From: an archaeon
Lineage (GTDB): Archaea > Thermoproteota > Nitrososphaeria > Nitrososphaerales > Gagatemarchaeaceae
NCBI GenBank assembly: GCA_021819105.1
Contig: JAKASK010000004.1
Location: 53,913 to 103,290, forward strand
DNA length: 49,378 bases
Direction: 5' to 3'
This document shows, in pieces, positions 1 through 49,378 of this stretch. Position 1 is the stretch's first letter. Each line of letters opens with the position of its first letter. Under the pieces are notes generated by a model that saw nothing but the letters and a program-made list of their open reading frames with translations, was not told where the DNA came from and did no database searches. Position numbers and translations under genes: made by a program.

Positions 1-43
1 TTCTGTCTAATCTCCGTCTGGTAGACGGCATTCATTCGACAGT

Positions 44-487
44 CTAAGCTGATTTTGTGGGCCTTCTGGCACGAGGCTTGGGGGATGCGAGTGCCCTGGG
101 CTTCTCTTTCATTACGTTGACGCTTGCTTTCACCAAGTTCTTGACCAAGGGCACCGGAATTCTCTCATACAAAGGAAGGTGGATGGCTGCCTTTGTCGTG
201 TGATACCCACTGAGTTCGTCTTGGTGATCTTGAACCACAGGAGGGCGTAGAAGGAGAGCGATGTACGACTTTTGAAGCCCAAACCATGCGAACATTCCGT
301 TGTAGTCATAGCCTGGGTAGAAGTATCCGGGCATGTGGAAGTAGCTCATGGTTTCAGTGGCGCCCGGTGCGGCCTCCCTGATGGCCGCTCTAATCTCGTT
401 CAACTTCGCCTGAATATCCTTTGGGCATCCTGCTATGTAGGCGTCGATGTCCTTTGACCCCGATTCCTGGGATATCCGTTTCACCAT
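44..487 (-). CDS. DUF1801 (YdhG/YjbR-like) domain protein
   Basis: A 147-aa protein matching the small DUF1801 fold. It has an N-terminal region with D-A-Y-I-A-G-C-P, a helix with I-R-A-A-I-R-E-A-A-P-G-A, then the central M-S-Y-F-H-M-P-G-Y and W-F-G-L-Q-K-S-Y-I-A-L motifs typical of the family. The C-terminus is a basic tail rich in Pro, Arg and Lys. Some relatives are linked to iron or Fe-S handling, but no biochemical role can be assigned here. The ATG lies 27 bp downstream of a TATA box (512-517), so the mRNA is probably leaderless. The gene stands alone. The family call is from motif memory. Confidence 0.75.
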   Translation of the reverse strand: MVKRISQESGSKDIDAYIAGCPKDIQAKLNEIRAAIREAAPGATETMSYFHMPGYFYPGYDYNGMFAWFGLQKSYIALLLRPPVVQDHQDELSGYHTTKAAIHLPLYERIPVPLVKNLVKASVNVMKEKPRALASPKPRARRPTKSA

Positions 488-511
488 GAACGCCTTTTTG
501 CTCTGTCCTTC

Positions 512-517
512 TATAAG
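512..517 (-). promoter_or_regulatory. TATA box for the DUF1801 gene
   Basis: CTTATA on the minus strand, centred about 27 bp upstream of the ATG at 487. This is the spacing expected for a leaderless archaeal transcript. Confidence 0.55.
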
Positions 518-568
518 GACTGGGTCAAACCGAACGAAGATTAGACAGAACCCAGGGGTCGCGCACTG

Positions 569-856
569 TTACTGCGGTGGGAGCCTGCTTGACATGCGGC
601 TCACTCCGGTTACTTCGTACTGGCTGACGAGGGGGGACTTTGAAATCGCCTCCTCGATCTTGTCCACCATCCCCTCCTCCTCCGGCGCAACTATGTCGAC
701 TATGACGGCTGAGAGGCCGAAGGCGATGGGCTCGATCTTCTGCGCCCTCAGACGGGCAGTCTCGGGTAGGAGAGGGACTACCGAGTCCACGATCTTCTGG
801 TGCTCGGTGGTCGTATCCTGTGGAAGCAGCTTGACCCTGACTACGTAGGAGCCCAA
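569..856 (-). CDS. ef1b: Translation elongation factor aEF-1beta
   Basis: Nucleotide exchange factor that regenerates GTP-bound aEF-1alpha. The 95-aa product begins L-G-S-Y-V-V-R-V-K-L-L-P and contains K-I-E-P-I-A-F-G-L-S-A-V and a C-terminal S-Q-Y-E-V-T-G-V-S-R-M, the hallmarks of the short archaeal factor (usually about 90 aa). I chose the TTG at 856 because it sits 5-6 nt after a GAGGAG Shine-Dalgarno sequence and gives the family's usual length. A longer in-frame start would run into the upstream zinc-ribbon gene in a different frame. It lies 11 bp downstream of that gene, a pairing found widely in archaea. Confidence 0.9.
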   Translation of the reverse strand: MGSYVVRVKLLPQDTTTEHQKIVDSVVPLLPETARLRAQKIEPIAFGLSAVIVDIVAPEEEGMVDKIEEAISKSPLVSQYEVTGVSRMSSRLPPQ

Positions 857-867
857 CGGAAGCTCCT

Positions 868-1050
868 CTAAGGTCCCTCGAAGCCGCAGTTCACGCACTT
901 GTACCGTCTGGAGAACTTCCGGCACTTCTCTGACCTCCAGATGACCGTCTCGTGGCAGTTGGGGCAGCTGAAATGGACGGCTCTCTCGGCAGGCTTGATC
1001 GGCCTGTTGCAGGAGTTGCACAGCGGTAGCGTGACCGTCCCCTGAGACAT
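868..1050 (-). CDS. Zn-ribbon RNA-binding protein linked to translation (COG2888-like)
   Basis: A 60-aa protein built from cysteine pairs: C-N-S-C (about 11-14), C-P-N-C (about 29-32), a single C near 43 and C-V-N-C (about 52-55), so two zinc ribbons can form. Archaeal members of this family are predicted RNA-binding translation factors and are usually encoded beside aEF-1beta, as here. The ATG at 1050 lies about 31 bp from a TATA box (1079-1084), giving an mRNA with at most a few leader bases. The precise molecular role is unknown. Confidence 0.8.
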   Translation of the reverse strand: MSQGTVTLPLCNSCNRPIKPAERAVHFSCPNCHETVIWRSEKCRKFSRRYKCVNCGFEGP

Positions 1051-1078
1051 TTCTCAGGAGCCCCTTCTGCGCCGGCTG

Positions 1079-1084
1079 ATATAG
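1079..1084 (-). promoter_or_regulatory. TATA box for the zinc-ribbon/aEF-1beta operon
   Basis: CTATAT on the minus strand, about 31 bp before the zinc-ribbon ATG. It is the only AT-rich element in this short spacer. Confidence 0.5.
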
Positions 1085-1106
1085 GTTGCTGGGGCGAGGG
1101 GCCGTT

Positions 1107-2255
1107 TCACCCTTCCATGAGAAGCGAACGGACCTCGGCCGAGGCGACGACCCTGGCGACCCTCAGGAGCCCCGGCATCCCCAGGGCACCGAGCAACGCG
1201 CTCCCGTGGAAGTCGAAGTCCGTCTGTGAGAGTTTCAGGACAAGTTTGGGGGTGCCCATGGCCGAGAAGACGGCCTCCAAGTCCTTGTTCGAAAGCTTCT
1301 CGAAGACCCCCCTGAGTCTCAGCATCGTCTTCATCTCCTTGAGGAAGACCGCACCCCACTCCTTCCGGTAACCGGCCAGGAGCGCCGGGTCCCCATCCTG
1401 GACGCTCCGAGCGGCCCACTTGGCCGCGATGACGGCGCCGGCGATCGATGTCATTATCCCCCCTGCGGTGGTCGGCTTGACCTGTCCCGCAGATTCGCCG
1501 ACGAATATGCGGCCGGGTTCCACGAACCTCGGCGAGGGTCCCCCGACGTAGATGGGGGCGCTGACCTTCCGGAGCACCCTGCAGTTCTTCCCCCTCAGGA
1601 AATCGTCCAGGGCCCTGAACGGGCTCACGCCGTAGCCGGCCGCCCCCACCTTCGCCCTGTGCCTGCCGAACGGTATCACCCAGGCGAAGAATCCGGGATA
1701 CTTCGCCGCATCGAGGTAGACTTCGACGACGTGCTCCCTGACCCACTCTCCTTCGAGCTCGTACTTGGCCGCAGGGAGTATCCCGCGGCGGGGACTCGAA
1801 GCGGGACCGGTGGCGTCGACGAGATATCTGGCCCTGACGTCTAGGTCGCCCACCCTCGCCTCCACTCCGTCATTCCTCTGGGACATGGGGCCCACCCGGC
1901 AGCCGGTCCGAACTTCGGCGCCGTTGGAGACCGCTGCGGCCGCAACCTGCTTGTCGAATGCGCTCCGGTCCAGGACGACCACGTCGAGCGCGGACGCGTT
2001 GACCGCGAAGTGCCTGTCCGAGGGGGAGTGGATGACAGCGGAGGAGATTCTGTTCTGGATCACTTCGGGACCCGGAGGGTAACCATACTTCGTCAGCCCT
2101 CTGAGACTCACGAGGCCGTCGCACTTCTCCGGCTCTCCGATCTCGTCGTGTTCCTCGGCCACCAGCACGGACGCCCCCCTCTTGGATGCCTCAGAAGCGA
2201 AGGCTAGGCCGGCGATGCTCCCGCCGGCCACAAGGAAGTCGTAGGTCTTGGACAT
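1107..2255 (-). CDS. Geranylgeranyl reductase family FAD oxidoreductase
   Basis: A 382-aa flavoprotein of the family that saturates the isoprenoid chains of archaeal membrane lipids (digeranylgeranylglycerophospholipid reductase type). Visible features are the N-terminal dinucleotide-binding G-G-S-I-A-G-L (about residues 11-17), the family signature G-E-P-E-K-C-D-G-L-V (about 41-50), D-A-T-G-P at mid-protein, and the second FAD motif G-R-I-F-V-G-E-S-A-G-Q-V-K-P with a following T-A-G-G-I. Length is typical. It is transcribed divergently from pth2; its ATG is about 25 bp from a TTAATC/GATTAA element near 2280. Paralogues in this family are common, so the exact substrate (phospholipid, geranylgeranyl-PP or quinone side chain) is uncertain. 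Confidence 0.82.
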   Translation of the reverse strand: MSKTYDFLVAGGSIAGLAFASEASKRGASVLVAEEHDEIGEPEKCDGLVSLRGLTKYGYPPGPEVIQNRISSAVIHSPSDRHFAVNASALDVVVLDRSAFDKQVAAAAVSNGAEVRTGCRVGPMSQRNDGVEARVGDLDVRARYLVDATGPASSPRRGILPAAKYELEGEWVREHVVEVYLDAAKYPGFFAWVIPFGRHRAKVGAAGYGVSPFRALDDFLRGKNCRVLRKVSAPIYVGGPSPRFVEPGRIFVGESAGQVKPTTAGGIMTSIAGAVIAAKWAARSVQDGDPALLAGYRKEWGAVFLKEMKTMLRLRGVFEKLSNKDLEAVFSAMGTPKLVLKLSQTDFDFHGSALLGALGMPGLLRVARVVASAEVRSLLMEG

Positions 2256-2275
2256 CGCCGAGAGCTCTCTGAAAG

Positions 2276-2297
2276 GCTTAATCGGACTCGTATTAAC
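2276..2297. promoter_or_regulatory. Divergent promoter region between geranylgeranyl reductase and pth2
   Basis: Two separate AT-rich boxes lie in the 59-bp spacer. GATTAA on the minus strand (2278-2284) is spaced correctly for a leaderless reductase transcript. TATTAA on the plus strand (2291-2296) is about 22 bp from the pth2 ATG, slightly short. Confidence 0.4.
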
Positions 2298-2314
2298 CGT
2301 TCGAACCAGATCCG

Positions 2315-2662
2315 ATGAAACAGGCCATCGTGGTCAGGACCGACCTGGGGATGGGGAAGGGGAAGCTGGCTGCCCAGGCAGCCCACGCGTCCCTGTCGGC
2401 CGCCGAGGCATCCCAGCACCGGAAGGGAGGGTGGTACGATGCATGGAAGGAGGGGGGCCAGGCGAAGATCGTCCTTAAGGTGGGGTCGGAGTCAGAGCTC
2501 CTAGAAGTGTTTCAGAAGGCGAGGGCGGCAGGGCTACCTGCGTCGCTGATAGAAGACAGAGGGCTGACCCAGCTGGAACCGGGGACCGCGACCTGCGCTG
2601 GAGTGGGCCCCGCCCCGGACGCCGACGTGGACGCCATCACGGGGAAACTCAAACTGCTTTGA
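2315..2662 (+). CDS. pth2: Peptidyl-tRNA hydrolase, Pth2 type
   Basis: Cleaves peptidyl-tRNAs that drop off the ribosome so that the tRNA can be reused. The 115-aa sequence is full length for the archaeal/eukaryotic PTH2 family. It shows [25 protein letters not shown] at the N-terminus, [14 protein letters not shown] in the middle and [10 protein letters not shown] near the end. Its stop overlaps the TTG start of truD (TTGA), so the two RNA enzymes are translationally coupled. Confidence 0.93.
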
Positions 2663-3894
2663 CCGAGGCAGCGTCGGTCGAAGCCGCCGTGGGGATGTGC
2701 GTTTACGCCACCGGCGGGCCGAGATGCAGCGGTCGGGCGAAGACGTCGGCAGAGGACTTCAGGGTGGAGGAAAGGATCTCCGCACTTGGGATGGTGGAGG
2801 AAGAGCAGCCAGGGTACTTTCCGCTCTACAGGGTGGAGAAGCAGGGCATCGACACGATGCACATGGCGGCGGAGATGTCCCGCGAGCTCAGGAGCAGGCT
2901 GAGCTACGGAGGGCTGAAGGACAGCAGGGCAGCCGCTGTCCAGTACGTCACCCCGACCAGCCTCCGCTCGTCGAAACCCGGGCGCATCCAGAGGGAGAAG
3001 TTCAGCGCGGAGCTGGTGGGATGGGTGCCAAGGCCGCTCACCCGGAGTGCGGTGGCTGGCAACAGGTTTGTAGTCACGCTGAGGGGCTGCTGCGACGAGA
3101 TAGGCGAAAGGATCGAGGAAGCGTTCGCCGCGGCCCGCGAGAGGAGGGTCCCCAACTACTTCGGCCTGCAGAGGTTCGGGGTCGGCGGGGCGGGGACCCA
3201 CCTCGTCGGCAGGGCGATCGTCAAGAGGGATTTCGAAGGGGCGGTGAAGCTGATCCTCGGAGAGTCGGCCGGCGAAACGAGCCCGGAGAGAGCGACCGGT
3301 GAGCTGCCGCCGCTTTCGCGGGGCCAAGATGTCGAGAGGGCGGTCGCGAAAGAGGCGGCAAGGCACCCGGGGGAGTGGGTCAGAGCCCTGAGGGCGGTCC
3401 CGGTGAGGCTGCGGAGGCTCTACGTGCAGGCATACCAGTCTTACGTGTTCAACAGGTCGCTGACCCTCGCTCTGATGTCTGGGGAGGACATTTCCAGCTG
3501 CATCAAGGGTGACAACTGGGCTTCGGTCTCGGGGGGAGGCCTTCTGACCTCCTTCGCGAAGAGCGCCAAGGAAGCCCCGGTCGGAGACGCCACCCCGTTG
3601 ATCCAGTTGGCCGGGTATGCCTACAGGAACTACGGGTCGAGGTTCGACGGCTGGGTGGAAGAGGCCCTGAGGGCCGAGGAGGTCTCCCCCGGCCAGTTCT
3701 TCATCGAAGAGATGCAGGAGGCATCGGCGGAGGGGGGATTCAGGAGGCCCCACATGGCGATGGGGGAGGAGTCCTGGACGGCAGTGGGGGAAGCGGCCAC
3801 CCTTACCTTCACTCTGGCAAGGGGGGAGTACGCCACCGTGCTGCTGCGCGAGGTCCTGAAGCCGGAAGACCCCCTTGTTTCGGGGCTCGTCTGA
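2659..3894 (+). CDS. truD: tRNA pseudouridine(13) synthase TruD
   Basis: Isomerises uridine 13 of tRNA to pseudouridine. The 411-aa product carries F-R-V-E-E near the N-terminus, the catalytic-loop motif G-L-K-D-S-R-A-A (about residues 90-97), N-Y-F-G-L-Q-R-F-G, the inserted TRUD domain in the middle third, and the closing [13 protein letters not shown] signature. Length fits archaeal members. The start is a TTG that overlaps the pth2 stop by 4 nt, so no separate promoter is needed. Confidence 0.93.
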
Positions 3895-3904
3895 GCCGGG
3901 AACG

Positions 3905-3911
3905 CTTATAC
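3905..3911 (+). promoter_or_regulatory. TATA box for ferredoxin-NADP reductase
   Basis: CTTATAC starts 38 bp before the ATG at 3943, which predicts a leader of about 9 nt. Confidence 0.5.
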
Positions 3912-3942
3912 AGGCTTTGAAGTTGGCCCAGCACAGAATTTC

Positions 3943-4938
3943 ATGTCCTCGGACGTCTACGACCTCACCATAATCGGTGCGGGTCCGAGCGGACTCTTCG
4001 CAACCTTCTACGCAGGGCTTCGGCAGATGAAGACCAAGGTGATCGACGCCCTGGAAGAGCCGGGGGGACAGGTCGCAGTCCTCTACCCTGAGAAGTACAT
4101 CTTCGACGTCCCAGGATACACGAAGATCCTTGCCAAGGACCTCGTGAAGGCCCTCGTGGACCAGGCGTTCCAGTACAACGCCACCCTGGTGCTCGGTGAA
4201 AGGGTGACGTCGCTCCACAAGACTGACGGCGTCATCGAGCTTTCGACCGACAAGGGGACCAAGCACTACTCGAAGGCGGTCCTAATCGCGGCCGGGGTGG
4301 GCGCCTTCTCACCAAACAGGCTCGAGGCGAAGGGCGCCTCCGACTACGAGGGGAAGGGGGTGTATTACTTCGTCAAGGACAAGAGCGTCTTCAAGGGCAA
4401 GAGCCTCCTCATAGTCGGGGGCGGGGACTCGGCCGTGGACTGGGCGCTCAACATCAAGGACATCGCCAAGAAGATCACCCTTGTACACAGGCGAGACGTG
4501 TTCAGGGCGCACGAGGGGAGCGTTGCCGAGCTCATGGGTTCGAAGGTGGATGTCAGGCTGTTCTACGAGGTGGGGAGCGTCATGGGGGACGGGACGAAGG
4601 TGACCGGGGCAGTGGTGTACGACAACAGGACAAAAGCTGAGACCACCCTCGAAGTCGATGCGATTCTCGTAAACATAGGATTCAGAGCGGACCTCGGTCC
4701 GATAAAGGACTGGGGGCTGCAGATAGACGGCAGAGAGATCAGGTCGAACGGGAAGATGGAGACCAACATCCCGGGGGTCTACGTCGCCGGGGACATCGCC
4801 GGGCCTCTGGACGGGGTGAAGCTGAACCTGATAGCCACGGGCTACGCCCAGGCCGCACTGGCGGTCAACGTGGCGAAGGCGTACGTCGACCCTAACTCCA
4901 AGATCTTCCCCGGCCACAGCAGCGAGATGAAGAAGTAG
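3943..4938 (+). CDS. Thioredoxin-reductase-like ferredoxin-NADP+ reductase
   Basis: A 331-aa flavoprotein that should move electrons between NADPH and ferredoxin. It has the FAD site I-I-G-A-G-P-S-G-L-F (about 10-19), P-G-G-Q-V, the NADP-binding G-G-G-D-S-A-V-D-W-A and the second FAD motif G-V-Y-V-A-G-D-I-A-G. The C-x-x-C redox pair of true thioredoxin reductases is absent: the region reads Y-Y-F-V-K-D. That absence points to the YumC-type FNR subgroup. It is monocistronic and converges on eL15 with a 1-nt gap. The zinc ferredoxin at 37.3 kb is a plausible partner (inference). Confidence 0.85.
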   Translation: MSSDVYDLTIIGAGPSGLFATFYAGLRQMKTKVIDALEEPGGQVAVLYPEKYIFDVPGYTKILAKDLVKALVDQAFQYNATLVLGERVTSLHKTDGVIELSTDKGTKHYSKAVLIAAGVGAFSPNRLEAKGASDYEGKGVYYFVKDKSVFKGKSLLIVGGGDSAVDWALNIKDIAKKITLVHRRDVFRAHEGSVAELMGSKVDVRLFYEVGSVMGDGTKVTGAVVYDNRTKAETTLEVDAILVNIGFRADLGPIKDWGLQIDGREIRSNGKMETNIPGVYVAGDIAGPLDGVKLNLIATGYAQAALAVNVAKAYVDPNSKIFPGHSSEMKK

Positions 4939-4939
4939 C

Positions 4940-5401
4940 CTAGTCTACCTTGCCGAGTATCCGCCTGTAGTTGTAGTCCTTGCTTATCGCAGGGTGCATC
5001 GGGTCGATGAGCACGCACTCGTACCAGGCGTGGATGCCGTCCTGCCAGACCGGATACGACCCAAGGAGCTTCATGTTGGGGTGGCGCTCCTGGGCCCTGC
5101 GTTCGGCGACCTGCTGAGACGAGACATCCGACTTGATCTTGAGGACGCCCATGTGCTTAGGCCTTCTACCAGAGGTCGGCCTCTGCTTCCGCATCCCGCC
5201 CCTCGAGACCCGCATGCGGACGACTATGACCCCCTCCTTCGCCTTGTACCCTATGGCCCTTGCACGGTCGAGGCGCCATGGGCGGTCCACTCTGAGCATC
5301 GCAGGCTGCTTGCGGAGCTCCACGGCGCGGGTCCTCATGTCCCCGCCCTTCTCACGGAGCACCTGCTGCCAAGTCTTCGAAATCTGGCGGTACATCGGCA
5401 T
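4940..5401 (-). CDS. rpl15e: Large ribosomal subunit protein eL15 (L15e)
   Basis: Structural protein of the 50S subunit, found in archaea and eukaryotes. The sequence contains the Y-R-Q-I-S-K-T-W N-terminus, the basic R-V-R-mid region with R-K-Q-R-P-T-S-G-R-R-P-K-H-M-G, and the conserved G-S-Y-P-V-W-Q-D-G-I-H-A-W-Y-E-C-V-L-I-D-P close to the C-terminus. I chose the ATG at 5401 (153 aa). It follows a TATA box (5426-5432) by about 28 bp and a GAGG by 7 nt, and fits the usual start M-x-M-Y. An in-frame TTG at 5419 would add six residues. Confidence 0.92.
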   Translation of the reverse strand: MPMYRQISKTWQQVLREKGGDMRTRAVELRKQPAMLRVDRPWRLDRARAIGYKAKEGVIVVRMRVSRGGMRKQRPTSGRRPKHMGVLKIKSDVSSQQVAERRAQERHPNMKLLGSYPVWQDGIHAWYECVLIDPMHPAISKDYNYRRILGKVD

Positions 5402-5425
5402 CTGGGCGCCTCGTTTCAAGTCGGC

Positions 5426-5432
5426 AAATAAA
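5426..5432 (-). promoter_or_regulatory. TATA box for eL15
   Basis: TTTATTT on the minus strand, centred about 28 bp from the ATG at 5401. It supports that start over the upstream TTG at 5419, which would lie only about 10 bp from the box. Confidence 0.5.
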
Positions 5433-5444
5433 CGTTCGGCTGGG

Positions 5445-6356
5445 TCAGCCGATTGCGAAGAAGGCCCTGACCTTCTCCCCGATGACCGTGATGGCGTTGA
5501 CCTGCGCCTCTTCAGTCTGGCCCCCTATGTGGGGGGTGAGGATGGTGTTGGGCGCCCCCATGATCGCGCCCGACGGGGGCTCCTTCTCGAACACGTCCAA
5601 TCCCGCGCCTCCCAGGCGCCCATCCTTCAAGGCCGCCGCCAGCGCTTCTTCGTCAACGACCCCACCCCGCGAAGTGTTCACAAGAACCGACCCCCTCTTC
5701 ATGCTGGAGATCCGTTCGGGTCCCACCAGCCTCGCGGTGTCGGGGGTCATTGGGACGTGGAGGGTGATGAAGTCAGAGGAAGAGAAGAGTTGGTCGAGGG
5801 AGACCACCTTCGCTCCAAGCTGGTCGAGAACCTCCCTGGGGATGGCGACCACGTCGTAGACCAGGATGCTCATCCCCAGCACCCTTGCTATCTCGCCTAT
5901 CCTTCTACCGATCCGTCCCAGGCCGACTATGCCGAGCACCTTCCCCTTCAGTTCTCTGCCGACGAGAGCGCTCTTTTCCCACTTCCCTGACTTCGTCCCG
6001 ACGTCTGCCTGCACCACCCTCCTGCTGATGCCAAGCATGAGGAGCATAACGTGCTCGGCCACGGCCTCCACGAGCGACTCTGGGCTGTTCACCACAGTTA
6101 CCCCCCTAGACTTCGCGAATTCTACGTCGACGTTGTCCAGCCCGGTCCCTGGCCGGGCTACCAGCCTGAGCTTGACCGCCCTCTCCAGGACCTCCCTGTC
6201 CACCTTCGTCCTGCTCCGGACTATCAGGCCGTCGTATCCTCCGACGACCGAGAGGAGTTCGTCCCTCGTGATCTCAGGCCTGTAGTCCACCGCAACCGTC
6301 GGCCCGAGGGAAAGCTGGTCGAGTTCGACCTTGTCGCAGATCAGGATCTTGACCAT
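5445..6356 (-). CDS. serA: D-2-hydroxyacid dehydrogenase, phosphoglycerate dehydrogenase-like
   Basis: NAD-dependent dehydrogenase of 303 aa, most like the short (no ACT domain) D-3-phosphoglycerate dehydrogenases that start serine synthesis. It has the substrate-domain motif I-V-R-S-R-T-K-V-D, the Rossmann G-L-G-R-I-G-R-R-I-G (about residues 144-153), and the catalytic residues Arg in N-T-S-R-G-G, Glu in D-V-F-E-K-E-P-P and His in T-P-H-I-G-G. Its start lies inside the end of the upstream FAD oxidoreductase gene (16-nt overlap), so they form an operon. Glyoxylate or hydroxypyruvate reductase activity cannot be excluded. Confidence 0.82.
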   Translation of the reverse strand: MVKILICDKVELDQLSLGPTVAVDYRPEITRDELLSVVGGYDGLIVRSRTKVDREVLERAVKLRLVARPGTGLDNVDVEFAKSRGVTVVNSPESLVEAVAEHVMLLMLGISRRVVQADVGTKSGKWEKSALVGRELKGKVLGIVGLGRIGRRIGEIARVLGMSILVYDVVAIPREVLDQLGAKVVSLDQLFSSSDFITLHVPMTPDTARLVGPERISSMKRGSVLVNTSRGGVVDEEALAAALKDGRLGGAGLDVFEKEPPSGAIMGAPNTILTPHIGGQTEEAQVNAITVIGEKVRAFFAIG

Positions 6357-7567
6357 CTTTCCAGCCCCAGCCTTGCGGCCTCAGAGACCAGCGATATATC
6401 GCTTGAACCTAAAGCACTGCAATAGGCGAGCGACCTGAGCGTAGCGAGTCCCCCCAGGGCGACGAGCACCGGTTCGGCGTGCGCCTCCTCTTCGACTGTT
6501 TCCACCCCCAGGGCGGTCCCCTTCCTGCGGTCGTAGACGATGGCGCAGGAGGAGCGCTCGTCCCGGCGCACCCCCACGGTGCCCACTTCCAGCCCTGCGG
6601 CCCTTGCCGCGGCGACCCCGGCTCCCATGCGGGTCCACGACAGCCCGAAGACGGCACACCCGAAGCGCCTCGACTCGGATATCCGGACGTCCGCACCCCC
6701 GGCGTTGGCGCCTGCGATCCTTCCCGAGGGCCCCTGCTCGTCCTCGAGGGTGGCACGAGAAGGACCCCATTCGAGCTCGGCGCAGCCGCCCGCGGAGAAG
6801 ACGCCGGGGACCGTCGTCCTCATTTCCGGCCCCACCAGGACCCCGCCGCCCGGGCCGACGGCAGCCGGGCTGGGAACCGGCCTCGGCATGCGCCGGGGCA
6901 CCACAGCGAGGACATCCGAAGGGAGCACCTCGCCTCCTGTGAGGACCGCCTCGAGCCCCCGGGCTCCAAGGGCCCTGTCCAGGCGACCGGCCCTGACGGA
7001 CACCCCTTTCCGTTCGGCCGCGTCGAAGAGGACTTGGGCCGCGAGCCGTCCCGGCGCCGCGTGCTGCCAGAAGGAGAGGAGCATCGTCACCCTCCTCCCT
7101 CCCGAGGCAGCCCTCTCTGCAACCTGCATCCCCCGGACCCCTTCCCCCGCGACCACCACGCGCTCGGCTGAAGCCAGGTCCCTCCCGAGCCCTGCATACG
7201 CCCCCGGAGAGTCCAGGACGTTCACCCCGTGCCTCCCCCGCCCCTCGAACGCGAAAGGCTCGAAAGAAGAGCCAGACGCCAGTACGAACGCGTCAGCGCC
7301 GAAGCCTCCTCCCCCAGCCGTCGCCGCCCAGCCCCCGGTGAGCGAGACCACCCTCGCGCCGAGGGAGCAGACGACCTCCGGCGGAAGTGGACTGGGACGG
7401 CTTGCGACGGCTCTCCTCCTGCCTTCGAAGATCAGGTCCGGCCAAGCCCGCCAGTCAGGGGCCGGGGCCGAGGCGGCGTCGACGAGCACCACCTCCGACC
7501 CTCCCCGGGCGGCTTCCCTGGCCGCTTCGCCTCCGGCCTTGCCGGCGCCTATCACGCAGACCTTCAC
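6341..7567 (-). CDS. FAD/NAD(P)-dependent oxidoreductase, dihydrolipoamide-dehydrogenase-like fold
   Basis: A 408-aa pyridine-nucleotide-disulfide-type flavoprotein of unknown substrate. It opens with the FAD motif V-I-G-A-G-K-A-G-G-E-A-A and later has a second nucleotide-binding stretch V-V-V-A-G-E-G-V-R-G-M and the V-F-S-A-G-G-C-A motif. The first half has no active-site C-x4-C, so it is unlikely to be a true disulfide reductase. A C-terminal region resembles the dimerisation domain. The GTG at 7567 sits 27 bp from the palindromic TATA box at 7591-7598, shared with ychF. It overlaps the downstream dehydrogenase by 16 nt, hinting at a shared pathway. Confidence 0.65.
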   Translation of the reverse strand: MKVCVIGAGKAGGEAAREAARGGSEVVLVDAASAPAPDWRAWPDLIFEGRRRAVASRPSPLPPEVVCSLGARVVSLTGGWAATAGGGGFGADAFVLASGSSFEPFAFEGRGRHGVNVLDSPGAYAGLGRDLASAERVVVAGEGVRGMQVAERAASGGRRVTMLLSFWQHAAPGRLAAQVLFDAAERKGVSVRAGRLDRALGARGLEAVLTGGEVLPSDVLAVVPRRMPRPVPSPAAVGPGGGVLVGPEMRTTVPGVFSAGGCAELEWGPSRATLEDEQGPSGRIAGANAGGADVRISESRRFGCAVFGLSWTRMGAGVAAARAAGLEVGTVGVRRDERSSCAIVYDRRKGTALGVETVEEEAHAEPVLVALGGLATLRSLAYCSALGSSDISLVSEAARLGLERWSRS

Positions 7568-7590
7568 ACCGTTGCTCGCCGCCTGCGATG

Positions 7591-7598
7591 GTTATAAC
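7591..7598. promoter_or_regulatory. Palindromic TATA box shared by two divergent leaderless genes
   Basis: GTTATAAC is its own reverse complement. Its centre (7594.5) is 26.5 bp from the GTG of the YchF-type GTPase (7621, plus) and 27.5 bp from the GTG of the FAD oxidoreductase (7567, minus). No other AT-rich element exists in the 53-bp spacer. Confidence 0.65.
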
Positions 7599-7620
7599 GG
7601 GCCGCTGACTCGGCGGCCAC

Positions 7621-8826
7621 GTGATAGTGGGGGTCGTCGGCAAACCTAACGTCGGGAAATCGACGTTCTTCGCAGCGGCGACCCTGAAGGACGTCCCGAT
7701 TGCTGACTATCCCTTCACCACGATAAGGCCCAACGTCGGCGTGGCTCATCTCGTCACGCAGTGCGTCTGCAGGGAGCTGGGGGTCGCTGACGCCCCGAGG
7801 AACTCGACCTGCGTGAACGGCACCAGGCTGATACCGGTGAAGCTGGTCGACGTCGCGGGGCTGGTCGAAGGCGCGTCGCAGGGGAAGGGGCTGGGCAACC
7901 AGTTCCTCGACGACCTCAGGCAGGCAGACGCGCTCATCCATGTAGTGGACGCGTCCGGATCCACCGACATGGAGGGGAGGAAGGTCCCCGCCGGGACCCA
8001 CGACCCGGCGGGAGACATAGAGATGGTCGAGAGGGAGTTCGACCTCTGGATGTTCGGGATCCTGAAGAAGGACTGGGAGAAGGCGACCAGGTCGCTCGAG
8101 CAGTCGGGGGGGAAGATAGTCGAGCATCTCTCCGAGAGGCTCTCAGGGCTTTCCGTCACATACGCTGACGTCGAGGAGGTGGTGCTCAGGCTGCGCCTGA
8201 GGACGGAGAAGCCCAGCCAGTGGACCGACGACCAGATCATGCAGTTCGTCGTCGAGACGAGGAGGCTCACGAAGCCGTCGCTCCTTGCGGCCAACAAGGC
8301 GGACCTGCCCACTTCGGGCGCGTACATCGACGGGCTGAGGAAGACAGGGAGGGAGGTGGTCCCCTGCGCCTCTGAAGCCGAGCTCCTGCTGCGCAGGGCC
8401 GCAGAGCACGGCCTGGTCGACTACTTTCCGGGGGAAGGCGGCTTCACCGTCAGGGCCGGCGCGAAGCTGAGCGCCGCACAGGCGGACGCGCTCAAGATGG
8501 TGGAAGCCAGAGTGATGAAAGCCTACGGGGGGACTGGGGTTCAGGACGCCATCAACAGGGCCTTCTTCGACCTCCTCAAGGCGGTGGTGGTCTACCCCGT
8601 GGAGGACGAGACCAAGCTCACCGACAAGGAAGGGAGGGTCCTCCCCGACGCGTTTGTGATGCGGGGGGGTTCAACCGCCCTCGACCTGGCGCGCACGGTG
8701 CACAGCGAGCTGGCAGAGACGTTCCTTTACGCCGTGGATGCAAGGACCGGGAAGCGGCTCGCTTCGGACCACGTGCTCAGGAACAGGGATGTCGTGAAGA
8801 TTGTATCAAGCGGGAAGCGGGGCTAG
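7621..8826 (+). CDS. Obg/YchF-family GTPase with TGS domain
   Basis: A 401-aa translation-associated P-loop NTPase of the archaeal/eukaryotic YchF-DRG group. Motifs are G1 G-K-P-N-V-G-K-S-T (about 7-15), the switch I region D-Y-P-F-T-T-I, G3 D-V-A-G-L-V-E-G-A, and G4 N-K-A-D (about 223-226). A TGS domain occupies the last 70-80 residues (V-V-Y-P-V-E-D onward, with A-R-T-V-H-S-E-L-A). These proteins bind ribosomes; the cellular role in archaea is not settled. The gene starts with GTG on a predicted leaderless mRNA. Its 3' end overlaps the convergent eS1 gene by 21 nt. Confidence 0.88.
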   Translation: MIVGVVGKPNVGKSTFFAAATLKDVPIADYPFTTIRPNVGVAHLVTQCVCRELGVADAPRNSTCVNGTRLIPVKLVDVAGLVEGASQGKGLGNQFLDDLRQADALIHVVDASGSTDMEGRKVPAGTHDPAGDIEMVEREFDLWMFGILKKDWEKATRSLEQSGGKIVEHLSERLSGLSVTYADVEEVVLRLRLRTEKPSQWTDDQIMQFVVETRRLTKPSLLAANKADLPTSGAYIDGLRKTGREVVPCASEAELLLRRAAEHGLVDYFPGEGGFTVRAGAKLSAAQADALKMVEARVMKAYGGTGVQDAINRAFFDLLKAVVVYPVEDETKLTDKEGRVLPDAFVMRGGSTALDLARTVHSELAETFLYAVDARTGKRLASDHVLRNRDVVKIVSSGKRG

Positions 8827-9429
8827 CTCTTCGGCCTTCCTGGGCTCGGGCCTGGCTATCAGCTTGCTCTTGCGCACCCCCACATGCCTCAGGTGGGTGA
8901 CCTTCTTCGCCTCGTTGTAGACGTCAGACGCCACCTTCTGCAGCACCAGCTCCTGGGCGAAGCCCTCGTAGTTCATGCCGGCGGCCTTCGCCCCGATGAC
9001 CTTGTCCATGATCAGCCTCAGGTCGTGCTTCTTCGAGCTGTTCATCTTCCCCTGAGAGAGCGCGGTACAGTAGACCCTCACCACGAAGCCGTCCTTGGTG
9101 GTGTAGTCGTGGATGAAGTCGGACATGGATGAACCTCTCCTGATGAGACTCCTGAGGAACTCGCGGGAGTATTCGTGCCCCTTGAAGACGGTGTAAGCCG
9201 TCTCTCCTTCGACCCGGTTGATCTGGAAGAAGAGTTTGAAGGCATAGTGCTGGGGGTCCTGCTTCAGGATGTCGTAGAGAGTGGTCTCGATGGTCCTGCC
9301 ACCGGGCTTCTGGATGTCGGTCAGGGGGACCCTTGCGATGGGGGCGTTCCCGAAGGACGGGGAAGCGGTGACCGTGACCCAGGACTTCAGCTTCCACTTG
9401 TCCCTGACCTTCGCCACTTTCTTTGGCAA
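8806..9429 (-). CDS. rps3ae: Small ribosomal subunit protein eS1 (S3Ae)
   Basis: A 207-aa 30S protein shared with eukaryotes. Features are a basic N-terminus (K-V-R-D-K-W-K-L-K-S-W), F-G-N-A-P-I-A-R-V-P, the T-L-Y-D-I-L-K stretch, R-R-G-S-S-M (about 113-118) and the conserved V-R-V-Y-C-T-A-L. The start is a TTG (9429), about 29 bp from a TTAAAAG box (9455-9461) placed at the 3' end of serS. It therefore has its own promoter although it follows serS by only 34 nt. It is 3'-overlapped by ychF on the other strand. Confidence 0.9.
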   Translation of the reverse strand: MPKKVAKVRDKWKLKSWVTVTASPSFGNAPIARVPLTDIQKPGGRTIETTLYDILKQDPQHYAFKLFFQINRVEGETAYTVFKGHEYSREFLRSLIRRGSSMSDFIHDYTTKDGFVVRVYCTALSQGKMNSSKKHDLRLIMDKVIGAKAAGMNYEGFAQELVLQKVASDVYNEAKKVTHLRHVGVRKSKLIARPEPRKAEELAPLPA

Positions 9430-9454
9430 GAGAAATCGCCCCGTTCCGACCGGG

Positions 9455-9461
9455 CTTTTAA
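9455..9461 (-). promoter_or_regulatory. TATA box for eS1
   Basis: TTAAAAG on the minus strand, about 29 bp upstream of the TTG at 9429, in the spacer just after serS. Confidence 0.45.
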
Positions 9462-9463
9462 CC

Positions 9464-10744
9464 TCAGCGCTTCTGGAGGGAGGTGATGCCCCCCATGTAG
9501 GGCACCAGCGCCTTCGGGACGGTCACTGTCCCGTCCTTCTGTTGGAAGTTTTCGATGAGGGCGACCAGGGTGCGGGTGACCACCGCGGTGGAGTTCAGGG
9601 TGTGCACGAGGGTGGTGGGGTCGCTCTGCTTCTCCCTGTATCGGATCAGCAGCCGCCTCGCCTGGAAGTCGGTGACGTTGCTTGCCGACGCCATCTCTCT
9701 GTACTTCCCCTGCCCCGGGAGCCAAGCTTCGAGGTCGTAGGTCTTTGCAGACATGAACCCGGTGTCGCCGCTGCAGAGGGCGACTACCCTGTGGGGGATC
9801 CCGAGCGACCTGTAGATCTCCTCGGCGTTCGCTATCAGTTCCTCGTGGATCCTCCAGCTCTGGTCAGGCTTGCTGAAGACCACCTGCTCCACCTTGTAGA
9901 ACTGATGGACCCGGAAGATGCCCTTGGTGTCCTTCCCGTGGGCTCCCGCTTCGACCCTGAAGCATGGGCTCAGTCCGCAGTATCTAATGGGGAGCAGCGA
10001 AGCATCTACGATCTCGTCCATGTGCATCGACACCAGAGGGTGCTCAGACGTGGCGATTAGGTGGAGGTCTTCTCCCTCTATCTTGTAGATTACGGGGCCG
10101 AAGTCTTCGAGGTTGACCACCCCCTCGTAGGCCGCCCGGTTGAGCATGAACGGGGGCTCTACTGCGGTGAACCCCTTTCCCCTTAGGAAGTCGAGGGCAA
10201 ACTGCATTATCGCGTGCTCGAGCTTCACTGCGTCCCCCTTCAGAAAGTAGAATCTGGCCCCCGCCACCTTGGCGCCCCTCTCCATGTCGACCATCCCGAG
10301 CGCGCTGAGGACGTCTATGTGGTCCCTCACTTCGAAGTCGAACTCGGTGTGGCCTCCCCAGGTCCTCAGGGTGACGCTCTCGGTCTCGTCCTTGCCGGTG
10401 GGGACGCTTTCGTGGAGGATGTTGGGGAGGGTCATCAGTATCTTGGTGAGCCTTCTGCTGCTGTCGTCCGCCTTCGCTTCGAGTTCCTTGATCTTCTGAG
10501 GGATGTCCTTGACCTCTCTCAGCTTGTCCTCGATGTTCGCCCCCCTCTTCTTCAGGCCAGCGACCTCGGCGGTGAGCTCGTTCTGCCGGTGCCTCAGCTT
10601 GTCCACCTCGGTCTTGTATCTCCTCCACTCGGAGTCGGCTCTGGCGGCCTCGTCGACCAGGGGGACCTTGTCAGCAGCGCCCCTCCTCTTCAGGCTCTCG
10701 ACGATCGTGCCGGGGTCCTCCCGTACCAGCCTGATGTCCATCAT
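9464..10744 (-). CDS. serS: Seryl-tRNA synthetase
   Basis: Class II synthetase of 426 aa that charges tRNA-Ser. The N-terminal third is a long coiled-coil arm (roughly residues 30-100) that grips the tRNA long variable arm. The catalytic domain has T-S-E-H-P-L, motif 2 in P-C-F-R-V-E-A-G followed by F-R-V-H-Q-F-Y-K-V-E, and motif 3 around M-A-S-A-S-N-V-T-D-F-Q-A-R-R. It is the ordinary bacterial/eukaryotic-like SerRS, not the rare methanogen form. The first ATG of the pair at 10744 overlaps the pcc1 stop as ATGA, which supports this start over an in-frame upstream one. Confidence 0.95.
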   Translation of the reverse strand: MMDIRLVREDPGTIVESLKRRGAADKVPLVDEAARADSEWRRYKTEVDKLRHRQNELTAEVAGLKKRGANIEDKLREVKDIPQKIKELEAKADDSSRRLTKILMTLPNILHESVPTGKDETESVTLRTWGGHTEFDFEVRDHIDVLSALGMVDMERGAKVAGARFYFLKGDAVKLEHAIMQFALDFLRGKGFTAVEPPFMLNRAAYEGVVNLEDFGPVIYKIEGEDLHLIATSEHPLVSMHMDEIVDASLLPIRYCGLSPCFRVEAGAHGKDTKGIFRVHQFYKVEQVVFSKPDQSWRIHEELIANAEEIYRSLGIPHRVVALCSGDTGFMSAKTYDLEAWLPGQGKYREMASASNVTDFQARRLLIRYREKQSDPTTLVHTLNSTAVVTRTLVALIENFQQKDGTVTVPKALVPYMGGITSLQKR

Positions 10745-11019
10745 GTCTTTCGAGCCCCTCTGGCCCGGCCAGGCTTTCGACGCGATAAAAGCCATACCTC
10801 CTGGAACAGAGCGATGTCTCTGAGGAACGCAAGGCTGGTCGACAGGGCGGTGGCCGGGGACTCGGCGCCGACCCTGATTTCAAGCCGGTTCCCTTCCCCG
10901 TTGAGCTCTATGGCCAGCCCCCGAGGACCTCCTTCGTTGTCCGGGGCGAGGACAGACTCGAGACTCTTCCGGACGCCCTGGTCGCTGCAGGCTATTTCGA
11001 GCACAGCTCCGGCCTTCAT
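10741..11019 (-). CDS. pcc1: KEOPS complex subunit Pcc1
   Basis: A 92-aa protein with the Pcc1 fold pattern: an N-terminal strand (A-V-L-E-I-A-C), a helix K-S-L-E-S-V-L-A-P-D, then L-E-I-R-V-G-A-E-S-P-A-T-A-L and a C-terminal helix S-L-A-F-L-R-D-I-A-L. Pcc1 dimerises and carries Kae1 in the KEOPS complex that makes the t6A modification of tRNA. It is embedded by 4-nt overlaps between the recJ-like gene and serS. Kae1 and Bud32 lie 2 kb away on the same strand, which supports the call. Confidence 0.75.
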   Translation of the reverse strand: MKAGAVLEIACSDQGVRKSLESVLAPDNEGGPRGLAIELNGEGNRLEIRVGAESPATALSTSLAFLRDIALFQEVWLLSRRKPGRARGARKT

Positions 11020-12422
11020 CCCGCGATCCTGGCGACAACCGCCTTCGAAAAGGCCTCCGCTCTGGAGGACTGTATCTTCGCTCCCGCTGCCATGGCGTGG
11101 CCGCCCCCTACCCCCTCGACCTCCTCTGCGGCCTCCCTCATGATCAGTCCGAGGTTGACCGAGCCGTCGTAGAGGTCCCCCACCCTCGAAGAGATCTTCA
11201 GGTCGCTCCCGCGGCTGGCCGCGCTTCCGACGACGACCTTGTCCTTGAACTCCGGCGAGCCTGCGAGTATGGAAATCACGGGACCCAGCAGCTTCTCGTC
11301 CACCACGCCTTCCCCCTTCACCAGGACGAGCTGTCCGTGCCGCTCGATCCTCGTCGGGTCAGACGTCACCCCTTCGAGCGCCTTGTTTATCCCAGATCTA
11401 TAGTCAGAGAGTGTCTTCATGGCGTCCCTGAGCGCCGCTGACCTGTCACCCAGGCAGACCGATATCCCGACGCTTGGGACCCCCATCCTTCCGCAGGAAT
11501 TCAAAAGGGTGCCGAACTCCCTGGCGTCTCTCAGGGGAGTGAAGGGGTCTTCGAACTGGAACGAGTAGACCTCGCCGAAGAGGCTGGCAAGCGCCTCGGT
11601 CGCGCCTTTCTCCGCTCCAAGGGCCCCGGCCACGACCTCGGTCAGCTTCCTCTTCTCGTCGGCGCTCAGGGACGAGATCGTCCGCCAGGCGCCGCCTTCC
11701 TTCAGCGCCAGCCCTGACTGATGCAGGACCGCCAAGACCGCGTCCTTGCTCCCGGTGAGCCCCTTCAGGTACGGAGTCGAGGTGAGGGCCACGGCTTCGT
11801 GGACGGGCCTGGTCTCCCGACCGGTGAACATCAGGTCGTTCGAGACGGTGACGAGCCCCCTCCTTTGCGCGACCTCGAGGGCTGCCCTGTTCAGCCCAGT
11901 CAGGGACCTGCCAGGACCAGAGTCCTGCCTGTCGGCGAGCGCGCCCACGACTGCAAGAAGAGAAAGGTCGCTGTTGCTCGGGTCGAGGGCGACCGCGAAG
12001 AAGTACGCCATCGTCGACGAGCACGCCTCCCTACCCCCGTCGTATCCGAAGGCCCAGGCGTTCACCACCGAGCGGTTGTCCCTGTCTCCCTCGGCGATCT
12101 CGTGATGGTCGATCACGATGTACTTCCCCCCGAGGGCCGCCTCTATCTCGGAGACCAGGGTTGAAGCGAGGTCGACGAAGATGTACAGGTCGTACCCCTG
12201 AGACGCCAGCTCGCCGACGGTCTTGGGGTCGAGGTCGGGGACTGTCCTGAGGGTCGCGTTGGCGCCCTTGCGCATGAGAGCGGAGAATATCACCGAACCG
12301 CTGCAGAGCCCGTCGGCGTCTATGTGAGTCACGACAAGGATGCGCTTTCCGCCGAAGACCGACTCCATCACCCTTGGGACTACGGTCTGGTACCTTTGCA
12401 TTAGGCCCTCCAGGTCGGCCAA
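11016..12422 (-). CDS. DHH-family phosphoesterase, archaeal RecJ/GAN-like
   Basis: A 468-aa DHH/DHHA1 protein. Motifs are T-H-I-D-A-D-G-L-C-S-G (about 32-42), F-V-D-L-A-S, I-D-H-H-E (about 97-101), V-V-G-A-L-A-D-R, and the C-terminal substrate-binding V-G-G-G-H-A-M-A-A-G. Archaeal relatives are single-strand nucleases, and one (GAN) binds the GINS-MCM replicative helicase. It begins with TTG 6 nt after a GGAGGGG Shine-Dalgarno, 15 bp downstream of uS15, and overlaps pcc1 by ATGA. Whether it acts in replication or RNA turnover is not decided by sequence. Confidence 0.82.
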   Translation of the reverse strand: MADLEGLMQRYQTVVPRVMESVFGGKRILVVTHIDADGLCSGSVIFSALMRKGANATLRTVPDLDPKTVGELASQGYDLYIFVDLASTLVSEIEAALGGKYIVIDHHEIAEGDRDNRSVVNAWAFGYDGGREACSSTMAYFFAVALDPSNSDLSLLAVVGALADRQDSGPGRSLTGLNRAALEVAQRRGLVTVSNDLMFTGRETRPVHEAVALTSTPYLKGLTGSKDAVLAVLHQSGLALKEGGAWRTISSLSADEKRKLTEVVAGALGAEKGATEALASLFGEVYSFQFEDPFTPLRDAREFGTLLNSCGRMGVPSVGISVCLGDRSAALRDAMKTLSDYRSGINKALEGVTSDPTRIERHGQLVLVKGEGVVDEKLLGPVISILAGSPEFKDKVVVGSAASRGSDLKISSRVGDLYDGSVNLGLIMREAAEEVEGVGGGHAMAAGAKIQSSRAEAFSKAVVARIAG

Positions 12423-12437
12423 CGGCGACCCCTCCGA

Positions 12438-12887
12438 TTACGCCAGCTGGGCGACGACCGCTGTGTACTTGAAGTCGCTCGGGATGAGCCCCTTTTGCTT
12501 GTAGTACTTCGACAGCCTGTAGATCTTGGCCTCGACGAGCTCCAGCGAATGGACGTTCTTCCGGTCGCTGCGGTGGGTCCCGAGGTGCTTCTGGACCCTC
12601 AGGGCCCTGTCGATGAGGTCCTGGAGGTCCTGGGGGACCTTCGGAGCCGCCTTGCCTTCTGAGAGTATCTTGCCTAGGGGCTTGCCAACGAGAGGCTTCA
12701 CCAGGGGGACGCCATAGTCGTCCCTCAGCGCCTGTCCGATCCTGCTGGGAGTGACCCCTTCCTTCGCCAGCTTCAGAGCCACGGTCCGGGCATCCTCCGG
12801 AGTGGTGGTCACCCAGCTGGGGTTGCTCTTGCTCGTCGGCCTCGTCTGGTGAGACTTGCCGTGCCTATGAGAGTGAATGCGAGCCAT
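12438..12887 (-). CDS. rps15: Small ribosomal subunit protein uS15
   Basis: A 149-aa uS15 with the archaeal/eukaryotic N-terminal extension (M-A-R-I-H-S-H-R-H-G-K-S). It is followed by the P-S-R-I-G-Q-A-L-R-D-D-Y-G motif and the core helices with H-L-G-T-H-R-S-D-R-K-N-V-H-S-L and Y-R-L-S-K-Y-Y-K. It is the first gene of the uS15-recJ-pcc1-serS operon. A TATA box at 12924-12930 predicts a leader of about 13 nt. Confidence 0.94.
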   Translation of the reverse strand: MARIHSHRHGKSHQTRPTSKSNPSWVTTTPEDARTVALKLAKEGVTPSRIGQALRDDYGVPLVKPLVGKPLGKILSEGKAAPKVPQDLQDLIDRALRVQKHLGTHRSDRKNVHSLELVEAKIYRLSKYYKQKGLIPSDFKYTAVVAQLA

Positions 12888-12923
12888 TTCGCTACCGTTC
12901 AGGCGAGTCCTTCGCGTTGTGCA

Positions 12924-12930
12924 GATAAAG
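12924..12930 (-). promoter_or_regulatory. TATA box for the uS15-recJ-pcc1-serS operon
   Basis: CTTTATC on the minus strand, centred 40 bp before the uS15 ATG. It lies just downstream of the bud32 stop. Confidence 0.45.
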
Positions 12931-12951
12931 GTTGCCCGGCTGCAGCTCGTC

Positions 12952-13590
12952 TCATGTGACTCGGGCGTATCTGCCCCGGCGCTCGATGCCCCTGAGCTGC
13001 CTCTGGACCGCCCTCGACCTCGTGGCCCCCGCGACCTCGGAGTACCCCTTCAGGAGCGCCTCCAGGGCCAGCTTGGAGACAGCCGGGTGCGCCCCGACGA
13101 GCGTCTCCTTGATCAGCCTGAGGTCGACCGCCTGGTCTTCGAGCCGGGTGGTCCGGAAGGAGAGGCCGAAGTCGATGAATACCAGCGCCCCCTTTCTTCT
13201 TACGACGTTGGCCGTGGTGAGGTCGCCGTGGACGATGCCGGCAGAATGAAGCCTGGCCACGTCCGTCCCGAATTCTCTGAAGACTTGTCGGGCCTCGTCT
13301 TCGCCCATCGAAGCTGCCTCGTCCTTCAGCCGCTCCCCTTCGACATATTCCATCACCAGGGTCGAGCGGGGGACGTCGACGTCGTAGATGTATGGCGAAG
13401 GGACCCCCGCCTGCTTCGCCTGGCGAATCATCTCCGCCTCGCGAAGGGTCCTCTGCCTCCTGATGGCGTCGTCGAGCACGGGGAGCCTGTAGGCCAGCGG
13501 CTTCCTGACCTTGTAGATCGCCCGCATCCCCTGCCATCGCCCCATCAGGATGTCGGCCTCGGCGCCCCTGTAGAGGAGCATCGGCGCCAT
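12952..13590 (-). CDS. bud32: KEOPS protein kinase/ATPase Bud32
   Basis: A 212-aa atypical small kinase of the KEOPS complex, acting as ATPase on Kae1. Seen are G-A-E-A-D-I (nucleotide loop), Y-K-V-R-K-P-L-A-Y-R (the lysine), the R-E-A-E-M-I-R-Q-A helix, V-M-E-Y-V-E-G, the catalytic loop H-G-D-L-T-T-A-N (about residues 138-145) and F-I-D-F-G-L-S. I chose the ATG at 13590. It starts 4 nt after the Kae1 stop and follows GGAGG, whereas an upstream in-frame ATG would overlap kae1. Bud32 and Kae1 are separate here, not fused as in some archaea. Confidence 0.92.
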   Translation of the reverse strand: MAPMLLYRGAEADILMGRWQGMRAIYKVRKPLAYRLPVLDDAIRRQRTLREAEMIRQAKQAGVPSPYIYDVDVPRSTLVMEYVEGERLKDEAASMGEDEARQVFREFGTDVARLHSAGIVHGDLTTANVVRRKGALVFIDFGLSFRTTRLEDQAVDLRLIKETLVGAHPAVSKLALEALLKGYSEVAGATRSRAVQRQLRGIERRGRYARVT

Positions 13591-13594
13591 TCTC

Positions 13595-14587
13595 TTAGTT
13601 CCTCCAGGCGATGTCGACACTGTCGAGCCTCCACGACTGGGTGACCTCGGACTCCGCCACCGGGACCGAGACGCCGCTCTTGTAGGCGAGCCACCCCGTC
13701 CAGGCGATCTGGGCCCCGCAGTCGCCGCTGTACTCGAGAGGGGCTGCGGCGAGCCTCGCCGAATGCCTGGCAGACATCGTGGACATCATCCGCGACAGGC
13801 GCCTGTTGGCGGCGACCCCTCCCACTATGATGACCTCCCGCTTTCCGGTGAAGGCCAGGGCCCTTTCAGTCACTTCTGTCACCATCGCGAAGGCCGTCTC
13901 CTGTATCGAATAGGAGACGTCCGAGAAGCTCTTGCCGGCGTCGAGCAGCTTCTTTGAAGCGGTCAGCAGCCCCGAGAAGGAGACGTCGTTGCCCTTCACC
14001 GAGTAGGGGAGCCGCAGATAGCTGCTGGACCCGGCGGCTGCCTCCTCTATCGCCCTCCCGCAGGGAGACGCCAGGCCGTGATGCCTCCCGAACTGGTCGA
14101 GGAGCTGGCCGAGGGTCAGGTCGAGCGACTCGCCCAGGATGCGCCAGCGGCCTCCAGCATAGGCTATGATCATGGTGTGCCCCCCGGACACGAGCAGGAC
14201 CACAGGGTCTCTCACTCCGGTGAGCATGCATCCGAGCTCGATGTGGCCCACCGCGTGGTTGACCGGGACCAGAGGCACGCCGAGCGACGAGGCCACGGTC
14301 CTGGCGACCACAGCCCCCACCCTGAGGCAGGGGCCCAGCCCGGGGCCCTTGGCGTAGGCCACCGCCGAGATGTCCCGCATACCCACTCCCGAAGCCCCCG
14401 TCGCCTCCGAGAGGACCGGCGCAGCGGACGCCAGATGGCTCAGGGAAGCCTCGAATGGGTGGATCCCGCTCCCTTCTGGGGGCTTGTATACCGACTTCGC
14501 GTTGGAGAGTATCTTCCCCTCCGAAGACACGATTGAGACGGAGAAGGTGTGGGCGGTGCTCTCCACGCCGAGGATGTAACGACTCAT
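13595..14587 (-). CDS. kae1: tRNA N6-adenosine threonylcarbamoyltransferase Kae1
   Basis: Catalytic subunit of KEOPS, which transfers threonylcarbamoyl to A37 of ANN-decoding tRNAs. The 330-aa ASKHA-fold protein begins L-G-V-E-S-T-A-H-T-F. It has G-P-G-L-G-P-C-L-R-V-G, the metal-binding N-H-A-V-G-H-I-E (about residues 110-117), L-L-V-S-G-G-H-T and V-G-G-V-A-A-N near the end. Its ATG lies 6 nt after the unknown 173-aa gene and its stop is 4 nt before bud32, so the three are one operon. Confidence 0.95.
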   Translation of the reverse strand: MSRYILGVESTAHTFSVSIVSSEGKILSNAKSVYKPPEGSGIHPFEASLSHLASAAPVLSEATGASGVGMRDISAVAYAKGPGLGPCLRVGAVVARTVASSLGVPLVPVNHAVGHIELGCMLTGVRDPVVLLVSGGHTMIIAYAGGRWRILGESLDLTLGQLLDQFGRHHGLASPCGRAIEEAAAGSSSYLRLPYSVKGNDVSFSGLLTASKKLLDAGKSFSDVSYSIQETAFAMVTEVTERALAFTGKREVIIVGGVAANRRLSRMMSTMSARHSARLAAAPLEYSGDCGAQIAWTGWLAYKSGVSVPVAESEVTQSWRLDSVDIAWRN

Positions 14588-14593
14588 TGCGGC

Positions 14594-15115
14594 CTACATC
14601 TTGCGCGTCTGGCGGTACAGGTCCCCGAGGAGGTTGATGTACGGCTTGACTTCCATCAGGAAGTCGTCGAACTTCCCCCGCTCGAACACTGTGCTCCGCT
14701 TCCCCCCGCTCACCACTATCTTTGCGGCGAGTACTATGCCTCCGCTCCTGTCCGGGTTCGCCCTGAGCTTGGGGAAGTGTATGAGGGCGCCGTACCCCAA
14801 CTTGCCCTTCCCCTTCGTGAAGACAACGTTGTAGTACATGCTGAGCGTCTTGGTGAACTGCGCGAGCTGCTTCCTCCTGCTCTCGCTCCTCTTGACATGG
14901 TCGAAGTTCTGGGATGCCAGGGCGTCTATCATCTCCTTCAGGAGCTTCATCTCGCTCACTTTTCTTGTGTACCCCGCGTACTCTATGGGCATCTGGTAGA
15001 CGCTGTTCAACACCGAGTCCCAGTCGTCCAGCACCACGAAGGAGTCAGTATCGAGGTTCATCTCGCGCTTAAGCTCGTCGGAGAGTATGTCTTCTACGGT
15101 GAGTCTCTTGGGCAC
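14594..15115 (-). CDS. Unrecognised 173-aa protein at the head of the Kae1-Bud32 operon
   Basis: I do not recognise the family. The protein is soluble, mixed alpha/beta and basic near the C-terminus. It has a helical N-terminal half (L-S-D-E-L-K-R-E-M, K-L-L-K-E-M-I-D-A-L), a Lys/Arg cluster K-R-S-E-S-R-R-K-Q, a Gly/Lys loop (T-K-G-K-G-K-L-G-Y-G) and a final helix ending in R-Q-T-R-K-M. No cysteines or membrane segments are present. The GTG at 15115 sits 28 bp from a weak TATA element (15139-15147), so the operon mRNA is probably leaderless. Linkage to kae1 suggests a role in tRNA modification or translation, but this is only guilt by association. It does not look like Cgi121. Confidence 0.7.
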   Translation of the reverse strand: MPKRLTVEDILSDELKREMNLDTDSFVVLDDWDSVLNSVYQMPIEYAGYTRKVSEMKLLKEMIDALASQNFDHVKRSESRRKQLAQFTKTLSMYYNVVFTKGKGKLGYGALIHFPKLRANPDRSGGIVLAAKIVVSGGKRSTVFERGKFDDFLMEVKPYINLLGDLYRQTRKM

Positions 15116-15138
15116 GGGGGAGCGTCGGAGGCGCTTCT

Positions 15139-15147
15139 AGTTATGGT
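15139..15147 (-). promoter_or_regulatory. Probable TATA element for the 173-aa protein-kae1-bud32 operon
   Basis: AACCATAAC on the minus strand, centred 28 bp upstream of the GTG at 15115. It is a weak match, but the position is right. Confidence 0.35.
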
Positions 15148-15150
15148 TAA

Positions 15151-16356
15151 CTACGAAGGGACGCCCCTGGCATCCGCGCCGTCGGGTGGGGCCCTCCGCC
15201 ACCAGAGGGCCCAGACCGCGACCCCGGCCGAGGCCGCCTCCCCGACGAACACGATGATTATCCAGGGAAGGTCGACCGCGACGCCCTCTCTCGCGCCCGC
15301 CGGCGATATCGCAAGGACGAGGAAGTACTGGGCCGAAGCGCTGGTCGAGATGATGTCGTCGGCGAAGACGCACATGCAGACTACTGTCCCCCTCCTGTAG
15401 GAGTGGCTGTAGGCCGCCACCACGGTTCCGTTCGAGTCGACGAAGGTCCCTATCAGGCTGGTCATTGTGCTGTTGGTCACGCTTGCTTCTTCGTGCGAAA
15501 TGTACTCTCTGAACACGGTTGGTCCGAACGCCCTTTGGAGTGCCGCCCCTATGGAGTCGCTCTGGTTGAGGCTGGCCCCCGAGTACGTGAACTCGTGGAA
15601 GCAGCAGTAGTTGCTGCCGACCCAGTCCGTGTTGTTGGCTCGGAACGGCTCCGCGGGCGAGCGCCACGCCGTCGCCCCGTTGAAGTCGAAGCCGTGGCCG
15701 ACGACGTAGGTCTCGTTCCCAGTCACCGGGCTGTAGTCGACCCTGACGACGAAGTCGTCCCCGCCCATGATGACGAGCCTCCCCCCCGAAGCGACGAACC
15801 TCTGAAGCTGGGAATATTCATCCTGGGTGACATACTCGGCGAAGCCGATGACGACCACGTCGAACTTCGCCCCGCCCCCGGGAGTGAACAGCTCCCCCGA
15901 AGAGACGTTGACGTCGGAAAGGACCACCACGTTCCGTCCAATTACGAGCCCGCAGTCACGGGCCGCCGTCGAGTCCATGAACTTGTAGAGGCTGAAGCTC
16001 GCCCCCCAGCCTCCGTTGAACTTGAGCGCGTCGGATAGTGGGGTGCTCAGCAGGCCCAGGCTGGTCGTTATGTTCCCTTGGGCCCCTCCGTACTGCGAGT
16101 AGAAGGCGTAGAAGGACCCGAACTTGTACTGAGAGTAGGGGGCGGCTGTGAGCACAGGTTTGACCAGGGCGACCGTGAGCCCAGGGCCTATGATGGGGGG
16201 GACCCATCCGCCCAGGCAGGTCGGCGCCCCCGCGGAGGTGGGGAGGCTTCCGCTCCCGCCGGGAGGGGGCGCGCCCTCGGCCCAACCGACGCCGAATGCG
16301 GGGAGCGCGATGATGATGAGCATGAAGGCAGAGAGGAGAAGGAGCGGGCGCTTCAC
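15151..16356 (-). CDS. Signal-anchored extracellular protein with glutamine-amidotransferase-like domain and C-terminal membrane helix
   Basis: With the GTG at 16356 the product is 401 aa and starts V-K-R-P-L-L-L-L-S-A-F-M-L-I-I-I-A-L, a clean signal peptide. An upstream ATG at 16452 would put 32 polar residues before it and run past the promoter. The outer domain has V-V-L-S-D-V-N and D-V-V-V-I-G-F-A-E-Y, then A-S-G-G-R-L-V-I-M-G-G-D-D-F, a pattern seen in ThuA/DJ-1-like sugar- or peptide-binding folds. N-x-S/T sites are numerous. A C-terminal helix (W-I-I-I-V-F-V-G-E) is followed by W-W-R-R, anchoring it with a short cytoplasmic tail. Function is unknown. Confidence 0.7.
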   Translation of the reverse strand: MKRPLLLLSAFMLIIIALPAFGVGWAEGAPPPGGSGSLPTSAGAPTCLGGWVPPIIGPGLTVALVKPVLTAAPYSQYKFGSFYAFYSQYGGAQGNITTSLGLLSTPLSDALKFNGGWGASFSLYKFMDSTAARDCGLVIGRNVVVLSDVNVSSGELFTPGGGAKFDVVVIGFAEYVTQDEYSQLQRFVASGGRLVIMGGDDFVVRVDYSPVTGNETYVVGHGFDFNGATAWRSPAEPFRANNTDWVGSNYCCFHEFTYSGASLNQSDSIGAALQRAFGPTVFREYISHEEASVTNSTMTSLIGTFVDSNGTVVAAYSHSYRRGTVVCMCVFADDIISTSASAQYFLVLAISPAGAREGVAVDLPWIIIVFVGEAASAGVAVWALWWRRAPPDGADARGVPS

Positions 16357-16389
16357 AGGTTCCGCCGGATTCTTGGGGGGAGGCGCGGA

Positions 16390-16397
16390 CTTATACC
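16390..16397. promoter_or_regulatory. TATA box probably shared by the COG1325 gene (+) and the surface protein gene (-)
   Basis: CTTATACC/GGTATAAG. Its centre is 27.5 bp from the TTG at 16421 on the plus strand (leaderless) and 37.5 bp from the GTG at 16356 on the minus strand (leader of about 11 nt). It is the only TATA-like element in the 64-bp spacer. Confidence 0.5.
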
Positions 16398-16420
16398 CTT
16401 TGAAGGCAGAGGAACGGGAA

Positions 16421-16849
16421 TTGCCTGGGAAGGCGGTGACGGTGGAAGTCACCTATCTGGTCCATGAGACCGAGGACGAAGGAAGGATAGACTCGGCGGT
16501 CGGGGAGCTCATCGGGTCGCCTGGGCCCTACGAGAAGCAGGCGCTGGAAGGGCATTTTGGGAACCGCATCCTCAGGGCGAGGGTCCACCTCACAGGGGGA
16601 GACGCCGACGGAGCGGTGGGGCGGATTATGGGAGCCCTCCCGGCCGAGGCCCGGAGGAGGATCTCCTCGAGCATCGGCTCCATGCTCGACGAGCGTTCGG
16701 CGTTCTACCTGAGGCTCGACAAGCAGAGCCTGGTGTCAGGGGCCGCGGCGCTCGGGACCGGGGACGCCGTGAGGATCAGGGTCAAGCCGAAGTGGCTCCC
16801 CAGAGACAGGGCCGAGGAGTTCTATCTCGGGTTGTTGGGGGGAGGCTAG
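16421..16849 (+). CDS. RNA-binding protein, COG1325 (exosome-associated family)
   Basis: A 142-aa member of the archaeal COG1325/DUF54 family, found in the conserved exosome/RNase P gene neighbourhood. It contains V-E-V-T-Y-L-V-H-E-T-E-D near the start, E-G-H-F-G-N-R-I-L-R-A-R-V-H-L-T-G, then S-M-L-D-E-R-S-A-F-Y-L-R-L-D-K-Q and a final V-R-I-R-V-K-P. The TTG at 16421 is chosen because it lies exactly where a leaderless transcript from the TATA box at 16390 would begin. The next gene encodes a Pop5-like protein, the usual neighbour in archaea. The biochemical role is not established. Confidence 0.78.
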   Translation: MPGKAVTVEVTYLVHETEDEGRIDSAVGELIGSPGPYEKQALEGHFGNRILRARVHLTGGDADGAVGRIMGALPAEARRRISSSIGSMLDERSAFYLRLDKQSLVSGAAALGTGDAVRIRVKPKWLPRDRAEEFYLGLLGGG

Positions 16850-16874
16850 GGCGGCAAAGAGGTACGTCCTCTTC

Positions 16875-17129
16875 ATGGCCGACGAGGAGATCACTGAAAG
16901 CGAATTCAAGAGCCTCGCGGCGCGCCTCGAGGGCGCATACGGGGGCGCCAAGGTCATCCAGGTGGCAGGGAACCCCCGGGCGGTGATCGTGAAGACCACC
17001 GTCGGGACTGCCCGCCTATTCCGTGAGCCTGGAAGGAGTCCCGTCATCGGCGGGAAGCGGCTGGTCCCGGTCCTGACCTCCGGGGCGATAGGTAACCTCA
17101 AAAGGAGAGCGAACGAAGCGGGAACCTGA
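16875..17129 (+). CDS. RNase P protein component 2, Pop5-like
   Basis: The 84 aa from the ATG show the Pop5/Rpp14 pattern: G-A-Y-G-G-A-K, R-A-V-I-V-K-T, G-G-K-R-L followed by T-S-G-A-I-G-N-L-K-R-R, comparable to the archaeal Pop5 ending G-K-R-L...G-V-S-G-T-I-x-x-L-K-R-K. Pop5 supports tRNA 5' processing by RNase P. The six codons just before the ATG (16857-16874) encode K-R-Y-V-L-F, which is how Pop5 normally begins, yet no ATG, GTG or TTG is available in frame back to a stop at 16770. The true start may be non-canonical or the sequence may contain a frameshift. Flanking COG1325 supports the call. Confidence 0.6.
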   Translation: MADEEITESEFKSLAARLEGAYGGAKVIQVAGNPRAVIVKTTVGTARLFREPGRSPVIGGKRLVPVLTSGAIGNLKRRANEAGT

Positions 17130-17506
17130 TGTCGAAGTTCATGAGCGACGAGTACATCTCGCAGGTTCAGTCAGCCCTCGCCCAGGACCCGAAGTGGATC
17201 GAGAGCACCAAGAGCTTCAAGACGAGCGTCGCTTTCAACGTGACAGACACTGGACAGAACTACGTCATGGGGGTGGAGAATGGCGTCACTTCGTTCCAGA
17301 AGGTCGCACCGGGGACTGCGGCAGAATTCTCCTTTGACGGCAACTTCGACGCATGGAGCAAGATCGCCAGGGGGGAGGTCGACATACAGTCCGCGGTACT
17401 GAGGGGTCAGCTCAAGTTCAAGGGGTCGCTGACGAAGATCCTGATGTACAAGGACAGGTTCGTCAGGGTCGCCGAGATAATGAGGGACGTCCCCAAGGAA
17501 TTCTAG
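17129..17506 (+). CDS. SCP2 sterol-binding-fold protein
   Basis: A 125-aa SCP2-domain protein that probably binds an acyl-CoA or other lipid. It has V-A-F-N-V-T-D-T-G-Q-N-Y, the A-E-F-S-F-D-G-N-F-D-A-W strand/turn, the I-A-R-G-E-V-D helix and the family's L-R-G-Q-L-K-F-K-G-S-L-T-K-I-L signature near the end. The ATG overlaps the Pop5 stop by 1 nt. Its stop overlaps the convergent DUF35 gene by 4 nt. It sits beside the acyl-CoA degradation cluster, so a role in handing over acyl substrates is plausible but inferred. Confidence 0.85.
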   Translation: MSKFMSDEYISQVQSALAQDPKWIESTKSFKTSVAFNVTDTGQNYVMGVENGVTSFQKVAPGTAAEFSFDGNFDAWSKIARGEVDIQSAVLRGQLKFKGSLTKILMYKDRFVRVAEIMRDVPKEF

Positions 17507-17934
17507 GCTGGGACGAACACGTAGTAGGGGCTCCCTCCCGTGCCTGCCCTGGCTTCGATCCTGAGACCCATCCCCGGCTTCACGGTTTCTGCCCCGACCC
17601 CCTCGAGCCAGGCAAGCACTTTCAGTCCGCTCTTCAGCTGTGCGATGGCTATGGTGTAGGTGCCGTCCTCGGCGAAGCTCGCAGGGGTAATCTTCACGTG
17701 GGTGAAGGTGACCAGGGTGGCGTCGGTCCCCAGGTCGACCCACTCGGACTCGCTCCCCATGCACTTCGGGCAGTCGGCCTGAGGGGGAAAGGATACGTTC
17801 CCGCACTTCAGGCACTTCGTGGTGACAAGCTTCCCCTGCCTCAGCATGTCCCAGAATTCTTTGGTCTTCAAGATCGGGATGTCGAACCTGAGGTGCAGTG
17901 CCCGCCTGGAGTGGAGGTAGGGGTTCTCGTCCAT
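17503..17934 (-). CDS. DUF35 Zn-ribbon/OB-fold acyl-CoA-binding protein (thiolase partner)
   Basis: A 143-aa protein with an N-terminal helix (K-E-F-W-D-M-L), a rubredoxin-like zinc ribbon C-L-K-C...C-P-K-C (about residues 41-58) and a C-terminal OB fold (V-T-F-T-H-V-K-I then G-M-G-L-R-I-E-A). DUF35 proteins form complexes with archaeal-type thiolases and hydroxymethylglutaryl-CoA synthase, channelling acyl-CoA. The thiolase gene lies directly upstream with a 2-nt gap. No HMG-CoA synthase is present in the window. Confidence 0.87.
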   Translation of the reverse strand: MDENPYLHSRRALHLRFDIPILKTKEFWDMLRQGKLVTTKCLKCGNVSFPPQADCPKCMGSESEWVDLGTDATLVTFTHVKITPASFAEDGTYTIAIAQLKSGLKVLAWLEGVGAETVKPGMGLRIEARAGTGGSPYYVFVPA

Positions 17935-17936
17935 GC

Positions 17937-19097
17937 TCAGCCCCTCGACAGGATCGTTACGTAGGCGTAGTGGCCCGTGCCGCCTATGTTGTGGACCAGG
18001 CCCACCCCGTTCCTGATGTTGGCCTGGCGCCTCCCCGCCTCCCCTCTGAGCTGCTTCGTGATCTCAACCGCCATCGAGACGCCGGTCGCGCCTATCGGGT
18101 GGCCCTTCGCCTTCAGTCCCCCGTCGAGGTTCACCGGTATCTTCCCCCCGACCTCCGTCTGCCCCTCGCGGATCATCTTTGCAGCTTCGCCCTTCTTGCA
18201 GAACCCGAGGTCTTCGTAGGCCATCAGCTCGGCTATGGTGAAGCAGTCGTGGGCCGTGGCCACGTCTATGTCCCCCGGCGACACCTTTGCCATGGCGTAG
18301 GCGTTTGCCGCAGCCCTGACGGCAGCCCGGAGCCCCACGTAGTCGTCCCTCCTGCTGAGGTTGGCTGTGTCCGATGAGTAGCCGACCCCCCTGATCCATA
18401 TCGGAGTGTCAGTGAGCTTCTTCGCCGTCTCCTCGGCGGCGAGCACCACGGCCGCCGAACCGTCGGAGAGGGGGCAGGCGTCATACAGCTTCAGGGGCCA
18501 TGACACCACCTGTGAACTCAGCGCCTTCTCCAGGGTGATCTCCTTCTGGAACTGCGCCAGGGGGTTCATGGCGCCATAGTGGTGCGCCTTCACCGACACC
18601 CTGGAAAGGTCCTCTTCGGTGGTGCCGAACCGGTTCATGTGGGCGACGGCGTACAGCGCGTAGTAGGCAGGGAAGGTCATGCCGTAGTTCTCGAACTCCC
18701 ACATGTAAGAGCCGGCCCTTCCGATGAGCTCCACCGACGTCGGAGTGTCGACCTCCGTCATCTTCTCGACGCCGACGGCCATGGCTACGTCGGTCTCGCC
18801 GCTGACGATGCTGTTGTAGGCTGCCTTCACGGCGGCGCTCCCGCTGGCGCAGGCCGCTTCTACCCTCATGGTCCCGGCGCCGCTCAGCCCCGCGTACTCC
18901 CCTACGACGACCGCAGGGAGAGATTCCTCGTACCATCCTCCGGCGCTGCCGACCACCACGTTCCCGATGTCGCCTCTGTCAACCCCTGCGTCATCCACAG
19001 CCTGCTTGATCGACTCGAAGGCGAGCTCGCCCAGGTTGACGTCGGTCCTCCTGCCGAACCTGCTGTGCCCGACCCCCACTACGGCGACCCGGCTCAT
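17937..19097 (-). CDS. Thiolase-family acetyl-CoA acetyltransferase (archaeal/SCP-x type)
   Basis: A 386-aa thiolase of the DUF35-dependent archaeal group. The nucleophilic cysteine is in E-A-A-C-A-S-G-S-A (about residue 85), followed by E-N-Y-G-M-T-F-P, the A-H-D-C-F-T motif, and the catalytic histidine in G-H-P-I-G-A-T-G. The usual C-terminal C-x-G motif is replaced by H-N-I-G-G-T-G, which is typical of SCP-x-like thiolases. It could cleave 3-ketoacyl-CoA or condense acetyl-CoA. Operon order is acyl-CoA dehydrogenase, thiolase, DUF35. A GAAATACG element near 19128 may give it an internal promoter. Confidence 0.85.
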   Translation of the reverse strand: MSRVAVVGVGHSRFGRRTDVNLGELAFESIKQAVDDAGVDRGDIGNVVVGSAGGWYEESLPAVVVGEYAGLSGAGTMRVEAACASGSAAVKAAYNSIVSGETDVAMAVGVEKMTEVDTPTSVELIGRAGSYMWEFENYGMTFPAYYALYAVAHMNRFGTTEEDLSRVSVKAHHYGAMNPLAQFQKEITLEKALSSQVVSWPLKLYDACPLSDGSAAVVLAAEETAKKLTDTPIWIRGVGYSSDTANLSRRDDYVGLRAAVRAAANAYAMAKVSPGDIDVATAHDCFTIAELMAYEDLGFCKKGEAAKMIREGQTEVGGKIPVNLDGGLKAKGHPIGATGVSMAVEITKQLRGEAGRRQANIRNGVGLVHNIGGTGHYAYVTILSRG

Positions 19098-19153
19098 ATG
19101 TGCTCTCGCTCTCAGACCTTCACTCGTATTTCAATGCCGCGCGGGCCTGACGC

Positions 19154-20347
19154 CTAGCCGAGGACGCCCATCTCCTTGGCGACTTCCTTCATTATGGTCA
19201 GCCTCTGGATGTCGTTGGTCCCTTCGTATGTCTTGATGATCTGGGAGTCCCGTAGCATCCTTTCGACCTGGCTGTCGGTGGACACCCCGTAAGCCCCCAT
19301 GATCAGCATGGCCATGTGGGCGTTCTTCTCGGCGGCCTCGGTGGCCGTTATCTTCGCGATGGAGGACGCCTTGATGAAGTCCTTCCCCTTCTTCGTGAGC
19401 GTTGCCGCCCAGTATGTCAGGAGCCTCGCGGTGTGGACCGCAGCCGTCATCTCTGCGATCTTGAACTGGACCTGCTGGTAGCTGAGGAGGTAGGTGTCGA
19501 AGGTCTGTCTCTGTGTGGAGTAGTTCAGCGCTGCCTCGAGCGCCGCCTGTGCCAACCCGGTCCCCTGGGCGGCGACCCCCACCCTTCCGTGGTCGTAGCA
19601 GGTGAGCGCTATTCTGACCCCCCTGCCGACCTCGCCCACGACGTTGGCTTCGGGGACCTCGAGGTTGTCGAACATCAGCTCTACGGGCTGGTCCCCCCTG
19701 AGCCCTATGACATCGGTCCGCTGACCGACGTTCAGCCCTGGCATCCCCTTCTCGGCGATGAACGCGGTGATACCGTGGTGCCTCTTGCCTTCTTCCTTGG
19801 GGCTCGTCCTGGCGAAGATCAGGAAGACCTCTGCCTTGTCGCCGTTCGTGATGAACATCTTCTTCCCGTTGATTACGTACTTGTCCCCCACCTTCTTGGC
19901 GTTGGTGGTGATGGCTGCGACGTCGGAGCCGGTTCCCGGCTCGGTCATCGCGTGGGCGGCTATCTTCTCGCCCTTGGCGATTGGGACCAGGTACTTGCGC
20001 TTCTGCTCCTCGTTGCCGAAGAGGAAGATGGGGGTCGACACGAGGTAGGTGGCCCCTATCACTGCAGAGAAGGCTGCCGAGAACCTGGCTATCTCCTCGG
20101 TGGCTATGACAAGCGAGAGGTCGTCCCCGCCGCCGCCGCCGTACTGCTCGGGGAAAGGCACCCCGAAGAGCCCCAGCTCAGCGGCCCTCCTGACCAGGCT
20201 CATGTCCATCTGATTTTCCCTGTCGATCTTCTGGGTCACTGGTGCGAGCTCTTTTTCGGCGAATTCTCTGACTGCCTTCCGGAACGCCTCCTGCTCCTCT
20301 GAGACGGTTATCACGTAGTCTGAAGCCGTGGGGGAAAGGGTGCTCAT
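19154..20347 (-). CDS. Acyl-CoA dehydrogenase
   Basis: A 397-aa FAD enzyme that makes trans-2-enoyl-CoA, the first step of beta-oxidation. It has the mobile N-terminal helices, A-M-T-E-P-G-T-G-S-D (FAD and substrate contact), the K-M-F-I-T-N-G-D strand, the R-Q-T-F-D-T-Y region and the catalytic glutamate in Y-E-G-T-N-D-I-Q-R-L near the C-terminus. The ATG at 20347 is preferred over a start 13 codons upstream because it is 27.5 bp from a TATATA box (20372-20377). Electron-transfer flavoprotein genes are not in the window. Confidence 0.92.
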   Translation of the reverse strand: MSTLSPTASDYVITVSEEQEAFRKAVREFAEKELAPVTQKIDRENQMDMSLVRRAAELGLFGVPFPEQYGGGGGDDLSLVIATEEIARFSAAFSAVIGATYLVSTPIFLFGNEEQKRKYLVPIAKGEKIAAHAMTEPGTGSDVAAITTNAKKVGDKYVINGKKMFITNGDKAEVFLIFARTSPKEEGKRHHGITAFIAEKGMPGLNVGQRTDVIGLRGDQPVELMFDNLEVPEANVVGEVGRGVRIALTCYDHGRVGVAAQGTGLAQAALEAALNYSTQRQTFDTYLLSYQQVQFKIAEMTAAVHTARLLTYWAATLTKKGKDFIKASSIAKITATEAAEKNAHMAMLIMGAYGVSTDSQVERMLRDSQIIKTYEGTNDIQRLTIMKEVAKEMGVLG

Positions 20348-20371
20348 GGCCTCATGGCGGAGGCTGGGGGC

Positions 20372-20377
20372 TATATA
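20372..20377 (-). promoter_or_regulatory. TATA box for the acyl-CoA dehydrogenase-thiolase-DUF35 operon
   Basis: A perfect TATATA, centred 27.5 bp from the ATG at 20347. The spacing predicts a leaderless mRNA. Confidence 0.6.
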
Positions 20378-20399
20378 CGCCGTCACTTTTTGGAGACCA

Positions 20400-20418
20400 C
20401 CCTTTCCGGTGGAAAGGG
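20400..20418. promoter_or_regulatory. Candidate operator: perfect inverted repeat between divergent beta-oxidation promoters
   Basis: CCCTTTCC-GGT-GGAAAGGG: two perfect 8-bp arms around a 3-nt spacer. The right arm abuts the AATTAAG promoter box of the hydroxyacyl-CoA dehydrogenase gene, and the left arm lies about 22 bp upstream of the TATATA box of the acyl-CoA dehydrogenase. Size and symmetry suit a dimeric repressor such as a TetR-family regulator; no regulator gene is adjacent. Confidence 0.5.
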
Positions 20419-20425
20419 AATTAAG
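20419..20425 (+). promoter_or_regulatory. TATA box for the hydroxyacyl-CoA dehydrogenase/enoyl-CoA hydratase gene
   Basis: AATTAAG, centred 35 bp before the TTG at 20457 (leader about 9 nt). It touches the right arm of the inverted repeat. Confidence 0.45.
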
Positions 20426-20456
20426 AGGGGCGCGCCCGGGGCGGGTCTAGAGAGCC

Positions 20457-22451
20457 TTGGAGAGCGCCAGGGTCGCGGTCATCGGCGCGGGAGACATGGG
20501 GCACGGCATTGCCGAGCTGTTCGCAGTCAACGGATTCGAGGTCACCCTGATGGACAAGTTCCCCCAGGCCCTAGAGAAGGCGCGGGGGAGGGTGTCGGCA
20601 AGCTTGGCCAGGCTTGTCGAGCGGGGGAAGATCACAAAGGCGCAGGAAGCAGCGGCACTCTCAGCCATGAAGTACTCCGGAGACATGGCGTCGGCGGTCG
20701 CAGGGGCCGCCATTGTGGTGGAGGCTGTCCCCGAGTCCCAGGAGCTCAAGAAGGCGGTCTTCAAGGAGCTCGACGCGCTCGCGCCCAGGGACGCCATCCT
20801 CGCTTCGAACACTTCGAACATCAAGATCTCCGAGCTGGCCTCGGCGACCTCTCGGCCCGGGCGGGTGGTCGGCATGCACTTCTTCAACCCGCCCATGTCG
20901 ATGAAGCTGGTCGAGGTGATACCCGGCGAGAAGACCGACCCCTCCGTCGTCCAAGAGGTGGTCAGAGTATGCGAGAAGATAGGGAGGACCCCCGTCAGGG
21001 TCGTCAGAGACAGCCCCGGATTCATAGTCAACAGGATCAACGCGGCGGACACCCTCTTCTTCTGCCTCCTCTTGGACAGGGGGGTGGCGTCCCCTGCGGA
21101 GGTGGACACCTACGCAAGGGGGCAGGGGCTCCCCATGGGTCCCTACGAGCTCCTCGACTTCGTAGGCATAGACGTCGGCGCAGACTCCCTGGCTTACTTC
21201 TCAGGCGCCCTTTCCCCCGAGTACGGCAAAGGGGAGACCTTTTCGAGGATGGCGAAGGCCGGGCAGCTGGGGAAGAAGACCGGCAGGGGGTTCTACGACT
21301 GGTCCAGCGGGAGGGCCGCCATCCCGAAGGCAGAGCCCACGGACAAGATATCGATCATGGACATCTTCGCCCTTGAAATCAACGAGTCTGTCAAGCTGAT
21401 CGAGGAGGGGGTGGCGTCTCCCGAGGACATTGAGAGGGGCGTGGTCCTCGGGATGAACAGGCCTTTTGGACCCATCACTGTGGCCAAAGACCTGAGCAAC
21501 GCCGAGGTGAAGGCGAAGCTAGAGGAGCTGGCCTCGAAGTTCGGCTGCTCGATATTCGCCCCTGCGAGGTCCATATCCGAGGGGAAGATGAGGGACGCGA
21601 TCGAAGGCAGGCTCTCTCCGAGAGAGGAGGCGAAGGTAGCGCAGCCAGAGGCCCAGGTGTCGAAGCCCCAGGGCGGAGGAGACGAAGTCCGTCTTGAGAG
21701 GCTCCCCGGCGGGGTGGCTAGGATCGTGGTCAACAGGCCCAGGCTGAACCTGATCAACGGTCGGGTCCTGGACCGGCTGGACGCCATAGTGGCAGAGCTC
21801 GCCGCCGACCAGGCGGTCAGAGCCGTGGTGGTCACCGGAGAAGGCCCGGTGTTCTCGGCCGGCGCCGACTTCTCGCAGTTCTTCAGCAGCTCGGCGGCGT
21901 TCATGGATTTCGCAAGGAAGGGAGCGAGGATAATGAGGAGGCTCTCGGAGTTGCCGAAGATCACCATCGCGGTGCTGAAGGGGCATGTCCTGGGCGGCGG
22001 GCTGGAGCTCGCCCTTTCTTGCGACGTCAGGGTCGCGACCGAGGATGTGGAGATGGGGTTCACCGAGCTGAGCCGGGGGCTCGCCCCCGTGTGGTCGGGG
22101 AGCCACACCCTGCCGAGGCTGCTCGGGGTCTCCCAGGCGTCCTTTATGATCCTCACCAGCGAGAAGATAAAGGGGAAGCGAGCCTATGAAATTGGCCTGG
22201 TCAACCGGCTGGTCTCGACGGGAGACCCGGACGAGTTTGCAGTGAAGTATGCGACCGAGCTCGCGTCAAGCCAGGCGCCGGTGGCTGTGAAGGTTGCCAA
22301 GACGCTGCTTAGAAACGGGACGGACGTTCCGATGGACGACGGCCTGGAGATGGAGGCGCTTGCGGCGGGACTCCTGTTCGCCACGGAAGACCTGAAGGAG
22401 GGGATCTCTGCCTTCCTCGGGAAGAGGAAACCAGAGTTCAAGGGGAAGTGA
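20457..22451 (+). CDS. Fused 3-hydroxyacyl-CoA dehydrogenase/enoyl-CoA hydratase
   Basis: A 664-aa bifunctional enzyme that hydrates enoyl-CoA and oxidises the resulting 3-hydroxyacyl-CoA. The N-terminal 390 or so residues are the NAD dehydrogenase: V-I-G-A-G-D-M-G-H-G-I, then V-V-E-A-V-P-E, S-N-T-S-N-I, H-F-F-N-P-P and two C-terminal helical repeats with G-R-G-F-Y-D-W. After a Pro/Gln linker (about 395-410), residues 412-664 are a crotonase with A-G-A-D-F-S-Q-F and G-H-V-L-G-G-G-L-E-L-A. The order matches crenarchaeal crotonyl-CoA hydratase/3-hydroxybutyryl-CoA dehydrogenases. The start is TTG. A thiolase follows 4 nt later. Confidence 0.93.
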   Translation: MESARVAVIGAGDMGHGIAELFAVNGFEVTLMDKFPQALEKARGRVSASLARLVERGKITKAQEAAALSAMKYSGDMASAVAGAAIVVEAVPESQELKKAVFKELDALAPRDAILASNTSNIKISELASATSRPGRVVGMHFFNPPMSMKLVEVIPGEKTDPSVVQEVVRVCEKIGRTPVRVVRDSPGFIVNRINAADTLFFCLLLDRGVASPAEVDTYARGQGLPMGPYELLDFVGIDVGADSLAYFSGALSPEYGKGETFSRMAKAGQLGKKTGRGFYDWSSGRAAIPKAEPTDKISIMDIFALEINESVKLIEEGVASPEDIERGVVLGMNRPFGPITVAKDLSNAEVKAKLEELASKFGCSIFAPARSISEGKMRDAIEGRLSPREEAKVAQPEAQVSKPQGGGDEVRLERLPGGVARIVVNRPRLNLINGRVLDRLDAIVAELAADQAVRAVVVTGEGPVFSAGADFSQFFSSSAAFMDFARKGARIMRRLSELPKITIAVLKGHVLGGGLELALSCDVRVATEDVEMGFTELSRGLAPVWSGSHTLPRLLGVSQASFMILTSEKIKGKRAYEIGLVNRLVSTGDPDEFAVKYATELASSQAPVAVKVAKTLLRNGTDVPMDDGLEMEALAAGLLFATEDLKEGISAFLGKRKPEFKGK

Positions 22452-22455
22452 TGCT

Positions 22456-23649
22456 TTGGCGGAACTGAGGGATGCGTACGTCGGAGACTACCTCCGGGTG
22501 CCATTCTCTCGTTCGCGGCCGTCTCAGCCAGAGCGCGACGTCTACAACTCACTGAGGATGGACCAAGCCCTGGCGATGCTCATCAGGAAAGTCCTCGAAA
22601 GGACTACCTTCAGACCCGAGGAGGTAGGCGACGTCGTCACCGGATGCGCGTTCCAGACCGGGGAGAACTGGCTCTACGGAGGGAGGCACCCGGTCCTCCT
22701 GGCCGGGCTCCCTGTCACCGTCCCAGCGATGGCGATGGACAGGGCCTGCGCCTCGTCCATGAACGCCGCCGCCGAAGGGGCCATGGAGATCATGACCGGG
22801 AACTCGGACGTCGTCCTTGCAGGAGGGATGGAGCACCTGACCCACGTCCCCTTGGCCAACAACCCCGCCCTCGCCCCGAACACCAGGCTCCTGACCCGCC
22901 CCGAGTACGCGAGATACCAGATGGGCACCGGGTACTCGATGGGGCTGACGGCCGAGAAGCTGGCCGAGCAGGAGGGGTTCACCAGGGAGGAGATGGACAG
23001 GTTCTCCGTGGACTCGCATGCGAAGGCGGCCAGGGCCGTGGACGAAGGGTGGTTCAAGGAGGAGCTCCTCGAGATGAAAGTGGAGGTCTCCGGACAGGAG
23101 AAGGTCATAGCCGTGGACCAGAGCATCAGGAGAGACACCACCATTGAGCTGTTGGCCGCCCTGCAACCCTCGTTCAAGGCCGGGGGCCTGATAACGGCCG
23201 GGAACTCTTCGCCGCTCAACGCCGGCGCGAGCATGGTCGCCCTCGCATCCAGGCAGAAGCTGGAAGAGCACGGCGTGAAACCCCTGGCCAGGATCGTGGC
23301 GATGGGCTGGGCGGGCGTCGATCCGAGCGTGATGGGAAAGGGTCCGGTCCCCGCCTCCCAGAAGGCGCTGGCCAAGGCCGGGATCGCGGCCGACCAGGTG
23401 GACCTCTGGGAGATCAACGAGGCATTCGCCGTGGTGGTGTTGTACGCGGTGAGGGAGCTCGGGCTAGACCCCTCGAAGGTGAACGTCCACGGCGGGGCCA
23501 TCGCCATAGGCCACCCCCTCGGGGCGTCAGGGGCAAGGCTGGTGGGGACTCTTGCCAGGCAGCTCCACGAGACGGGAAAGGAGTACGGGGTAGCCACCCT
23601 GTGCGTCGGCGGCGGACAGGGGTTCGCCATCGTGCTGCAGAGGGCCTGA
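22456..23649 (+). CDS. Acetyl-CoA C-acyltransferase (thiolase II)
   Basis: A 397-aa degradative/biosynthetic thiolase, a different subgroup from the DUF35-linked one. The active cysteine is in D-R-A-C-A-S-S-M (about residue 95). G-G-M-E, W-E-I-N-E-A-F-A, the histidine motif G-H-P-L-G-A-S-G-A-R and the second cysteine in L-C-V-G-G-G-Q-G are all intact. It probably cleaves the 3-ketoacyl-CoA made by the upstream fused enzyme, giving acetyl-CoA. The TTG start lies 4 nt after that gene's stop, so they are cotranscribed. Confidence 0.92.
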   Translation: MAELRDAYVGDYLRVPFSRSRPSQPERDVYNSLRMDQALAMLIRKVLERTTFRPEEVGDVVTGCAFQTGENWLYGGRHPVLLAGLPVTVPAMAMDRACASSMNAAAEGAMEIMTGNSDVVLAGGMEHLTHVPLANNPALAPNTRLLTRPEYARYQMGTGYSMGLTAEKLAEQEGFTREEMDRFSVDSHAKAARAVDEGWFKEELLEMKVEVSGQEKVIAVDQSIRRDTTIELLAALQPSFKAGGLITAGNSSPLNAGASMVALASRQKLEEHGVKPLARIVAMGWAGVDPSVMGKGPVPASQKALAKAGIAADQVDLWEINEAFAVVVLYAVRELGLDPSKVNVHGGAIAIGHPLGASGARLVGTLARQLHETGKEYGVATLCVGGGQGFAIVLQRA

Positions 23650-23654
23650 GCCCT

Positions 23655-24797
23655 TCACTCGACAGCTCTCAGCTCTCGCATCCGTGATACGTCTGCCTTC
23701 GAGTACCCAAGCGACCTCATCAGCGCGCTTGTGTGCTCTCCCAGCTCTGGGGCCCTCGTAAATGGACGGCTCCGCATCGCGGGACGAGACTTCACAGGCT
23801 CGTTAACCACGAGCTCTCCTCCCAGCTCAGCCAGCATCGCCATCCCCTTGGCCCAGTCGCTTGTCAGCGCCTCCTCGACCGTGAGGACCGGCGTCGTGCA
23901 GGTGTCTCTGTGCATGAGCGCTTCCGCCCACTCGTCTCTCGTCCTGGTGGCGAAGACCCGCCTGAGCTCCGACGTCACGCGCGCCCTCTCCCGGGGGGTG
24001 CCGAACCGCATGTGCTCAAGCTCGGGGACGCCGAGGGCCCCGACGAGGTTCCTCCAGAACACCTCTTCGATGGCTGCGACCGCCACGTACTTGCCGTCAG
24101 AAGTCCCGTACACGTTGTAGTAGGGGGTGGAGCCGAACACGAGGCTGTGCCCCTCCTTGGGAGCCTTGCCCGTGGCGAGGTAGGCCGCCGCAGGGATCAC
24201 CATCCAGGAAAGGAGGGAGCCCACAATGGGCACGTCGATGTGAACGGCCTTCTTCCTCTTCGAGAGCGCCCCGACTATGGCAAGGGCGCTGTACATCCCT
24301 GAAGTCATGTCGCCGAGCTGCAGCAGAGGGACCCCTGACCTTTCGGAGTAGCCGAGGGTCCCGGCCATGGCCTGGAAGTTTATGTCGTGGCCCGGCATGG
24401 AGCTCAGCTTCCCCTCCTGCCCATAGGCCGATATGGAACAGTAGACTATCCGCGGGTTGACCTCCCTGACAGCCTGGAAGGAGAACCCGAGGCGCGACAT
24501 GGCGCCGGGCCTGAAGCCCTCGACGAACACGTCCGCGGTGCTCAGCAGGCGGCTCATCACTTTCTTCCCGTCCCTGGTCTTCAGGTCGATCCCTATGCTG
24601 AGTTTGTTCCGGTTGACCGAGGCGTGGAGGGGGCTCCTCCCGTCCTTCGTCGGGGGGGTGGCGCGCATGTAATCCCCGAGACCGGGTTGTTCGACCTTGA
24701 TCACCTCGGCCCCCATGTCTGACAGGAGCATTGTGCAGAACCCCCCCGGAAGCAGGCGCGTCGCGTCCACGACCCTGTACCCGTCAAGAAACCCCAC
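23655..24797 (-). CDS. CaiB/BaiF family (class III) CoA transferase
   Basis: A 380-aa enzyme that moves CoA between acyl groups. It has the N-terminal V-V-D-A-T-R-L-L-P-G, G-A-E-V-I-K-V-E-Q-P, N-R-N-K-L-S-I-G-I-D-L-K and the conserved aspartate region P-G-H-D-I-N-F-Q-A-M-A-G (about residues 130-141), followed by a G-D-M-T-S-G-M motif. Weak start R-A-x in related alpha-methylacyl-CoA racemases makes racemase activity an alternative. The gene is convergent with the thiolase (5-nt gap). It has its own leaderless GTG start, 26 bp from TTTATCC (24819-24825), and probably activates or racemises substrates for the neighbouring beta-oxidation enzymes. Confidence 0.85.
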   Translation of the reverse strand: MGFLDGYRVVDATRLLPGGFCTMLLSDMGAEVIKVEQPGLGDYMRATPPTKDGRSPLHASVNRNKLSIGIDLKTRDGKKVMSRLLSTADVFVEGFRPGAMSRLGFSFQAVREVNPRIVYCSISAYGQEGKLSSMPGHDINFQAMAGTLGYSERSGVPLLQLGDMTSGMYSALAIVGALSKRKKAVHIDVPIVGSLLSWMVIPAAAYLATGKAPKEGHSLVFGSTPYYNVYGTSDGKYVAVAAIEEVFWRNLVGALGVPELEHMRFGTPRERARVTSELRRVFATRTRDEWAEALMHRDTCTTPVLTVEEALTSDWAKGMAMLAELGGELVVNEPVKSRPAMRSRPFTRAPELGEHTSALMRSLGYSKADVSRMRELRAVE

Positions 24798-24818
24798 GGA
24801 GGAAGGTCACGGGAGGGT

Positions 24819-24825
24819 GGATAAA
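24819..24825 (-). promoter_or_regulatory. TATA box for the CoA transferase gene
   Basis: TTTATCC on the minus strand, about 26 bp upstream of the GTG at 24797. Confidence 0.45.
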
Positions 24826-24880
24826 GGCCGATCTTCCGCGGGTCCGGGCAACCCCCCTGGTCCGTCCACCCCCGCAAAAC

Positions 24881-24887
24881 CTTAATC
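24881..24887 (+). promoter_or_regulatory. Possible TATA box for a short non-coding transcript
   Basis: CTTAATC on the plus strand predicts transcription from about 24910. The first ATG after it (24915) is followed two codons later by a stop, so the product may be RNA. Confidence 0.3.
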
Positions 24888-24963
24888 GGAACCGGGGCCG
24901 CGCCCCCTTCGACGATGAGGTGAACGCCGTCCCAGTCATAGCCCGGAGTAAGCTCCCGGGTAG

Positions 24964-24986
24964 ATGATGAACTCGCGACGAACTGA
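24964..24986 (+). ncRNA. Possible C/D-box guide RNA element (one half only)
   Basis: ATGATGA (a perfect RUGAUGA C box) and CTGA (D box) are separated by exactly 12 nt, the strict archaeal spacing. The intervening ACTCGCGACGAA can pair over nine bases, with one G-U, to the CGUCGUGAG stretch that I recall as conserved near the peptidyl-transferase region of 23S rRNA. I cannot find the second C/D pair, so the full RNA and its ends are undefined. Confidence 0.25.
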
Positions 24987-25157
24987 GTCACAACCGACTC
25001 CGGGACATTGGAGTTGGCTTCGGCTTGCCTCGGCGCAGGCCGCCCTGACGCCGGCCCTGGATCGAATGGGGCCAAGCTGGGGTGCTTCTGACTTCAGGGA
25101 GGACCAGTACACCCGTGAAAGCTCAATAGGGGTCGCCCCAGCGACCTGACCCGCGGA

Positions 25158-25337
25158 TTGAAGTCGGTCAAAGTCCACGACGAGACCCATAGGGCACTGA
25201 AGAAGCTCAAGGCAGGGCAGAGGAGCAGGAGCATCGACCAGGTGATCAGAGAGATGATCAGGGCGTCGACCGGGAGCCCTGTCGGCGCCGAGCCCCCCGC
25301 CGGTTCAGGGAAGATCACAGAGTATCTGGACCAGTGA
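25158..25337 (+). CDS. Small ribbon-helix-helix DNA-binding protein
   Basis: A 59-aa product from a TTG start: a short beta strand (S-V-K-V-H-D-E) followed by two helices (T-H-R-A-L-K-K-L-K and S-I-D-Q-V-I-R-E-M-I-R-A-S) with G-Q-R-S-R-S between. This is the MetJ/Arc/CopG pattern of small repressors and antitoxins. The rest is a flexible Pro/Gly tail ending T-E-Y-L-D-Q. A tiny gene of unknown function starts 45 bp downstream on the same strand. It could be an autoregulated antitoxin or an orphan regulator; no toxin is recognisable. Confidence 0.6.
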   Translation: MKSVKVHDETHRALKKLKAGQRSRSIDQVIREMIRASTGSPVGAEPPAGSGKITEYLDQ

Positions 25338-25382
25338 TCTGGCAAGACAGAAATACGCACCCCCGGTCCCCCAGGGTTCCGA

Positions 25383-25529
25383 ATGGCAAAGTTCGACGGA
25401 ATCGTAGGAAAGGCGCTGCTCACTGTGGAGGAGAAGGAGAACGAGCTCACCCTGGTCTTCGCTGACAACAGGTTCCTGTTCGTGAAGCTCGAGAACGGTA
25501 AGATAGCTTCCGAGAGCGTGCCGGAATAG
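25383..25529 (+). CDS. Unknown 48-aa protein
   Basis: An acidic 48-residue protein beginning M-A-K-F-D-G-I-V-G-K. It is predicted from sequence to be a small beta-sheet: A-L-L-T-V, E-L-T-L-V-F-A and F-L-F-V-K-L alternate with charged turns. G+C at third positions is high, as in genuine genes here. A weak GAAATAC box at 25350-25356 lies about 29 bp before the ATG, so it may be leaderless. No family recognised. It follows the ribbon-helix-helix gene and converges on the proteasome subunit. Confidence 0.5.
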   Translation: MAKFDGIVGKALLTVEEKENELTLVFADNRFLFVKLENGKIASESVPE

Positions 25530-25612
25530 ACCGCAACTCCCCTTGCTGGGGTCCTGGCGACGCAAGCAGCTTCATGGCCCCGCTTCGGCTCTGAGCCGGA
25601 GCCTCCGGCGGG
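25530..25612. other. Convergent 3' spacer with two hairpins
   Basis: The spacer between the 48-aa gene (+) and the proteasome gene (-) contains CCCC-TTGCT-GGGG (25539-25551) and GCCGGA-GCC-TCCGGC (25595-25609). They could stabilise the two mRNA 3' ends. No T-rich tract follows either, so intrinsic termination is not evident. Confidence 0.4.
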
Positions 25613-26212
25613 CTAGAGGTTGATTCCTTCTTCCTTGATCCCTGTCTTGTCTATCGTGAGCAGATCGATACCGTTCCCGCTCATGGCGTCCCTCGCCACA
25701 GCCGCCTTGATCGCCGAGATGGCCAGGTCGCGAGCCTCCTTCTGGGTCATGGTGGGGCTGTAGCCCGCTTCGACGACCCCGATGGCCGTCTCCTCTCCTG
25801 TGCCGACGGTGGCATACTGGTCTGAGATTACGCTCCCGAGTGGGTCCAGGACATAGACCACAGGCTTCTCGCCCACCCCCCCAAGGATGACCTGGGTAAG
25901 GAGGGGGGCGTACCTGTTCTGGAACATCAAAGTGGACATCAGCTTGGCCACCGAGTTGGGCTTCATGCTCCTACTCGACTCAAGCTCCTTCAGCTTCGAA
26001 TAGACCGCAACCTCCTTCACAAGGTTCTGCATGTCTGCGACCATTCCGGCGCACACCGCCCCCACCGTGTCCGTGATCTTGAAGACCTTCCTCCCAGACT
26101 TGCTCCTCACGAAGTTCCCGAGAGTGATGCGCCTTTCAGCTCCGAGGACGACGCCGTCCTTGTATGCTATGCCGACCGCAGTCGCGCCCGGCATGTACTG
26201 CTCGTAGGACAT
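25613..26212 (-). CDS. psmB: Proteasome beta subunit, predicted non-catalytic
   Basis: A 199-aa Ntn-fold beta subunit of the 20S proteasome core. After a nine-residue N-terminus (M-S-Y-E-Q-Y-M-P-G) the mature-type sequence reads A-T-A-V-G-I-A-Y-K-D-G-V-V-L-G-A-E-R-R. Aligned with the standard T-T-T-V-G-I, the catalytic Thr1 is alanine. Glu at position 17 (also found in Thermoplasma) and Lys33 (G-R-K-V-F) are kept, as is the G-T-G-E-E region. Without Thr1 it should neither self-process nor cut peptides, acting as a structural partner for the catalytic subunit at 31 kb. Sulfolobales have a comparable two-beta arrangement, as far as I recall. It is monocistronic. Confidence 0.88.
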   Translation of the reverse strand: MSYEQYMPGATAVGIAYKDGVVLGAERRITLGNFVRSKSGRKVFKITDTVGAVCAGMVADMQNLVKEVAVYSKLKELESSRSMKPNSVAKLMSTLMFQNRYAPLLTQVILGGVGEKPVVYVLDPLGSVISDQYATVGTGEETAIGVVEAGYSPTMTQKEARDLAISAIKAAVARDAMSGNGIDLLTIDKTGIKEEGINL

Positions 26213-26269
26213 CTGTATTCTGACCGGCCGCGAAGTCTCGCCCTTTTAGACATTGTGTCTTTGACGACA

Positions 26270-27313
26270 TCAGCCCCGGGGGAAGACGCTGACCACCGCC
26301 CCCCTCCGGCCATTCTCCACCGACCAAGTGCAGGAGGTGAACAGTTCGGCGAGGCGGAGCCCCGACTCCAGGTGAGGGGTGACCGCAGGGACCCTGACCC
26401 GCGAAGGCCTCGGGGCGAGCGAGAGCAGTGGTATCAGCATGTCTGCGACGTTGACGTCCATGCAGGCCCCGGACTCCGCTGCCAGGATGAACCTCTCTGC
26501 CGCTTCCAGTCCCACCCTCTCCGCCGGCTTCCCCCTCGCCCCCAGGGCGTCAGCCCCGACGAAGCAGCCTTCGCCCACGCTGGAAATCGTCACCGACGTC
26601 CCGGGGGAACTGGATCGCTCCTCTGTCACCTCACAGGCGTCAAGGGCGATTCCAGACCTGCTTAGCCGATCCGATGCAGCCTCGGCCTGCCTCTCCGCCA
26701 CCGCCCTAGGGAGCATGCCGCATCTGCTTGCGAGGGTGGCTCCGGTTATCGCCTTTCGTTCTGTCATGTCGAGGGGGAGAGGAGGCCTGGACCCGCTGAC
26801 CTCAGCTGTGACAGCGCCTCCCCCCTTGGGGTAGTACCCCCTACGATGCACCTGCACCTCAGCCTCTATCCCAATGGCCCTGTACCCCCCGATGACCACC
26901 GACCGGAAGTAGTCGAAGGTCGGGCTCCAGGGGACGTCGGTGCCGCCTGCCAGGCTCAGCTTCAGCTTCGAGCCGCCGAGTGCGACGGCAGGGATCACGG
27001 CCTGGAGTACGAGGCTGATGCTGGCCGCAGTCCCCATGTCGAGGGAATGGACCTCGACCTGCTGCCTGCCTGGGTCGAACCTGACGGTGGCGGAGCCCTC
27101 GCTGGCTCCTTCGAGGGTCCCCCCGAATATCGAAGCCAGGACGCTCAGGGCAGAGACGTGCTGCCGCTTCAGCCCAGGCGCCTCCCTGCCGGCCCTGATC
27201 TTCACTACGCGAACTGGAACCTGCCTTATCACCGAGAACGCCACCGCAGTCCGGAGTATCTGACCCCCGCCTTCGCCCAGGGACCCGTCGACCTCTACCT
27301 GCTCCACGGCCAT
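26270..27313 (-). CDS. rtcA: RNA 3'-terminal phosphate cyclase
   Basis: Converts RNA 3'-phosphates to 2',3'-cyclic phosphates using ATP, through an enzyme-AMP intermediate. The 347-aa protein shows G-S-L-G-E-G-G-G-Q-I-L-R-T, R-A-G-R-E-A-P-G-L-K-R-Q-H, G-G-T-D-V-P-W-S-P, Y-Y-P-K-G-G-G and the C-terminal histidine in T-P-H-L-E-S-G that should carry AMP. Length is standard. It faces nadM across a 75-bp spacer. RtcB ligase and archease, which act on the product ends, are encoded 12 kb away rather than next door. Confidence 0.93.
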   Translation of the reverse strand: MAVEQVEVDGSLGEGGGQILRTAVAFSVIRQVPVRVVKIRAGREAPGLKRQHVSALSVLASIFGGTLEGASEGSATVRFDPGRQQVEVHSLDMGTAASISLVLQAVIPAVALGGSKLKLSLAGGTDVPWSPTFDYFRSVVIGGYRAIGIEAEVQVHRRGYYPKGGGAVTAEVSGSRPPLPLDMTERKAITGATLASRCGMLPRAVAERQAEAASDRLSRSGIALDACEVTEERSSSPGTSVTISSVGEGCFVGADALGARGKPAERVGLEAAERFILAAESGACMDVNVADMLIPLLSLAPRPSRVRVPAVTPHLESGLRLAELFTSCTWSVENGRRGAVVSVFPRG

Positions 27314-27350
27314 GCCTGAAAGGGAGGAGGATAAGTGCTGGTGCGGGCTG

Positions 27351-27360
27351 TCTTAAATAG
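27351..27360 (+). promoter_or_regulatory. TATA box for the nadM-aminotransferase operon
   Basis: TCTTAAATAG, centred about 33 bp from the nadM ATG (leader about 7 nt). Confidence 0.5.
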
Positions 27361-27388
27361 GCCATGAGGGCCGGCAAATCGAGTTCGG

Positions 27389-27925
27389 ATGCGGGTCGGT
27401 CTGCTCGTCGGCCGCTTCCAGCCGTTCCATCTGGGGCACCTCGAAGCGGTAAGGTACGCCCTCTCCCACGCCGACTACGTCTACATCGTCGTGGGCTCGG
27501 CCCAGCGGAGCCATGAGAGGGACAACCCATTTACAGCCGCAGAAAGGATCACCATGGTCAAGAGCGCCCTCGACGGGAACGGCATCGACCCCGCGAAGTG
27601 GATGGCGATGCCCATCGCTGACGCAGACTCCCACTCTCTCTGGGTGTCGACCCTGGAGTCGATGGTGCCGAAGTTCGACGTCGTGTTCACCAACGACGCG
27701 CTGACCTTCCTCCTCTTCAAAGAAGAAGGGAGGGAAGTCAAGGCGGTCCCCTACCTGGACAGGCGAAGGTACTCCGCAACGAACGTTAGGGATAGGATTC
27801 TTGAACGGAAGGACTGGGAGAGCCTTGTGCCCCCACAGGTGGCCAAGCTGGTGAAGAGGTTCGGAGGCGTGGAGAGGGTAAGAGCACTTATCCGCAAGGA
27901 CCTGACAGGTGGAGCCCACGGATAA
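27389..27925 (+). CDS. nadM: Nicotinamide-nucleotide adenylyltransferase (archaeal NadM type)
   Basis: Makes NAD+ from NMN and ATP. The 178-aa nucleotidyltransferase has G-R-F-Q-P-F-H-L-G-H (about residues 8-17), the A-Q-R-S-H motif, N-P-F-T-A-A-E-R and the closing Y-S-A-T-N-V-R, a variant of I-S-S/A-T-x-I-R. Length is normal for archaea. The last 17 nt overlap the aminotransferase gene, whose GTG start is inside nadM. Confidence 0.93.
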   Translation: MRVGLLVGRFQPFHLGHLEAVRYALSHADYVYIVVGSAQRSHERDNPFTAAERITMVKSALDGNGIDPAKWMAMPIADADSHSLWVSTLESMVPKFDVVFTNDALTFLLFKEEGREVKAVPYLDRRRYSATNVRDRILERKDWESLVPPQVAKLVKRFGGVERVRALIRKDLTGGAHG

Positions 27926-29012
27926 GCAGAAGCTGATAATGCTCCCGGGACCGACCAACGTGTCCGAGCGGGTAATGAAGGCCATGCTGGGGCCCATAAT
28001 CAATCACAGGGGAGACTCGTTCAGGGAGCTCTACAAGGGGGTCCTCGACAAGACGAGGCGGCTCTTCCAGACCGAAGGGGAAGTAGTCGTGTTCTCGTCT
28101 TCGGGGACGGGAGGAGTCGAGGCTGCGGTCTGGAACCTGATCCGCCCCGGAGACGTGGCTATCGTCCCGGTTTTCGGGGAGTTCAGCACGAGGCTGGCAG
28201 AGACCGTGGAGATGGCCGGCGGGAAGGCCGTCAGGGTCACTTCAGAGTTTGGCAAGGTGCCCACCCTGGACCAGCTGAAGGCAGCGATGGAGCAGCAGGG
28301 GAGGTACAAGGCGATGTTCCTCGTTCACAACGAGACCAGCACGGGGGTCGCGGTGCCGTATGTCGAGGCGGCGACAAAGCTCGCGAGGGACCACGGGGCG
28401 TTCTCGGTCATAGACGCGATCTCGAGCCTAGGGGGCTACGCCATACCGGTGGACAAGTGGGGGGTCGACGTGTGCATTACCGGGAGCCAGAAGTGCATCG
28501 CGGCGCCGCCCGGTCTAGCGCTCCTCTCGGTGAGCCGAGGGGTGGTCGACTTCCTGAAGAGTTCGCCTCCGAAGACTAGGTACTTCGAGATTCCAAGGTA
28601 CATCGAGTACGGCTCCCGGGGCGAGACCCCGTTCACCCCCGCGCTCCCGCTCGTCTATGCCCTCGACGAGGCACTCAACGAGCTCCTGGAGGAGGGCTTT
28701 GAGAAGAGGGTGGAGAGGCACGATAGGATGTCCGCCCTCCTGTACGACGGCCTGGCCAACATGGGGTTGAAGCCGGTCGCCGAGAGGTCCGTCCGGTCGA
28801 GGACCGTGGTCGCCTCCTACTACCCACAGGGGGTGGACGACGCCAAGTTCAGAAAGACGATGGCCCACGACAGGGGGGTGGTCATAGCCGGGGGGTTCGG
28901 TCCGTTCGCGGGCAGGGTGTTCCGGGTCGGCTGCATGGGGCAGATCAACGAGGGCTATGTCACGACCACGCTGAAAGCCATCGCCGAGACGATGGCCGGA
29001 CTGCACAACTGA
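27909..29012 (+). CDS. Class V aminotransferase, alanine-glyoxylate/serine-pyruvate type
   Basis: A 367-aa PLP enzyme. It begins L-I-M-L-P-G-P-T-N-V and has the cofactor-holding S-S-S-G-T-G-G-V-E-A, the D-A-I-S-S-L-G-G aspartate and the Schiff-base lysine in T-G-S-Q-K-C-I-A-A-P-P-G (about residue 196). R-V-G-C-M-G near the end binds substrate carboxylate. Likely reactions are glyoxylate to glycine or serine to hydroxypyruvate. It is translationally coupled to nadM by a 17-nt overlap and starts with GTG. The exact amino donor cannot be read from the sequence. Confidence 0.88.
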   Translation: MEPTDKQKLIMLPGPTNVSERVMKAMLGPIINHRGDSFRELYKGVLDKTRRLFQTEGEVVVFSSSGTGGVEAAVWNLIRPGDVAIVPVFGEFSTRLAETVEMAGGKAVRVTSEFGKVPTLDQLKAAMEQQGRYKAMFLVHNETSTGVAVPYVEAATKLARDHGAFSVIDAISSLGGYAIPVDKWGVDVCITGSQKCIAAPPGLALLSVSRGVVDFLKSSPPKTRYFEIPRYIEYGSRGETPFTPALPLVYALDEALNELLEEGFEKRVERHDRMSALLYDGLANMGLKPVAERSVRSRTVVASYYPQGVDDAKFRKTMAHDRGVVIAGGFGPFAGRVFRVGCMGQINEGYVTTTLKAIAETMAGLHN

Positions 29013-29016
29013 AAGT

Positions 29017-29024
29017 CTTTAAAC
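29017..29024 (+). promoter_or_regulatory. TATA box for the FKBP isomerase gene
   Basis: CTTTAAAC, centred 29 bp before the ATG at 29050. Confidence 0.55.
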
Positions 29025-29049
29025 CCAAGACGGGCCCCGGTCCAATTCC

Positions 29050-29853
29050 ATGACCCTCGAGAAAGGGACCCTCATATTCGCCAACTACACCGCCAGGGTG
29101 AAGGACACCGGGGAGGGGATAGAGTCTACGGTGGAGGCCGAGGCGAAGAAGCTGAAGATATTCGAGGAATCCAGGAAGTACGAGCCGAGGCTCGTCGCCG
29201 TGGGAGAGGGGTGGCTGATCTCTGGGCTGGACGCGGAGGTGGCGAAGCTTACGGTCGGCGACAAGAAGGAGATTGAGCTCCCGCCTGAGAAGGCCTTTGG
29301 GAACAGGGACCCGACACAGCTCCGGATGATACCCCTCAGGAAGTTCGGGGACAGGGAGCATGAGCTTTCGGTCGGCGACTCGGTCGATGTGGACAACAGG
29401 GTAGGGATTGTGAGGTTCATCGGCTCGGGGAGAGCCCAGGTGGACTTCAACCACAGGCTGGCTGGCAAGTCCATAGTCTACGACTTCGAGGTAATCAGCA
29501 AGGTGGAGTCCGACCAGGACAAGGTGCGGGCCCTCATCGACAGGAGGTTGGCGGGCGACGGGAGCAAGGCTTCTTTCGAGATGGCCGAAGGTGCGCTGGC
29601 GGTCTCGATCCCGGAGGACCTCTTCCTCGTGGAAGGGCTCCAGATCATAAAGAGGGGGATCGCCAACGACGTCTTCAAGTTCATCCCATCGCTCACTGGG
29701 CTGACGTTCACCGAGAGGTTCTCCAACGAAAAGGCCCAGCCGAAGACCGAGGCCCCCAAGGAAGAGAAGCCTGCCGCCGAAACCGAGAAGCCCGCTCCGG
29801 AAGCGCCGAAGCCCAGGAAGAAGAAGGCAGAGGCGCAGGCCCAGACTTCTTAG
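29050..29853 (+). CDS. FKBP-type peptidyl-prolyl isomerase (SlyD-like, with C-terminal extension)
   Basis: A 267-aa folding factor. Residues 1-150 are the archaeal long FKBP: G-T-L-I-F-A-N-Y-T-A-R-V, the G-E-G-W-L-I-S-G-L-D-A-E-V flap strand, E-K-A-F-G-N-R-D-P (typical of SlyD), and the inserted IF chaperone domain before N-H-R-L-A-G-K. A further conserved domain (about 155-230) and then a low-complexity tail of Lys, Pro, Glu and Ala follow. The tail could bind nucleic acid or ribosomes, but that is a guess. It is convergent with egsA with a 4-nt overlap. Confidence 0.88.
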   Translation: MTLEKGTLIFANYTARVKDTGEGIESTVEAEAKKLKIFEESRKYEPRLVAVGEGWLISGLDAEVAKLTVGDKKEIELPPEKAFGNRDPTQLRMIPLRKFGDREHELSVGDSVDVDNRVGIVRFIGSGRAQVDFNHRLAGKSIVYDFEVISKVESDQDKVRALIDRRLAGDGSKASFEMAEGALAVSIPEDLFLVEGLQIIKRGIANDVFKFIPSLTGLTFTERFSNEKAQPKTEAPKEEKPAAETEKPAPEAPKPRKKKAEAQAQTS

Positions 29854-30890
29854 ATAACCCCTGTCGACTTCGCGAGGGAGGCCGCGGCCTTCCTGTCCAG
29901 CTTCTTCCTCGACAGGATTGTGTACCTGTCCGGGCGTATTGAGCTCGCCTTCACGAGCGACTGGATCACCTTCGAGTCGTCGATCCCGATCTGGGCCGCC
30001 TCCACGGGCGCGCCCACGTTCTTGAGCGCCGACCTCACCCTCTTCCAGCCTATGCCGTGGAGCTTTGCCATCATTATGGTCCCCATGCCACACTTTTCGC
30101 CGTGCAGCCCTGCTTCCGGCGCCACCATGTCGAGGTAGTGGCTGAATAGGTGCTCCGACCCGGAACAGGGCCTGGAGCTCCCCGCGATCCCTGCAGCCAC
30201 CCCGGTGCTTATCAGGGCCTCCACAAGGTCCCTGACCCCGTCCATTTCGAACTTCCCGAGAGTCCGCGACCGCTCGATGACGACGTTGGCGCTCATCAGC
30301 GCCAGGCTGGCCGAGTAGCTCCCGTAGTATTCACCCGTGACTCGGTGAGCCAGCTGCCAGTCCTTGACCGCGGTGAGCTTCGAAACGAGGTCGCCGCACC
30401 CTGCTGCGAGCAGCCGCCGGGGTGCGGAAGCGATCACTCCGATGTCCGCCAGTATCCCCACCGGGGGCTTCGCCATGACGGAATAGGGTCTGTCGAGCCC
30501 CTTCAGGGAGGCGAACGGACTCGAGATGCCGTCGTGCGAGGCGCTGGTGGGGACCGAATAGAAGGGCAGGTGGAGCCTGAACGCGGCGAGCTTCCCCACG
30601 TCGACGCTCTTGCCTCCGCCGACCCCGATTATGCAGCCGGAACCCTCCGCAGCGGACATCACCTTCCGGACGTTGGCCATGTCCGCGACGGCGACCTCGA
30701 CCCAGACGGGGGAGCCCCCCAGGGCGGCGTCGACGGTGTCCTTCACCCTGGCTGCGACGTTGGAACCGGCTGATATCACCACCTTCTTGTCGCCCGACGA
30801 GTCTTTGACGAAGTCACCGAGCTTGGAAATCACCCCGTCACCGATGAGCACCTTCGTGGGCAGCTCCATCAGATGATACATGGGGTCCAC
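29850..30890 (-). CDS. egsA: sn-Glycerol-1-phosphate dehydrogenase
   Basis: Reduces dihydroxyacetone phosphate to sn-glycerol-1-phosphate, the backbone of archaeal lipids. The 346-aa protein contains I-G-V-G-G-G-K-S-V-D-V-G-K (about residues 88-100), P-T-S-A-S-H-D-G-I-S-S-P, and the zinc-binding aspartate and histidines in A-G-C-G-D-L-V-S-K, S-G-S-E-H-L-F-S-H and G-L-H-G-E-K-C-G. The GTG start is 27 bp from CTTAAAT (30914-30920), so the mRNA should be leaderless. Confidence 0.95.
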   Translation of the reverse strand: MDPMYHLMELPTKVLIGDGVISKLGDFVKDSSGDKKVVISAGSNVAARVKDTVDAALGGSPVWVEVAVADMANVRKVMSAAEGSGCIIGVGGGKSVDVGKLAAFRLHLPFYSVPTSASHDGISSPFASLKGLDRPYSVMAKPPVGILADIGVIASAPRRLLAAGCGDLVSKLTAVKDWQLAHRVTGEYYGSYSASLALMSANVVIERSRTLGKFEMDGVRDLVEALISTGVAAGIAGSSRPCSGSEHLFSHYLDMVAPEAGLHGEKCGMGTIMMAKLHGIGWKRVRSALKNVGAPVEAAQIGIDDSKVIQSLVKASSIRPDRYTILSRKKLDRKAAASLAKSTGVI

Positions 30891-30913
30891 GAAGCGAAGC
30901 GGTCGCGGTAGTG

Positions 30914-30920
30914 ATTTAAG
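30914..30920 (-). promoter_or_regulatory. TATA box for egsA
   Basis: CTTAAAT on the minus strand, centred 27 bp from the GTG at 30890. Confidence 0.55.
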
Positions 30921-30927
30921 GCCACTG

Positions 30928-30950
30928 CGCGCCCCGACGGGCAGGGCGCG
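30928..30950. repeat. GC-rich inverted repeat between egsA and psmB promoters
   Basis: CGCGCCC, a 9-nt loop, then GGGCGCG (perfect 7-bp arms). It lies between the two divergent TATA boxes and could be a regulator site. In a GC-rich genome it may also be chance. Confidence 0.3.
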
Positions 30951-30976
30951 GTCAGGTCGGAGCGGGCCTTGGAAAG

Positions 30977-30986
30977 ATTAAATAAC
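30977..30986 (+). promoter_or_regulatory. TATA box for the psmB-aCPSF1 operon
   Basis: ATTAAATAAC predicts a start near 31007 and a leader of about 28 nt before the ATG at 31035. The leader contains GGAAGAGG, a possible ribosome-binding site. Confidence 0.5.
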
Positions 30987-31034
30987 TAACGGGAGCGCGC
31001 GGGTTCTCATCCGTTCTGGAAGAGGTTTGTGGAC

Positions 31035-31706
31035 ATGTCGAGAGATTACAACCAAGTGGGCAAGAAAACAGTGGCGTCTGCGGTGTATCACGGCACCACC
31101 ACGGTGGGCCTGGTCTGCACCGACGGCGTCGTCCTCGCCACCGACACCCGGGTGACCGCCGGGGGCTTCATCGCCCACAAGAGAGGCAAGAAGCTCCTGA
31201 AGGTCGACGACAACATCGCGATGACGATTTCAGGGGGGGTCGCCGACGCCCAGAACGTGGTCGACTCATTGAGGTACCACTGCAACCTGTACCGCATCGA
31301 GAAGGGCAGGCAGATGCCCGTGAAGGCGGCGGCCCAGGTCGTATCCAACATGCTCTTTTCGTCCAGGTACTATCCGTATATCGCGGACGTCCTGGTGGGC
31401 GGGGTCGACAGGAGCGGCGGGTCACTGTTCAATGTGGACATCTTCGGTTCCCTGAACCAGGAGAAGATGATTGCGACCGGGAGCGGTTCGCCGGTGGCCT
31501 ACGGGGTGCTCGAGTCGGAGTTCAAGGAGGGGATGACCACGGCGAAGGCATACCCGCTGGCGGCGAAGGCGATTATCGCGGCTACGAAGAGGAACGTGGC
31601 GACGGGCGACCACTTCGACGTGGCCATCCTCGACAAGGAAGGGTTCAGGGAGCTGAGCGAAGCGGAGAAGGACAAGCTCCTGGCCCAGTTCACATCTAAC
31701 AGTTAG
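31035..31706 (+). CDS. psmB: Proteasome beta subunit, catalytic
   Basis: A 223-aa beta subunit with a propeptide of about 21 residues ending in Y-H-G, then the mature N-terminus T-T-T-V-G-L-V-C-T-D-G-V-V-L-A-T-D-T-R. Catalytic Thr1, Asp17 and Lys33 (R-G-K-K-L-L) are all present, and S-G-G-V-A-D-A-Q and G-S-G-S-P-V-A-Y-G follow. It should self-process and degrade proteins in the 20S core. An in-frame GTG two codons upstream (31029) is an alternative start. aCPSF1 follows after 2 nt. The other beta subunit in the window lacks Thr1. Confidence 0.95.
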   Translation: MSRDYNQVGKKTVASAVYHGTTTVGLVCTDGVVLATDTRVTAGGFIAHKRGKKLLKVDDNIAMTISGGVADAQNVVDSLRYHCNLYRIEKGRQMPVKAAAQVVSNMLFSSRYYPYIADVLVGGVDRSGGSLFNVDIFGSLNQEKMIATGSGSPVAYGVLESEFKEGMTTAKAYPLAAKAIIAATKRNVATGDHFDVAILDKEGFRELSEAEKDKLLAQFTSNS

Positions 31707-31708
31707 TC

Positions 31709-33622
31709 TTGGAACAGAAAGCCAGCGGCGTAAGCCTGATGAGCGCTATTCTGAACAACATCCCAGCGGAGGCTCAGATCACAAGGATAGAGTACGAGGG
31801 GCCGAGGATCGCCCTCTACACCAAGAACCCCGCATATCTCCACAAGAACAGCTATGTGATATCTGAGATCGTCAACTCGCTGAAGAAGCGCGTCGTCACC
31901 AGGACAGAGAAGTCAATCAGGAAGCAGGAGAGCGACGCCAGGCAGATCCTCGAGAGGACGATCCCACCAGAGGCCGGGGCGTCCAACTACTTCTTCGACG
32001 ACGCCCTCGGGGAGATCACCGTCGAGGCAGAGGTCCCGAGGCTCCTCTCGCAGGAGGCCGGGTTCGACCTTGGGAGCCTGATGGAGCAGACGGGGTGGAA
32101 GGTGAAGGTCAGGAAGGCGCCCCACATCAAATCCACGGCAATACAGAACGTATACTTCGCGCTCAAATCCGGGAGCGAGGCCAGGGAGAAGTTCCTCCGT
32201 GACCTCGGCGAGGCGATTTTCAGGCCCAGGATGGCTACCGAGGAGCACGTCACCATCAAGACCCTCGGCGCTTTCCAGGAAGTGGGAAGGTCCTGCGTCC
32301 TTGTCGAGACCGCCGAGAGCAAGGTGCTGCTGGACTGCGGAATCCATCCGGGGTCGAGGAACACCTGGGACGCATATCCGCGCCTCGACTGGGCGGACGT
32401 CTCCCCCAACGACCTCGACGCCATAGTGGTCAGCCACTCGCACCTTGACCACATGGGTTTCGTGCCCGCCATGTACAAGTACGGCTACGACGGCCCGGTC
32501 TACTGCACCGAGCCCACGCTGCCGCTTATGACCCTGCTGCAGAACGACTTCGTGAAGATTGCCCAGATAGAAGGGGGCCGCCTGATCTACGACCAGAAGG
32601 ACATCCGCAACGAGATCCAGCATGCGATTACGCTCCCCTACGGGATGGTCACAGACATCTCCCCGGACATCAAGCTGGTGTTCAACAACGCGGGCCACAT
32701 ACTCGGGTCGGCGACCGTCCACCTGCACATCGGCGACGGTGCCCACAACATAGTGTACACCGGGGACTACAAGTATGGAAGGACCCAGCTCTTCGACTCT
32801 GCGACCTGGAACTACCCGAGGGTTGAGACTCTCATCACCGAGAGCACCTACGGCAACAAGGAGGACATCATGCCGGTCCGCGAAGAGGTGGAGATGAACT
32901 TCGTCAACTCCATCAACGGGACCCTGAAGAACGGCGGCAAGGTGCTGATCCCGACCCCCGCGGTAGGGAGGGCCCAGGAGATCCTCCTCGTGATCGACCA
33001 GTACATGAGGAACAAGGTCCTGGTGGAAGCACCGGTCTTCACGGAGGGGATGATCTCCGAGGCGACGGCGATACACGTCTCCTACGCCGACTATCTCTCA
33101 AGGGAGCTGAGGGCCAAGATCCTGGAGGAGGGGGTGAACCCGTTCAAGTCCGAGTACTTCACCGAAGTCGAACACCCCAGCGACAGGGAGGAGGCATACA
33201 GGGAGGGGCCGGCAATCATAATGGCCACGTCGGGGATGCTGGAGGGAGGCCCGGTGCTTGACTACTTCGAGCACCTCGCCCCGTCGGAGAAGAACAAGAT
33301 ACTCTTCGTGTCATACCAAGTCCAGGGGACCATCGGCCGGAGGGTCCTTGACGGCGGGAGCCAGGCCAGCCTGATGGACGAGGGCGGCAAGATCAAGATC
33401 GTGGACGTCAGAGCGTCGGTCCAGAAGGTCGACGGGTTCAGCGGCCACAGCGACTACAACCAGCTCGTGCGCTTCGTGGGGAAGGTCAGGCCGAAGCTCC
33501 AGCTGGTACTTGTCAACCACGGGGACAAGCGGAAGACGGAGAACCTCGCCTACTCGATCCAGCGGATATACAGGATACCCGCGATCCACCCTGCGGTCCA
33601 AGAAGCGATAAGGGTCTACTAG
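31709..33622 (+). CDS. aCPSF1/FttA: KH and beta-CASP ribonuclease, transcription termination factor
   Basis: A 637-aa archaeal CPSF73-like nuclease that cleaves nascent RNA 3' ends and terminates transcription. Residues about 1-145 form two KH-like RNA-binding domains. The metallo-beta-lactamase core has S-H-S-H-L-D-H-M-G (about residues 241-249), A-G-H-I-L-G-S-A, Y-T-G-D-Y-K and the C-terminal F-S-G-H-S-D and N-H-G-D. The beta-CASP insert includes T-E-S-T-Y-G and the V-G-R-A-Q-E helix. Length is standard. The TTG start lies 2 nt after the proteasome gene, indicating cotranscription. Confidence 0.96.
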   Translation: MEQKASGVSLMSAILNNIPAEAQITRIEYEGPRIALYTKNPAYLHKNSYVISEIVNSLKKRVVTRTEKSIRKQESDARQILERTIPPEAGASNYFFDDALGEITVEAEVPRLLSQEAGFDLGSLMEQTGWKVKVRKAPHIKSTAIQNVYFALKSGSEAREKFLRDLGEAIFRPRMATEEHVTIKTLGAFQEVGRSCVLVETAESKVLLDCGIHPGSRNTWDAYPRLDWADVSPNDLDAIVVSHSHLDHMGFVPAMYKYGYDGPVYCTEPTLPLMTLLQNDFVKIAQIEGGRLIYDQKDIRNEIQHAITLPYGMVTDISPDIKLVFNNAGHILGSATVHLHIGDGAHNIVYTGDYKYGRTQLFDSATWNYPRVETLITESTYGNKEDIMPVREEVEMNFVNSINGTLKNGGKVLIPTPAVGRAQEILLVIDQYMRNKVLVEAPVFTEGMISEATAIHVSYADYLSRELRAKILEEGVNPFKSEYFTEVEHPSDREEAYREGPAIIMATSGMLEGGPVLDYFEHLAPSEKNKILFVSYQVQGTIGRRVLDGGSQASLMDEGGKIKIVDVRASVQKVDGFSGHSDYNQLVRFVGKVRPKLQLVLVNHGDKRKTENLAYSIQRIYRIPAIHPAVQEAIRVY

Positions 33623-33697
33623 GGCTCCGGTATGCCAGGGAACGCCTGCGCATTCGACGCTTCTTCCCCAAGCAGGGAGGTTCATGAGAAGAGCATT

Positions 33698-33706
33698 GTT
33701 TTTAAC
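33698..33706 (+). promoter_or_regulatory. TATA box for the CBS-domain gene
   Basis: GTTTTTAAC, centred 43 bp before the TTG at 33745. The leader is about 17 nt. Confidence 0.4.
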
Positions 33707-33744
33707 CCGAACGCGGCCTAACAGGTTAGGGTGATGCATGCGGT

Positions 33745-34596
33745 TTGAGGCTCAACTTGGAAAGCGCCCTCGGCGGTCCGGCCATCGGGAAGGCATTCCC
33801 TTCTCTCTTTACGAGGTCGTCCCCCGTGGTCGAACGCGACTCCTCCCTGTTCATGGTCGCTTCGCTGTTGCGGTTCCACTGGGCCGAAGCCGCCTTGATA
33901 CTGGTGGACAGGACGAGGCCTGTGCGCGTCGGGGGCAAGGTCGCCTTCGTCGCCGGTCATCGCGTCTTGAAGTCGCTGTTCGACGCTCCCCCTAGAGACA
34001 GGTACTCGGACATGTTCAAGCCGAGCGAAGCAAACGCCGTTCTGATGCCTCCCCTCGAGTCCACTAGGACGCTCCGTGACCTCCTTCAGGTCTTCCACCT
34101 CGAAAGGTACGGCTTCACGGCCGTCACCAGCGGAAGCATGTTCTGCATGGTTGGGCTATCGGGAGTGCTGGGGCTCTTTGAAGACGGGACCCTGGACACC
34201 GGCCTCTGCGCTGAAGACGTCGCTACGCAGCCTGTCTCCGTCCCCAAGGACGCCACCCTGGGCGAGGCTCTTGGCCTGATGCTCAGGGAGCGGATCCGCA
34301 GGGTCTTCATAGGGGAGACCAAGGCGTACATCTCTGACCGCGAGGTCATAGGCTACCTGTTCAGCCCGCGGAAGCTGCAGGAGGTAAAGCGGGCCCCCGC
34401 CAAGATGTTCGAAGACAGGGTGGTGGAGGTGGGCCCGGTCGATCCCGAGGATGTCGACCCGCACCTGCCCCTCCGCGAATGCGCGAAGCTGATGGCCCGC
34501 TCCCAGGGAGGAACTCTCTGCTGTCCCCGAGGGGTCATCTCGCCCTGGGACATCGTCATGAAACCGTTCGCCTCGGGCGACCTCCTCGTGTCCTAG
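33745..34596 (+). CDS. Protein with tandem CBS-like domains
   Basis: A 283-aa protein with repeats of the CBS pattern. T-R-S-S-P-V-V-E-R-D-S-S-L-F-M-V-A and A-A-L-I-L-V-D-R form the first. A-T-Q-P-V-S-V-P-K-D-A-T-L-G-E-A-L then R-R-V-F-I-G-E-T form a later one, and a short pair is near the C-terminus (H-L-P-L-R-E-C-A-K-L-M). CBS pairs usually sense adenine nucleotides. No catalytic domain is attached, so partner and ligand are unknown. The TTG gives this frame. Another frame with ATG at 33738 is open for 85 codons but has no recognisable protein features. Confidence 0.65.
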   Translation: MRLNLESALGGPAIGKAFPSLFTRSSPVVERDSSLFMVASLLRFHWAEAALILVDRTRPVRVGGKVAFVAGHRVLKSLFDAPPRDRYSDMFKPSEANAVLMPPLESTRTLRDLLQVFHLERYGFTAVTSGSMFCMVGLSGVLGLFEDGTLDTGLCAEDVATQPVSVPKDATLGEALGLMLRERIRRVFIGETKAYISDREVIGYLFSPRKLQEVKRAPAKMFEDRVVEVGPVDPEDVDPHLPLRECAKLMARSQGGTLCCPRGVISPWDIVMKPFASGDLLVS

Positions 34597-34648
34597 GTTC
34601 GCAGCGCCGGCCGGCTGTGGCGGACGCCCGGGAAAACCCGTCGTGACC

Positions 34649-34945
34649 CTATTGGAGCCCGCGCCAGATGCGGACGCCCGGAGGGGTGATCACCACCCTC
34701 TCGTCCCCGAGCCTGGCGATGTCTCCACCGACGGAGGTGGCGAATTCGTAGAGCTGTTCCACGGACGACTTCAGCTCCTCGAGGCTCTTCTGAGCGAGCG
34801 GGGTGACCTTCAGGATGACGATGGTCTTGTTGGTCACGTCTTCCTGGATCTTGGGCAGGTCTTCGATGCTCCTGAGCGCGAGCGCCTTCAGAAGTATCTC
34901 CTTGTTCTGGCCCTCGAGCTTCCTTTCTTGCATCACTCCGGACAT
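34649..34945 (-). CDS. sepF: Archaeal cell division protein SepF
   Basis: A 98-aa protein that should anchor FtsZ to the membrane during division. The SepF core is clear: N-K-T-I-V-I-L-K-V-T-P-L, a helix with S-L-E-E-L-K-S-S-V-E-Q-L, then V-G-G-D-I-A-R-L-G and E-R-V-V-I-T-P-P-G-V-R-I. The N-terminal 20-25 residues could serve as the membrane-binding segment. FtsZ itself is not in the window. A TTAATAATAG element near 34979 is a likely promoter (leader about 8 nt). Confidence 0.85.
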   Translation of the reverse strand: MSGVMQERKLEGQNKEILLKALALRSIEDLPKIQEDVTNKTIVILKVTPLAQKSLEELKSSVEQLYEFATSVGGDIARLGDERVVITPPGVRIWRGLQ

Positions 34946-35108
34946 TTGGTGTTGTTTCTCCTTGCCTCTCGGCTATTATTAAGCATAGGGCGCCCCGCAA
35001 TTCTATCATGCTTGTGAATTAGTTAGACCGAGTTGTAGAGAATAGTTCAGAAATCGGAAATTCTGTTCTCCCAATAAATAGGAGGGGGGTCCCCGAAAGT
35101 GAACCGGG

Positions 35109-35588
35109 TCAGAGCGCCTTGTGCGCGTTCCAGAACCTGTCTCCGACGTGGTGAGAGTTCCTGATGCAACTTCCCTTTGACATTGCGGCGGCGTCAGAGC
35201 CAGACACCGCCGCGGGGCCGACGGCTACGGCCCGCCCTTTCTTCTCCTCCTTGACCACCACTATCTTCCCCGGGGCCCCCCAGTCGTCGAGCTTCCGTAT
35301 GCCCGGCCTCATCACGTCCGCTCCGTTGATGAGAAACTTGATCGCACCTTCGTCGACCACGGCCGATGGGAAGAGGGCCAGCGTTCCGGCGGACCCCAGG
35401 AAAGGGAGATACGCCTCCCCGGCCTGGATGAACTCGAACCCGTCCAAGTTCACGAACACCACCCCTTCCTCGGGCTCGGCACAGTTTGCCTGGGCTGACT
35501 TCGGGAGGCCCAGCGACAGCCCCACGGAAGACTCGATCTTCTGGATCATCTCCAAGGAGTCGCGCCTTGACAGGACCCACCTCTTCAA
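35109..35588 (-). CDS. PUA-domain RNA-binding protein (MCT-1/Tma20-like)
   Basis: A 159-aa protein of the archaeal family related to eukaryotic MCT-1/Tma20, which bind the small ribosomal subunit. The N-terminal domain (to about 75) carries E-F-I-Q-A-G-E-A-Y-L-P-F-L-G. The C-terminal PUA domain has F-P-S-A-V-V-D-E-G-A-I-K-F-L-I-N-G-A-D-V, M-R-P-G-I and K-K-G-R-A-V-A-V-G. The start is a TTG, 27 bp from the shared AT-rich box at 35611-35620, so the transcript is probably leaderless. Confidence 0.85.
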   Translation of the reverse strand: MKRWVLSRRDSLEMIQKIESSVGLSLGLPKSAQANCAEPEEGVVFVNLDGFEFIQAGEAYLPFLGSAGTLALFPSAVVDEGAIKFLINGADVMRPGIRKLDDWGAPGKIVVVKEEKKGRAVAVGPAAVSGSDAAAMSKGSCIRNSHHVGDRFWNAHKAL

Positions 35589-35610
35589 CTGGGCTCGGCG
35601 AAATGACTGC

Positions 35611-35620
35611 TTAAATAAAT
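35611..35620. promoter_or_regulatory. AT-rich promoter box shared by the PUA gene (-) and LSm gene (+)
   Basis: TTAAATAAAT. On the minus strand it is 27 bp from the PUA TTG (35588). On the plus strand transcription should begin near 35641, just before the LSm TTG at 35649. Confidence 0.5.
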
Positions 35621-35648
35621 GAGTTCAGATGGCCAGCTCAAGAGACAT

Positions 35649-35879
35649 TTGTCCGTCGACATGGCCGTCAAGGAGCTCGAGTCGAGCATGGGGAAGGTGG
35701 TCCTCATCAAGCTGAAGGGCGGGAAAGTAATCAGGGGCAACCTTCAGGGGTTCGACCAGCACATGAACCTCGCCCTCGAGAAGGCCGAAGAGGTGGCCGA
35801 GGACGGCAAGTCGAACATCCTCGGGACGCTGATCGTAAGAGGGGACAACATAATCATGGTCTCCCCGCCGCCGGACTAA
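35649..35879 (+). CDS. LSm/Sm-like RNA-binding protein
   Basis: An archaeal Sm protein that assembles into a heptameric ring and binds U-rich RNA. With the TTG at 35649 it has 76 aa, the usual size. Sm1 is K-V-V-L-I-K-L-K-G-G-K-V-I-R-G-N-L with F-D-Q-H-M-N-L-A-L, and Sm2 is L-I-V-R-G-D-N-I-I-M-V. An in-frame ATG at 35619 would add ten residues but overlaps the promoter box, so I prefer 35649 (an ATG at 35661 is also possible). Confidence 0.93.
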   Translation: MSVDMAVKELESSMGKVVLIKLKGGKVIRGNLQGFDQHMNLALEKAEEVAEDGKSNILGTLIVRGDNIIMVSPPPD

Positions 35880-35900
35880 GTGCCCTCGTCCTGAATCTAC

Positions 35901-35908
35901 TTTTATAC
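35901..35908 (+). promoter_or_regulatory. TATA box for the coiled-coil protein-rpiA operon
   Basis: TTTTATAC, centred 38 bp before the ATG at 35943. The leader of about 12 nt carries AAGGAAAAG. Confidence 0.5.
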
Positions 35909-35942
35909 TGAATCAGCCAGAGCGGAAGCAAGGAAAAGTCAC

Positions 35943-36608
35943 ATGGTCGATGTCCTCACCATAGCTATCGCGGCGGTCGTGGGGCTCGGACTCGGAGGGG
36001 TGGCTGCCTACGCGGTGTTCTACACCAGGCCGAGGGCCCAGAAGCCGGTCGCGGCCCGGCATGAGCCTGGGGCGAGGCAGGCTGAGTCGACTGTGACAAC
36101 CGCCGAGCTTGAGAAGTCCAGGAGGGAGATGAGGACGATCATGGTGGAAAGGGACCTGCTCTCTTCGGCCATGATGAAGCTCTACGAAGCCGAAAGCGAG
36201 GGGAGGATCACGAGGGAGGAGAGGGAGATGATCTCGAAGCGCTACAGCGACCAGATCAAAGACCTCCAGGCGAAGCTGAAGGACGTCGAGCTCGTGGTGG
36301 AGGTGGGAGAGCTGGAGGGCCTCAGGGGAGAGCTTGTGTCCCTCTTCGAGAGCAAGATACAGAACATCGAGACGCGCCTCGACGCAGCGAAGCAGAGGCT
36401 CGGTCCGGCCGCACCTCAGCCAGTGAAGAAGGAGGCGGCGGCCCCCAAGGTCGAGAGGGGGACGGACCTCGAGCGCGCCGTGGAACGGAGGGCGAAGCCG
36501 GAGATGAGCGAGTCGGAGAAGAGGGTCAAGGAGATCAGGGACGAAGTGATGGACGCGCTCACGCGGCTTGAACAGATAGACATCGAGAAGAAGCAGCAGG
36601 AAAGCTGA
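35943..36608 (+). CDS. Membrane-anchored coiled-coil protein of unknown function
   Basis: A 221-aa protein with one N-terminal membrane helix (about residues 4-27: T-I-A-I-A-A-V-V-G-L-G-L). A Pro/Ala linker follows, then about 80 residues of heptad-rich helix (E-L-E-K-S-R-R-E-M-R through L-K-D-V-E) including R-D-L-L-S-S-A-M-M-K-L-Y-E-A-E and R-I-T-R-E-E-R-E-M-I. A Lys/Glu/Arg-rich C-terminal part follows. The topology suggests a helical rod projecting into the cytoplasm. The function is unknown. Its stop overlaps the rpiA ATG by 1 nt (TGATG). Confidence 0.72.
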   Translation: MVDVLTIAIAAVVGLGLGGVAAYAVFYTRPRAQKPVAARHEPGARQAESTVTTAELEKSRREMRTIMVERDLLSSAMMKLYEAESEGRITREEREMISKRYSDQIKDLQAKLKDVELVVEVGELEGLRGELVSLFESKIQNIETRLDAAKQRLGPAAPQPVKKEAAAPKVERGTDLERAVERRAKPEMSESEKRVKEIRDEVMDALTRLEQIDIEKKQQES

Positions 36609-37300
36609 TGGACCGGCTCAGGGACGCTCTGAAGGGGGTGGCCAAGGAGCTCGCCAAGGCCATCACCCCCGGGATGACGCTCGGACTCGGAAGCGGGTCT
36701 ACAGTAGCTGCCCTCCTGGAAGAGCTCTCTCCCCTGGTGCTGGCCAAGGCCAAGACAGTCAACGGGGTCCCGACCTCCACCCAGATAGAGATGGTGGCCG
36801 CGAGGTGCGGCATCAACCTGGTCCCCTTCAAGGGGAGCGTCGACCTCGTGATCGACGGCGCAGACCAGGTGGACAAGGGGCTGAACCTCATCAAGGGCGG
36901 AGGCGGCGCGCTTCTGAAGGAGAAGGTGGTCATGGGGAGCGCCAGGAGGACTGCGATAGTCGCCGCCGAGAACAAGTTCGTGGGGAGGCTCTGTGACAAC
37001 GGGGTGAGGGTCCCGGTGGAGGTCCTCCCCATGGCGAGGGAGAGCGCGAAGATGAAGCTCTCGATGCTGGGTGGTGTCCCCGAGGAAAGGCTCATGCCGA
37101 AGGGGTACCCCTACTTCACCGAGAACGGGAACGTCATCCTCGACACCCTCTTCGAGCCCGTGGACGACCCCACGAGCCTAGAGGTCAGGGTGAAGTCCAC
37201 CCCCGGCGTCGCCGAAGTCGGCATTTTCACGTTCAAGCCGATCACAGTCTACAGGCTCGGGGCCGACGGAAACTACGAAGTCCTGCAATCTCACGACTAA
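36608..37300 (+). CDS. rpiA: Ribose-5-phosphate isomerase A
   Basis: Interconverts ribose-5-phosphate and ribulose-5-phosphate. The 230-aa protein has all RpiA signatures: G-L-G-S-G-S-T-V-A-A (about residues 27-36), G-V-P-T-S, V-I-D-G-A-D-Q-V-D (about 81-89), K-G-G-G-G-A-L-L-K-E-K and Y-F-T-E-N-G-N-V-I-L-D. Length is typical. It is coupled to the coiled-coil gene by the TGATG overlap. Confidence 0.95.
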   Translation: MDRLRDALKGVAKELAKAITPGMTLGLGSGSTVAALLEELSPLVLAKAKTVNGVPTSTQIEMVAARCGINLVPFKGSVDLVIDGADQVDKGLNLIKGGGGALLKEKVVMGSARRTAIVAAENKFVGRLCDNGVRVPVEVLPMARESAKMKLSMLGGVPEERLMPKGYPYFTENGNVILDTLFEPVDDPTSLEVRVKSTPGVAEVGIFTFKPITVYRLGADGNYEVLQSHD

Positions 37301-37301
37301 A

Positions 37302-37309
37302 CTTATAAC
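37302..37309 (+). promoter_or_regulatory. TATA box for the ferredoxin gene
   Basis: CTTATAAC, centred 34-35 bp before the TTG at 37340 (leader about 8 nt). Confidence 0.55.
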
Positions 37310-37339
37310 CACCTAGACGGGACGACCTTTCGACAGACA

Positions 37340-37768
37340 TTGACTCGCGATGTAGGCTACAAGTCAGCACCGATCGACCCGAACTTCCTTTCGAAACCCG
37401 ACCAGTTCCCGGTGACAGGAGAGCACAACGGGCACAAGATCAGGGCGGCAGGAGTGAGCAGGATGGACGGGGAGGGAAAGCCCTACCCGACAGCCAACGG
37501 GATCCATGGGAGCCAGGTGGCTGTAGACTGGGAGTCCTGCGTGGCCGACGGGGTCTGCATGGACGTCTGCCCTGTCTTCGTCTTCGAGTGGCTGCTCAAC
37601 CCCGGCCAGGCCGGCACGGGGAAAGACAAGATCCTGGAGCAAGGGGGCGAGGAGTGGAACGGCTACAGGAGCGACAAGTGCGAGCCCATCAGGGAGATGG
37701 ACTGCATCTTCTGCATGGCATGTGAGACTAGCTGCCCGACCCAGTCAATCAAGATTACTCAACCTTAG
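37340..37768 (+). CDS. Zinc-containing 7Fe/8Fe ferredoxin (Sulfolobus/Thermoplasma type)
   Basis: A 142-aa low-potential electron carrier. The N-terminal extension holds the zinc-site histidines in G-E-H-N-G-H-K and G-I-H-G. Cluster I ligands are in C-V-A-D-G-V-C-M-D-V-C-P, where the Asp in place of a cysteine usually gives a [3Fe-4S] cluster. Cluster II is C-I-F-C-M-A-C-E-T-S-C-P. Between the two (about residues 85-120) there is an extra loop relative to the 104-aa Sulfolobus protein, so it is longer than normal. It probably serves 2-oxoacid oxidoreductases and the FNR at 3.9 kb. Confidence 0.92.
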   Translation: MTRDVGYKSAPIDPNFLSKPDQFPVTGEHNGHKIRAAGVSRMDGEGKPYPTANGIHGSQVAVDWESCVADGVCMDVCPVFVFEWLLNPGQAGTGKDKILEQGGEEWNGYRSDKCEPIREMDCIFCMACETSCPTQSIKITQP

Positions 37769-38050
37769 CACGGGTCGGATTCAACTGGAATATGGTCGCG
37801 GACGCTATCCGGTGTTTTAGATTCTCCAAGTATACCCGCTCCACATCTGCGACAAACGCGTCCCGAGCAGCTCGTCCTGGGTCGGGCCCGAGGCTGGCCG
37901 CTCTGACAAGGGACAGGTAGCGCGCCTCTGAGGCAATTATGCGTGCTGGGGCCGAAACGTCTCATGGGGCTACGGAGCCCTATCCAGCAGACGGGGAGGT
38001 CGCACCCTTAGCAATCGTTTTATGGCGACCGGATTCGGTCCGGCAAGCGC
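37769..38050. other. Spacer of 282 bp between ferredoxin and PDCD5 genes
   Basis: No gene with a normal start was found. On the minus strand a 66-codon frame (37758-37961, stop at 37755) has protein-like composition but no ATG, GTG or TTG near its beginning. It may be a remnant. The right end carries the PDCD5 promoter. No tRNA or other structured RNA was recognised. Confidence 0.5.
38017..38025 (+). promoter_or_regulatory. TATA box for the PDCD5-PAC2 operon
   Basis: GTTTTATGG, about 30 bp before the ATG at 38051. Confidence 0.45.
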
Positions 38051-38425
38051 ATGGAAGAAGACGCGGACCTGAAGCTCCTCGAGCGGAGGAAGATGGAGGA
38101 GCTCAGGAAGAAGCTCAAGGCTTCGGCCCAGCCAAAGGCGGAGAAGACAGACCGCCAGGTCGTAGAGGAGATGCTCTACGACAGGGGGGACGAAGTGCTT
38201 GATGCGGCGTTCTCGTTCTATCCGCAGGAGACAGGGAGGCTGGTCAGGGAGCTCGCAGGCATGATCAGGGACGGGAGGCTGACAGAGAGGATAGCAGGCG
38301 GGGAGCTGCTTTCGATCTTCCGGCAGCTGGGGCTGAGGTTCAGGCTGAAGACTTCGATCAAAGTGATGGACCAGGGGAAGCTTGTAGACCTGAGCGAGAA
38401 GCTCGGGAAGAAGGGCGAAGCTTGA
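38051..38425 (+). CDS. PDCD5-like DNA-binding protein
   Basis: A 124-aa member of COG2118, archaeal relatives of programmed cell death protein 5. It has a charged N-terminal helix (L-K-L-L-E-R-R-K-M-E-E-L-R-K-K-L) and a three-helix core containing R-L-V-R-E-L-A-G-M-I and G-G-E-L-L-S-I-F-R-Q-L-G-L-R-F-R. A conserved I-K-V-M-D-Q-G-K-L-V-D-L-S closes the protein. Archaeal members bind double-stranded DNA; the cellular role is not defined. Its stop overlaps the TTG of the PAC2 gene (TTGA). Confidence 0.88.
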   Translation: MEEDADLKLLERRKMEELRKKLKASAQPKAEKTDRQVVEEMLYDRGDEVLDAAFSFYPQETGRLVRELAGMIRDGRLTERIAGGELLSIFRQLGLRFRLKTSIKVMDQGKLVDLSEKLGKKGEA

Positions 38426-39198
38426 GCCGCAGGGGCGAGGGGGTTGTAACGGAGAGCGTCACCGAGGTGCCGAAGCCCCGCGCGTCCGTACTGATCTGCG
38501 GCCTCCCGGGGAGCGGCTACGTGGGTAAGCTCGCCGCCGACCACCTCGTCGGCTCGATGAAGCTGAGGAAGGTAGCGGAGTACTCCAGCCCTACCTTCCC
38601 TCCGCAGGTGAGCGTGAAGGAGGACGGGACCGTCGACCCCCCGAAGGGCGAGCTCTACTTCGCACAGACCAGGAAGAAGGGGGTCTTCGTGTTTACAGCC
38701 GACGCTCAGCCGACCACCTCGGAGGGGGAGTACGAGCTGTCGGACGCGGTGGTGAAGTTCGCCAGGAAGTGCGGGGTGAAGAAGGTCTATACCCTCGCAG
38801 CCTACATCACAGGCTCATTCTCGAACTCTCCCAGGGTCTTCGGGGCCGGGACGTCCAAAGCCATGGCCGACTCGCTGGTGGACAATGGGGTCACGCTGAT
38901 GAAGGACGGCGGGATCAGCGGGATGAACGGGCTCCTCATCGGGGTGGCGGCCCTCAGAGGGCTCGAGGGCGCCTGCCTGCTCGGCGAGACTTCAGGCTAC
39001 GTGGTGGACGCCGGAGCTTCGAAGGTGGTTCTGGAGGCCCTCTCCAGGATTGTCGGCATTGCGGTGGACACTTCCATGCTCAAGGAGAAGGCGGAAGAGA
39101 CCCAGAAGGTCATCAGCCAACTCCAGGCGATGGCCGAGCAGTCGAGGGAGGCCGCGCCGCAGCAGGGGCGCGAGCAGCGGCCGGGTTACATAGGCTAG
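38422..39198 (+). CDS. PAC2-family proteasome assembly chaperone
   Basis: A 258-aa protein of the archaeal PAC2-like family (PbaB type) that helps assemble 20S proteasomes. It shows I-C-G-L-P-G-S-G-Y-V-G-K (about residues 25-36), H-L-V-G-S-M-K-L, Y-S-S-P-T-F-P-P, a G-S-F-S-N-S-P-R-V-F-G-A-G motif and G-I-S-G-M-N-G-L-L-I-G. The last 40 residues are a Gln/Glu-rich helical tail. The ending P-G-Y-I-G resembles an HbYX-like C-terminus of proteasome binders only loosely. It is coupled to PDCD5 by the TTGA overlap. Confidence 0.88.
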   Translation: MSRRGEGVVTESVTEVPKPRASVLICGLPGSGYVGKLAADHLVGSMKLRKVAEYSSPTFPPQVSVKEDGTVDPPKGELYFAQTRKKGVFVFTADAQPTTSEGEYELSDAVVKFARKCGVKKVYTLAAYITGSFSNSPRVFGAGTSKAMADSLVDNGVTLMKDGGISGMNGLLIGVAALRGLEGACLLGETSGYVVDAGASKVVLEALSRIVGIAVDTSMLKEKAEETQKVISQLQAMAEQSREAAPQQGREQRPGYIG

Positions 39199-39202
39199 GG
39201 GT

Positions 39203-39544
39203 TCAGAACGGGTAGAAGCTGGGGAACTTCACGCCGAAGATCGTGACCAGCAGGAGGTCCAGGACCATTAGTATGATCCAGGCGACCACGACAATCCCCA
39301 CGGCGCCGAGCCACCCGGTGTGGAAGGAGCCCTTGAAGACAGCGAGCCAGGCCAGGAGTCCCAGCAGCAGTGCAAACGCGACCGCCGAGGACCCGATCAC
39401 CGCGCCGAGCGCGACCGCCACCACGAAGTATACGATGTAGTAGACGACCACTCCGCCCAGGGTGGCGGCCATGGCCTCGCCGAAGTGGGCGGCGCCTCCC
39501 TTCACCAGCTTTGCCGCGAAGTACACGGGTATCGAGACGACCAC
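39203..39544 (-). CDS. Small multi-spanning membrane protein, start uncertain
   Basis: From the first usable start (GTG, 39544) the product is 113 aa with about four hydrophobic helices. These include G-V-V-V-Y-Y-I-V-Y-F-V-V-A and L-L-L-G-L-L-A-W-L-A. The frame stays open to the rtcB stop at 39623, and those 26 codons encode D-P-V-G-L-I-V-Y-V-L-G-L-L-V-L-W just before V-V-V-S-I-P-V-Y, so the GTG start cuts a membrane helix in half. The real gene probably reaches into 39545-39622 and uses a non-canonical codon (an ATC at 39611-39613 lies 5 nt after a GAGG). The function is unknown. Confidence 0.6.
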   Translation of the reverse strand: MVVSIPVYFAAKLVKGGAAHFGEAMAATLGGVVVYYIVYFVVAVALGAVIGSSAVAFALLLGLLAWLAVFKGSFHTGWLGAVGIVVVAWIILMVLDLLLVTIFGVKFPSFYPF

Positions 39545-39622
39545 CCAGAGGACGAGGAGGCCCAGGACGTAGACGATCAGCCCGACGGGGTCGGTTGGGA
39601 AGTGGACAGGGATCGCGGCCTC

Positions 39623-41080
39623 TCACCCCTTGATGTTGCCCACCGGCCTCAGGGCCACGACCTTCTTGGAGATCCCGGCGCGGTCCATGGTCTCCACCAC
39701 CTCCGAGATGTCCTTGTAGGCCATCCCGGCTTCTTCGGCCAGCCCGTCCATGGTCGCGGCCTTCACATAGATCCCCCTGTCGAGCATCCTCTTCTGGAGC
39801 TCGGCGCCCCTCACCTCCCTCTTCGCCGCGGTCCTCGACATCGTCCTCCCGGAGCCGTGGGCGGTGGAGCCGAAGGTGTCTTCCATGGCCTTCGCGGTGC
39901 CGACCAGCAGGTAGGAGCCGGTCTCCATGGAGCCACCGATGATGACCGGCTGCCCGATCTCGCGGTAGGGGGCGGGGATGTCAGGGTGGCCAGGACCGAA
40001 GCTCCTCGTGGCCCCCTTGCGGTGGACGAGCAGGTCTGCCCTGGTCCCGTCGTAGGAGTGGTTCTCCACCTTGGCGACGTTGTGGCAGACGTCGTAGATC
40101 AGGTGCATGTCCATCGCCTCGGCGTCTCTGTGGAAGACCTTGGAGAACGCCTCCCTCACCTTCTGGACGATGATCTGCCTGTTGGTGAAGGCCATGTTGG
40201 CCGCGCAGACCATGGCCCCGTAGTAGTCCGTACCCTCCTTCGAAGCGAAGGGCGCACAGGCGAGCTCCCTGTCCCTGACCTCCAGGCCGTACTTCTTCAT
40301 CGCCCCGTCGAACACACGGAGGTAGTCGCTCCCGATCTGGTGCCCGAAACCCCTGCTCCCGCAGTGGACCATCACCATCACCTGGTCCTCGTCCACGATT
40401 CCGAAGCGCCTGGCGAGCTCGCGGTCGAAGTGCCTCGCCGGGTCCACGACCTGGATCTCCAGGTAGTGGTTTCCGGAGCCGAGGGTGCCCAGCTGGTCGA
40501 TGCCCCTGCTCCTCGCCTGGCGGCTCACCTTGGACGGGTCAGCGCCCTTGATGTACCCCCCTTCCTCGACGTGGGCAGGGTCGTCCTCCCACGCCTGGCC
40601 GTTTTCGGCGCACCACTTCACGCCGTACTTCATTATCTCTTCGAACTGAGGCTCGCTCACCCTCAGGAACCCCTTGACCCCGACCCCGGCGGGGACGAGC
40701 CTGAAGATCAGGTCTACCAGCTCTTTGATCTTCGGTTTCACCTCCGGGTAGCGCAGGTTGGTCCTGATGAGCCTCATCCCGCAGTTTATGTCGAAGCCGA
40801 TCCCTCCGGGGGATATCACCCCTTTCTCGACGTCGAAGGCGGCCACGCCGCCTATGGGGAAGCCGTACCCCCAGTGGGCGTCGGCCATGGCGTAGGCGGA
40901 CCTCACGATGCCCGGAAGGCAGGCGACGTTGGTCACCTGCTCTATCACCCCCGAGTCCATGGATTCCAGCAGCTTGCGGGTGGCGTAGATCTTGGCGGGG
41001 ACCCTCATCCCAGGCTTGTAAGTTTCAGGTATCTCCCAGGAGACGTCAGACACCTGTCTGAACGAGCCTGTCTGTGCCAC
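39623..41080 (-). CDS. rtcB: RNA-splicing ligase RtcB
   Basis: GTP- and Mn-dependent ligase that joins tRNA halves after intron removal. The 485-aa protein has D-A-H-W-G-Y-G-F-P-I-G-G, S-P-G-G-I-G-F-D-I-N-C-G (Cys metal ligand, about residues 92-103), H-C-G-S-R-G-F-G-H-Q-I-G, the H-R-K-G-A-T-R region and the guanylylated histidine in A-H-G-S-G-R-T-M-S-R. No intein is inserted. It begins with GTG, 57 bp after archease. A CTTTAAG box near 41112-41119 may add a promoter. Confidence 0.96.
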   Translation of the reverse strand: MAQTGSFRQVSDVSWEIPETYKPGMRVPAKIYATRKLLESMDSGVIEQVTNVACLPGIVRSAYAMADAHWGYGFPIGGVAAFDVEKGVISPGGIGFDINCGMRLIRTNLRYPEVKPKIKELVDLIFRLVPAGVGVKGFLRVSEPQFEEIMKYGVKWCAENGQAWEDDPAHVEEGGYIKGADPSKVSRQARSRGIDQLGTLGSGNHYLEIQVVDPARHFDRELARRFGIVDEDQVMVMVHCGSRGFGHQIGSDYLRVFDGAMKKYGLEVRDRELACAPFASKEGTDYYGAMVCAANMAFTNRQIIVQKVREAFSKVFHRDAEAMDMHLIYDVCHNVAKVENHSYDGTRADLLVHRKGATRSFGPGHPDIPAPYREIGQPVIIGGSMETGSYLLVGTAKAMEDTFGSTAHGSGRTMSRTAAKREVRGAELQKRMLDRGIYVKAATMDGLAEEAGMAYKDISEVVETMDRAGISKKVVALRPVGNIKG

Positions 41081-41137
41081 GCGGAACCCCTTTCGGGACG
41101 CCCTCCTTCGCCTCTTAAAGGGTTTGGAGCAGGCAGC

Positions 41138-41560
41138 CTAGATGTCGAGGACCACCGTCGCCGTCCAGAGCCTCCCCTCGCGCTTCACGCCGAACAGATG
41201 CATGGTCACCGCCTTCACGTCGTTCCTGAGCCTGTGGCGCTCCCTGTCGATGGCTTCCCCCTTCGCCGACGCCCTGAGGGCGCCTCCTCCGGGGTCGATC
41301 TTGACCGAGAAATCTTTGAAGAGGAGGGAGTCGACGTCCTTGGCGATTATCAGCTCTGTGAGGAAGTCGTACAGGAGCCGGTCCAGGTCACCGGAGTCCA
41401 GGGAGAACTCCCTGGCCACCTTCGCCTTGAGGGTGCCCGGGTCCACCATTATGTCGGTCAGCGCCATGGCGCAGGACTCGAAGAGCCCCTCCGGAGAGTC
41501 CGCCTCGGCCTCGAAGGCGATGTCCGCCAGGGCGACGTCGGGGAGATATCTGAAAGTCAT
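41138..41560 (-). CDS. Archease
   Basis: A 140-aa protein that speeds RtcB guanylylation and multiple turnover. It has the family layout: A-D-I-A-F-E-A-E-A-D-S-P-E-G-L-F-E near the N-terminus, R-L-L-Y-D-F-L-T-E-L-I in the middle, V-K-A-V-T-M-H-L-F and the C-terminal V-V-L-D-I that binds metal. The usual H-T-A-D signature reads V-A-L-A-D here, so the histidine is missing while the aspartate is kept. It is encoded directly upstream of rtcB, as expected for a partner. Confidence 0.9.
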   Translation of the reverse strand: MTFRYLPDVALADIAFEAEADSPEGLFESCAMALTDIMVDPGTLKAKVAREFSLDSGDLDRLLYDFLTELIIAKDVDSLLFKDFSVKIDPGGGALRASAKGEAIDRERHRLRNDVKAVTMHLFGVKREGRLWTATVVLDI

Positions 41561-41598
41561 GGGCTACTCAACTTGGCAGGAACCCTTGCCCTTGGGGT

Positions 41599-42807
41599 TC
41601 ATGAAGCGGCCCTGGGGACCACCCTCAGCTCCTTCCCCGCGGTCTCGAAGGCGCCGATGGCGAAGTCAAGGTCTTCCTTGGTCAGGGCGGCGTTCATGAT
41701 GGTCCTGATCCTCGCCCTTCCCTGGGCGACCATGGGGTAGACTATCGGGAGGGCGAAGACGCCCGCCTCGAAGAGCCTGGAGCTGAGCTGCTTCGCCTTG
41801 GCGCTCTCTCCGACCATGACGGGGGTGATGGGGGTCTCGCTCTTACCGATGTCGAACCCCAGGTCCACCATCGCCTTCTTGAAGTACTGGGTGTTCTCCC
41901 AGAGCCTCCTGACGTGCTCAGGCTCCGACTCCAGCACGTCGACGGCGGCCAGGCACGCGGCAGCGACGGCGGGGGGGTGCGACCCGCTCAGCAGCCAGGT
42001 CCTCGACTTGTTGTAGGCGAAGTTGACCAGGTCCTGGGACCCGGATATGTGTCCGCCGACGACCCCGAAAGCCTTGGAGAAGGTCCCCATCTCTACGTGG
42101 ACCCTGTCCCTTGGGAGCCTGAAGTGGGAGACGATGCCCCTGCCGCCCTCCCCGAGGACCCCTTCGCCGTGGGCGTCGTCGACATAGACCATGGCCCCGT
42201 GTTCTGCCCCCAGGGCAGCCACCCTGTCGAGAGGGGCGATGTCTCCGTCCATGGAGAACACTCCGTCGGTGATGATCAGGATCCGCCTGAAGGCGGTGGA
42301 GGAGCCTTCAGCCTCGTCTAGGACCCGCGACAGGTCGTCGGCGTCCCCGTGCTTGTACACCCTCCGCTCCGCCAGCGAGAGGCGCACTCCGTCGATGATA
42401 CTGCCGTGGTTCAGCTCGTCGCTCACGACGAGGTCCCCCTTCCCTGCGAGCTGTGGGATCAGGCCAGAGTTCGCCGCGTACCCGGTCTGGTAAACCAGCG
42501 ACGCCTCGGCCCCTTTGAACTTCGCGAGCCGCCTCTCGAGCTCCATGTGGAGGTCCATGTTCCCCGCTATCGGCCGCACGGACCCCGAGCCGGCCCCGTA
42601 GTTCTTGACTGCCTCAAGGGCGGCCGACTTCAGCTTCGGGTGGTTGCTGAGCCCCAGGTAGTTGTTCGAGCAGAACATCAGCACCTTCTTCCCGTCGACC
42701 ATGCACCAGGGGGTGCTGGGGCCGCCGAGCACCCTAAGCTTCCAGTCAAGGTCCTGGCGCACGAGCTCCCGGTACTCTTCGCCAAGGAACGACGTAGGGT
42801 CTCTCAT
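41599..42807 (-). CDS. kbl: Glycine C-acetyltransferase (2-amino-3-ketobutyrate CoA ligase)
   Basis: PLP enzyme that splits 2-amino-3-ketobutyrate with CoA into glycine and acetyl-CoA. The 402-aa protein has C-S-N-N-Y-L-G-L-S-N-H-P, G-A-G-S-G-S-V-R, D-E-L-N-H-G-S-I-I-D-G, V-D-D-A-H-G-E-G and the Schiff-base lysine in G-T-F-S-K-A-F-G (about residue 245). Other alpha-oxoamine synthases (8-amino-7-oxononanoate synthase) are similar, but the 4-nt overlap with the upstream threonine dehydrogenase gene settles the assignment. Confidence 0.93.
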   Translation of the reverse strand: MRDPTSFLGEEYRELVRQDLDWKLRVLGGPSTPWCMVDGKKVLMFCSNNYLGLSNHPKLKSAALEAVKNYGAGSGSVRPIAGNMDLHMELERRLAKFKGAEASLVYQTGYAANSGLIPQLAGKGDLVVSDELNHGSIIDGVRLSLAERRVYKHGDADDLSRVLDEAEGSSTAFRRILIITDGVFSMDGDIAPLDRVAALGAEHGAMVYVDDAHGEGVLGEGGRGIVSHFRLPRDRVHVEMGTFSKAFGVVGGHISGSQDLVNFAYNKSRTWLLSGSHPPAVAAACLAAVDVLESEPEHVRRLWENTQYFKKAMVDLGFDIGKSETPITPVMVGESAKAKQLSSRLFEAGVFALPIVYPMVAQGRARIRTIMNAALTKEDLDFAIGAFETAGKELRVVPRAAS

Positions 42808-43802
42808 CGCTTTCGGCGCGGGCCGCCCGCGGTGTTAAACGTCTTTTGCCCCGTCCCGAGCCTCTGGGCGAGCCTGGTGAGCATGTCTGATGTCATCGCC
42901 TTGAGGTCGAACTCCTCCCTCCACCCCCAGTCCCTCCGGGCTGCGGAGTCGTCCACGGATCTGGGCCAGGAGTCGGCGATGGCCTGGCGGGAGTCGGGGG
43001 CGAAGGTCACCTGGAACCCAGGGAGGTGGTTCCTGATCTCAGCGGCGAGCTCCCCTGCCGAGAAGCTCATGGCGCCGACGTTGTACCCCGTGTGGAGCGT
43101 TACGTCAGAGGGGTCGGCCTCCATGAGAGTGACCGCGGCCCTGAGCGCGTCTGGCATGTACATCATCGGGAGGACGGTCCCCTCGGACAGGAAGCAGGCG
43201 TAGCGCCCCGTCTGGAGCGCGGAGTAGAATATCTCGACGGCGTAGTCGGTGGTCCCCCCGCCTGGCCTTGCCTCGCTGCTGATCAGGCCGGGGAAGCGCA
43301 CGCTCCTCACGTCGAGGCCGTGCTTGTGCGAGTAGTAGGCGCAGAGGAGCTCCCCAGCTACCTTGGTCACGCCGTACATGGTGGTGGGGTTGAGTGCCGC
43401 GTCCTGGGGGGCCAGCGCCTTCGGCGCGTCGGGGCCGAAGACTCCGATCGAGCTGGGCCAGAAGATCCTTCGGACCCCCTGCCTGGAGGCCGCGTCCAAG
43501 ATGTTCTTCAGCCCGTCCATGTTGACGTCCCAGGCGAGGTCAGGGTTCGCCTCCCCCGTGGCGGACAGGATGGCGGCGAGGTGGTAGACCGTGTCGATGC
43601 GATGGGACTTCATCGCCCTCTCTACCGACGAAAGGTGCATCACGTCGAGCTGCTCGAGGACCCCTGCGGAAACTTGGGCCCTGGTGGCCGCCTTGTCTGT
43701 GGCGACGACGGTGTCCCCCCCGTACCTCTTCCTGAGGGCCGCGACGAGCTCGGAACCGATCTGCCCTGCTGCCCCAGTCACCAGTATCCTGGGCGGCAAC
43801 AA
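42804..43802 (-). CDS. L-threonine 3-dehydrogenase, short-chain (NAD-epimerase-like) type
   Basis: A 332-aa extended SDR that oxidises threonine to 2-amino-3-ketobutyrate. It has V-T-G-A-A-G-Q-I-G-S-E-L (about residues 8-19), Y-H-L-A-A-I-L-S, the catalytic serine in W-P-S-S-I-G-V-F-G and Y-G-V-T-K, and F-P-G-L-I-S as in known TDH2 enzymes. The product passes to KBL, whose gene overlaps as ATGA. There are two consecutive TTG codons; the second (43799) is 26-27 bp from the promoter box at 43824-43829. Confidence 0.9.
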   Translation of the reverse strand: MLPPRILVTGAAGQIGSELVAALRKRYGGDTVVATDKAATRAQVSAGVLEQLDVMHLSSVERAMKSHRIDTVYHLAAILSATGEANPDLAWDVNMDGLKNILDAASRQGVRRIFWPSSIGVFGPDAPKALAPQDAALNPTTMYGVTKVAGELLCAYYSHKHGLDVRSVRFPGLISSEARPGGGTTDYAVEIFYSALQTGRYACFLSEGTVLPMMYMPDALRAAVTLMEADPSDVTLHTGYNVGAMSFSAGELAAEIRNHLPGFQVTFAPDSRQAIADSWPRSVDDSAARRDWGWREEFDLKAMTSDMLTRLAQRLGTGQKTFNTAGGPRRKR

Positions 43803-43823
43803 GCTCCGGCCGTCCTTGTCGGG

Positions 43824-43829
43824 TTAAAA
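43824..43829 (-). promoter_or_regulatory. TATA box for the threonine dehydrogenase-KBL operon
   Basis: TTTTAA on the minus strand, about 27 bp from the second TTG of the dehydrogenase gene. Confidence 0.45.
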
Positions 43830-43838
43830 CGTTGACGC

Positions 43839-44069
43839 CTAGGTCAGTATCTTCATGGTGATGGTGGAGACGACGCCGGGCTTGGACCTGAGGTGGTCGG
43901 CTATGATGGACTTCACGGCCTGGTCGTCCGCCCCTTCGACCATCACCAGGAGGTCGTAGAGGCCGTACAGCTGGTAGACCGAAGTGATCCCGGCCATCCC
44001 TCGGAGGGCCGATATGCTCTGTTCTTCGGTGCCAGGGCTCAGGTTCACCAGTACTATCGCTCTTTCCAT
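43839..44069 (-). CDS. Stand-alone Lrp/AsnC ligand-binding (RAM) domain protein
   Basis: A 76-aa protein equal to the effector domain of Lrp-family regulators: A-I-V-L-V-N-L-S-P-G-T-E, V-Y-Q-L-Y-G-L-Y-D-L-L-V-M-V-E-G and V-V-S-T-I-T-M-K. No helix-turn-helix is present, so it cannot bind DNA alone. Such proteins form amino-acid-binding oligomers and can mix with full-length Lrp. It lies upstream of the threonine/glycine genes on the same strand, with 36 bp to the dehydrogenase start, and a TCTTTAATCC box near 44101 may drive it. Confidence 0.87.
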   Translation of the reverse strand: MERAIVLVNLSPGTEEQSISALRGMAGITSVYQLYGLYDLLVMVEGADDQAVKSIIADHLRSKPGVVSTITMKILT

Positions 44070-44120
44070 CGCGCAACATGGATGACGGAGGCCCTTGGAT
44101 TAAAGATTATGCCGCGCCCA

Positions 44121-45392
44121 TCAGCTGCCGGCGATGCGCGCGAGGGCTGCTTCGAGCGGGAGGAGCTCCTCCTTGCGGCTCTTCATGTCCCTCAGGGTCA
44201 CCCCCCCTGCCTTGACCTCCCTCTCCCCGACGATGACCGCCCAGGACGCGCCCATGCGGCTCGCGTCCTCCATCTGCTTGGAGAGGGACTTCGGCTGGAG
44301 TGGGACCTCGCATGGTACCCCCTTCTCGCGCAGGGCGCTCCCCACCCTGAGCGCGTCCTTGGCCGTGGCCGGTCCTGGGACGGCGACGTAGACCAGCACT
44401 GTCCCCGCTTCGCCCCCGGGCCCTATCGAAAGCGCCATCCTCTCTATCCCTCCGGCGGCCCCTGTGGCGGACAGCTCGGGCCTGCCGAAGATCCTCGGCA
44501 GGGCGTCATACCTTCCGCCGCCGAACAGGGAGCCGAGCCGGGGGTTCCTGTCGTCGGTCGCCTCGAACACGATGCCTGTGTAGTAGTCGATCCCCCTGAC
44601 TACGCTCATGTTGTACTCCACGCTCTTCAGGTTCCTGCCGTCCAGCATGTCGGCGAGCAGGGCAAGCTCGCCCGCAGACCCCAGGCGCAGCTCCGCCAAC
44701 CTGGCCAGCACGGCGTCGGGGCGCCCCTTCACCCCCCCGAACTCGAGGAGCCGGTCCACCTGGTCCCCTGCGAACCCCTTGGCTGCGTACTCCTTCCTGA
44801 GGTCTGCGGCGGACTTCTTCTCGACCTTGTCGAGGGCGCGCATGAGCTCGACCACGCGCGCTTCTTCGGCTATCTTCAGGTCCTTCCGGATGAACTCCTC
44901 CACCACCCTCCTGTCACCGACCTTGATGGTGGCGCCTGACAGCCCCAGGCGCCTCAGGATTGCCCCCCCGGCGTCGATGACCTCCGCGTCCGCCTCTACC
45001 GAAGGAGGGCCGAAGATCTCCAGGTCCCACTGGTGCGACCACCTGTATCTCCCGTACTGGGGCTCGTCGTATCTCCAGATCCCCCCCGAGGCGGCCAGTT
45101 TGGCCGGGAGCTTCAGGTCCTTCCTGGAACAGACGTAGCGGGTGATGCCCACGGTCATGTCGAAGCGGAGCCCGACGTCGCGGTCTCCCTTGTCCTTGAA
45201 GGCGTAGATCTCCTTGTCGACCCCCTCGCCGCTCTTGGCCCTCAGGACGCCGAGGTGCTCGAGGGAGGCCGGCTCCATGAGCTGGAAGTTGTAGAGCCTG
45301 GCGACCGACTCGAAGGCAGACCGGACCCTGGCCTGCGCTGCGAACCTGACGGGGTCTATGTCGTCTATGCCCCTCGGGACTCCCAGGTCCAA
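44121..45392 (-). CDS. hisS: Histidyl-tRNA synthetase
   Basis: Class II synthetase of 423 aa. Seen are the N-terminal P-R-G-I-D-D-I-D-P, motif 2 L-R-F-D-M-T-V-G-I-T-R, the R-Y-R-W-S-H-Q-W-D region, the histidine-binding V-R-G-I-D-Y-Y-T-G (about residues 264-272), F-G-G-G-R-Y-D and the anticodon-binding domain after about 325. The TTG start lies 1 nt after the RFC small-subunit stop, so both are on one mRNA. Confidence 0.95.
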   Translation of the reverse strand: MDLGVPRGIDDIDPVRFAAQARVRSAFESVARLYNFQLMEPASLEHLGVLRAKSGEGVDKEIYAFKDKGDRDVGLRFDMTVGITRYVCSRKDLKLPAKLAASGGIWRYDEPQYGRYRWSHQWDLEIFGPPSVEADAEVIDAGGAILRRLGLSGATIKVGDRRVVEEFIRKDLKIAEEARVVELMRALDKVEKKSAADLRKEYAAKGFAGDQVDRLLEFGGVKGRPDAVLARLAELRLGSAGELALLADMLDGRNLKSVEYNMSVVRGIDYYTGIVFEATDDRNPRLGSLFGGGRYDALPRIFGRPELSATGAAGGIERMALSIGPGGEAGTVLVYVAVPGPATAKDALRVGSALREKGVPCEVPLQPKSLSKQMEDASRMGASWAVIVGEREVKAGGVTLRDMKSRKEELLPLEAALARIAGS

Positions 45393-45393
45393 C

Positions 45394-46362
45394 CTAGTCC
45401 CCTTTGCCTTTGAGGGCGGAGAGCTGGGCCAGCATCGCCGTCAGCTGCAGCTCCGGCTGAGAGCCCTGGACCAGGCGGTAGTCGTACTCGGCCAAGATCG
45501 TGATGGCCCGCGCCATGTCGGGGACCTTGAGCGCGCCCAGCGCCTCGTTGGCGTACTTCAGGAAGTCCCTCTCTGGGACGCCGTAGACCCTGGTGAGCTC
45601 GACCATCTTGGTCCGGGCGCCCTCGAAGTCGCCGTCGAGGGCGGTGCCGATTATCTCGGCGACCCGCGACTTCGCAGTGGCCCCCGAGACAGACTTCACC
45701 GAGTCCATGTCCAGCTCTCCCGATGCGGACGCTGCCTGCATCAGGTTGATCGCCTGGCGGAGGTCCCCCTGGGTGGCCTCGTAGATTGCGCCGAACACCG
45801 CGTCTCCGGCGTGCTTGAGCCGCTCCTTCTTCGCTATCTGGGCGAGGTGCCCGGTCACAGAGGCTTCGTCCAGCCTCTGGAATCTGAAGATGGCGCACCT
45901 GCTCTGAAGAGGCTCGATTATCCCAGAGGAGTAGTTGCAGATGAGGATGAACCGGGTGTGCGCCGAGTACTCCTCCATGATCCTTCGGAGGGCGGTCTGC
46001 CCGTCCGCAGTCATCTCGTCTGACTCGTCGAGGATTACGAGCCGATAGGGGACCCCTTCCCTCCTGTCGGTGTATCGCGCGAAGGTCTTGATCCTCTCCC
46101 GCACCACGTCGATGCCCCTCTCGTCCGAGGCGTTCAGTGAGAGCGTGTAGTCGCGCCACTGTTCCCCCAGGATGAGCCTCGCGATGATCACGGCCGTGGC
46201 GGTCTTCCCTGAGCCAGGGGGCCCGGCGAAGAGGAGGTGGGGGAGCTGCTCCTTCTTCTGGAGAAGGGCCTGGAGCCTCCGCTTGATCGTCTCATGGTCC
46301 ACGAGTTCGGCGAGGCTCGAAGGCCTGTACTTCTCGACCCACATCAGGTCATCCAATGGCAA
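45394..46362 (-). CDS. rfcS: Replication factor C small subunit
   Basis: Subunit of the clamp loader that puts PCNA on DNA. The 322-aa AAA+ protein has W-V-E-K-Y-R-P near the N-terminus, Walker A A-G-P-P-G-S-G-K-T-A (about 46-55), L-N-A-S-D-E-R-G, Walker B as V-I-L-D-E-S-D-E-M (Ser where Ala is usual), sensor 1 I-C-N-Y-S and the S-R-C arginine finger in L-Q-S-R-C-A-I-F-R-F. It starts with TTG. A leader of about 33 nt from the TATA box at 46416 contains a perfect hairpin. Confidence 0.95.
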   Translation of the reverse strand: MPLDDLMWVEKYRPSSLAELVDHETIKRRLQALLQKKEQLPHLLFAGPPGSGKTATAVIIARLILGEQWRDYTLSLNASDERGIDVVRERIKTFARYTDRREGVPYRLVILDESDEMTADGQTALRRIMEEYSAHTRFILICNYSSGIIEPLQSRCAIFRFQRLDEASVTGHLAQIAKKERLKHAGDAVFGAIYEATQGDLRQAINLMQAASASGELDMDSVKSVSGATAKSRVAEIIGTALDGDFEGARTKMVELTRVYGVPERDFLKYANEALGALKVPDMARAITILAEYDYRLVQGSQPELQLTAMLAQLSALKGKGD

Positions 46363-46379
46363 TGTCCTGGCACCAGAAC

Positions 46380-46395
46380 CTGAGAGCTGTCTCAG
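46380..46395. repeat. Perfect inverted repeat at the RFC transcription start
   Basis: CTGAGA-GCTG-TCTCAG, 6-bp arms with a 4-nt loop. It falls right at or just after the predicted start site of the rfcS-hisS mRNA, so it could be an operator or an mRNA 5' hairpin. Confidence 0.4.
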
Positions 46396-46415
46396 ATGAA
46401 ACTCGACGGGAGTTC

Positions 46416-46425
46416 GTATATATTC
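46416..46425 (-). promoter_or_regulatory. TATA box for the rfcS-hisS operon
   Basis: GAATATATAC on the minus strand, a strong element. It predicts transcription from about 46395, giving a leader of about 33 nt. Confidence 0.6.
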
Positions 46426-46483
46426 GTTCCAAGCTAGGCTGCCACAGGGCGGAGGGCGAGGGTGAGGCCGGAGCCCGCTGCAT

Positions 46484-47197
46484 TCATGCCGCCCTGAGGC
46501 CGAGGTACATCTTGGCCAGCTCCGCGTGGGAAAGCAGCTCCTTGGCGCTCCCCTGGAAGGCGTTCCTCCCGCTTACCAGGAGGTACGCGCGGTCGCCCAC
46601 CTCCAGGGCCTTCTTCGCGTTCTGCTCGACGAGCACCACGATCATCTTCGAGTCCTTCGCCAGAGAAGACACGGTGTCCAGCACCTGGGTCGCGAACTTG
46701 GGCGACAGGTTGGCCGTAGGCTCGTCGAAGAGCACGGCCGTCGGCCTCCGCATCATGGCCATGCTCATGGCCACCATCTGCCTCTCTCCCCCGCTGAGGT
46801 TCTGCACCTTCGTCCCCATGTATTCCGAGAGCCTTGGGAAGCGCCCCAGCGCCTCCTCGAGCCGCCGGGGGTAGTCCGATTGCTTGACGGTGTATGCGGC
46901 CATCCTGAAGTTCTCTGCCACTGTGAGCTGCGCGAAGGTGCTCTCTGTCTGGGGAAGGTAGGCGATGCCTCTCCTGACGATCTCGTGGGGCGGAAGGCCC
47001 GAGACCTCCTTCTCGTCGAGGGTCACAGTCCCGTTGTAGATCCTGGTGAGGCCGGCGATGGTCTTCAGCAGGGTGCTCTTGCCGGAGCCGTTCGGGCCTA
47101 CTACCACGGTCACCTCTCCGGGCCTGGCCTCGAGGGAGACGTCGGAGAGTATCTGGAGCCTGCCGTATCCGGAAGAGACGTTGTCGACCTTGAGCAT
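46484..47197 (-). CDS. livF: ABC transporter ATP-binding protein, LivF type
   Basis: A 237-aa ATPase of branched-chain amino-acid-type importers. It has Walker A G-P-N-G-S-G-K-S-T (about 34-42), the Q-loop L-P-Q-T-E-S-T-F, signature L-S-G-G-E-R-Q, Walker B A-V-L-F-D-E-P-T, and V-E-Q-N in place of the usual H-loop histidine, as is normal for LivF. It follows LivG by 3 nt. Substrate is not defined by the ATPase. Confidence 0.9.
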   Translation of the reverse strand: MLKVDNVSSGYGRLQILSDVSLEARPGEVTVVVGPNGSGKSTLLKTIAGLTRIYNGTVTLDEKEVSGLPPHEIVRRGIAYLPQTESTFAQLTVAENFRMAAYTVKQSDYPRRLEEALGRFPRLSEYMGTKVQNLSGGERQMVAMSMAMMRRPTAVLFDEPTANLSPKFATQVLDTVSSLAKDSKMIVVLVEQNAKKALEVGDRAYLLVSGRNAFQGSAKELLSHAELAKMYLGLRAA

Positions 47198-47200
47198 GTT

Positions 47201-47959
47201 TCAACCCCCCAGGTACGCTTCTATCAGCTTGGGGTCGGACATCACGCTGTCCGGGAGCCCCCGGGCGATTACCTTGCCGTAGGCCAGGGCTTCCACGTAG
47301 TCGATGTAGGCGAGCGCGATGTCCAGCCGGTGCTCGACGATCAGGAAGGTCACCCCCAGCTTGTCCCTGAGGCTTATCAGCTTCCCGAATATCTCGTGCG
47401 CGAGGGTGGGGTTCACCCCCGAGACCGGCTCGTCGAGCAGCAGGACGGTCGCGTCGCTCATGAGCGCCCTCCCGATTTCGACCAGCTTCATCTGTCCTCC
47501 GCTGAGCTTCGACGCCTGGGAGTCCCACACCTTCTCCAGGCCGAGTATCTCGAGGAGCCCGAACGCCTTCCTGGTCGTCTCTTCCTCTGCCTTGGCCCAG
47601 GACCTCTGGAGGATGGACTTCAAGAACGACTCGCCGGGGTTGTCCTTGCCCGCGACCTGGAGGTTCTCAAGGACCGTGAGCTTCCAGAAGAGAGAGGGTA
47701 TCTGGAAGGTTCGGGCGAGGCCCAGCCGGTAGATCTTGTGCGGCTTCCAGCCGGTTATGTCCTTCCCCCTGTACGAAACGGTCCCGCTGTCGGGCTTGTG
47801 GTAGCCCATGATGACGTTGATCAGGGTGGTCTTTCCAGAGCCGTTCGGACCGATCAGTATCGTCAGGGTCTTCTCCTGGACGGTGAGCGACACCTCGTCC
47901 AAGGCGTTCAGCATCCCGAAGGACTTCGATATGTTTTCAGCCTTGAGGACGTCGGTCAT
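47201..47959 (-). CDS. livG: ABC transporter ATP-binding protein, LivG type
   Basis: The 252-aa partner ATPase. Motifs are Walker A G-P-N-G-S-G-K-T-T (about 36-44), the Liv-typical L-A-R-T-F-Q-I-P-S-L-F, signature L-S-G-G-Q-M-K, Walker B L-L-L-D-E-P-V-S-G and H-loop V-E-H-R. Its ATG is 35 bp after the binding-protein gene's stop. No permease gene (LivH/LivM) is visible. Confidence 0.9.
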   Translation of the reverse strand: MTDVLKAENISKSFGMLNALDEVSLTVQEKTLTILIGPNGSGKTTLINVIMGYHKPDSGTVSYRGKDITGWKPHKIYRLGLARTFQIPSLFWKLTVLENLQVAGKDNPGESFLKSILQRSWAKAEEETTRKAFGLLEILGLEKVWDSQASKLSGGQMKLVEIGRALMSDATVLLLDEPVSGVNPTLAHEIFGKLISLRDKLGVTFLIVEHRLDIALAYIDYVEALAYGKVIARGLPDSVMSDPKLIEAYLGG

Positions 47960-47994
47960 CTATGACCCACGACAAAAAGGAAAGGGGTGGAACC

Positions 47995-49362
47995 TTACGG
48001 ATTCTGCGGATAGTTGGGGCTTGCCCAGGTCACCGAGTTGGACGACAGGTCGTAGGTCCCTACCTGAACCCATACGTCGGGCGCGGTCCCTATGTAGCCT
48101 GCCGGGCAGCTGGTCGTGCAGTGGACCACCTGCCAGATCTGGTAGCCGAATGTTGGGTATGCGTCACCGTGCGGCCCGAGGACGAGCCACCCTGTGACAC
48201 CGAAGAGGTTGTTCGCTATGCTGGGGAGCACCGCCTTCATCGCAGAGCCGCTAGACGACTGGGCTGCCAACGCCGACAGGGCGATCAGCCAGGCGTCGTC
48301 GTAGGCTCCCTGAGCATACGATGGCGGGGCTTGGTTGTAGGCGGCCTGGAACCTCGCGGAGAAGTTCGCAAGCTTCTGGTTGCTCGGGGCGTTGTACACT
48401 GTAGCCGCCAGCTTCACCTGGGCGACCAGGTTTCCTGCGATCGAAGAGTTGGATATGACCGTGTCCTGCGACTCGCCGTCGACGCCGTACCACGGCTGAG
48501 GCGTGTGCAGGAGGGGACTGTAGGTCGAGCTCGCGTTGGCCTGTAGCAGCAGCGAGCTGATCTCCTCTTCACTTGCCGCAAAGATTGCTACCTGGTTCGG
48601 CTGGTAGGTCTGGATGGCACTGTTCCAGTCGGAAATCATCTGGTTGAGGACTGGGGTGAAGTCTGTAGTGGTGATCTGGTACTGGATCTGGTCCTGTACA
48701 TGCCCTCCTGCAGCGGTGAAGTCGGCGATGGTCGCGTTGGCCAGGGCGCCGGCGTAGCTGCTGTAGAAGTTGATGACGATGAGGTCCTTGACGTTCTGCG
48801 ACAGGAGCTCGGCCGTGTCGGCCTTAGCCTGGTACGCGTCTGTCGGGACCGTCCTGAAGACGTAGTTGGTAGTAGGGTCACGGTTGGCGATGACTGCGCT
48901 GGTAGACGAAGGACTGACAGTGACTATGTGGTCCTGGTTGACGGTCTGCTGGATCGCGATGAGGGAGTCGCTGTCGAGAGGGCCGACAATGGCAGTCACC
49001 CCGGCTGTGTTGAACGCCTGGACCTGCTGCACGGCCTTCGTGGGGTCGTGGGCATAGTCGAGGGAGCTCAGCCTGAAGGTGACGTGGCATCCGGTCGTCG
49101 CCGAGTAGGCGTTGATGTCTGATATCGCCATCGTGAGTGCGTTGGTCTGTGCGATCCCCTGAGCCGAAAGGGCGCCTGAAGTGTCGGCCAGGTTGCCTAT
49201 GGTGAATGTCCCTCCGTTGCAGAACGAGTTGCCATTGACTGTTGTAACCTGAGAAGGCAAGATCGAGGGCGCGGCCGCGTAGACTATGCCGGCGCCCACG
49301 AGCAAGCCGATGATTAGTACACCGATTGTTCCACCGGTTGATACTCCGTTCCTTTTCATCAT
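47995..49362 (-). CDS. ABC transporter substrate-binding protein, LivK/Peripla_BP_6 type
   Basis: A 455-aa surface binding protein. It starts M-M-K-R-N-G and has an N-terminal membrane helix (about residues 12-31: I-G-V-L-I-I-G-L-L-V-G-A-G) that should tether it outside the cell. The Ser/Thr/Asn-rich body has the two-lobed fold signatures A-V-Q-Q-V-Q-A-F, V-T-A-I-V-G-P-L-D-S-D-S, V-S-P-S-S-T-S-A and Y-V-F-R-T-V-P-T-D. A C-terminal G-P-H-G-D-A-Y-P-T-F-G-Y-Q-I-W motif is also present. Likely ligands are amino acids or amides. The gene starts 16 nt from the window edge, so its promoter is not seen. Confidence 0.88.
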   Translation of the reverse strand: MMKRNGVSTGGTIGVLIIGLLVGAGIVYAAAPSILPSQVTTVNGNSFCNGGTFTIGNLADTSGALSAQGIAQTNALTMAISDINAYSATTGCHVTFRLSSLDYAHDPTKAVQQVQAFNTAGVTAIVGPLDSDSLIAIQQTVNQDHIVTVSPSSTSAVIANRDPTTNYVFRTVPTDAYQAKADTAELLSQNVKDLIVINFYSSYAGALANATIADFTAAGGHVQDQIQYQITTTDFTPVLNQMISDWNSAIQTYQPNQVAIFAASEEEISSLLLQANASSTYSPLLHTPQPWYGVDGESQDTVISNSSIAGNLVAQVKLAATVYNAPSNQKLANFSARFQAAYNQAPPSYAQGAYDDAWLIALSALAAQSSSGSAMKAVLPSIANNLFGVTGWLVLGPHGDAYPTFGYQIWQVVHCTTSCPAGYIGTAPDVWVQVGTYDLSSNSVTWASPNYPQNP

Positions 49363-49378
49363 GTGAACCCGCCGTGGG

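Follow-up and report, generated by a model that had tools for sequence, protein, structure and literature searches.

In archaea, two kinds of described systems come close to the element reported here. One is the fatty-acid switch of Sulfolobus acidocaldarius, where FadR, a repressor of the TetR family, is described as controlling a fatty-acid gene cluster through a 16-bp dyad present at four genomic sites (PMC6449355). The other is the ORB, the box of archaeal replication initiators, for which the consensus CTTCCAGTGGAAACGAAAGGGGT is tabulated (PMC4153887 Table 2, quoting Pelve et al.); according to the report on Saccharolobus islandicus Orc1-2, initiator arginines contact ORBs and are absent at the corresponding positions of non-initiators (PMC9738581). 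Initiators that double as transcription regulators are already known, bacterial DnaA and S. islandicus Orc1-2 being the examples, and members of the Gagatemarchaeaceae are described as possessing beta-oxidation genes (PMC10640624). Here we describe an element between two divergent beta-oxidation promoters of this archaeal family which, judged from its sequence, looks more like a replication-initiator box than like a classic fatty-acid switch.

Results

The window, by which we mean the whole stretch of 49,378 nucleotides that was analysed, carries a beta-oxidation cluster arranged on both sides of a short spacer. On the plus strand lie the gene for a 3-hydroxyacyl-CoA dehydrogenase/enoyl-CoA hydratase fusion (HADH-ECH, 20457..22451; Pfam 3HCDH_N 1.5e-65, ECH_1 3.4e-44) and a thiolase gene (22456..23649; Thiolase_N 8.3e-56), followed on the minus strand by a CoA-transferase family III gene that is syntenic in relatives (23655..24797; Pfam 7.5e-93). 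On the other side, all on the minus strand, lie the acyl-CoA dehydrogenase gene (ACAD, 19154..20347; Acyl-CoA_dh_1 4.3e-38, Acyl-CoA_dh_N 1.2e-36) and, downstream of it, the genes for a thiolase-like protein (17937..19097; Thiolase_C_1 1.6e-48) and a ChsH2-type zinc-ribbon/OB-fold partner of thiolase (17503..17934; zf-ChsH2 2.7e-13, OB_ChsH2_C 1.3e-12). The order OB-fold protein, thiolase, ACAD, then HADH-ECH, thiolase, CoA-transferase is kept at all sufficiently long loci except one (G023). There is no TetR gene in the scanned part of the cluster and no Cdc6 gene among the scanned genes on either side of the spacer. GC skew gave nothing clear within the window that would mark a local replication origin.

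The spacer measures 109 bp from the likely ACAD start (ATG at 20347, minus strand) to the HADH-ECH start (TTG at 20457). Through a tandem CTCATGGC repeat at 20343-20358, ACAD has two possible ATG starts, at 20347 and at 20355 on the minus strand. Inspection of the sequence bears out the palindrome CCCTTTCC-GGT-GGAAAGGG at 20400..20418, with two perfect 8-bp arms and no strand of its own, just as the preliminary description had placed it in a spacer of this length, and a repeat search with the settings used found no other inverted repeat between 20340 and 20470. Its position relative to the promoters also holds: the TATA-like box of HADH-ECH, AATTAAG (20419..20425, plus strand), abuts the palindrome, and the TATA-like box of ACAD, TATATAG (20371..20377, minus strand; TATATA in several relatives), lies 22 bp away. 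Perfect arms of at least 8 bp with a loop of 0-10 arose in 34 of 2000 mononucleotide-shuffled spacers and occur at 18 start positions in the whole window. Thus the symmetry, which had been called unlikely by chance, is only moderately unlikely and by itself a weak argument; the palindrome rises above chance because its core is conserved across orthologous loci.

A search of 31 genomes of the genus gave HADH-ECH orthologues (at least 63% identity) in 20 other genomes and hence 21 upstream regions. The core dyad, TTTCC-GGT-GGAAA at 20403..20415 in the window (no strand), is intact as TTTCC-N3-GGAAA directly 5' of the TTAAG box at 17 of the 21 loci, or in 13 of the 16 distinct sequences; the remaining four (G010, G013, G027, G030) have altered forms. 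Its centre is RGT in 16 loci and ACT in one (G019). Perfect 8-bp arms are kept in only three of the 21 regions (G000, G019, G024), the outer 3 bp being variable. The expected conservation in related genomes therefore holds for the core and fails for the full arms: the conserved unit is the 13-bp TTTCC-N3-GGAAA, shorter than the 19-bp palindrome first noted. In 13 aligned rows, which were chosen for the core and for TTAAG so that the presence of TTAAG in them is by selection, ACC (GGT on the ACAD strand) is invariant although it was not a selection criterion.

The window's own genome (about 65% complete) has a single exact copy of the 19-bp form, and no second copy of the kind looked for by the preliminary description was seen there. 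Exact TTTCCRGTGGAAAG is present once per genome in 10 genomes, each time at the ACAD/HADH-ECH promoter. Multiple fatty-acid targets per genome were considered and set aside with this count, the only addition being a diverged ACAD copy in G023. A large palindrome regulon was likewise rejected, as matches with up to two mismatches numbered 123 in 10 genomes compared with 113 for the reversed control.

The exceptional locus shows what happens to the element when the two promoters are parted. In G023 the HADH-ECH gene lies on contig C109, and C55 carries ACAD together with the thiolase and OB-fold genes, a split seen in one genome, for which misassembly is possible. The HADH-ECH gene retains TTTCCAGTGGAAA, and ACAD retains CTTCCAGTGGAAG, in which both arms are changed with the symmetry preserved. 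Copies are thus found at both separated genes and, therefore, both promoters retain the site. Paralogous ACAD genes, recognised as such by Pfam, add further examples. In G003 and G025 a distant HADH-ECH homologue (36-39% identity) is followed by the element and then by a co-directional ACAD paralogue; in G005 the element, with one mismatch, precedes another ACAD gene, which itself comes after a CoA-transferase-like ORF. The tandem arrangement occurs without the element in three of five genus genomes (G002, G007, G012). In G003, G025 and G005 the element directly follows a TATA-like GGTTAT(C) ahead of the ACAD gene, which is where a repressor would be expected to sit. Conservation, the split locus with both its copies and the paralogous ACAD sites uphold the earlier proposal of an operator between the divergent promoters, and an operator-like function of the element is strongly supported.

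Read on the ACAD strand, the element has the form TTCCACYGGAA-N5-GGTNN with fixed spacing. In the window this is TTCCACCGGAA-AGGGT-GGTCT (20394..20414, minus strand), the GGT or 'G-string' side facing ACAD, and it has the top matrix score in the window. It shares with the archaeal ORB the dyad TTCCASTGGAA, the 5 bp that follow, a run starting with G, and the same polarity. The dyad is matched in full in most relatives, and the window copy agrees at 10 of 11 positions with one centre position off. However, the ORB carries GGGGT after the 5 bp, where the window has GGTCT and the relatives mostly GGTTA or GGTAT; GGTGT/GGTCT strings are present in repeats beside cdc6 in G053 and G054. Furthermore, ORBs come in multiple copies that surround an AT-rich stretch beside orc1/cdc6, whereas the window has a single site in the spacer, inside a divergent metabolic promoter and away from orc1/cdc6. 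Strictly speaking, the element therefore falls short of an ORB, as it lacks two defining features, the GGGGT string and multiple copies near orc1/cdc6.

The resemblance was approached from both sides. The pattern TTCCACYGGAANNNNNGGTNNC, drawn only from ACAD/HADH promoters before ORBs were considered and run on 201 genomes, matched beside Cdc6/Orc1 genes (Cdc6 domains by Pfam) in G053 (three tandem copies, the third of which was seen separately), G054 (two copies), G061 and G027; the matches outside the genus in G031 and G063 share a 22-mer of G061. A matrix trained on orc1/cdc6-locus elements only, with no ACAD site among them, ranked the palindrome first on both strands of the 49-kb window, at 17.6 compared with 13.4 for the runner-up. 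It gave 16.7-23.9 for 15 of 17 ACAD/HADH elements and 4.1 and 1.2 for the altered ones of G030 and G010; scores of at least 16.7 were reached by at most 5 of 472,176 positions of a background that consisted in part of loci fetched for the core. A matrix of ORBs only gave 7.1-15.4 for the nine elements scored, with chance matches up to about 12, and these mediocre values are explained by the replacement of GGGGT with GGTNN.

Two further ORB-related arrangements were observed. In another family, three near-identical direct copies of (C/T)TCCAGTGGAAGCGATGGTGTC lie upstream of a Cdc6 gene (L179:6880-7001) and represent an ORB variant with GGTGT for GGGGT. In G122, ORB-like TTCCACTGGAAATGGCGGTAGA followed by CTCCACTGGAAACG (L193:4919-5020) stands beside an ORF that by eye resembles biotin carboxylase.

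The orc1/cdc6-A genes of the genus have a related element in their own promoters. Of the 16 orc1/cdc6-A promoters examined, 15 have ASTGGAAACAYTGG adjacent to a TTATCTA-type box, the one not listed being that of G007. Across L194-L220 (e.g. L196:2659-2680), CASTGGAAACAYTGG(T) was noticed beside a TTATCTA-type TATA box at nearly every orc1/cdc6-A promoter examined, which suggests autoregulation of the replication initiator. CASYGGAAR-N3-WGGTNW is common to this element and that of the window, and the orc1/cdc6-A copy directly follows the TATA-like TTATCTA in the way seen at ACAD in G003, G025 and G005; it differs in lacking the full left arm TTCC and in controlling a replication gene. Canonical ORBs, CTCCASTGGAA-N5-GGGGT, flank orc1/cdc6-A in G002, G003, G005, G007, G015, G025 and G027; for the clade with the divergent locus (L196, L199, L202, L216, L217), inspection of the 1.5-kb flanks of this gene gave none. 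In the same five loci a gene for an Lrp-like double-HTH protein precedes orc1/cdc6-A.

The joint pattern CASYGGAARNNNWGGTNW had 37 matches in the 31 genomes, namely 19 at ACAD/HADH promoters, 15 at orc1/cdc6-A promoters and three in open frames, compared with 12 for its reversed control. As the pattern was designed to cover both promoter classes, the matches there are partly by construction, and the informative part of the result is the paucity of other sites. Genus-wide, YTTCCRGTGGAAR had 31 matches, compared with 49 for the reversed control; 20 lie at ACAD/HADH promoters and 11 elsewhere. One of the latter (G002 C20) is upstream of orc1/cdc6-A, and 10 fall in open frames of at least 110 codons, which by itself is weak evidence of coding; three of these 10 belong, by eye, to one peptidase-like protein through its FHWK codons.

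Two Orc1/Cdc6 types, A and B, tend to occur in each genome of the genus, a grouping that rests on the Pfam match range and the winged-helix motif, protein clustering having given one cluster. The nearest proteins to Cdc6-A are Orc1-1 of S. solfataricus (2qby_A, E 9e-106) and ORC1 of A. pernix (2v1u_A, E 2.2e-98), and the nearest to Cdc6-B is 1fnn. The winged helix of Cdc6-A reads TQRR...SKGRRGRT, with TQRR in the 16 proteins in which the motif was located (that of G026 was not located), and Cdc6-B has HTQ instead of the RR pair in the 10 proteins located (three further frames were not located). Type A is the natural candidate binder because, unlike type B, it keeps the RR pair that contacts ORBs. 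Cdc6-A was detected in 11 of the 21 element-bearing genomes, a count that includes G027, whose copy has one mismatch. No Cdc6-A was seen in G001 (91% complete), G008 (90%), G024 (90%; a partial Cdc6 match only) and G022 (88%), and the window's own MAG (65% complete) yielded no Cdc6 at all. G011 and G020 share one upstream sequence, yet only the former has Cdc6-A, so that at least some of these absences are due to gaps in the MAGs. For several orc1/cdc6-B genes (L214, L218, L219, L222) the open frame spans about 740-757 codons instead of about 397, and that of L219 contains a stretch, LLGVYLGDGG, which we take to resemble an intein endonuclease motif.

Discussion

Our analysis supports an ORB-like identity of the element. 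The best reading is an ORB-like operator which is probably bound by an initiator-type Orc1/Cdc6 protein; we infer both the binding and the repression, and give this reading a probability of roughly 0.5. The dyad would be contacted by the winged helix of an Orc1-1-type initiator and the GGT side by its ISM. A protein bound in this way would cover the BRE/TATA region of HADH-ECH and impinge on the ACAD promoter at its upstream edge, and the operon would remain under repression for as long as the initiator sits there. The orc1/cdc6-A promoter, with a site of this type, would be autoregulated in the same manner. Such an arrangement would tie beta-oxidation to the cell's replication or ATP state. 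More tentatively, as this asks for somewhat more, the Orc1/Cdc6 initiator of the genus may double as a regulator with about two kinds of targets, its own gene and the ACAD beta-oxidation genes, through a GGT-variant ORB.

One would argue that another DNA-binding protein, for example one of the Lrp-like double-HTH type, recognises the element in the promoters of orc1/cdc6-A and ACAD alike. A 5-3-5 dyad would fit a dimeric HTH protein, and a protein of about 365-400 aa with an AsnC-type HTH is encoded upstream of orc1/cdc6-A in G009, G010, G011, G016, G017, G019, G021, G023 and G027. However, in G003, G004, G008, G022 and G024, which carry the element at ACAD, the best identity to this protein is 30-33% and there is no close relative; the gene is not beside orc1/cdc6-A in G002, G003, G005, G015 and G025 despite the same promoter element; and G003 has the element at both ACAD and orc1/cdc6-A, yet lacks a close Lrp-like relative. 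The patchy presence and the location of the Lrp-like neighbour weaken it as the binder, and we regard this explanation as unlikely. If another protein did bind, a regulator common to orc1/cdc6 and beta-oxidation genes would still be unexpected.

Less likely again is the operator of a TetR-family, acyl-CoA-responsive repressor of the FadR kind, encoded elsewhere in the genome, with the likeness to ORBs being a coincidence. S. acidocaldarius provides the precedent, and a TetR gene is present in 27 of the 31 genus genomes, usually one in each; among the 21 element-bearing genomes 18 have one, although the window's own, at 65% completeness, showed none. On the other hand, TetR genes also occur in element-free genomes (e.g. 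G002, G007, G012), there is no surplus of sites elsewhere, and the orc1/cdc6 sites are left unexplained. FadR of S. acidocaldarius is reported to bind its own control region (PMC6449355), whereas here the positions of the genus-wide YTTCCRGTGGAAR and CASYGGAARNNNWGGTNW matches and those of the TetR genes never coincide. The preliminary description had proposed such a repressor and expected a TetR gene near other copies of the palindrome; with no TetR gene in the scanned part of the cluster or at the motif sites and no wider regulon, this part of it finds no support. That the element belongs to replication and not to transcription, as an origin site that is dormant or of minor use, or as a means of titrating the initiator, is improbable, for although it resembles ORBs and ORBs distant from orc1/cdc6 genes are listed in other archaea (PMC4153887 Table 2), it is present as a single copy, the spacer has by eye no AT-rich unwinding stretch, the GC skew of the window seems by eye to track gene strand, and the element remains with the ACAD/HADH promoters through rearrangement.

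An ORB-like operator with an initiator-type Orc1/Cdc6 as its probable binder thus has to be compared with the known systems. In the literature on Orc1/Cdc6 or ORB paired with fatty-acid or regulator terms, we found no report of a core metabolic operon with a site of the initiator type. The S. acidocaldarius system shares with ours a dyad operator at a divergent fatty-acid locus; it differs, as described, in its TetR-family regulator, its 16-bp motif and the site at the regulator's own gene, no such site having been seen at the TetR genes here (PMC6449355). S. islandicus Orc1-2 is alike in being a promoter-binding protein of the Orc1/Cdc6 type, in that case an Orc1 paralogue that regulates transcription upon DNA damage. 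However, it is reported to recognise ANTTTC, to lack the initiator arginines and to control DNA-damage genes (PMC9738581), and this hexamer of the damage element is absent by eye from both strands of 20380-20430. Bacterial DnaA, which is described as both an initiator and an autoregulated transcription factor, has an analogous double role, with an unrelated DNA motif and in a different domain of life; neither 'fatty acid' nor 'metabolism' appears as a term in the text of the review consulted (PMC8203912). If our reading is true, a link between replication initiation and lipid catabolism could be tested with one protein and one 30-bp DNA, and the genus would offer an archaeal counterpart of the transcriptional role of DnaA, in which the breakdown of fat is tied to the state of replication.
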